DNA of 37,817 bases, taken from contig JAKADQ010000004.1 of the NCBI GenBank assembly GCA_021820405.1, positions 1 through 37,817 of the forward strand. Reading direction: 5' to 3'. This stretch comes from Thermoplasmata archaeon (GTDB taxonomy: Archaea > Thermoplasmatota > Thermoplasmata > Thermoplasmatales > Thermoplasmataceae). A program made the translations under genes and the position numbers. The notes beneath the pieces are model-generated. The model saw only the letters and a list, made by a program, of their open reading frames with translations. It ran no database searches and had not been told where the DNA came from. Position 1 is the stretch's first letter. Each line of letters begins with the position of its first letter. This document shows, piece by piece, positions 1-37,817 of the stretch.

Positions 1-8
1 TTGGGTAC

Positions 9-350
9 ATGGACAAAGATGGCTACTTCTTTATTGTCGACAGGAAGAAGGATATGATAATTCGCGGTGGCGAAAACGTGTACCCCAAGGAGATTGAAAA
101 CCTTATCAGCACCATGCCCGAAGTTTCAGAGGTGGCCGTAGTGGGCAAACCTGATAACACGTATGGCGAGGAGGTAGTCGCGTTCGTTGTGAAGAGGAAA
201 TCTTGCCTAACCGACCGGGAAGTGGTTGAATTCTGCAAAACCAATATTGCCTGGTACAAGTGCCCAAAGGAGATATTCTTTGTTGATGAGCTTCCAAAGA
301 ACTCAGTTGGAAAGATCCAGAAAAACGATCTTAGGCAGAGGCTGAAGTAG
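9..350 (+). CDS. AMP-dependent acyl-CoA synthetase/ligase, C-terminal part (5' end truncated by the window)
   Basis: ORF reads GYFFIVDRKKDMIIRGGENVYPKEIE...LPKNSVGKIQKNDLRQRLK, the C-terminal A8-A10 motifs of the ANL superfamily. Confidence 0.93.
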   Translation: MDKDGYFFIVDRKKDMIIRGGENVYPKEIENLISTMPEVSEVAVVGKPDNTYGEEVVAFVVKRKSCLTDREVVEFCKTNIAWYKCPKEIFFVDELPKNSVGKIQKNDLRQRLK

Positions 351-440
351 ATCCTTGCACTGTTCCTCACAAGGTTCGGGGATCTGCCGAATTCTGGATC
401 TGTTGTGCTGTCTATCGACAGTATGTAAGATTTGATGGCA

Positions 441-521
441 GATCTGAATAGATCGTATAACATAATAAAAAAAGCAATCCCCGAAGCATTCGCTAACGGG
501 ATAGAGGGTGTAGGGTTATAA
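441..521 (+). pseudogene. Short transposase C-terminal relic (ISL3-like DDE)
   Basis: Reads DLNRSYNIIKKAIPEAFANGIEGVGL*, resembling the 'aIpeafangieG(v/l)N' segment of ISL3-type transposases; no remaining ORF. Confidence 0.35.
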
Positions 522-971
522 CCAAGAAGTTTAAGCATCGGATAGATGATAACTTCGAAAGGTGGATGTTAACATGGTTAACAGAAATCGTAACTAACCG
601 GAAATACTTAAAGTGCCATAATGCCCAGATCCCCCACGTGTCTTTAGGATGCTTCGTTATGCATATCAAAGGTGATCCTGGAACTGCTTCTTCCCTTTAT
701 GTATCTCATTCGGACGATTCAAGCTTCACATCGTTTGAATAGGTGCAGCTTGGTGACACGATTTCAGATATTCTCTCTGATCTGAACGTAATCCTGTCAT
801 GCCTGCATATCATTGGATGGCGGACAGCAGTTAATCTGTAATCAACGGATTTCACTACCGTTCTCTCTGTCTTGTAGAGAACAAGCCTGGAACCACCTTT
901 CATGTATATTGTGAATCGGGGTGAGAAGCTGACCTCCATGTTCATTTCAGCCTGAGGAATACTTTGTTCGT

Positions 972-1253
972 TTACTGGTCGTTCCCTATTATGACCTTCG
1001 CTATGGCCCATGTATCATATTCAATCCCGATCTTCTTCAGTATAGATCCAATCTCCCCCTGGCTTATTCCCTTCTTCAACAATATCTGGGCATATTGAAG
1101 GAGAAGTTCAGGTTCTATCTCGTTCTTTGACTTTGGTGATTTCCGAGGGTATCCGATCTACTTCCTCACAGGCTTTCCATTTGCCCATGTTTCATCCACA
1201 CATGTGTAATAGGAATGCCAGTTCTTTGTCGTTTTATTGATTGCCTTTGTCAT
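972..1253 (-). pseudogene. Degraded IS-associated ORF with in-frame stop
   Basis: Minus strand reads MTKAINKTTKNWHSYYTCVDETWANGKPVRK*IGYPRKSPKSKNEIEPELLLQYAQILLKKGISQGEIGSILKKIGIEYDTWAIAKVIIGNDQ*; TAG at 1158-1160. Confidence 0.45.
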
Positions 1254-1339
1254 ACTACACTATAATTACTATGTAGCATATAGATCTCCATATATCCAGC
1301 TAAACAGTGAATAAATTGAATATTAAGATACCAAAATCT

Positions 1340-1625
1340 AATCCTTGATTGCCGTGACGGAGAATTACGACGACGTTCTATGCCTTGCGGCATCTGTTTG
1401 CGTAATGCCCCATGATTTGCGTAGGTTAAGCTTGTGGGTGTACAGTATATGTCTCTGCCCGAATGGCGAGGGCCACGCCCTCGTGCGACATGACTGGCGA
1501 GTGTTGCTCCCTGCAGTCAACTTGCCTATTGCAGCTCGTTTCACGGATGCATGAATACCGCCCATGCCGACGCGCAGTTGCAAGCTCTACTGCTTTAGCT
1601 CGAAGTGGCTGGCAGATTATACTGC
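1340..1625 (+). mobile_element. Probable tnpB 3'-end/right-end scar (IS200/IS605 group)
   Basis: Locally GC-rich; CGAGGGC-CAC-GCCCTCG hairpin at 1467-1483; 16-bp TGCTTTAGCTCGAAGT at 1591-1606 is identical to the end of the decayed tnpB at 14567-14582. Confidence 0.5.
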
Positions 1626-1735
1626 TGTTTTATCTATGAATAGAGCAAAGCATGCATAACTGGATCAGGCACATGGGACTGATCTATTGATCTAACCACC
1701 CTTATATTTAATATATTAAGTTACGTTAAGTATCC

Positions 1736-2668
1736 ATGCGATGGATGGATGTGGATGACGTAGTGTCAACTCGGTGCGTTGTATCTGTATCAGGGGATTC
1801 ACCGCTACTTGATTATTCAGGCAGGCACAAAATATATGCTCCGATAATTGCGCGTAAGGTTGGTGACTCTATGACCCTTATCTTGTCGATGAAGAAGACC
1901 GGAAATCCGGATAGGTTCACGACACTTCTTCCACGCATGTTCCACGCCGAAGATAAAGGCGATTCATGGCTCATCAAGTCCCCGCTAAAGTTGTTCTCTG
2001 AGCTTTCGATCATTGATGAAATTGTTAAAATCCCTTCTGTGATTATGCAGCATCTGTATCTGGAAAATGGAAAACTATTTCTTGATCTAAGATTGCATGA
2101 TTCCAAAACCAACGAGCTTTCCGGCTTTATCATGGATCATCTGGCTGATGGGGAAATCGCTTTAGAATCCCTGGTTCCCGGATCTGGTGCGATATCATTC
2201 CTTACAGAGATGAATTCAAGGATTCCGATCAGCCTGATCAGTTATTCTATACCTGCATTCAATGAAGATCCCATTGAGAGGTGCCTGTCAGCAAATGACA
2301 GCATAGCAGAGATTGAAAAAAAACCAGGTCCTGATTATCGCGCGCTTGTTTTCTCAAAATCTCCAATAACGGATAAGGATGAACTTATAACAATTTCTGA
2401 GGAGGATAATTTATACGAAACCTGTGGAAATAATCCAATATTACAGGAAATAAGGAACTTAGGCAACGATAACTCGATATTTCGCTTAGCGCACTTTCTG
2501 AGGGTCAACGAAGGGAGTCTGGTAGTTTCAGTTTTTGTCCCCGCGCATCAAGCAATGGATTTAATTCGGATAATTGCCAAAATCAGTCATAGTGCAGATA
2601 AACCTACTGTAAAGTTACGTAGTTTCCAAGACTATCGGGAGGATCTCTTTAAGGTAGAAAATATATAG
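1736..2668 (+). CDS. Hypothetical protein, member A of an ~310-aa paralog family
   Basis: ORF with TATA-like AT-rich sequence 25-40 nt upstream; shares ISEEDNLYE..NPILQEIRNLGN..I.RLAHFLRV..GSL...FVPA with 5205-6149 and 11806-12744. Confidence 0.8.
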   Translation: MRWMDVDDVVSTRCVVSVSGDSPLLDYSGRHKIYAPIIARKVGDSMTLILSMKKTGNPDRFTTLLPRMFHAEDKGDSWLIKSPLKLFSELSIIDEIVKIPSVIMQHLYLENGKLFLDLRLHDSKTNELSGFIMDHLADGEIALESLVPGSGAISFLTEMNSRIPISLISYSIPAFNEDPIERCLSANDSIAEIEKKPGPDYRALVFSKSPITDKDELITISEEDNLYETCGNNPILQEIRNLGNDNSIFRLAHFLRVNEGSLVVSVFVPAHQAMDLIRIIAKISHSADKPTVKLRSFQDYREDLFKVENI

Positions 2669-2700
2669 ACCTATGAGTATGTGGAGGGCGATATAATAAA

Positions 2701-3678
2701 ATGATTCTTCGAAACTGTGCTGTACTGGAACTTCATGCGGTTCATCCGAAATTCCTAAAAATAGGTGAAATAAGGGTGGGAGAGCAGGATCACTTCCACG
2801 TAATTGGAAGAGAAGGGGGGAAATGGTTCTTCTACAGGAGGATCGTGCAGGAATTGACTGCCGAGGAAAAGAGAATACTGCAGAAAAACAGCAGTTCTTT
2901 CAACATGACGTTCGATCCTTACTCCCCCTCGAATATAATTAGAATGTCGATCCCGGATTTCCAGGGGCAGTTCTATAATGATATCAACGACATACCTGGA
3001 TGCAGGGTCTCGCCCATTACGCTACAGAGGGCCGGAAGCGTTTATGTCAGCATTGAATTTCATGAAAGTCAATCCCAAAAGGTCAGCGAGAGGATTCTGG
3101 ATTTCGTAACGGAAGAAGCACCCTATGAAAGGAACCTTGTTCATTATGGCTTGAATCCGAGTGGCCTTCCATATTTATTGAATTTGTACCTGTCCTTCGG
3201 GAATGCCCCGAGCAATCTGGCTCTGGTCAAAACCAGGTGGATCATCAACAAGGAAGGGATCGCGTCCGAGAATCAGGGGATCTTCCAGAACAGTGGCGTT
3301 TTTGTTCCCAAACAATTTGTCGATGATGAATCTGACAGGTTGATCTGGAGAATGGATCAGCCGGGAATCATGGGTGATGCACTTCACACTGTTGTGGACG
3401 AGTCTGAACACATAGTCGAGATCAACGTAAGATCAAGATTCTTTTCTGATTTCTATGCCAATGTAATCAGGGGCTATTGCGGAGCTATCTTTTTTGGTCT
3501 TGGGTGCGAGAATGGCACGCTCGTCGACTATTTCATCGTTGAAAGGCAGGCACTGCAACGCTTCCTGGAGGGATTGAACAGACACTGGAACCTGCCGGCA
3601 AGAAAGCATCATTCCAACTACCTGGTGGAGGTGGATGATCTTTCTCGTTGTCGTACCATATCGGAGTTTCCGTTCTGA
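2701..3678 (+). CDS. Hypothetical protein, divergent member B of the paralog family
   Basis: Starts 33 nt after member A; YVSIEFHESQSQKVSERILDFV matches YRIEISFNHVESERVSEIVLLRL of 17167-18114. Confidence 0.75.
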   Translation: MILRNCAVLELHAVHPKFLKIGEIRVGEQDHFHVIGREGGKWFFYRRIVQELTAEEKRILQKNSSSFNMTFDPYSPSNIIRMSIPDFQGQFYNDINDIPGCRVSPITLQRAGSVYVSIEFHESQSQKVSERILDFVTEEAPYERNLVHYGLNPSGLPYLLNLYLSFGNAPSNLALVKTRWIINKEGIASENQGIFQNSGVFVPKQFVDDESDRLIWRMDQPGIMGDALHTVVDESEHIVEINVRSRFFSDFYANVIRGYCGAIFFGLGCENGTLVDYFIVERQALQRFLEGLNRHWNLPARKHHSNYLVEVDDLSRCRTISEFPF

Positions 3679-3734
3679 TCTGAGCGTTCTGCGTGCCTTG
3701 CACTGACTCATACAATTCTAACAACAGCTGAAGG

Positions 3735-3830
3735 AGCGAGGTTAAGACATATTTCACTGCGATATGTTAAGATCCGGCAAAAGGACGAGGTTTCTTAACC
3801 GGATAGAATGTCTATCGAAAATCCGCAAAA
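3735..3830 (+). pseudogene. IS5-type transposase 3' relic
   Basis: VKTYFTAIC* followed by frameshifted cognate of NLVRARFLDRIA; DNA closely matches 26395-26475. Confidence 0.65.
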
Positions 3831-3929
3831 CTACAGGAAAATAAAAGGAAATTGACCTTGCCCCGAAATCTTTTGCGTAACTATGATTGATTCTTGAAAG
3901 CATCATATATATTCAGGGAACTCAGTGAC

Positions 3930-4520
3930 TCATAAGCTATACCAGAGGTTATTATCGAGTCCCCGCAGGGAAATTCCAGAAAGTGCCTCCTTTATCCTTG
4001 AACGAATGTTGGCAATCTTGCCTTCGAATTCCTCATTCGAAATAGGCATTTCCTGGGAATGCGAAAGGATCGCCTTAAAAAGATCTGAAGCCAACCGTTC
4101 ACCACCCTTTTCCTCGGATACTACCCAGATGTCAAATGAGTGCTTAATTACTCCAACCATACTTTTGAAGGCGTAAATCCTGAAATGATCAAAATTATAA
4201 GCTCCGACCCAGTTCCATCCTGGCCCAAATATGGATGAAGCATACAAACCACCCGGTACAACAAGGGTACCAACAGTGCTCAAAACACTCCTGGTTTTGT
4301 TTGGAATGAGGGATTTTCCCATATCGCCTTGCATGCTGGAAATAGCGTCGTTCCATTGAATAATTGTTGAATTATACCCCAAAGCCACCGAAACGGAATG
4401 AAAATTTATCTTTAGACGACTGATCCCAAGACCAATCCCGATCTTTCCCAGATAATTGTTGTTAGCGAAAAGAACGTAGTTATTTCGATCTCCAGCATTG
4501 TCGGTTGATTCATTCATAAT
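3930..4520 (-). CDS. Hypothetical protein; probable start MNESTDNAG
   Basis: ORF; internal Met overlaps the stop of the upstream gene as ATGA, suggesting translational coupling. Confidence 0.65.
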   Translation of the reverse strand: MMNESTDNAGDRNNYVLFANNNYLGKIGIGLGISRLKINFHSVSVALGYNSTIIQWNDAISSMQGDMGKSLIPNKTRSVLSTVGTLVVPGGLYASSIFGPGWNWVGAYNFDHFRIYAFKSMVGVIKHSFDIWVVSEEKGGERLASDLFKAILSHSQEMPISNEEFEGKIANIRSRIKEALSGISLRGLDNNLWYSL

Positions 4521-5065
4521 GTGACACCTGCCATTCCGGAATATCCAGAATACGATAGATTGACTGTTACGCCAGACCATGTAGAAGTTGCGACGGGGTT
4601 TATACTTATCGTGCTGCCAGATATCACTATCTCCCCGTAGAATACATCAAGAATGGCACCATTCGAAATGGTTTGAGTTCCCGAAGCTGCAAAAAATATC
4701 ACATAGCCAGGACCGCTGTTGCTTGAAACCCACACCACGGAGTGACCAGAGCTCTTTGACTGCACGCCAACGTTGCTTGCCCAGGATATTGTATAGCTTC
4801 CTGTCAGCGCTGATGTTAATGTAGAATTCACATATATGCTGATGTGACCTTCATTCATTGAAGTGGGATTGACCGGATCAACGACTAAATTGTAGCCCGC
4901 GGTCACGGAACTAGTTCCAGTGGTATTTCCGTTCGAGGAGAGTTTCACGTTGAGAGTTCCACCGCCGGATTTGCCAGTATGATCCACCACGATATACACA
5001 GACAAAGATACGATTACTATAGCAACAACCAGGATGATTGCCAGGTATTTCTTCTCTACTGCCAT
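4514..5065 (-). CDS. Secreted/membrane-anchored beta-rich protein, pilin-like N-terminus
   Basis: N-terminal KKYLAIILVVAIVIVSLSVYIVV hydrophobic helix followed by a Ser/Thr/Gly-rich ectodomain. Confidence 0.7.
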   Translation of the reverse strand: MAVEKKYLAIILVVAIVIVSLSVYIVVDHTGKSGGGTLNVKLSSNGNTTGTSSVTAGYNLVVDPVNPTSMNEGHISIYVNSTLTSALTGSYTISWASNVGVQSKSSGHSVVWVSSNSGPGYVIFFAASGTQTISNGAILDVFYGEIVISGSTISINPVATSTWSGVTVNLSYSGYSGMAGVTL

Positions 5066-5204
5066 ACATCACCACCTAAAATCTCAATTTTTGTGCATTA
5101 AGTTTAAATAGTAATTCACTAAGTGTCTATTAATCTTTTATGCCAACATGTAAGGTGATGATTGATCGCAATGCTCATCTGTGGGCTCTTCATTTATTAC
5201 CTCA

Positions 5205-6149
5205 TCAGATCTGTTCCCAGAGATTATCGTTCAGGGACCTGCACAGGGTAACTATGACGTTTTTTGGATCATTTTTCCTCGCAACTGAGAAAAGAACTGC
5301 AAGATACTCATCCAGCATTGTTGACGGTATGAAGGCTGTGATCGCAAGATGATGGCCATCCACCCTGACAAAAAGGGCTACTCGCGGGATCTTTCTCTCA
5401 TTGCTCAGTTTCCTGATCTCGAATAAAGTGGGATTTCCAAGCACAGCTTGATATATGTGCTCCTCCTTTGATATCTGAGTAAAACCTTTACCAGAAATAC
5501 CAACCAGATCCTGCCCAGAGTAGACTACCCCGAGGAATGTTTCATAGGAGTCGGTTGCACTTTTTACCTCTATAAGAAGATTTTTTTCGTCTTTGACTTC
5601 AAAGGGCAGATCCTCGTCAGAGGATATTGGAACGCGATAACCGACCACTGTTAATGGCATCATTGATGAAATAGATTTTATACTGTCGATAAAGCCCATT
5701 GCAGGCCCGAGATCAAGAATCTTGGTGGTGCTTTGGTTCTTTGTATACTGTGACAAAAGATCAGATATCTCATCAAGATAATTGTCATGGAACGCAAACC
5801 TGAACTGGAGTGCCCCTGCGGCTACGAATATACCTGATATGACAACTGAGTTCACGGAAACCAGTTTATCGATTATCTTCATTTCTCCAATGTGATTGAT
5901 TCTCTCGTCGATGATGTAGCACTCGCTTTTTTCAACCGCCCTCAGAACCGGCAAGAATGAGCTTATTGCATTGATGTTTGGAGTTTTTTTGCTAACGTAG
6001 GTGCGCAGGTAGGTCTTGTCTTCCTGCATATATAAGAAGGCCGGGAAAATACTCTCTAACTTTGAAAGATACCTGAATGAGGTTGCTTCTTGTGTAAGAG
6101 ACAGCTTGCATGAAAGACCTAATTTATGGTCAACTTCCCGTATTAGCAC
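5205..6149 (-). CDS. Hypothetical protein, member C of the paralog family
   Basis: ISKEEHIYQAVLGNPTLFEIRKLSNERKIPRVALFVRVDGHHLAITAFIP aligns with 1736-2668 and 11806-12744; AT-rich promoter-like sequence just upstream (6150-6190). Confidence 0.8.
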   Translation of the reverse strand: MLIREVDHKLGLSCKLSLTQEATSFRYLSKLESIFPAFLYMQEDKTYLRTYVSKKTPNINAISSFLPVLRAVEKSECYIIDERINHIGEMKIIDKLVSVNSVVISGIFVAAGALQFRFAFHDNYLDEISDLLSQYTKNQSTTKILDLGPAMGFIDSIKSISSMMPLTVVGYRVPISSDEDLPFEVKDEKNLLIEVKSATDSYETFLGVVYSGQDLVGISGKGFTQISKEEHIYQAVLGNPTLFEIRKLSNERKIPRVALFVRVDGHHLAITAFIPSTMLDEYLAVLFSVARKNDPKNVIVTLCRSLNDNLWEQI

Positions 6150-6267
6150 TGTGCCAAAAATGGATGATACATATATATATCTATCTTAACCCCGATTGTT
6201 TTCCCCGTTCAGGTTCACCATTTTTCCTGCAGGTATGTTCAGCATTTTAGCGAGTACAACCGATCTC

Positions 6268-9200
6268 CTAATGCTTCTTTCGCATCACGCTGATAACTGC
6301 AACAACCGCTATAATCGCGACGACTGCACCAACTATTCCGTAGAGCTCAAGAGAGGGAAAAGAAGATGGCACCGGCGTTGTCTTGACAGGATTCAATGTG
6401 ACGTTGAGTTCCTTTGTCTGCCCTGAAGTCAATGTAACGTTGTTGTAGTATGTTATATAGCCTGATTCAGATACCACAATGGAGTAGGTACCACTGGTCT
6501 CACTTGCATTGTACAAGCCGGAGCCCGTTACGCTAACAGAATGTCCGTTGATATCAACGGTTGCATTATGCGGAGTTACTGTTCCAGATATGTATGCGTA
6601 ATGATAGTATATGATAGGTATTGAAACACCATTGCCTTTCACTGATATCGATCCGGAATAGTTGACCGTATAATAATCGGATAAATTGGAGGCACTGAAG
6701 GAATAAGTACCATTTGGTGCTGAAAAAGTCATTACGCTGTTTGTAGAGGAATTCGTCACTCCATTGAATGTCATGGTCCATGAAGTCCCTGAAGGAAGCC
6801 CTGATTCAGTGAATGTGATTGTGTATATCGTATGTTCAACAACCACTGTTGTAGGCACGTTTGTCGAGACCAGCTCTAATTTAATCTTCGAAGTTGAGTT
6901 GCTTTGGAATAGGGCTACCACAACACCGGCATGCATGTCTATATATTCAGTAGCGTTTGAAATGGACGAAGCATATGAAATCTCATCGGTCTTAAAGGTT
7001 CCCATAGACGTGGTGAACGATACGTTTGCTTTTTCCTGCGTGCCAAGTACGCCGCTGTTCAAATCCGAAAGCATACTGGCATTGACCGCAAACGGAAAAC
7101 TGTTCCATGAAAAGTACTGGTAGGAGTTAACTGATGTGTTGCTGCCGAATTTCAGCGTCTCGAGCACATAGACGGTTTCGTTCGTATTGTATACGTTCAC
7201 GATCTTGTAATACGTATAGCCATGCGTAGTCCCAGAGTTATTTGTTATGGAGAAACTAAGGTTGAGGTAGGCTCCATCGAATGCCCATATTGGCGGGGTG
7301 TGTGTAACATTTGCCTGGATAAAATTAGCTGTTTCGGAAACCGGTCCACTCATTGTAAGAGTCGACGGATTGTTTGTTCCCGTGTAGCTTCCCGTACCAG
7401 AGCCGGACCATGAAGAGAATGCATACCCAGAAACGGCTTTCGCAGTAAGAGTCACGCTGCTTCCAGCGGAAAACCAGCTGCTTGATGGCGAAACCGTGCC
7501 TGTGCCGGCCGGACTAACACCCGTAGTGAGGTAATATTGTGTGCTGTAGAACACATTCTCGCTGACATTGGATCCGCTGACGGTGACGGTGCCAGACGAA
7601 GGAGATACAACATACCTTGTTCCCGGTGAACCTGGAACAGGGGTCTCGAGTGTATAGGAATAATTACCATTCGGAACGTAGAATGTGATATTATTCGAAG
7701 TTGAGGTTTCTTCAGTCGCATTCAAAATCACGTACCAGGATGTCCCTGTAAGCAACCCGGATTCCTTGAATTGAACACTATGATCCGTTGTACTAAATGT
7801 GATTGTAGGGACATTCACAGGACTCCCGGAAACATTGAACGATCCTGATGAACTGGATGGTTTCCAGCCAGAAAGAGACGTGGTTACAGTGTATGTGTAA
7901 GATCCGTTGTAAAGACTGAATGTAATGGTTGATGTGGATGAGGAATTATGAACATGACCAGTTGTCGAATTATATACTGATACATACCAGGTGGTCCCCG
8001 TTGGCAAGCCCGTTTCAGTGAAAACGACAGAATATGCCTCAGGAAACACAACATAACGCGTCATAGGAAATCCTGTTACGTTGAATTCGCGATAGGGTGT
8101 AGAAAGTCCGCCAGAAGACCAGGAACCGGAATAATTATACGTTCCATTCGGAAGATAAGCTATCATTGATGACCTGAAAGAGGTGTTGTAATAAGACACG
8201 CTGCTGTTGTAATTGTATGCGTTAGTATTCCAGTAAGCACCCGCAGGAAGGTTCTCCTCCGTGAATGTAATCTTGTAAGTTACAGGAAAGATCACCGTCA
8301 AGTTAAGCGGTGCCCCTGTTACGTTGAACTCGTGATAAGGTGTTGTAACGCCATTAAAATATCCAAAGTAATGATACGTTCCATTTGGGAAATAAGCGAT
8401 CATCGATGAACCGGATGAGAAATTGTAATAATAGACGCCAGAATTAGATGCACGAACACTCCAGTTCGCGCCTGCAGGAAGGTTCTCCTCCGTGAATGTA
8501 ATCTTGTAAGTTACAGGAAAAATCACCGTCAAGTTAAGCGGTGCCCCTGTTACGTTGAACTCGCGCTCGGGTGTTGCAACGCCACTAAAACTTCCAGTGT
8601 AATTATAAGTTCCATTCTGGAGAAAAGCTATCTTTGTAGAACCAGAAGAGGCGTTGTAATAATTTATACTATAATTGTTATCGAAGGCATGAACGCTCCA
8701 GTCCGCACCTGCAGGAAGGTTCTCCTCCGTGAATGTAATCTTGTAAGTTACAGGAAAGATCACCGTCAAGTTAAGCGGTGCCCCTGTTACGTTGAACTCG
8801 CGCTCGGGTGTAGAAAGTCCGCCAGAAGACCAGAAACCGGAATAATTATACGTCCCATTCAGGAGATAAGTGATCATTGATGAACCAGAAGAGGTGTTGT
8901 AATAATACACGCTGCCGTCGTAGTTAGACGCACTAACACTCCAGTCTGCACCCTCAGGGAGGTTCTTCTCAGTGAATGTAATCTTGTATGTTACAGGAAA
9001 GATCACCTTGACGGTTTCTGGAGCAGTATTAACGGTGAACACCCCACTGACCGATGGCCCTGAAAAAATGCCAAAAATGTTCTCACTTGCCCGGTAGTTA
9101 TACCCTCCAGTGGGCAGGTACGCTATCTTGGAAACCGTATTGGAGGCATTAAAATACAAAACGTAATACGAGCTGGGGCTGGTGCTATTGGCCATTAAAA

Positions 9201-10056
9201 ACCATGGTTCTCCGGAAGGTAGGTTTACTTCCGTGAAAGTAACAGTATAAAAGGCGGGAAAAACCACTGAAGGTGAAAGAGACCTGCCAATTACCGTGAA
9301 TCCTTTCTGGAAGAGGTACGTTGATCTGGGACCCGCGAGAAAAGCATAAGTCCCATTCGGAAGGCAGGCGACCATGCTGGACGAAGATGAAATATTGAAG
9401 TAAAACGGGGTTTCAGCATTAGTGGAAGAATTATTGAAGGATATTACGTTCCAGGGCATCCCTGAAGGGAGACCGCTTTCAGCAAATGTCACCTTGTAGA
9501 ACGCCGGGAAAGGGATATCTATGCTCGTGGGAGCTCCAGTGACATTGAAATAATAGGGCCCAAGATCCGTAGAAGCAGGACCGGTATAATAAACATAACT
9601 TCCATTGGCAAGGGATACGGAGATTGACGTACCAGACGATGAACTTACGATTCCCAAACTCATGTTAAAAAAAGCACCGAAGATAGGAGGTACTGGAAAA
9701 CTGCTGTTTTCGACCGTTACCTGCCATGGCATTCCTGCAGGCAGCCCGGTTTCCGTGAATGTCACTTTATACGATCCCACCAAATTGGACTGGATAGGAG
9801 ATTCGGCCGTCACGTTATAATTATGCAACAGCAAGTCTAATTTATTGGCGCCAGAATTTGTCGATGGCTTTGCTTGTGTTACCGATTGAGCGCTGGAACT
9901 TGAAGTCTGCAATCCTGATCTATCATAACCATGCGGCTGTATCGGGCTGCTTCCGTTCTTGGCTGGTATGACGTTGCCTGGAAGAGCACTCGCAACTGCT
10001 AACATGGAAACTATCATCAGAAACACAACTACAACTGCCAAAAATGCTTTGCGCAT
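6268..10056 (-). CDS. Giant repeat-containing surface protein (signal peptide, tandem 'YKITFTEENLPAGAxWSV' modules, bacterial-repeat-like domain, C-terminal TM anchor)
   Basis: N-terminal AFLAVVVVFLMIVSMLAVASA; many TFTExxLPxGxxW repeats; GTGTVSPSSSWFSAGSSVTLTAKAVSGYAFSSWSG; C-terminal LYGIVGAVVAIIAVVAVISVMRKKH. Confidence 0.9.
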   Translation of the reverse strand: MRKAFLAVVVVFLMIVSMLAVASALPGNVIPAKNGSSPIQPHGYDRSGLQTSSSSAQSVTQAKPSTNSGANKLDLLLHNYNVTAESPIQSNLVGSYKVTFTETGLPAGMPWQVTVENSSFPVPPIFGAFFNMSLGIVSSSSGTSISVSLANGSYVYYTGPASTDLGPYYFNVTGAPTSIDIPFPAFYKVTFAESGLPSGMPWNVISFNNSSTNAETPFYFNISSSSSMVACLPNGTYAFLAGPRSTYLFQKGFTVIGRSLSPSVVFPAFYTVTFTEVNLPSGEPWFLMANSTSPSSYYVLYFNASNTVSKIAYLPTGGYNYRASENIFGIFSGPSVSGVFTVNTAPETVKVIFPVTYKITFTEKNLPEGADWSVSASNYDGSVYYYNTSSGSSMITYLLNGTYNYSGFWSSGGLSTPEREFNVTGAPLNLTVIFPVTYKITFTEENLPAGADWSVHAFDNNYSINYYNASSGSTKIAFLQNGTYNYTGSFSGVATPEREFNVTGAPLNLTVIFPVTYKITFTEENLPAGANWSVRASNSGVYYYNFSSGSSMIAYFPNGTYHYFGYFNGVTTPYHEFNVTGAPLNLTVIFPVTYKITFTEENLPAGAYWNTNAYNYNSSVSYYNTSFRSSMIAYLPNGTYNYSGSWSSGGLSTPYREFNVTGFPMTRYVVFPEAYSVVFTETGLPTGTTWYVSVYNSTTGHVHNSSSTSTITFSLYNGSYTYTVTTSLSGWKPSSSSGSFNVSGSPVNVPTITFSTTDHSVQFKESGLLTGTSWYVILNATEETSTSNNITFYVPNGNYSYTLETPVPGSPGTRYVVSPSSGTVTVSGSNVSENVFYSTQYYLTTGVSPAGTGTVSPSSSWFSAGSSVTLTAKAVSGYAFSSWSGSGTGSYTGTNNPSTLTMSGPVSETANFIQANVTHTPPIWAFDGAYLNLSFSITNNSGTTHGYTYYKIVNVYNTNETVYVLETLKFGSNTSVNSYQYFSWNSFPFAVNASMLSDLNSGVLGTQEKANVSFTTSMGTFKTDEISYASSISNATEYIDMHAGVVVALFQSNSTSKIKLELVSTNVPTTVVVEHTIYTITFTESGLPSGTSWTMTFNGVTNSSTNSVMTFSAPNGTYSFSASNLSDYYTVNYSGSISVKGNGVSIPIIYYHYAYISGTVTPHNATVDINGHSVSVTGSGLYNASETSGTYSIVVSESGYITYYNNVTLTSGQTKELNVTLNPVKTTPVPSSFPSLELYGIVGAVVAIIAVVAVISVMRKKH
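8089..9010 (-). repeat. Near-identical ~230-bp tandem repeats within the surface-protein gene
   Basis: Block GCAGGAAGGTTCTCCTCCGTGAATGTAATCTTGTAAGTTACAGGAAA(G/A)ATCACCGTCAAGTTAAGCGGTGCCCCTGTTACGTTGAACTCG starts at 8243, 8474 and 8711 (spacing 231 and 237), with a diverged copy near 8951. Confidence 0.9.
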
Positions 10057-10250
10057 GCTCTAGTGAACTATCACCGTAATATTAACCATACAGTCACTGA
10101 AAGTGAGCTATTCGGCCAATTCATAAACCTGCTTTTCGCCCATGTAATGTATGCGCCCAATAGCAGCAAAGTCGCCGGACATTTTCCTGTCAAAGTGCTG
10201 AATATGGAGACGATTCATCCATCCAGTAAGTAAAAGACACTGCGTCCATC

Positions 10251-11213
10251 TCATGTATCGCCTTGTGAACTGCCATATTCAATGTAAGGATTATTATACG
10301 AGCCCCCGCGGTACGCAACCCAGTGATGGGGATTTATCTTCCTGAACCCTTCCTCTATCTCGTCGACCTCAGCGAAGTTTGCCGCATGCATTATGAAAAA
10401 CGAAAATTTGGAAAGGTTCTTGTAAAGCAGCATTCTGTTCTCAAGAAATTTATCCTGAAAGATGCGTGGGAGATACCTTTCGTACTGAGAAAGCATTATA
10501 ATATACACAATTAGCACACCTGTGGCCTTGTCAGCGTTAAACGACACCTCTTGGTAAATGACTCCATTATGGATCAGGTTATCCACCTTTCTTCTTAAAG
10601 TCCGCAACGGTATGGAGAGATCTTCTGAAAGTTTCGTCAGGTTCGCTTTTAGAGGATCTTGTCGCAACAGCCCGTTAACGATCGATAATTCCAACCTGCT
10701 TATTGAGTCGCTTTTCCTTGTAGTGCTTTTCATGATTTCGATTATGTTCTCGTCTTGCTTCATGCAATTGGGGAGAAGTTTCATTTTCCTTTTCAGATCA
10801 TCATCGTTGAAAGCGATCACCGACACAATACCAAAGTCTTTTTCAGTTACCTCGATCTTCCCGGAATCACCATAAACTTTGGAACGCAATGTTCCTACTA
10901 TGACTCTTTCAACAAAAGGCAGAGACTCAAAATCGTTGACTACCGCAACCGTAATTTCCTTGGACTGATTCATAAGAATGTGATAGCGCACCCACGGCAT
11001 GAACCTGTCATTTGCGTAAAACTTGATTGCATTTATGAACCCGGAATCGAATAACTCGCTCAACCTGTTCCTTACAACCTGGGGATGGATATGCAATTCC
11101 TTGGCTATCCTGTATACACACGGCCTGTTTGAAAATCTGTCAAGGCCATCCATAGGCCACTGGAATTTTTTGATGATGTCTCTTGATATCCTGTCGAACA
11201 TGACAACTGACAT
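10251..11213 (-). CDS. Transcriptional regulator with two HTH segments (Lrp/AsnC-like architecture)
   Basis: HTH-like CVYRIAKELHIHPQVVRNRLSELFDSGFINAIKF and a second LTKLSEDLSIPLRTLRRKVDNLIHNGVIYQEVSF. Confidence 0.7.
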   Translation of the reverse strand: MSVVMFDRISRDIIKKFQWPMDGLDRFSNRPCVYRIAKELHIHPQVVRNRLSELFDSGFINAIKFYANDRFMPWVRYHILMNQSKEITVAVVNDFESLPFVERVIVGTLRSKVYGDSGKIEVTEKDFGIVSVIAFNDDDLKRKMKLLPNCMKQDENIIEIMKSTTRKSDSISRLELSIVNGLLRQDPLKANLTKLSEDLSIPLRTLRRKVDNLIHNGVIYQEVSFNADKATGVLIVYIIMLSQYERYLPRIFQDKFLENRMLLYKNLSKFSFFIMHAANFAEVDEIEEGFRKINPHHWVAYRGGSYNNPYIEYGSSQGDT

Positions 11214-11429
11214 ACAGCAACGAAGAATCTAAAAACTTTATGCTTATATGTATAGCGAATGCTAAAATTATAAACCCTTTGTGGTGTATATATCCAACAT
11301 TCAAAAAAGAAATGTCCAGGAATATTGAGAGATGATAGTCTGGAAATGAGCCATTGATAGACCTGTACCAAAGTATGCCACAAATAATGCAAATGGGCTT
11401 TATGATTTTTGGTGGGATGAATGGAACCT

Positions 11430-11800
11430 TTAATCCGCGAAGATGCCATTACCTTTCAGGTAGAGCCCTCCACGGACAGCGGTCTTTACAGTGGTCTTCT
11501 CTTCCAGGATTGTGGATGCAGTCCTCATTTCATCCGCCCTGATCCTGATCATCAGGCAATCTCCCCTGTTTCTTGGATTGAACTGGAATAGAATTCCCCT
11601 CACCTCTGCGCAGCCCACGTACATATCAAGAGATCGATGTGCGAATCTCTCCCTGACAGATGGAAATCCAGAGAGATTGTGTCAGCCTCCTTCTCCAGGA
11701 TGGGAATTACAGAATGCTGCTGATCCACCGATATTGTTACCCTGATGTCAAGAACCCTCTTAATATCGCGATATGGGATTTTAGGTCACTTCCCTTGTTC
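11430..11800 (-). pseudogene. Frameshifted hypothetical gene
   Basis: Coding-like IKRVLDIRVTISVDQQHSVIPILEKEADTISLDFHLSGRDSHIDL continues in another frame as MYVGCAEVRGILFQFNPRNRGDCLMIRIRADEMRTASTILEEKTTVKTAVRGGLYLKGNGIFAD*. Confidence 0.45.
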
Positions 11801-11805
11801 ACGGG

Positions 11806-12744
11806 TCATATCCATTCCCAAACCTCGTCATCCAGTTCAGAATAATATTCCAGGAGCGGATGCGATCCATGATCTGACATCAGCGTATTCATCATTATCG
11901 AAACATATTCGTCAGCTTCTGCTGCGGGAACGAATGTGGTATCGAATAATCTTCCATTCTCTATAGTAAGGAAGAACGCTATCCTGGGAATTCTTGCCTC
12001 ATTTCCTCTTTTCCTGCCCTCAACAAGAGACTTTTCATATACATATGATTCGTATACATTGTCCGCGATGGATATCGGTGTGACGCCTTCGGCAACAACA
12101 GGTTTCGATGTATATAGAAGAACCTTTATCCCTTCATCGGTAACCGCTCTTCCCTCTACCTCTGCAACCGCATCGAGGTGGTTATCAGCCATGTATTTCA
12201 TCAACTTGCTGTCATCCGGGAAATTCATGGAATAACGCACAACCGCAAGCGGTGTCTGTCTATGCATTGAATCCATTCTCTCCCTGAGGGAACGGGAGTG
12301 TGTGAGATTGACTATCCTGAAATTTTGGTTCTTTCCAATCACTCCAGAAAGAATGTCATTGATCTCATGGAGCTTGCTTCTGTGGAACCTGAAATCAAGG
12401 TAGAGTTCGTCCCTGAGCAGATATGCATCATTTAGCGCAATCGATGGTGCTTCCAGAAGATTGCTTATTATCTTCATCCCCTCAACGTTGTTGATCCTTT
12501 CTGTTATCGAATAATAGGATCTCTTCTCCACCATGCCTTTCCTTGAGAGGATGGGATTCATGGACGGTGCAGGCTTACCGGATTTTTGAAAGAAAAGCTG
12601 AATGTATGTCTTATCCTCCTCAGCGAATGTGTATGCAGGTATCCTCTGATCCATCCTTGCAATCAACTCAAATATGCCAGTGTGTTGCTTGACTGCAATC
12701 ACGCATCTTCTATCCAGTTTTGCGTTGATTTCACTTATCTTCAT
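11806..12744 (-). CDS. Hypothetical protein, member D of the paralog family
   Basis: ISIADNVYESYVYEKSLVEGRKRGNEARIPRIAFFLTIENGRLFDTTFVPAAEADEY aligns with members A and C. Confidence 0.8.
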   Translation of the reverse strand: MKISEINAKLDRRCVIAVKQHTGIFELIARMDQRIPAYTFAEEDKTYIQLFFQKSGKPAPSMNPILSRKGMVEKRSYYSITERINNVEGMKIISNLLEAPSIALNDAYLLRDELYLDFRFHRSKLHEINDILSGVIGKNQNFRIVNLTHSRSLRERMDSMHRQTPLAVVRYSMNFPDDSKLMKYMADNHLDAVAEVEGRAVTDEGIKVLLYTSKPVVAEGVTPISIADNVYESYVYEKSLVEGRKRGNEARIPRIAFFLTIENGRLFDTTFVPAAEADEYVSIMMNTLMSDHGSHPLLEYYSELDDEVWEWI

Positions 12745-12784
12745 ACTCCTCGCCTTTTATGGTTGTTTGCCGCATTCATTTTTT

Positions 12785-13326
12785 TCATCCCTTCAACCTG
12801 TCAATAAGCGTGCTGACTTCCTTCCTTGTCAATTCGGATAAATCCGTTTTCTTCAGTTCCTTCATGTATCGCGAGGTGATGTCCATCCTCTTATCTGTCC
12901 CCTAAAGGTTCTTTATGAATTGCAACTGCTTACTTGTCGCCGGAGAACCCGAGGGATCTCCGGGCCAACTCCCTTCATTCCAGCAAGGATGTCTATCAAC
13001 TCCGAAGCTTCGTGCATGGAAAGCGCGTTGATGGAGTATTTCCTGCTCTCGCTAAGGTATTTCTTAGCTGCGTCCTTTCGTTCATCTGAATCCTGCAGCC
13101 TCGCGAGGAAGGTTATCTGCTTTCCCGTTGCGAATACCTCTTCCCAAGGAGTTTCCCCATCGGACCCAAGAATCTTCACATTCTTCATCTTGTCGATCAG
13201 CGCGGATGCATCGGACTTTCCCTTTTCCTTCAGGGATCTCTGGGATATCTCATCCCTCTCATGAGATGCATTCCTCAACTTGCGTGTGAAGGATAACTGG
13301 CTCTGTGTTGCCTGCCGATCAGTCAT
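12785..13326 (-). pseudogene. Protein of three tandem 'ATxxQ(L/I)xFxxxL...EASxLID' helical modules, third module disrupted
   Basis: Intact 137-aa ORF (12913-13326) carries two modules; the third (ATSKQLQFIKNL*GTDKRMDITSRYMKELKKTDLSELTRKEVSTLIDRLKG*) is in another frame and contains TAG at 12902-12904. Confidence 0.6.
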
Positions 13327-13378
13327 TTTGACTCATTGCGAATTTCTATTTTATCTTTTAACAAATTTTCATATGTCC

Positions 13379-13425
13379 AGTCGCAAGGAAGCTCCAATCC
13401 TTCAGGATGGGGGGGAATTGCGACT
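13379..13425. repeat. Nested hairpin upstream of the decayed tnpB
   Basis: Perfect 8-bp inverted repeat AGTCGCAA (13379-13386)/TTGCGACT (13418-13425) enclosing CTCCAATCC-TTCA-GGATGGGGG. Confidence 0.65.
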
Positions 13426-13456
13426 CAATCCTATATTAAATTATCATATCAATATT

Positions 13457-14588
13457 GTGATCAAGACCATTCAAATCAAATTGCTTCCTGATGAGAGACA
13501 GAAAGAAGCGCTTATCGAAACCTTTGCTAGGTTCAATGATGCATGCAATTTTGCTTCCAGAATAGTCTTTGAAAGGAATCCAGATAACAAGATTTTCCTC
13601 CAGAAGATCGTGTACAGCGAGATAAGGGAGAAATTCGGACTTGCGGCACAGCTTGCCATCAGGGCCATAGCAAAGGTTGTTGAAACCTATAAGGCTGATA
13701 AGACATCTTTCCATGGGTTCAGGGATTTTGGTTCCATTGTATATGATCAGAGGACCCTGAGCTTCAAGGGCATGGATCGGGTAAGCATCAGCACTACAAA
13801 TGGAAGGATAAGAATCCCCATAACCATTGAAAAATATTGTGAAACTCCTTTTGAAAGGATCAGGGGTCAGTGTGATCTCGTCAGGAAAAACAAAATGTTC
13901 TATCTTCATGGTTGCCGTTGAAGTTCCAGAAGAACCCGTCTTCAAACCGGAGGACATCATTGGCATTGACATGGGCATCGTGAACATCGCCGTGGATTCC
14001 ACTGAGAAATATTATTCCGGTGATCAGATCAATGAGATCAGGGGGTGTAATGCCGATCTCACTTCCAGGCTACAAACTGTGGGAACCAGATCCGCAAAAT
14101 ACCATTTGAAGAAACTCTCCGGGAAGGAGAGCAGGTTCGCCATGAATACCAACCTTGTGATATCCAAGGAGATTGTTCAGAAAGCCAAAGGCACCTCCTC
14201 TGCGATTACCATTGAAGACCTCAATGGAATTAGGATGAGGATGACCGTTAGGAAAGGCAACAGGTACATCCATAATTCGTGGGCTTTCAACCATCTCAGG
14301 TAGTTTATAGAATACAAGGCAAGGGAAGTTGGCATTCCCGTCATACCCATTGATCCGCATAACACCAACAGGGAATGCCCCAAATGCCATACCATAAGCA
14401 GGAAGAACAGGTCGGAACAATCCGGGTTCAAATGTATTTTCTGCGGTCTTGATGGAGAAGCGGATTTCATCGCATCCCTCAATATCAGGAACATGGGTGC
14501 TGTCAACCATCCTATTGTAACGGGTGCTATTTTTGATCATTCGATCCTCCCAGTTCCAACCTCAGATGCTTTAGCTCGAAGTAACTGA
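13457..14588 (+). pseudogene. tnpB: RNA-guided nuclease TnpB (IS200/IS605 OrfB), one frameshift and one nonsense codon
   Basis: Frame 1 TIQIKLLPDERQKEALIETFARFNDACNFAS...RKNKMFYLH; frame 2 VAVEVPEEPVFKPEDIIGIDMGIVNIAV...TIEDLNGI...* (TAG 14301-14303) ...CPKCHTISRKNRSEQSGFKCIFCGLDGEADFIASLNIRNMG...DALARSN*. Confidence 0.9.
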
Positions 14589-14815
14589 CACAGTCATGGA
14601 GTGTTTCAACGACATTCTACACTTTCCCTGAGCCCCGGGAAGAGCAATCGCGATCATGGACCTACATACACAGATTACGGTTACTATTTAGATAAACCTT
14701 CTCATGATCCGAATGGAACACCGTTAAGCTGGCATTGTATCTAAATCGGATCAAAATACGCATTAAGGTGTGAAATTCGCCTAGATCCAAACATGGGTTA
14801 TAACAGTACATTAAA

Positions 14816-14850
14816 GTCAACTATCCCCCCCTGACTGAAGGGGCTTGCTG
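14816..14850 (-). repeat. Candidate IS200/IS605 terminal hairpin in inverse orientation to 13379-13425
   Basis: Reverse complement reads AAGCCCCTTCAGTCAGGGGGGGATAGTTGAC, resembling AAGCTCCAATCCTTCAGGATGGGGGGGAATTG at the left side. Confidence 0.45.
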
Positions 14851-14895
14851 CTGGTCTCCCCCACGCTTTTATAAATCGTGAACTAATATACTGGC

Positions 14896-15087
14896 ATGGA
14901 TAGAAAAAAGGTTGCAAATTGGTGGTTCATGTCTTCACTTTTAGGAGTTGTAATAGAAGCTTATGTGATATATACTGCTTTTAGCCCGTTCAATCTGCTA
15001 CTTACTGCTGTTGCTTCCGTTATTGAGTTTCTTTTTTTAATCAATTTATATGCATCGAAAAAATTTAATCGCCCTCAACGTAACTGA
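14896..15087 (+). CDS. Small protein with two predicted TM segments
   Basis: 63-aa ORF MDRKKVANWWFMSSLLGVVIEAYVIYTAFSPFNLLLTAVASVIEFLFLINLY. Confidence 0.55.
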   Translation: MDRKKVANWWFMSSLLGVVIEAYVIYTAFSPFNLLLTAVASVIEFLFLINLYASKKFNRPQRN

Positions 15088-15204
15088 TTTAATAAAACAA
15101 TACCAGATGAATCAGTAAAATCAGCCATTTGCTCATTTTTAATTTGAAGAATAAGACATATTCACCATGGGATATTGCTTATCAGACCAATAGGCAGTGA
15201 TTGA

Positions 15205-15342
15205 ATGACCGAACTTATATCAGACAATGGAAAATGGGCAATCAAGATTGAGAGACGTTGCTTTAGAGGACAGATCCGTGAGATTCTTATTGAAAAAGTG
15301 TATGACAATACATTTGAATTGGCAAATGTTGATGATTCTTAA
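15205..15342 (+). CDS. Small hypothetical protein (45 aa)
   Basis: Short ORF MTELISDNGKWAIKIERRCFRGQIREILIEKVYDNTFELANVDDS*. Confidence 0.35.
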   Translation: MTELISDNGKWAIKIERRCFRGQIREILIEKVYDNTFELANVDDS

Positions 15343-15449
15343 ATTCAATTGGTAAAATCTCCAGACGGTTTCCATAAAAATATGAAATTTAAATATTCTG
15401 CTGCTACTACTTCGATTTATTAAAATACACTTTACCCATTATTAAAATA

Positions 15450-16238
15450 ATGAAAATGGATAACCACAATGTCACCGACCTGAATTCGGATGGGCTCCCT
15501 TTTTTCAAAAAAAATTCTAAAGCATATGCTGAAAGTTTGACACATAGATCAGGAGATGATTTATCAGTTCTTATCGATAGGCTTCCCGATGGTGAAGGTA
15601 TCAGGGCACTCGATGTTGCAACCGGGACCGGATTTACTGGATTCCGTTTAGCACAAAAATACAAACTGGTAGTTGGCTTAGATGTTACAAGCGAAATGCT
15701 GCAGGAAGCCAGAAATTTTTCCATTAAGAAAAAAATGGATAATATTGTTTTTGTTCTAGGGAGATCTGAAAAAATGCCCTTTCTGAATGACACATTTGAC
15801 GTTGTCACTTGCCGAAGAGCAGCTCATCATTTTACTGACAGAGAAAGATTCGTAGGAGAGGTCAGGAGGGTTCTCAGGCAAGGAGGAACCTTTGGATTCG
15901 TTGATATGGTTTCCCCTGATAATGACATTAATGATTCGTTTAACAAACTTGAAAGATTAAGGGACCCAACGCATTTATCAGCTGGAACTAAAACTTTCTG
16001 GGAAAAAACTCTATCAAAAGCAGGTTTCATCATTAATTTCTCACAAACATTCCAGGAAAGAATTAGCTTTGAGAAATGGCTTAGTCCCGTGAGACCGGAT
16101 GATGATGCTGGAAAAAAATGTCGCAATTATCTTGAGAAAAATGAACCTCTTAAAAAGATGCTTTCCTTTCAGGATGACTCAATTATTAAAACAAGACTTG
16201 TTATGACTTCAATATCCGCAGGTATAAAGGAAACCTGA
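15450..16238 (+). CDS. Class I SAM-dependent methyltransferase (UbiE/type 11-like)
   Basis: ALDVATGTGFTGFRLAQ (motif I), VVGLDVTSEML, LGRSEKMPFLNDTFDVVTCRRAAHHF. Confidence 0.92.
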   Translation: MKMDNHNVTDLNSDGLPFFKKNSKAYAESLTHRSGDDLSVLIDRLPDGEGIRALDVATGTGFTGFRLAQKYKLVVGLDVTSEMLQEARNFSIKKKMDNIVFVLGRSEKMPFLNDTFDVVTCRRAAHHFTDRERFVGEVRRVLRQGGTFGFVDMVSPDNDINDSFNKLERLRDPTHLSAGTKTFWEKTLSKAGFIINFSQTFQERISFEKWLSPVRPDDDAGKKCRNYLEKNEPLKKMLSFQDDSIIKTRLVMTSISAGIKET

Positions 16239-16242
16239 ATTT

Positions 16243-17058
16243 ATGGCAGAGGCTTATTCCTTGAAAATTTTCACTGGCACGTCTGGGTGGAGCTATGAAA
16301 AGTGGAAGGGAGTTTTCTATCCTGATGGAATAAGACCAGATAAATACCTGGAATATTATTCGTCCCTTTACAATGCTGTTGAAATAGACTCAACTTTCTA
16401 TAACATACCCGATGAGAAAACTATACTTAAATGGAAAAAATCAACACCGGATGGTTTTATATTTTGCCCGAAAATGTTCCAACATATTACGCATGAAATG
16501 AAACTTATGGGAACAGAAAAATTTGTTGATGTCTTTGCCGAAAGAATGGCGGCTCTTAGAGAAAAACTCGGAATGATACTTATTCAATTGCCACCTTCCC
16601 TGAAATTCAGGAATAAAGGGGTCATCATTGAATTTCTACAGGGTCTTCCGTCTGACTTCAAGTTTGCCATAGAATTCAGAGACATATCATGGTTTAACGA
16701 TGATATCTATTCATTGCTTGAAAAATATAACATAACAGTTACCTGGTCCGATACACCGTTTGTTGCAAGACGGTATAAAATAACTGACAGGAATATCTAT
16801 TTGAGACTCGTTGGCGATCGTAATATTAAAGAATCTGAATTCGGTAAAATTTCCGTTGATAAGGAGAAATCAGTTGATGACTGGACGTCGAAAATGAAGG
16901 AAATGGAAAACGAATTTGACCATGCTTTCGTCTTTGCGAATAATCACTATCAGGGGTTCGCGCCAGGAACAATAAATTTATTACGTAAAAAACTTGGTAT
17001 GCAGGAAATCAGGTTCCCAGTTACCAGTATTAAAAAAGATCAAAAAACCCTTTTCTGA
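16243..17058 (+). CDS. DUF72 (YecE-like) family protein
   Basis: FTGTSGWSYEKWKGVFYPDG...YYSSLYNAVEIDSTFYNIP...WKKSTPDGFIFCPKMFQHITH. Confidence 0.93.
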   Translation: MAEAYSLKIFTGTSGWSYEKWKGVFYPDGIRPDKYLEYYSSLYNAVEIDSTFYNIPDEKTILKWKKSTPDGFIFCPKMFQHITHEMKLMGTEKFVDVFAERMAALREKLGMILIQLPPSLKFRNKGVIIEFLQGLPSDFKFAIEFRDISWFNDDIYSLLEKYNITVTWSDTPFVARRYKITDRNIYLRLVGDRNIKESEFGKISVDKEKSVDDWTSKMKEMENEFDHAFVFANNHYQGFAPGTINLLRKKLGMQEIRFPVTSIKKDQKTLF

Positions 17059-17166
17059 TTCGCAATTTTACCTTTTTTCTCGTCAATGATAATCTTGGTT
17101 TAATTGAAATCAGCCTTAATCAAGGCAGAAATGAACGCCTCAATGCCATAGAAATGGGCGGAATTT

Positions 17167-18114
17167 TCAAGTTTGTCGAATAAATTTTTCAAATATGGGA
17201 AAATCAAAAATGCCGCGAAGATATGGATTCCAATCGCTGAATTTAGATCTGGAACCTGAAAGGATGGAGAGAAATTCCCGCACGAATATAGAAGGCAGAA
17301 TATACCACATCGTGAATTGCTTGCCGGTAAGTTTTTGAAAACTCCCAACCGTGAGTATTCTGGCTGAATTCATTTCATGAGAAATATACCCTATAAATGG
17401 ATTGGTGGAAGATGCATAATAAAGAGATCCTGGAACAGTTTCTTTTATCCTGCCATTTGGAGCCAGCAGGGCCTTTGTGATATACACACCATCAATGGTA
17501 GTAGATCCATATGGAAGCTTGACGAGTCTTGTCCACGAATCACCAATTGGGTTATTTTCCGGTGTTAATTCTGCTGTCGGCGGCGAATCCGATCTTATCT
17601 CAATTACGGATAAGAGAGTACGTTGATGAGTCTCTTCAAGAACAGATAAAAAGTCAATTGAAGTACCGAAGTATTCAAGCGCTGCATTATTGGATTCGGG
17701 GAGTCTCAGCAGTACTATTTCAGATACTCTCTCTGATTCGACATGGTTGAAAGATATCTCAATTCTGTAGGTTCCTTGATCGATCCAGAAAGCTGACATT
17801 ACAGCTGAGTTGAGCTCGAGTAGCTCCTTGATCATTACGAGGAATCGCAGCGATTTAACAATCTTTCTTCTGATTCTCCAGGTTCCGTTTTTTTCAATTG
17901 CATCGAATCTTTGAAGGAATAACCTGAGGTCCCTTGGCATTTCAGCCCCGCTCTTAAAGAACAGATTTACTTCAGCGTTGTCTCCAATGAGATAAAGACC
18001 AACTTCTGAACTTATCGAGAACCTGTCAGATGCCTGCGATAATTCATCATCAGGAAGAATGGATAGCCTTATTTTCGTATCCAAGGTAGAGAGCTCTTCA
18101 AGCATGATTAGCAA
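17167..18114 (-). CDS. Hypothetical protein, divergent member E of the paralog family
   Basis: PGSLYYASSTNPFIGYISHEMNSARILTVGSFQKLTGKQFTMWYILP and YRIEISFNHVESERVSEIVLL align with members A-D. Confidence 0.75.
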   Translation of the reverse strand: MLIMLEELSTLDTKIRLSILPDDELSQASDRFSISSEVGLYLIGDNAEVNLFFKSGAEMPRDLRLFLQRFDAIEKNGTWRIRRKIVKSLRFLVMIKELLELNSAVMSAFWIDQGTYRIEISFNHVESERVSEIVLLRLPESNNAALEYFGTSIDFLSVLEETHQRTLLSVIEIRSDSPPTAELTPENNPIGDSWTRLVKLPYGSTTIDGVYITKALLAPNGRIKETVPGSLYYASSTNPFIGYISHEMNSARILTVGSFQKLTGKQFTMWYILPSIFVREFLSILSGSRSKFSDWNPYLRGIFDFPIFEKFIRQT

Positions 18115-18395
18115 CCATTACTGAGACTTTATTTATAAATAATTTCCTTATCTATTCATAATTAAAGTGCATTTGCAGTTCTGTTCAATGATTATATCGC
18201 ATTTATATTTTTCTATGTCTCTGAACTCAAACAGGTGTGTTACATTCCTTTAGGGTGATTCCAGTATTTCATAGAATTAAAAATTAGGTTTTATATTATA
18301 CAGAAATGCGATCTCATAAATTGTAAACGTATGCATTATTAGGAGATCACAAAAAATAAATTGAAAAGACACTTCCAAGTCCTGTTGATCAGCAA

Positions 18396-21300
18396 ATGGC
18401 ATCCAATAACATAACAGAGCTTCAATCCACAGAAAATTCTATTTTTTATGCCATCAGATCCAGTAAGAAGAAGATCAGTGTTGTGGGAGAAAGATATACC
18501 GGCAAAACATATCTGGCAAATTCCCTGGGCAAGCTACCTGAATTTAAAGATTATAAGATAATCGATTGCCAGTACGAGACAGATGGAAAATTTCCAGTCG
18601 AATCCTTGAATGAAACCTTGAACCGGATTCTTGTAGCAGAAAAGATAATATTTTTCGTACAGGATTATTTTATGCCTAAAAAGAAGGTTCCAAACCATAA
18701 GGAGATTCCTGACTTTACTAAAATAAAGGAAGTTATTCAGGAGTCAACAATTATCAGGCACCTTGTATCAGAGAAAGAGGCGAGAACAATCGCAGATGTA
18801 AACCTGAGAGATCTGCTCGGCATATTCAAACCAGGATCTGCTGAAATGCATCGTATTTCTATGATAGTCGATGCCATTGTTGATGATTCAAAATTCGGCA
18901 AATCTTACTTTCCAGGTATAATAATGGAGGGCGTTGAATTTGTTAAGAAAGATCAAAAACTGAGAGATATACTATCAAATGAAATATACGATTCAACAAA
19001 TAACAGCGAATTTCATCTTAGGCTTTTAGAAATGCAAGCAGAATTCAAAAGAAGAAGGGAAAGAACTGATTTCATGCTTGGCATTTTTGGAATAGAAGCA
19101 TCCGCAATGCTAACGGCTGCAGACGGTATATTGGATTCGATTAAGTCAGCATTGTCTGGAATAGTAACTCCTATGGTTTCAACCTTACTTGGTTGCGGAG
19201 TAATTGGATTGATTGCCGTCAGCACAGGGCTGATGATCAAATCATCACACAAGGATAATAGTTTCATGTTAACTTTTACAAAGAGCAAGTTAGCTTGGAA
19301 AGAAATGACAGAAACTAAAAAGCATCTTATCGCGTATAGAATAGAAGCAGCAAATCAGCTTGAACCAATGACTTCATATGGAATCATCGACGAGGTTTTC
19401 TCAGGAGATGCTTATAGGAATGGCCTTTTGAGAGAATTTAAAAGCCTTGTAGAGAAAGATAGGATGCTTCTTCAGCAGAGACTTGAAGAGGCTACTTCAG
19501 AGATAATGAAGCACATTGAGCAGATCAAAGAAATGGTAGAATCACACGAAAAAAGGATCGTTTCAATCGAGGACGATATTAGATTTTTGAAAGAGGAACT
19601 CGACAGGATCAAGTCTTCTTATTGCCTCCCTTCAACGATTACAGAGGAAGCGAAGATAAGATCTGTATTTTACCCTACCCGGAAAGCTCAGATAGGACTA
19701 GATTTGGCATCAAAAGGAAAAAACCTAATCATAACAGGGATCTCTGGTTCAGGCAAGACATCAACTGCAGCATATATTGCAATGATACTACGGGATAAAG
19801 GAAACGTTAAGAGCATTTGCATTAATAACGACATATCCCTTAATTATGGAATGTCAATATTCATGGAAAATTCTGCTATCGTCATTGACGATGCATTTGG
19901 AGAGAATGATATTACCTTATCCCATACGAGTCAGCTTCAGAGGCTGCTTGATGTTATCTCAAGGAAGAACACGGTAATCCTTACCTCTCAAAGCCACATT
20001 CTGACAAATATCAGGTGGTTGTATCCAACCTTCTTTGATTATCTTACCAGTAACTTCAACATGATTGAAATAGATCCAGAAGAGCTGGACGATTCATACT
20101 GGAGAGGACTGTACGAGAATTACATGAACGTGTTTTCAACAGGATCCCCGGCTGAAATTGTTCAGACCGCCAGATCAATTGAGCCTATGGTCACCGCTGA
20201 GATAAGAATGCCTGTTTCTTACGAGTTTTTCTTCAGGAATTTTTTCAGAGCGCCGAAAATAGATAACACCGACGTTAAGAACTTGATCCAAAATTCCAAA
20301 AACCTAAGAAAGTCCATGGCGATGCGTTATATCTCATTGGAAAGAGAAGATCGGAATTTTGTAAAACTCGTATGCCTCTTCCCGAATATGAGTATGAACG
20401 ATTTCAAAACCGCCTATAAAAGATTCTACGGGGAGGACGTTTCACGCGAGGATGTTGAAAGTCTCAGAACAAGGAATGAAATATTTCTTAAAGATAATAA
20501 TAGTTTGAATATTGTTCACAGCGAGTGCTCAGAAGGTATTTGGGATAAGATTGCCGAGAATGTAGATGATGTCAAAGATTTATTAAAACCGGTGATGAAA
20601 ATGTTTGAGTTCTTCGAAACAAGGTTACAGGCTATCTCATGTATCATACAAGTTATCAATAAATACTCCTCCCTTGGTTCAGAAAAAATAGTTTCTGATT
20701 TTATCATGCAATATATTGAAGGATCAAATGCTCACGAGAGACATTTGGCTGCTTATCTTATATCAGAGATACTCAACTCTATCTCAGAAGAAAGATTTCT
20801 TAATAGCGTTCTCTCCTCTCTTAAAACTGACGAAGGCTTGTTTGATGCGGCATTCCTTCTTAAATCTATGTCTCGGAATCGAAAGTGGGAAAAGCTGGCA
20901 GTTCATGAGACAGAGTCTTTGCTTTCGAATCCCGATATTTCTGAGCAGTTTATGAATGTGCTAAAATCTCAGATTTACTATTCGAAGGACCTTATTGGAA
21001 GATTAGAAAGCGGTTTCACTGGTAAAAGTTTCGATAATCATGAACTGTTGCAATACATCGAAAAAAAACCTGATATTCTATATAGCAACAAAAATGAGAA
21101 AAACTTATTGAAGAATTCGGAAAAGTGGAACTACATAGGATTGAAGAGCGGAAAATTCGAAAAAATTTTTTTGAACTCGTATGAATGGATTGAATATACA
21201 GAAACGAGAGAAGATAATCTGGGCCGCCTGTATCTGAATCTTGACGATCTTGTCTCATCAAAATTACTAGTTGAAGGAAATGAGTACATCATAGAAGCAA

Positions 21301-21581
21301 GGATAATGACGGAGAATGTAAAGTCTGCTGAAAAACCAGACATTTGTGGCGCGACTGTTGGTGTAGCTTATGCCGATGATGCGTGTTGGACACCAAGAAA
21401 AGACGCATTCCAGATAGAGATAGGTTTTGTTCAGGGAACTACGGCAGATACATTATATCAGGGGAGATTCAGACTTGGATTCATGCCGCCTGGTTGCACA
21501 CATCTTATTCTATACCTTGTCAATGTTGTAGGAACTGGAATATGTTTATTTAGGGATATTGTGCTGAGGAATGCTGAATGA
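18396..21581 (+). CDS. STAND-like multidomain P-loop NTPase: N-terminal P-loop, hydrophobic segment, coiled coil, second P-loop (nSTAND3-like), helical region, beta-sandwich-like C-terminus
   Basis: Walker A GERYTGKT (aa 31-38) and GISGSGKT (aa 448-455); Walker B-like AIVIDDAFGE (aa 494-503); NTVILTSQ sensor-like; hydrophobic aa ~256-281; coiled coil ~350-410. Confidence 0.8.
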   Translation: MASNNITELQSTENSIFYAIRSSKKKISVVGERYTGKTYLANSLGKLPEFKDYKIIDCQYETDGKFPVESLNETLNRILVAEKIIFFVQDYFMPKKKVPNHKEIPDFTKIKEVIQESTIIRHLVSEKEARTIADVNLRDLLGIFKPGSAEMHRISMIVDAIVDDSKFGKSYFPGIIMEGVEFVKKDQKLRDILSNEIYDSTNNSEFHLRLLEMQAEFKRRRERTDFMLGIFGIEASAMLTAADGILDSIKSALSGIVTPMVSTLLGCGVIGLIAVSTGLMIKSSHKDNSFMLTFTKSKLAWKEMTETKKHLIAYRIEAANQLEPMTSYGIIDEVFSGDAYRNGLLREFKSLVEKDRMLLQQRLEEATSEIMKHIEQIKEMVESHEKRIVSIEDDIRFLKEELDRIKSSYCLPSTITEEAKIRSVFYPTRKAQIGLDLASKGKNLIITGISGSGKTSTAAYIAMILRDKGNVKSICINNDISLNYGMSIFMENSAIVIDDAFGENDITLSHTSQLQRLLDVISRKNTVILTSQSHILTNIRWLYPTFFDYLTSNFNMIEIDPEELDDSYWRGLYENYMNVFSTGSPAEIVQTARSIEPMVTAEIRMPVSYEFFFRNFFRAPKIDNTDVKNLIQNSKNLRKSMAMRYISLEREDRNFVKLVCLFPNMSMNDFKTAYKRFYGEDVSREDVESLRTRNEIFLKDNNSLNIVHSECSEGIWDKIAENVDDVKDLLKPVMKMFEFFETRLQAISCIIQVINKYSSLGSEKIVSDFIMQYIEGSNAHERHLAAYLISEILNSISEERFLNSVLSSLKTDEGLFDAAFLLKSMSRNRKWEKLAVHETESLLSNPDISEQFMNVLKSQIYYSKDLIGRLESGFTGKSFDNHELLQYIEKKPDILYSNKNEKNLLKNSEKWNYIGLKSGKFEKIFLNSYEWIEYTETREDNLGRLYLNLDDLVSSKLLVEGNEYIIEARIMTENVKSAEKPDICGATVGVAYADDACWTPRKDAFQIEIGFVQGTTADTLYQGRFRLGFMPPGCTHLILYLVNVVGTGICLFRDIVLRNAE

Positions 21582-21926
21582 GACCTCAACAGTGAAAGGA
21601 AAACCTATTGTTATGTTGGTTTCGCTCACACCAATACTTTCGCCGATCTTCTTTATCAGCGTGCTAATATCCATGAAATAACGCAGAAGGGTAGCGGCGA
21701 TGAACGGCCTTGCATTTGCAACTACGCCCGCAAATGATAGCATTGCAGTTAGTCGCTCATGTGCATCTTGGACAGAACTGTCAAGAAGTTTATTTATTTC
21801 CGATATCTCCTGCTTAAAATAATCTCTCCAGTCCGTGATGTTAAGAGCTGTCAGCTTCCTTAGCTCCAGATCTCCAGAAATTTTCCATTTTTCTAGAACC
21901 TCCTTAATTATGTTAAGATCATCCAT
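21546..21926 (-). CDS. Hypothetical 126-aa protein, convergent with the STAND gene (36-bp 3' overlap)
   Basis: ORF MDDLNIIKEVLEKWKISGDLELRKL...FTVEVSFSIPQHNIPK. Confidence 0.6.
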   Translation of the reverse strand: MDDLNIIKEVLEKWKISGDLELRKLTALNITDWRDYFKQEISEINKLLDSSVQDAHERLTAMLSFAGVVANARPFIAATLLRYFMDISTLIKKIGESIGVSETNITIGFPFTVEVSFSIPQHNIPK

Positions 21927-22030
21927 ATATTATTGCAGTTCAATTGTACTGATAAATTTATTGCGCCTTTCATGCTGATCCTGAAAGTGAGGAAAAAGAA
22001 GTTTAATCTTTGACCAACAAGAATTTTGAT

Positions 22031-22129
22031 ATGAGAGTGTGCAACTTAACTTATAAGAGTGGGGTGTTAAATGAACTTATATCGTCAATATTGAATCCGG
22101 ACAAGATAAATCTAAAGTATCCAGGTTAA
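22031..22129 (+). CDS. Possible 32-aa small ORF upstream of the kinase-HD gene
   Basis: MRVCNLTYKSGVLNELISSILNPDKINLKYPG*. Confidence 0.2.
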   Translation: MRVCNLTYKSGVLNELISSILNPDKINLKYPG

Positions 22130-22144
22130 ATTCCGGAGTTAACA

Positions 22145-22176
22145 TTTTTATATGACTTGGTGAATAACCGCTGAAA
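22145..22176 (+). promoter_or_regulatory. Putative archaeal TATA box for the kinase-HD gene
   Basis: catttttatatgac ~25-30 nt upstream of the ATG, compatible with leaderless transcription. Confidence 0.4.
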
Positions 22177-25100
22177 TGGTTTCGAGTAATTCCGATGAAA
22201 TTGTTCTTAATAAAGATATTGAACGCATTCTAAATGCAATCTCCAGAAAAGCAAGGTTAAGCAAAAAAGAAGATCTTTATACTTATGTGTCGAATAATTC
22301 GGACGAGTCTAAAAAGCTCGAGATAAGAAAGAAAATCGTTAAATTGGATGCCTTCCCTGACATTGAGTTCAGGAAAGAGGGAGAAATTCGTCATGGTGGG
22401 GGAGGTGTAATATTCCAAGTGTGGGGAACGGGTATACTTGCTAAAAGGCAATATGCTTTGAAGATCGCCCGCCCATCAAGTTTCGAGAATCTGCTCGATC
22501 CGGACAAACACTCGACAGTCGATGTAAGTGTCTTGAAAACCCAGTTTGATTCGGTTAACCAGGAAGCAATAAATAGTGCATCTCTGTATCATAACAATGT
22601 TCTTACATTGTTCAGTTTATCATCAATCAAACTTTTTTTGGATGATCGAGCGGAATTTAACATTCCAATTTCACTCTATGAGTGGATACCAAAATCCTCG
22701 CCCATTGACACTTACATCTATGAGCACTCTAATAGCCTGAGCGATGTGATTTCTCTTTTTCGACAGGTACTTCGGGGCTTGGAACACATTCACGAGCAGA
22801 ATTTGATCCACTGGGATCTAAAGGCAGATAATTGTCTTGTCGTTTCGAACGAAAACAGTTCTGGACCGCGGGTGAAGATTATTGATGTTGGCAATTCGAG
22901 ACCTCTTTCAAAAGAGATATCAGTATATAATGAAAGAGAAATAGCCTTTACTTCCGGAAATAATCTCCCCGATGATTTTCCTTACGAAATTGACAAAGTA
23001 AAAGACCATAGAGCTTTTGTGGTGCTGGAAAAAAATTATCGAACTCTTGATAGACCATGGCTTGACCTGTATATGTTCGGAAGAATGATGGGGAAAATTC
23101 TGGGTTTTCTAGATTTTCCCTCCGAGAATCCTGAAAAGCATGAGATGAGGACTAAATTCCTGAAAAAAATGACAAAAGACTGGATAGTGAGGGATCCAAG
23201 AACAAAGCGAACACTTGGGATGCTCAAAATAATTTATGGTCGCCTTGTGGCCCCTATCTCACAATATTTTAAGGATCCAAGCATTAAACCTGAAGAAGAC
23301 AACGACCTTAGGTACTATAAAACTGTGCGTTCTTTGTTTGAAGATTTAGGCAAGGCCATTCCAGAATATGGCGCGACGAAAAATATCCCGGAACTCTCTG
23401 CGATTCCTCAAAAAATTATAAGGTTACCGATTTCAGGAAATGTTGAGCATTCTGCAAGGATTAAGTATCTTATAGACTCCCCACCGATGAAGCGTCTCTC
23501 GAATTTTCTCCAACTCAGTCATACATACATGGCCTTCCCCGGAGCCAGACATACACGTTTTGGTCACTCACTTGGGACCATGGGCGTTGTATTCCAATAT
23601 ATTCGCGCGTTATATTCGGATGATGAGTCGCCAGATTTTAGACTTCTGTGCGACGACGAGGACATCCAAGCACTAATATTTGCCTCTGCGGTTCATGACA
23701 TCGGTCATACAGCATTCAGTCATTACCTGGAGGAAATGGACACACTTTTTAGGAAATGCAAACATGAAGATTATGCACAAGCCATACTTCGCCAGGACAA
23801 GAGTCTATACTCAGGTATCGTAATTGATAATGACATGCAGGAAATGAGAAAGATTGCAAGTTTTTGGCTTGGCCTTGATAGTGGTAATGGGAATGCGAAG
23901 TCTAAGAAAGACCAGGTGACTAGATTCCTAACACTCGCTGCAGATATATTGGAAAAAGTGCCCCGCCAGAAGCCTAATACAAATCTTAAGGACCCACTCC
24001 TGAGCAAATCCTACAGCCAATTCTCAAAGATAAGTACATTACACTCAATAATAGATGGGCCTATTGATGCTGACAAACTGGATTATGTCCGTCGTGATTC
24101 TGAGCATGCTGGACTGGAATATGCCAAAAGTATTGATGTGAACAGGTTCCTTCAGTCCTTAACGACAGTTTCTAGTTCTGCCAATCCCTTTGGAGTTGCC
24201 AACAACTCCTATACAGATTTTCTTCCAACGATTTGTGTGCGCCCAAAGGGAATATCGCCTGTTGAAAGCCTGTTGCTGGCCAGATACCAGGTTTACAGTA
24301 CCCTTTATTGGCATAAAACGATGAGAATGGCAACAGTCTTGATTCAATATCTGGCATGGCGATTTATTTATCCCAAGCCAACTCCCACAATAAACCGTGA
24401 GGAAAAGCTCGAAGAAATTAAAAAGAGGCGTTCAACGCTTATTTCAATCATGAGGGAAAATACCGACCACGCTGCACTATTGAAGTTAAGAGAACAACTT
24501 GATGCCGATGGAAATAAATTTGATCACATCTGGGACGCTGTCTTGGCAAGAAAGCGACTTCCTGTGGTGCAGGTTAAATTAAACATGAGAGATTTCTCTA
24601 TTCGGGAAGAAAATCTTGCTTCGCTATTCGCGAGTCATGAATATTTGGTTAAGCATTCTAGTAATGAACTTGATTATTGCGAAAAGAGAGAGAGAATTAT
24701 GGAAAAATTGTGCAATGAAATTCAGAATTTTGTTAGAACTCATTCGAAATCTATCAGAGAAGAGGAACTAAAAATGATTGACGAATCTAGAGTATTTCTA
24801 GATATACCAATAGGATCAAAGGATCAAGTTGACAATTTATGGGTACTTCGCCGTGGGCCCCTTTCTTCAACCGACAATTTTCAAACAAGATTGGACAGTT
24901 TCAAAGACGACGCTGAGAAGAAAATCAATAGTAATAATGAGGTTGGCCGGAATGAAGTTGAGAATTCCTGGCCATCTGATTTCAAAGAAGAATCTCCAAT
25001 GATCTCGGCAATAAGAGATGGATTCGCATTGTGGGGCAGGAAAATGCGTCTATTCTTGGATGTTGAAGTCTTTAATATACTGAATTCTGATCCAAATTTG

Positions 25101-25295
25101 GAGAAAGATATCAACAAAACTGTATATGACGCTCTTGTTCATGCCTATGACGAGGTTTTAAATGTCGATACATCGGAAGTTGAAAATAAAGTGCGCTGGT
25201 TCAAGATATTCAAAGACAGGACCAGGCAGAATGGAAAAGAGACTGCAAGAAATTATAATTCAGAAGATCGTTCGGATCCGTGGTACCGATCGTAA
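22176..25295 (+). CDS. Fusion of eukaryotic-like protein kinase and SAMHD1/dGTPase-like HD phosphohydrolase
   Basis: Kinase: Gly-rich HGGGGVIF, YALKIA (K96), HWDLKADN (aa 212-219), KIIDVGN (aa 234-240). HD: FPGARHTRFGHSLG (H464), HDIGHTAFSH (H507, D508), DADKLDYVRRD (aa 631-641). Confidence 0.88.
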   Translation: MVSSNSDEIVLNKDIERILNAISRKARLSKKEDLYTYVSNNSDESKKLEIRKKIVKLDAFPDIEFRKEGEIRHGGGGVIFQVWGTGILAKRQYALKIARPSSFENLLDPDKHSTVDVSVLKTQFDSVNQEAINSASLYHNNVLTLFSLSSIKLFLDDRAEFNIPISLYEWIPKSSPIDTYIYEHSNSLSDVISLFRQVLRGLEHIHEQNLIHWDLKADNCLVVSNENSSGPRVKIIDVGNSRPLSKEISVYNEREIAFTSGNNLPDDFPYEIDKVKDHRAFVVLEKNYRTLDRPWLDLYMFGRMMGKILGFLDFPSENPEKHEMRTKFLKKMTKDWIVRDPRTKRTLGMLKIIYGRLVAPISQYFKDPSIKPEEDNDLRYYKTVRSLFEDLGKAIPEYGATKNIPELSAIPQKIIRLPISGNVEHSARIKYLIDSPPMKRLSNFLQLSHTYMAFPGARHTRFGHSLGTMGVVFQYIRALYSDDESPDFRLLCDDEDIQALIFASAVHDIGHTAFSHYLEEMDTLFRKCKHEDYAQAILRQDKSLYSGIVIDNDMQEMRKIASFWLGLDSGNGNAKSKKDQVTRFLTLAADILEKVPRQKPNTNLKDPLLSKSYSQFSKISTLHSIIDGPIDADKLDYVRRDSEHAGLEYAKSIDVNRFLQSLTTVSSSANPFGVANNSYTDFLPTICVRPKGISPVESLLLARYQVYSTLYWHKTMRMATVLIQYLAWRFIYPKPTPTINREEKLEEIKKRRSTLISIMRENTDHAALLKLREQLDADGNKFDHIWDAVLARKRLPVVQVKLNMRDFSIREENLASLFASHEYLVKHSSNELDYCEKRERIMEKLCNEIQNFVRTHSKSIREEELKMIDESRVFLDIPIGSKDQVDNLWVLRRGPLSSTDNFQTRLDSFKDDAEKKINSNNEVGRNEVENSWPSDFKEESPMISAIRDGFALWGRKMRLFLDVEVFNILNSDPNLEKDINKTVYDALVHAYDEVLNVDTSEVENKVRWFKIFKDRTRQNGKETARNYNSEDRSDPWYRS

Positions 25296-25485
25296 CTGTC
25301 TGGCATGTAGTGCCACTAATCCATCAAATACACTAAAATAAACACGAATGCATTATACCATGGTTAAGTTATATAAATAGAGCTTTTCTAAAAAAACTAC
25401 TCAAAATCCTTTTTAACGTTTTTATGAACTAGATGAATGTGAGGTCCGCTGAAATCTTATATAGATCATAAAAGAAATTCTGTTT

Positions 25486-26606
25486 GAGGATTTTCAAAAA
25501 CCCTCACCGAAAAACTTTTTCATGACTTCATGATCAATAATCATGAATCTTTATCACACAGGATTATCTGAGCTCTATAAGGAAGTTGAAGCACTTGGTG
25601 ATCCCTTAACCGGCATCTCAGATCGAATTGATTTCGAAAGGATAAGACCAATGCTTTCAGATCTTTATGGGAACGACACTGAGAAGGGTGGAAGACCAAA
25701 TTATGATCCCATTATAATGGTTAAAATACTCTTACTGCAGCAGTGGTATTCCCTCTCAGATCCGCAGATAGAGAGAGATATCAGGGACAGGATATCATTC
25801 ATGAAGTTTCTCGGATATCCTGAGAAGTTACCGGATCGTAACACAATATGGTATTTCCGTGAGAGATTATCGAAAACAGGAAAGGATCGTATTGTTTTCA
25901 CCGAAATACGAGATCAGATAATGTCTAAGAGGATACGCATCAAGAAAGGTACCATGCAGGATGCTTCATTCATAGAAGAGGATGAGGGAGAATATGGAAA
26001 GCCAAGGGGAGAAGATGCAAATACCCGAAGATCTAAGGATGGTGCATCAGCAACAAAGAATCATGAACATCACTTCGGCTACAAGGCACATACACTTGTC
26101 AATGAGATAAAGATAATCGAGAAGCTTTCAGTAACACCTGCCAATGTGCATGATTCTCAGATAGATCTCAGTCTTCCAGGAATCATATGTTACCGGGACA
26201 AGGGATATTTCGGATCCGAATGCAGTGGAATAAATGGCACAATGGATCGATCCGTAAGGGGACATGCACTGCCTTAGAAGAGTATCCGCCGGAATATCCG
26301 CATATCCCGCATTCGATCCATGGTGGAACATCCCTATGCATTCTTCAAGAGAATGTTCCACTTTGGTCATGTAATGGTCACAACTGTGCAAAGAGTGAGA
26401 GTGAAGACATACTTCACAGCAATATGTTACAACTTAGTAAGGGCAAGATTTCTTGACAGGATAGCGTAAGCCATCTCAATTATTGGAAAATAAGAGAAGA
26501 AAACATAAGGAATACACCATGCTTAACAATTATTCAGGCAAAATTGCTTGATGCCACAAATTACGTGAAAGAATTGAGGTTAAAGTAGAGGTTTTAGGAA
26601 AACCTC
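25486..26606 (+). mobile_element. IS5-like insertion sequence with candidate terminal inverted repeats
   Basis: GAGGATTTTCAAAAACCCTC (25486-25505) and GAGGTTTTAGGAAAACCTC (26588-26606) flank the transposase; each is itself palindromic; no target-site duplication confirmed. Confidence 0.5.
25543..26469 (+). pseudogene. IS5-family-like (DDE) transposase with a single in-frame TAG
   Basis: MNLYHTGLSELYKEVEALGDPL...YDPIIMVKILLLQQWYSLSDPQIERDIRDRISFMKFLGY...; TAG at 26275-26277, then same frame KSIRRNIRISRIRSMVEHPYAFFKRMFHFGHVMVTTVQRVRVKTYFTAICYNLVRARFLDRIA*. Confidence 0.9.
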
Positions 26607-27066
26607 GTTTATATTTGCAGGATCGAAGGGCAAGTTCCGAAGATCTTATTTTGAAAGGTTATGGAAATTTTGTCCTTGTGCTTTCTATAGCAAATCTGAA
26701 GGATCTTCGAGTTTAAGGAAGGATTTCTGTTATGTTGAGCACCACATCCTTTGAGTCTTGCGAAACGCAATCCAGTGATCTTAAGCCTCTGAATGGCAAT
26801 ATTACCTCTTATAGATATCTCTCAATAAGTCAGAAATGTTCAGTATGAAATTTGTAACAGACTTAAAATACGATTCGTCGTAATTGTGCACCCAAATAAT
26901 TTGATTAGTTCTTTGCTTAGATTATAAAATGGTTTGGGAGAGGTTTATTTTGAAAAGTTCTATTTTTTTGGGATGGTGCACAAATAAGAAATTTGTCGTT
27001 AATCTTAATTCTGAGATTATGTTGGGGTAATACTTTAAAACAAGCGAACTGACCAAAATTTTAAGC

Positions 27067-27146
27067 GCCGCGGGAGAGATTCGAACTCCCGATCCACAAG
27101 GGAACCAGATCTCAAGTCTGGCGCCGTACCACTGGGCCACCGCGGC
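27067..27146 (-). tRNA. tRNA-Ser (anticodon UGA)
   Basis: Minus strand GCCGCGG...CCAGA-CTTGAGA-TCTGG...GGGAG-TTCGAAT-CTCTC-CCGCGGC; extended variable region; acceptor stem pairs. Confidence 0.88.
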
Positions 27147-27198
27147 TTTCCTTTTCAATCCTTTAATCTATGTCTCTTCCTCCGCAAGTGCTATTTGT

Positions 27199-27774
27199 TT
27201 AATTTACCTTTTCTGCCTTTTTATCAGAATAATAGAAATCATTAAATTTTTCAAAGATTAACTCGTCCACGAAACCATGTTCCCGAATGAAGGCCTGTTT
27301 GTGAAAACGCCCGCATTCACTGAAACCATTCTTAATCAATGCCTTTGCAGAAGCTTTGTTTGGTTCGAAAACTGACGATGTAAGCTTCCTCATATTCAGG
27401 GTTGCAAAGCAGAATTTCACAGTAAGCGAAATTGCCTCAGTGGCAAATCCCTTTCCCCATTTATCCTGCGACAGGAAGTATCCAATTATTCCTGTGCCAT
27501 TGATCCAGTCGATCTCTCTAACTCCTATTACGCCGACTATCTTCATTCCATCGTTTTCAATTATAGCGAAATGCCTGTCGTTGGAGGATTTTTCGCTTAA
27601 TGATCTGAACCAGTAGATCTCGTCACCCATATACATTATTCTTCCTGGGTTGCGTAAAAAGCGATGTACCTCAGGGTTATTAATTGCGGAAAAAAGGAAC
27701 TCAGTATCTGTTTCGACTAAAACTCCCAATGATACCTTTGAGCCCCCCACGATCAGAGGCCTGTTATCGCTCAT
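27199..27774 (-). CDS. GNAT N-acetyltransferase (RimJ/RimL-like)
   Basis: GIIGYFLSQDKWGKGFATEAISLTVKFCFATLNMRKLTSSVFEPNKASAKALIKNGFSECGRF. Confidence 0.92.
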   Translation of the reverse strand: MSDNRPLIVGGSKVSLGVLVETDTEFLFSAINNPEVHRFLRNPGRIMYMGDEIYWFRSLSEKSSNDRHFAIIENDGMKIVGVIGVREIDWINGTGIIGYFLSQDKWGKGFATEAISLTVKFCFATLNMRKLTSSVFEPNKASAKALIKNGFSECGRFHKQAFIREHGFVDELIFEKFNDFYYSDKKAEKVN

Positions 27775-27795
27775 ATTCTAATTTTAGATATGAAC

Positions 27796-28437
27796 CTATC
27801 TTCTCAATCGTCCGTTTGATCTGATAGACGGTCTGCTCTTGTTGCTCTTGGTCCTGCCGGTTCTTAGACCTCTGCCCTTATACCCTGCAGAGGTAAGACC
27901 ACGATATGTCCTCCCCCTGTTATGCGGTTCTGAAATCCAGGAAACGGTTCCGTTATCCCTGATTTCTGGGGCAGCTCTGTCAACCATTATTATTTCATAA
28001 TATTTGTAAAGACCGTCTTCGCCTACATAATATGAATTCAACACTTCCATGTTTGGATATTTATCAGCAGCTCTCTCCTCTGCGATCCACTGTATACTCT
28101 TTTTAACTGTAAGCTTGCTGTATGCCATTCTTCTTGGTCTGCGGCCTCCCATTATCTTTGGACGATTTCTCCCGCCCCTTCTCACCCTGGATCTTACGAC
28201 CACATAGCCCTCTTTGGCTTTGTATCCAAGAGAACGTGCCCTGTCAAGTCTTGTAGGGTATTCAACCCTGAAGGTGGATGGGCCGTGTCTCCACTCAATC
28301 ATTCTCAGTTTTTGAAGTGGATAAATTTCCGATTCCTTGAGAGATTTCCACCCTTCGCGAATTAATGAATATGTTGATGATCCTGGCATATATTTCATTC
28401 CATCTAGTTTATTCTGTGCAGCGACAGTCCAAGACAA
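27796..28437 (-). CDS. rpl15e: 50S ribosomal protein L15e
   Basis: [42 protein letters not shown]...[35 protein letters not shown]. Confidence 0.97.
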
Positions 28438-28490
28438 TATAAATATCTTGGCAAGTTGTTTTAAGCTATCTTTTTAACCCATAATATCGC

Positions 28491-29147
28491 CTAAGATAAT
28501 GAAACATCAGATATCGTGAAATCTGTACCGGTACGGACGAAAGCATTTATGTTCACTGAAAGAAGGCTTACCCATGCACTTGCATTTTTTACATTTAAAG
28601 CAGCCCTGGATGGTTGAAAGCTTGTGAAAAAGACCTTTTCAGTAACCTGGAAGTTGCCATGTGGAAGAACTGTACTGCCTGCACATGGTGACCATATGCC
28701 GTTATTGTTCCACTCGATTAAAGCACCGCTTGCCCCAATTCTTGTATTATTCTGAACAAGCCAGCCATGTTGCCCACCTATAACAGAATTGGAATTGTTC
28801 TTTACGAACAACGATGAAGAGCAGAAGGTTATACCATAATAATTCAAATTTGATAATGATTGATTTATAGAATAATTAAGCGGTTCCATCCTTGAGCATA
28901 ATACAATATTTGGCTGAAGTTCTATTGTTCCACCGGGGAACCCTGTTATATTGAATGTAATTGTAAACATTGTACCCGAACTGTTGTTATATAACGGAAG
29001 TGAATAGTTTTTAGAAGCAGAGTTGAAGGTTATAGTAATGGTTTTATTCACTTTTCTCTCATAATCAAAGTAGAAGATAGAAAAAGAAGAGAAGGCGACA
29101 ATCAAAGCTACAAAAATTGCTACAATAGCACGAGTTCTGGTCCTCAT
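28491..29147 (-). CDS. Membrane-anchored secreted hypothetical protein
   Basis: N-terminal AIVAIFVALIVAFSSFSIFYF helix; many N-x-S/T sequons in the ectodomain. Confidence 0.65.
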   Translation of the reverse strand: MRTRTRAIVAIFVALIVAFSSFSIFYFDYERKVNKTITITFNSASKNYSLPLYNNSSGTMFTITFNITGFPGGTIELQPNIVLCSRMEPLNYSINQSLSNLNYYGITFCSSSLFVKNNSNSVIGGQHGWLVQNNTRIGASGALIEWNNNGIWSPCAGSTVLPHGNFQVTEKVFFTSFQPSRAALNVKNASAWVSLLSVNINAFVRTGTDFTISDVSLS

Positions 29148-29252
29148 TAATTATTTCCTCCACTCGATACAATGGTACATTCGCATAGTCTTATAAATTT
29201 TTCTAACGGATTCAATTTCGGTGTATATCTTTTGAACGGGTTTATTATATTG

Positions 29253-29771
29253 CTACACGACAATAAATGAGATGTTTTCATTCATGGTTGCAAGCATATT
29301 ATTCATCTTCTCGGAGGCCATATTTTTTAACGAATCATTCTTTAGCATAACACCATGTATAAGACCGACAAGTCCGACAGCTCCTGCCATGTTGGACGAT
29401 GTATCAACCTCTCTCAAATATGAACGAAATACAGACTGCATGTTAGTTTTCTTCAGGTTATCCATCATTTTATCCAGCGCCTTCCTGATCTTTGGCAGCT
29501 GCTCCTTCGTCACGACAAGCCTTACAATCTTGTCCGGTTCGCAGCTGGCATTGTCCTCATCTAATCTCCACCAATTCTTGAGATCAAGATTCCATAGTGT
29601 TTCACACAGTGCGCGAACCGCAATCCTTGGCTTTGTCATTGTGAACTGCCTGAGGTCATAAGTTACCTTACCACCACCAGTAGATTCCCTGCGTGAATTA
29701 TTTATTTTCAGAACTGTATCAACTACATCGGAAAATGCCAATGAATTTACCTCCTCTATTAAATGACACAT
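29253..29771 (-). CDS. Hypothetical protein (172 aa)
   Basis: Uninterrupted ORF with AT-rich upstream region. Confidence 0.65.
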   Translation of the reverse strand: MCHLIEEVNSLAFSDVVDTVLKINNSRRESTGGGKVTYDLRQFTMTKPRIAVRALCETLWNLDLKNWWRLDEDNASCEPDKIVRLVVTKEQLPKIRKALDKMMDNLKKTNMQSVFRSYLREVDTSSNMAGAVGLVGLIHGVMLKNDSLKNMASEKMNNMLATMNENISFIVV

Positions 29772-29830
29772 TACTTATATACTTTACTTTTAACCTGAAA
29801 ATGATGCTGTCCGAATCAGACGAATAATTA

Positions 29831-31324
29831 TCATGATCCTGCCTGTTCTGCAACCTTTTCTGTCACAGAGGGTTCAACTATTGTTGACGGAACAGGTCTT
29901 TTAATGACCTCCCTGGCAAATACTACGATCACAGAGGACGCGAGGAAAGCTATAACAGCGATCATAAAGGAAAGGAAAAACGCAAAGTGCGTCGGTGTTG
30001 ATATTATGAAAGCCGAACCGAGGACGGCAGCAACCGAATATGTCGAAAGGACTGCCCCCGCAACCGGAGCACCTATACTGCTTCCAAGATTGCGGAATGT
30101 CCCATTCATTGATGTTGCCAGACCCATATCTCTGGGGTCAACCGAGAGAACAAGCAGATTGATCACAGAAGCATTCATTATGGAAAGGCCAGCACCGATT
30201 ATGAAGCCATATGCAAGTGTAAGGTCAAATGCCGGATTGGTTGCTTCCAGCAGGAATCCTGCAGCACTTACTAGCGGCCCAATAATTGCCATTTTTTTAA
30301 CACCATATTTCGTTATAATGGAACCGGTTATAGGACCGAAGATAAGAGTACCGAGTGCAAATGGCACCAGTCCAAGGCCGGTGTCAAGTATGGATACGCC
30401 AAAACCATATGGAGCAGGTGTTTCAAACCTGTATGTGAGAGCCTGAAGGGCCAGAAACATGCCAAAACCGGATATTGCAAGGACTATGTTAGGTACCCAG
30501 ACATTTCTTGCCGATAACAGGCGCATGTCAATTATAGCTTCCAGGCCCTTTCTGGAGACCTTTCTCTCATACAGGAATGTTGGAATGAACAACGCAACGC
30601 CAGCAGCGAATAATGCAAGCACAGTTGGGGATGCCCAGCCTATCACGGGCCCATCTGAAAGACCGAAAACTACCAAGCTAAGTGCTACAGCGAATATTCC
30701 AGCCCCGATATAATCAACCTTTGTCCCCGGTCTTCTGTACGAGGATTCCCTGATATAAAAGTATGATACGATTACGAGTGCAAAGACAAATGGAAATGCA
30801 GTGTGGTATGTATATCTCCAGCCCAGATCATTGGATACCAGCGAGCCAAGTGGCAGACTTATTGCGAAACCTGCCCCGAACATTGCGCTTAAAAGAGCCT
30901 GTGCTTTTGGTACAAGTCTTCTTGGAAATTCCTCCCTCACAAGACTCATACCAAGCGGCATAACCGTCAAACCTATTCCCTGTATTCCTCTTGAAACAAG
31001 CATATATGTGAAATTTGGGGAGAACCCGGTAGAAACGACAGCCGCAGCGTATATGAATAATACAATAACAAGCATCTTCTTCTTTCCGTATATGTCGCCA
31101 AGTTTACCCACAATAGGGCTCAGACCCACTCCTGTTACCAAATACACAGATAGAACAAGACTGACCTGAGAAATCGAAACACCAAATGTTCTCGCTATTG
31201 ATGGTAACGACGGGGTCAACATACCCTCAACGTACATTACAACCATAATCAGCATTGCCAGAATTATCATAACTCTGGTTGTATAGGCTTTATCATAATC
31301 CAGTGCTTTTATTTCCTTTTCCAT
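29831..31324 (-). CDS. MFS drug-efflux-type transporter
   Basis: Multiple TM helices; GVGLSPIVGKLGDIYGKKKML loop motif; MLVSRGIQGIG. Confidence 0.93.
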   Translation of the reverse strand: MEKEIKALDYDKAYTTRVMIILAMLIMVVMYVEGMLTPSLPSIARTFGVSISQVSLVLSVYLVTGVGLSPIVGKLGDIYGKKKMLVIVLFIYAAAVVSTGFSPNFTYMLVSRGIQGIGLTVMPLGMSLVREEFPRRLVPKAQALLSAMFGAGFAISLPLGSLVSNDLGWRYTYHTAFPFVFALVIVSYFYIRESSYRRPGTKVDYIGAGIFAVALSLVVFGLSDGPVIGWASPTVLALFAAGVALFIPTFLYERKVSRKGLEAIIDMRLLSARNVWVPNIVLAISGFGMFLALQALTYRFETPAPYGFGVSILDTGLGLVPFALGTLIFGPITGSIITKYGVKKMAIIGPLVSAAGFLLEATNPAFDLTLAYGFIIGAGLSIMNASVINLLVLSVDPRDMGLATSMNGTFRNLGSSIGAPVAGAVLSTYSVAAVLGSAFIISTPTHFAFFLSFMIAVIAFLASSVIVVFAREVIKRPVPSTIVEPSVTEKVAEQAGS

Positions 31325-31795
31325 TTATTCATCTTCCTTGGAGATATTTTCATTCATTTCCCTTAGCTTTGTCTTCATCAGATCGAGTGTGTGCAGGAGT
31401 GCGCTCATTTCATTCTGAGCAATGTTTTCAGCCATGTATGAGACAACCTCGTCATAAATCGACGAAAGTTCCACAAGCTTCTTCTTTCCAGCCCGGGTTA
31501 GTGCTATTGAATACACCCTTCTATCCGCGTTATCCCTTATCCTTTCGACAAGATTTTCGCGTTCAAGATTGTCGATCAGACTTGTGAGAGTTGGTTTCGA
31601 GGCCTGGAGAATCCCTGCAAGCATTGTCAGGCTCTGTGGTCCCTTTTCATCTATTATGTGAAGAATGAAGAAGGCAGGCCTGGAAATGTTCTCCCTTCTG
31701 AGATAATATGTCTGTAACGCCATAAGATCGCCCACGAGTTCCTTCCATGCTCTTTTAATCATAGTCTTTGCAGGGTATACCTTGGGTTCAGACAT
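31325..31795 (-). CDS. MarR-family transcriptional regulator
   Basis: LTMLAGILQASKPTLTSLIDNLERENLVERIRDNADRRVYSIALTRAGKKKL winged HTH; immediately upstream of the MFS gene. Confidence 0.95.
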   Translation of the reverse strand: MSEPKVYPAKTMIKRAWKELVGDLMALQTYYLRRENISRPAFFILHIIDEKGPQSLTMLAGILQASKPTLTSLIDNLERENLVERIRDNADRRVYSIALTRAGKKKLVELSSIYDEVVSYMAENIAQNEMSALLHTLDLMKTKLREMNENISKEDE

Positions 31796-31828
31796 TCTTA
31801 TCGCACCTGAATTAGTTTATAATATATA

Positions 31829-31850
31829 ACTATTAGGTCGCCTAAATAGT
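31829..31850. promoter_or_regulatory. Candidate MarR operator palindrome
   Basis: ACTATTAGG-TCG-CCTAAATAGT imperfect inverted repeat next to the TATA-like tttataatatata upstream of the MarR start. Confidence 0.55.
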
Positions 31851-31897
31851 AAGTGTAGACTAACTATATTGCCGCTATCGGATCCAGAAATTTACAA

Positions 31898-33112
31898 TTA
31901 CGATTCAAATGCATAAAATGATTGGTGTAACTCGTATTTTTCAGCTCCAAGCATCTTGCCTAAACTGCTTATTTCGCTGACAATACCTTTTATCAAGCCA
32001 CTGGTAACCTCATATTTCTTTTCAGGATGGAAAGATATTATTTTCAGGGTTCGTGAATTCCGGTCCATTTTGGGTTCAATCCTTCCAACCAGCCTGCCAT
32101 TGTGAAGAACTGGCATTGAGTAATAACCATATTTTCTTTTATCTTTTGGCACATACATTTCCAGCCTTGCGTCAAAGCCAAATAGTGTCATCGTGCGCTT
32201 TCGGTCATGCAGCAGGTTATCGAAAGGGGAGAGAATAGCTGTCCTATGTTTCCATAATTTATCTATATCATTAAGTTCCTGAACGATATTTCTATGTATA
32301 TACCAGGTCTCCCTGCTTTTAATACCATCAATTTCGATTTCTTTTACCTCTCCAGCATGAACAAGTTCAGCAAAAAGCCTTTCCTTGGTATCTTTATTGC
32401 CTAATTGATGGTACTGTAGAATCTGTCTCTTTGTTCCAGTTCCTAACGCCATGGCGGATCTTTCGATCAGTTTTTTTGTTAACTTCAGGATGCTTTTCGT
32501 ATTATTCTGATATGAGGCAATTTTGAATGGCGGAGACCCCCATATTTTCTGGTTTCCATTATCCCTACCAGTTATCCATATATTTCCGTGAAAATATAAT
32601 CTTTCAAGAAAGAGATTGACTGTTCTCTCATTTCCCCATCCAGTAATCGTGGTTCCGGAAGGCTCAATCTCAAGCATTTCCCTTGACAGAATACTTTGCT
32701 TTCCCCTGATCATCTTTAATGTGTCTGCAATTTCCTTCCGGTTTTCTTTAAGGAATGAATCAGCACCTCGCTTTCGATTGTTTATGATCTTATACTTAAT
32801 CAGTGGAAGGTCAAATGCATGAACTATGGAGGCAAAACTGGTGTAAAATTCAACAAGTCTCTTTTCCTTATAAATAAGATCGAACAATTCATCTATTTTG
32901 AAAGGACCAATCCTGCTCCATAATGTAAGGAAATGACTCCTTTCAACATACCTTACGGGATCAACCTGAAGGTGACATATATCGTAGATGATCTGTTCTA
33001 TTATATCCCCCGAAGAATTAAAATTATTGCTGTTCCATGGGGATAGATGCTGCCTGTAAATAACAAGCTTTCTAATGTCTTCAAGATGAGAATGCAATTT
33101 ATCAGTTGACAA
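31898..33112 (-). CDS. Winged-helix DNA-binding protein, YcaQ/AlkZ-like (HTH_42)
   Basis: IDICHLQVDPVRYVERSHFLTLWSRIG-type segment, FYTSFASIVHAFDLPL, LSPFDNLLHDRKRTMTLFGFDARLEMYVPKDKRKYGYYSMPVLHNGRLVGRIEPKMDR. Confidence 0.85.
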   Translation of the reverse strand: MSTDKLHSHLEDIRKLVIYRQHLSPWNSNNFNSSGDIIEQIIYDICHLQVDPVRYVERSHFLTLWSRIGPFKIDELFDLIYKEKRLVEFYTSFASIVHAFDLPLIKYKIINNRKRGADSFLKENRKEIADTLKMIRGKQSILSREMLEIEPSGTTITGWGNERTVNLFLERLYFHGNIWITGRDNGNQKIWGSPPFKIASYQNNTKSILKLTKKLIERSAMALGTGTKRQILQYHQLGNKDTKERLFAELVHAGEVKEIEIDGIKSRETWYIHRNIVQELNDIDKLWKHRTAILSPFDNLLHDRKRTMTLFGFDARLEMYVPKDKRKYGYYSMPVLHNGRLVGRIEPKMDRNSRTLKIISFHPEKKYEVTSGLIKGIVSEISSLGKMLGAEKYELHQSFYAFES

Positions 33113-33186
33113 CTATTCAGTATTCAAAGGGTAAATATTATAACATCATGAGAGGTGGATATATTTTTAGGATCAACGGTTACAAA

Positions 33187-33930
33187 TTATTTTTCTCTTT
33201 TCCTGTAACCAGGAATATCTTTGGGTTCCCATGTGCCATCAGTCTTCCTGAAATATCCCTTCTCATAATTCCTGTTGAAATCATCAGGGCTTAATGCTGT
33301 TCCATCTGGAATGATTGAACTCCAGCCATGCCCATGGAGAAGAATTTCACCATGATCTGGATAATGCATAACCTCCTTTGTCCTTGGATCTGGATAGGTA
33401 TGCACCTCAATATCTAGTATCCTCACTGAATTTCCCTGATCAGCAATTATCTGGCTTGTTAGATCTGGTCCTGATGGTTTGGAGATGAGATCTCCACTTT
33501 TTACTACCCTCGATTTGTCATTCATCATGGGGGTGGCCGATCCTTCGATTATGAGATAAAACTCGTCTATGCTTGAATGCGAATGAAGCCTTGCTGACAC
33601 CTGTCCTGGTCTGAGGAACTCAACGGTTGCAAAAACTCTGCTTGGCCCCAGCAAAGGCATTAGATTTCTGAAGCTGAATCCCTCTCCGTTCAACTGTGTA
33701 GCTTTTTCAGACTCGTCAAGATTTTCATCATAGACATTTGTCAACGGGAATATCCAGAGGTTTGCATTCGATTTCTCCTCGTTCTCAATAATGACCTCGT
33801 CAAACCACATTGAAAGTATCCGTATGATGAATTGCAACGCAGAATTCTCAAGATCAGGTATCCTGAACGATATCTCTGATTTCTTATCGACTTTCATGAA
33901 ACCTGCTTTGTTAGACAGGATTTCCCACAA
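33187..33930 (-). CDS. Cupin-domain protein
   Basis: RPGQVSARLHSHSSIDEFYLIIEGSATPMMNDKSRVVKSGDLISKPSG. Confidence 0.85.
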   Translation of the reverse strand: MWEILSNKAGFMKVDKKSEISFRIPDLENSALQFIIRILSMWFDEVIIENEEKSNANLWIFPLTNVYDENLDESEKATQLNGEGFSFRNLMPLLGPSRVFATVEFLRPGQVSARLHSHSSIDEFYLIIEGSATPMMNDKSRVVKSGDLISKPSGPDLTSQIIADQGNSVRILDIEVHTYPDPRTKEVMHYPDHGEILLHGHGWSSIIPDGTALSPDDFNRNYEKGYFRKTDGTWEPKDIPGYRKREK

Positions 33931-34208
33931 CCAGTTTGTGAATGGATAGAGGAGCTCAGCATAATGCGGATGTTTTCCGTTTTTTTCAGGGAAGAAAAGA
34001 TCTCAGGCGAGATCCAGCCTAACCTGTTCGCTTCCTGCATCCTTTTTTGTCAAAATTGCTTTCATTCTAAGTTTATCTTGAAACAACTCTTAAAGATTCC
34101 CTGTTAGACCTAGTTTAACGAATGGCTGACTGTAAGCGTAAATACTCATTGAAAATTTTCTTTGTGATTCCCGATAGAATGTAAAGTTAATTAGGTGTGT
34201 TTTGATCT

Positions 34209-34919
34209 TTGGATGTGCGCGAGGACAGTTTCTTCTTCAAAAGCGGGGACCTCAGATTAGAGCGACTCTTTTACGTCATGTTCGGCATTGAAATTCTTAT
34301 TTTTCTGGTAGTTTCTGCGCTTCCCGCGGTGAATCCAGCGCTACTGATTGAGTTTAAACAGGAACAATCTTCCATTGATACACAGTCATACTTTCCCATG
34401 TTCTTATCAATATTTCCAAGTAACCTGAGAGTTGCAACACTGGAATTCATACCTGCGCTTGGGACATATTTTTATCTTGATTCAATTGTTGTAACATCAT
34501 ATATACTTGCGCTTGAAGGAACATCCATAGGAATCTCAGGCATATTTTTGTTCCTGAGTCTTGCACTTCTTCCTCATACATGGCTGGAGATACCGTCATA
34601 TGCAGTTGCAGCGAGCACCAGCATCTACCTACTCTATTACCTTGTCAAAAAGAGATCTGATTTAAGATTTAAAGCAAAGAAGATTTTTTATATGTACCTT
34701 TTTGTTGCCTTGGAACTCGCAATTGCAGGAGCCGTTGAATCCGCAGAGATTGTGTTTGAGGAAAATTATCCGTCTCCGACTAACATTGAGTATCCTTTTC
34801 TCATGTGGCTACCCTCTATACCTGCAATTTTAATACTTATCATATTGTACAAAAGGATCAATCATGCAGATTATGGCAAGGCGAACGATATCATTGAGCA
34901 GGCAGAGTTTCAATACTAA
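34209..34919 (+). CDS. SpoIIM/DUF95-like integral membrane protein
   Basis: NLRVATLEFIPALGTYFYLDSIVVTSYILALE...LLPHTWLEIPSYAVAAS. Confidence 0.7.
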   Translation: MDVREDSFFFKSGDLRLERLFYVMFGIEILIFLVVSALPAVNPALLIEFKQEQSSIDTQSYFPMFLSIFPSNLRVATLEFIPALGTYFYLDSIVVTSYILALEGTSIGISGIFLFLSLALLPHTWLEIPSYAVAASTSIYLLYYLVKKRSDLRFKAKKIFYMYLFVALELAIAGAVESAEIVFEENYPSPTNIEYPFLMWLPSIPAILILIILYKRINHADYGKANDIIEQAEFQY

Positions 34920-35054
34920 TGTTGAATAAGCGGGCTTGGATGAAAAGTTGATATTTTTGCTTTTATGTTAACTCCGCTTCCATCAAAGCAAGAGAGAGTT
35001 ACCAAAGTTTATTCCCCTTTTCCTAAAAGAAATTTCTATATGAAATAGCGTAAT

Positions 35055-35339
35055 TTGTGGAATATGACTAAAATGGTTCACATCTGGGAAGTTAAATGTA
35101 AATACTGTGGTACGCAATTCGAGCACATTTTCAGGGCTGGCGACATATTGAGACCGCATGTTTTCAATGATCTCCGTTTCAAATGCATTAAATGCGGTAA
35201 GGTGGGTTATGATCCTGTCAGAAGCATAGGAAAAATGACACTCGAAGAGTGGCAAGAAAAGCATCCAGAGTTGAATCTGGAGGACCTTCCGGATTATTCG
35301 TATTTTGATGATTCTAGCATTGATTCCAGTGTTTCCTGA
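35055..35339 (+). CDS. Small zinc-ribbon-like protein
   Basis: Two CxxC pairs: CKYCGTQFEHIF...FKCIKCGKVGYDP. Confidence 0.7.
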   Translation: MWNMTKMVHIWEVKCKYCGTQFEHIFRAGDILRPHVFNDLRFKCIKCGKVGYDPVRSIGKMTLEEWQEKHPELNLEDLPDYSYFDDSSIDSSVS

Positions 35340-35414
35340 TCTGAGGTATTATAAAGGGAATAGATTCTAAACGAAAAGGCTATTTACAAAAACTTGATCT
35401 CATTTTGAAGTAAC

Positions 35415-35696
35415 ATGGCGATTTTTAGACGTGAATACGATAAGGATAAGGGTGTGGCAACCTACCATTGTGATGAGCATGGCTTCAAGGCATCGGATCC
35501 TGCCCACGTTGAAGAACACCTGAAACAACATGGCAAATCTGCTGCAGGCTTCTGGAAGAAGAGACATGATCATGAGAAAAATGTCACTGTTTATCACTGC
35601 GATCACCACGATTTTGAATCGTATGACCCAATGGAAATTGAGGAACACGAGAGGTCTCATGCTCTGATGATGGGTGGCGGTTGGGGCATTCTTTAA
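35415..35696 (+). CDS. Small protein with two tandem CxxH...HxxxH zinc-finger-like repeats
   Basis: YHCDEHGFKASDPAHVEEHLKQH and YHCDHHDFESYDPMEIEEHERSH. Confidence 0.75.
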   Translation: MAIFRREYDKDKGVATYHCDEHGFKASDPAHVEEHLKQHGKSAAGFWKKRHDHEKNVTVYHCDHHDFESYDPMEIEEHERSHALMMGGGWGIL

Positions 35697-35814
35697 CTTT
35701 CAATTTACAGCAATCAACAAAAAATTCTTCATTTTTTAGTTTTTAGAATTGTATGAAGCAACAATTTCAATCAATGAGCTTCTGTATTTGGGGAAAATAA
35801 AATTGTTTTGAAAA

Positions 35815-36630
35815 TTAGAACATTTCAAGCAGCGAGTCCATTCCCCTGACCAGGCCATGCATGTTTTTTACTTTCCTGGCTGCTATTAAAGTGCCCTTGA
35901 TATACGGTTCGGCGCCGCTACCGCCCTCAAACCTTATGGTTAATCTTTCGTCTGGGTTTCCAAACATGACCTCTGCACCTATTATGTACCCTGGCAATCT
36001 GATGGAATGTGTCTGTATCCCATTGAGTGAAAGACCCCTGCTTTCCGCATGTCCCTTTGTGCTTTTGACAGGTATCTCTATATCTGGCCGTTTTACCTTA
36101 TACAGGCGATTTCCCAGCTCGAGAGCTGTGCCACTCGGAGAATCGATCTTGCTATCCGAGGCAAAGTCTATAATTTCCCAGCTTTTCATGAACCTGGCTG
36201 CGATCTCTGAGAAATGAAGAGCGAGTGCGGCTGAAACTGAATAGTTCCCGGCAGCAAACACACCTACACCTTTCTTTCTGGAAAGATTATCTATTTCCTC
36301 ATAGTCTGCATCAGATAAACCGGAAGTACCGATGACAACATTAACGCCACGATCAATTGCTTTTTCAACATTTGATTTGACAATATCAGGTGATGTGTAG
36401 TCTATGAGAACGTCAGCTGTCTTGTTAAGGGCTTCTGAAACTGATTCGGAGATAGTGAGAGTAAAACCTGGTATGTCGAGTATTTTTCCTAGATCCTTGC
36501 CAGAATTTTTTCTGGAAACACCACCTACAAGATCAAAATCAACTGAATTAATGACTGCACGTGCAAGTGGCTTTCCAACCCAGCCGGTGACTCCCGCTAT
36601 ACATAATCTAATTTTTTCCATCGTAATCAA
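35815..36630 (-). CDS. dapB: 4-hydroxy-tetrahydrodipicolinate reductase
   Basis: CIAGVTGWVGKPLARAV; ADVLIDYTSP; VVIGTSGLS; SDSKIDSPSGTALELG. Confidence 0.93.
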   Translation of the reverse strand: MITMEKIRLCIAGVTGWVGKPLARAVINSVDFDLVGGVSRKNSGKDLGKILDIPGFTLTISESVSEALNKTADVLIDYTSPDIVKSNVEKAIDRGVNVVIGTSGLSDADYEEIDNLSRKKGVGVFAAGNYSVSAALALHFSEIAARFMKSWEIIDFASDSKIDSPSGTALELGNRLYKVKRPDIEIPVKSTKGHAESRGLSLNGIQTHSIRLPGYIIGAEVMFGNPDERLTIRFEGGSGAEPYIKGTLIAARKVKNMHGLVRGMDSLLEMF

Positions 36631-36755
36631 TACCGAGAGATTATTATTACTTATCTTGTGCGTTAATAGACATATAAAAAAAACAACCCCGTCCGAATTA
36701 AAAATAATATGCCAACTTGTAATAAATTAACAGCGTGCTGTGGACAGGATCGTCT

Positions 36756-37373
36756 TTAAATTTTTATGGGAGCTCTATTTTTCGATGTTCTGCTTTCATA
36801 TGATGTAATTATTTTGACCAGTTCCTTTCCTGTTTCTGTTAATCTATATACATTTAAGGACCTAAGTGAAAACTGCATTTTGACGAGATTCGACGCCTCT
36901 AGAATTCTTATGTTTCTGTCAACCTCTTTCCAGTCAGTATTTGTAATCTTTACAATTTCATTTCTCAGTTTTGGCGTTTCCAGTGCCTGCATTATTGCAA
37001 GCCTCCTTGGTCCTCCACGGCTGGAAAATATCCTGTATATGTCCCGATCAAAACCTTCTTTGTCGATCATTTTTCTAAGTGTTCCATTAAATTGAAGCCT
37101 TTTTGTTGATATGATTTCATATACAGTTAAAACCCAGCCAAGTATTCCAATGTAGATTGTAACAGCTAATAAGGATCTACTTATATCATCTCTGGATTCA
37201 GCTGGTCCAGCATATAAGCCATACGAACCCAGTACTGATAGGTTTTTCATTGTGAGAAAGAGAAAGATTGCATATAGAGAGACTATCGCAGAAATAGCGG
37301 CTAAGATCAATATTTTTGCATGTTCCCTCTTCACGTTGTTTTCAGTTCTACCTTTTATATTAACATTTCCCAT
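36756..37373 (-). CDS. Membrane-anchored winged-helix regulator
   Basis: Two N-terminal TM helices followed by RRLAIMQALETPKLRNEIVKITNTDWKEVDRNIRILEASNLVKM...VYRLTETGKELV. Confidence 0.75.
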   Translation of the reverse strand: MGNVNIKGRTENNVKREHAKILILAAISAIVSLYAIFLFLTMKNLSVLGSYGLYAGPAESRDDISRSLLAVTIYIGILGWVLTVYEIISTKRLQFNGTLRKMIDKEGFDRDIYRIFSSRGGPRRLAIMQALETPKLRNEIVKITNTDWKEVDRNIRILEASNLVKMQFSLRSLNVYRLTETGKELVKIITSYESRTSKNRAPIKI

Positions 37374-37416
37374 ATTCTATGGGAAATCCGTCTATATCTG
37401 TTATCGATACTATACT

Positions 37417-37817
37417 ATGAACATGAAGGTAGTGTATGCTTTGATTATATCATCGATGATCATGGTCTCTGGAATAGCTACCTTGCTGCATGTGGATACG
37501 AGCCAAATCACAGGTCATAATCCTTCCTTTTCTGACCTGAAAACGGGCGCACACATCATGATTACAGAAAAGGACACAAAAATGCTCGGAGGGGCCATGA
37601 TAACAAGTTTCAAGAATAATGGATACTATGCAGTCATTTACAATCTGTATCTGCCGATTACATCTATTATTACAGGAAGCTGGATTTCTTCGGTTAACTC
37701 ATTGGTATGGATAGAGGGGGTAAATGAGGCATATATGGAAGCTCCATATCCACATTCTACACAGGGTTACCTCAACCAGTCTCTTTTACCGGGAAATTAT
37801 AAATTGATTTTTGGAGG
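37417..37817 (+). CDS. Secreted hypothetical protein, truncated by the window end
   Basis: MNMKVVYALIISSMIMVSGIATLLHVDTSQITGHNPSF... open to the last base with signal-peptide-like start; not in the supplied ORF track. Confidence 0.6.
   Translation, partial: MNMKVVYALIISSMIMVSGIATLLHVDTSQITGHNPSFSDLKTGAHIMITEKDTKMLGGAMITSFKNNGYYAVIYNLYLPITSIITGSWISSVNSLVWIEGVNEAYMEAPYPHSTQGYLNQSLLPGNYKLIFG

Follow-up and report, generated by a model that had tools for sequence, protein, structure and literature searches.

The stretch of DNA that was analysed, hereafter the window, comprises 37,817 nucleotides of a contig from a Thermoplasmata archaeon, and it contains a gene that joins a protein kinase domain to an HD domain on a single chain (Table 1). 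The preliminary description had proposed an uninterrupted frame of 1039 codons, and both the coordinates and the continuity of this frame were confirmed. It had also assigned a kinase and an HD domain to the product, and both were detected by profile searches (Pfam Pkinase, E = 4.6e-12 over aa 125-249, 46.3 bits against a cut-off of 31.7; Pfam HD, E = 2.7e-5, above its cut-off, with HD_assoc_2 at E = 4.6e-5). The residues that it had named (K96, HWDLKADN with D214, DVG, H464, H507-D508 and DADKLDYVRRD) all occur in the product, and they are conserved among its homologues. A chance origin of the two-domain order can be excluded because the same order recurs in 23 other loci, most of which encode proteins with approximately 18-27% identity to the window protein. 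The AlphaFold2 model, for which a 17-sequence alignment served as input, had a pTM of 0.71 and confident cores with many blocks at 80-92. An AT-rich, TATA-like stretch located 26 nt before the ATG fits separate transcription of the fusion gene and may be its own promoter, giving a leaderless transcript.

Table 1. Features of the fusion gene and of its neighbours, in positions of the window
Feature	Residues	Position	Strand	Basis
nSTAND3 ATPase, upstream of the fusion	1061 aa	18396..21581	+	Pfam nSTAND3, E = 4.7e-16
AT-rich TATA-like stretch		22145..22154	+	about 26 nt upstream of the ATG; read from sequence
Kinase-HD fusion gene	1039 aa	22176..25295	+	single open frame; Pfam, PDB sequence and fold searches find both domains
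Protein kinase domain (K96, E130, HWDLKADN with D214/N219, DVG with D237)	aa 64-313	22365..23114	+	Pfam Pkinase; span of the family kinase profile
Kinase-to-HD linker	aa 337-379	23184..23312	+	AlphaFold2 pLDDT 34-35, very low confidence
SAMHD1/EF1143-like HD dNTPase core (predicted)	aa 405-992	23388..25151	+	VIA-align, Foldseek
R461-x-x-H464 (SAMHD1 R164, H167)		23556..23567	+	invariant in 24/24
H507-D508 ... H516-x-x-E519 (SAMHD1 H206-D207, H215; H-x-x-E pair)		23694..23732	+	invariant in 24/24
DADKLDYVRRD (SAMHD1 D309, D311, K312, Y315, D319)	aa 631-641	24066..24098	+	alignment
IS-type transposase, 248 nt downstream of the fusion		25543..26277	+	Pfam DUF772, DDE_Tnp_1

The gene upstream of the fusion, on the same strand, encodes the nSTAND3 ATPase and is a second defence-type gene adjoining it. 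A further P-loop-like motif (GERYTGKT) lies in the N-terminal part of this ATPase, which also has a hydrophobic stretch, and the end of its gene is overlapped by a convergent 126-aa ORF on the minus strand (21546-21926) with no Pfam match. As an obligate partner of the fusion the nSTAND3 protein was rejected, since no homologue lies near the other fusion loci; it is regarded as a neighbour and not as a required partner because no gene is common to the fusion loci and one Rhodoferax copy is a lone insertion. On the other side, the transposase shows that the neighbourhood of the fusion is mobile.

Several other features of the window were observed. Proteins of the Ta1207 family (PF19020), a repeated and functionally uncharacterised family of archaea, are scattered through it; two were recognised by profile (11806-12744 and 17167-18114), and two further ORFs (1736-2668 and 5205-6149) have BLAST similarity to the copies of relatives. 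Two overlapping ORFs at 13280-14303 resemble, on visual inspection, a disrupted TnpB (IS605-type) gene in which the frame changes internally. In relatives, tRNA-Ser directly adjoins the gene that matches 27796-28437 of the window and looks like ribosomal protein L15e, while in the window (27065-28437) a GNAT-like ORF (27199-27774) lies between the two; the opposite flank of tRNA-Ser varies from genome to genome. This tRNA was considered as an attachment site and rejected: no repeat of the one motif tried was present in the window, and the left flank differs among the relatives. For these two reasons no defined island was drawn.

The kinase half of the window protein contains the Hanks-type set, with a Gly loop (HGGGG), the VAIK lysine K96, D214, N219 and D237. 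K96, E130, D214, K216, N219 and D237 are conserved in nearly all of the fusions; in one archaeal copy (L026) the alignment at the VAIK lysine is poor. In 24 of 24 fusions the arginine of the HRD motif, which would precede the catalytic aspartate, is missing, and all of them are non-RD kinases, a feature known from innate-immune receptor kinases in plants and animals. The best PADLOC matches of this half were the defence kinases mad6 and PD-T4-6. For the three fusion members scanned the best match was mad6, far below the cut-off of the MAD6 model (NF047741), which the window protein did not reach (18.5 bits against 460). The fusion from a Leptospiraceae genome (L082, 1077-3464) has a dead kinase (HLSLNPDC, QFA) that has lost the catalytic Asp, the Asn and the DFG motif, with its HD set complete, and is in effect a natural pseudokinase version; phosphotransfer therefore cannot be needed in every member. 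Another fusion (L024, 7713-11138, genome G074) has a Cys-rich N-terminal extension of about 250 aa, possibly a zinc-binding sensor.

To place the HD half, sequence and structure comparisons were performed. A PDB search with the window protein sequence returned COG1078-type HD enzymes (2q14 and 2hek) and SAMHD1 at E-values of 4e-17 to 2e-16, and Foldseek on the AlphaFold model, as the preliminary description had proposed, matched the HD core with E = 7e-12. In VIA-align, aa 405-992 matched 3irh, the dGTP/dATP-bound EF1143 of E. faecalis, with a Z of 25.9 over 394 residues (rmsd 3.7 Å), and 5ao1 with a Z of 24.0; the Z values for C. elegans and human SAMHD1 were 24-25, that for the human protein being about 24 with the predicted model. 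Aquifex and Bacteroides homologues also match this region structurally. Because the match extends over aa 405-992, the HD half constitutes a whole SAMHD1/EF1143-type core, so that the earlier assignment of the domain stands while its proposed extent of aa 415-760 has to be widened. No N-terminal SAM domain was matched by Pfam in the window protein, and the kinase occupies the N-terminal part. The curated Dgt-type dGTPase model TIGR01353 stayed below its cut-off (18.9 bits against 152.35), and the PADLOC dGTPase model matched the window fusion with an E-value of only 0.0043. Sequence and model together make a strong case that the HD half is a predicted SAMHD1/EF1143-type dNTPase.

Residues of the 24 fusions were compared with those of 49 stand-alone HD relatives in an alignment to SAMHD1, and positions are given in the numbering of that protein. 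R164, H167, H206, D207, H215, D309, D311, K312, Y315, D319 and Y374 are found in 24 of 24 fusions; Q149 (3'-OH) and R366 are found in 23 of the 24, and the window protein has both. The metal set H...HD...D (H464, H507, D508 and D633) and the residues D631, D633, K634, Y637 and D641 are invariant in all 24, and the set of dNTP-holding residues checked (R164, H215, K312, Y315, D319, R366, Y374 and Q149) is complete in the window protein. Its DADKLDYVRRD segment aligns with mouse SAMHD1 IDVDKWDYFARD. At the position of SAMHD1 D218 all fusions have E, which yields an H-x-x-E pair similar to the catalytic dyad described for CloA (PMC12265719). The HD half is degenerate in none of the 24 fusions, and this asymmetry between an intact HD half and a kinase that can degenerate is partly built in, as the pattern used to search for fusions required the HD motif.

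The residues of SAMHD1 allosteric site 1 (D137, Q142 and R145) are variable across the fusions and not conserved; the window protein has D434, K439 and S442 at these positions. In contrast, most of the stand-alone relatives that were compared retain D137 and Q142 (41 of 49 and 35 of 49, respectively), with R at the R145 position in 26 of 49. The housekeeping HD enzymes listed from the window's archaeal family all keep D137 and Q142, and they keep R145 as well, except that the stand-alone enzyme of the window genome itself (G000) has H at the R145 position. At the K312 position, the housekeeping enzymes of this family have E and the fusions have K.

The search for the same architecture, also proposed in the preliminary description, showed that the fusion is widespread though sparse and not a one-off. 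Among the matches listed, 24 members were recovered: the window copy, those of four further genomes of its family, one from a Lokiarchaeote, one on a viral contig (L057, IMG/VR) and those of 17 bacterial loci. In the window's archaeal family the full fusion is present in 5 of 77 genomes. The E-values of the fusions extend up to 1e-189 and those of the stand-alone HD enzymes, which occur in nearly every genome of the family, are 1e-66 or weaker, leaving a clean gap between the two. When 389 genomes were drawn evenly from the window's phylum, the fusion appeared in members of this family only, and in two bacterial families sampled at 299 genomes each it was found in the seed genome alone (1/299 and 1/299). 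Among the matches listed from about 85,000 species genomes, the bacterial fusions were from Verrucomicrobia, Acidobacteria, Actinomycetota, Armatimonadota, Pseudomonadota, Bacillota, Bacteroidota, Spirochaetota and Planctomycetota (Anammoxibacter), and one was from the Lokiarchaeote, an Asgard archaeon. Mesophilic homologues include those of Acidobacteriaceae (L067, 9602-12247), Rhodoferax (L071, 9506-12262) and Microbacterium (L066, 1201-3957). Curated plasmids and phages gave domain-level matches and no full-length fusion, and among the matches listed from a viral structure library the giant-virus HD and kinase proteins were separate, with no fusion. A scan of genome contigs with the single window protein as query found nothing; an alignment query was needed.

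In the HD-domain tree the fusions do not fall with the stand-alone HD enzymes that the fusion-bearing archaea also encode, and the archaeal fusions are therefore not recent derivatives of their hosts' housekeeping gene. The best match of the window protein outside itself is bacterial (Verrucomicrobial L062, E = 2e-56), and its archaeal cousins follow at about 3e-42 and weaker. A single origin of the five archaeal fusions was considered; they did not group in the free tree, though the AU test did not reject one clade (p = 0.089). Repeated transfer is thus suggested, and the HD tree is compatible with one single fusion event at the outset. Horizontal spread between the domains of life is the simplest reading of the data.

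All-against-all comparison of the neighbours of the fusion loci found no conserved partner gene. The only genes shared between loci were a DUF5131 gene at two of them, those of a few further isolated pairs, transposases and genes of the archaeal background. In the Rhodoferax carrier the fusion is the sole gene between odhB and lpd, here 2.9 kb apart, and a joined odhB/lpd flank query found these two genes close together in most of 29 Rhodoferax relatives. Together, the lone insertion and the lack of a conserved partner bear out the earlier view that the fusion is self-contained.

The preliminary description had asked whether homologues lie solely in housekeeping contexts. Some loci (L071 and L073, for instance) do have mainly housekeeping neighbours, with an Eco57I-type methylase 6 kb from the fusion in L073, but several others adjoin defence or mobile genes, as recognised by profile. 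PglZ and a PglX-like methyltransferase flank the fusion in L068, with AbiEi beyond; DUF5131 is directly upstream in L140 and, together with a PDC-M41A-like gene, in L067; bSEFIR is directly downstream in L078 (E = 1e-47); an AAA_15/PD-T4-4_A-like ATPase is a neighbour in L063; and Prok-E2 and ThiF genes and an ISL3 transposase are near the fusion in L025. Tyrosine recombinases (integrases) are near the fusion in L065 and L070, and IS110, IS630 or DUF772/DDE transposases lie within about 1.3 kb of 4 of the 5 archaeal copies. The contigs of L062, L064, L072 and L082 were too short to show the context. When nearest neighbours were compared, the fusion side (78 proteins, a small sample whose members are not named) matched specific defence models, and the stand-alone HD side (82 proteins) gave, among the matches listed, mainly generic kinases, an AAA activator and SNF2/Dpd helicase-type matches. 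With 78 against 82 proteins, the apparent enrichment of defence genes near the fusions is suggestive only.

Two loci showed further features. In L026 (5243-11840), the divergent fusion of genome G045 lies beside an IU_nuc_hydro nucleoside hydrolase (E = 1.5e-60), a MinD/ParA-like ATPase and another SAMHD1-like HD protein (480 aa, strongly divergent), which may together form a separate nucleotide-targeting cluster. In L025, a 330-aa gene of no known family (10511-11503, minus strand) has a same-strand 8-nt overlap with the start of the G004 fusion and was not seen at other fusion loci.

Patchy distribution and defence or mobile neighbours fit both a putative defence role, which is likely on this evidence, and regulation by the kinase. 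Control of the HD half in cis is plausible, with the HD half as the putative effector and the kinase as its controller. The reading that we favour, with roughly even confidence, is a dNTP triphosphohydrolase gated by a kinase within the same protein, which has spread horizontally and most likely serves in defence against viruses or mobile elements. The core at aa 405-992 would hydrolyse dNTPs to deoxynucleoside and triphosphate, as EF1143 and SAMHD1 do, and the N-terminal non-RD kinase would replace the nucleotide-sensing control of the stand-alone relatives. The loss of the allosteric residues and the gain of a kinase suggest that the switch has moved to phosphorylation or to kinase conformation. 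An infection cue (a viral protein, an altered nucleotide pool or the loss of a host factor) would change the state of the kinase, which would autophosphorylate or phosphorylate the HD half and turn the dNTPase on; dNTPs would then drop and viral DNA replication would halt. We lean modestly towards phosphorylation turning the enzyme on rather than off, because a resting enzyme held off by constant phosphorylation seems riskier.

The fusion might instead be a housekeeping regulator of the dNTP pool, in which the kinase senses ATP or stress and dNTPs are trimmed in normal physiology and not in immunity. HD enzymes of the COG1078 type are widespread and probably have metabolic roles, and nearly every genome of the window's family has a stand-alone one. 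However, these genomes are thus already supplied, whereas the fusion is patchy, has no fixed neighbours and adjoins defence or mobile genes in several loci, and we consider this role unlikely. The same standing is given to the idea that the kinase is itself the effector or acts on other proteins, in effect two attacks at once, or is a mere ATP or ligand sensor without phosphotransfer. Kinases such as Stk2 and PD-T4-6 act alone as defence proteins, and the Leptospiraceae member retains its HD half with a dead kinase, but nearly all other members retain the catalytic kinase residues, and the HD half is degenerate in none of a set whose search pattern required it.

Slightly less probable again is a kinase/hydrolase signalling switch in which dNTPs are not depleted and the HD half hydrolyses, for example, a nucleotide second messenger, a phage-modified nucleotide or a protein phosphate. 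HD folds hydrolyse many phosphoesters, and the HD superfamily includes enzymes with other substrates. Position 375 is W in every fusion and Q in SAMHD1, and 15 of the 24 have Q or Y at the H210 position, so that base choice or catalysis may differ. Against this, the fusions retain those deoxyribose- and triphosphate-holding SAMHD1 residues that were checked, and a dNTPase with dGTP and dATP bound gives the best fold match. Selfish cargo or an addiction gene of mobile elements, harming competitors or hosts that lack control, is improbable: IS and integrase neighbours, the viral contig and the lone insertion would suit it, but there is no conserved antitoxin-like partner and control seems built in.

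Returning to the kinase-gated defence dNTPase, the proposal was compared with known systems. EF1143 and other COG1078-type HD dNTPases (3irh, 4lrl, 2o6i, 2hek and 2q14) resemble the fusion in core fold and catalytic residues and, unlike it, have no kinase. Among the Hanks-type defence kinases, which the N-terminal half resembles (MAD6 of MADS, PD-T4-6, Stk2, MkoA and PglW), we know of none with an attached HD dNTPase. PADLOC-DB (2023) and NCBIfam recognised only the single domains of the fusion and no such system, and in the openly accessible literature antiphage dGTPases and Clover were found, and no kinase-fused dNTPase.

Clover consists of the dGTPase CloA and CloB (PMC12265719). Like the antiphage dGTPases, it shares with the fusion an HD-superfamily dNTPase, predicted in our case, and the H-x-x-E pair, and in these systems the enzyme is the defence effector. 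The fusion differs in that Clover is controlled by nucleotide signals from a second protein, without a kinase, and the HD half scores weakly with dGTPase models. No CloB nucleotidyltransferase was common to the fusion loci or found by Pfam among the window neighbours. A dangerous dNTPase has to be restrained until infection, which Clover achieves with nucleotide signals; in the fusion, evolution seems to have built a kinase switch into the enzyme chain itself and to have given up the residues that sense nucleotides. Judged from sequence, dNTP-depleting defence would be of a known kind, and the built-in kinase a new form of control.

SAMHD1 is a vertebrate antiviral dNTPase that is controlled by phosphorylation, and dNTP depletion is an antiviral strategy common to animals and bacteria. 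The fusion resembles SAMHD1 in its catalytic core fold (Z of about 24) and substrate-site residues, and differs from it in having no SAM domain, in carrying the kinase on the same chain and in not conserving the GTP-site residues D137, Q142 and R145. With somewhat less than even confidence, we propose that it is an undescribed, cross-domain, one-gene immune system in which a SAMHD1-type dNTPase is switched by a built-in kinase in place of nucleotide allostery, a prokaryotic counterpart of phosphorylation-controlled SAMHD1. Such a one-gene system would be easily moved and tested, and would offer a natural parallel, found even in an Asgard archaeon, to the control of SAMHD1 by phosphorylation.
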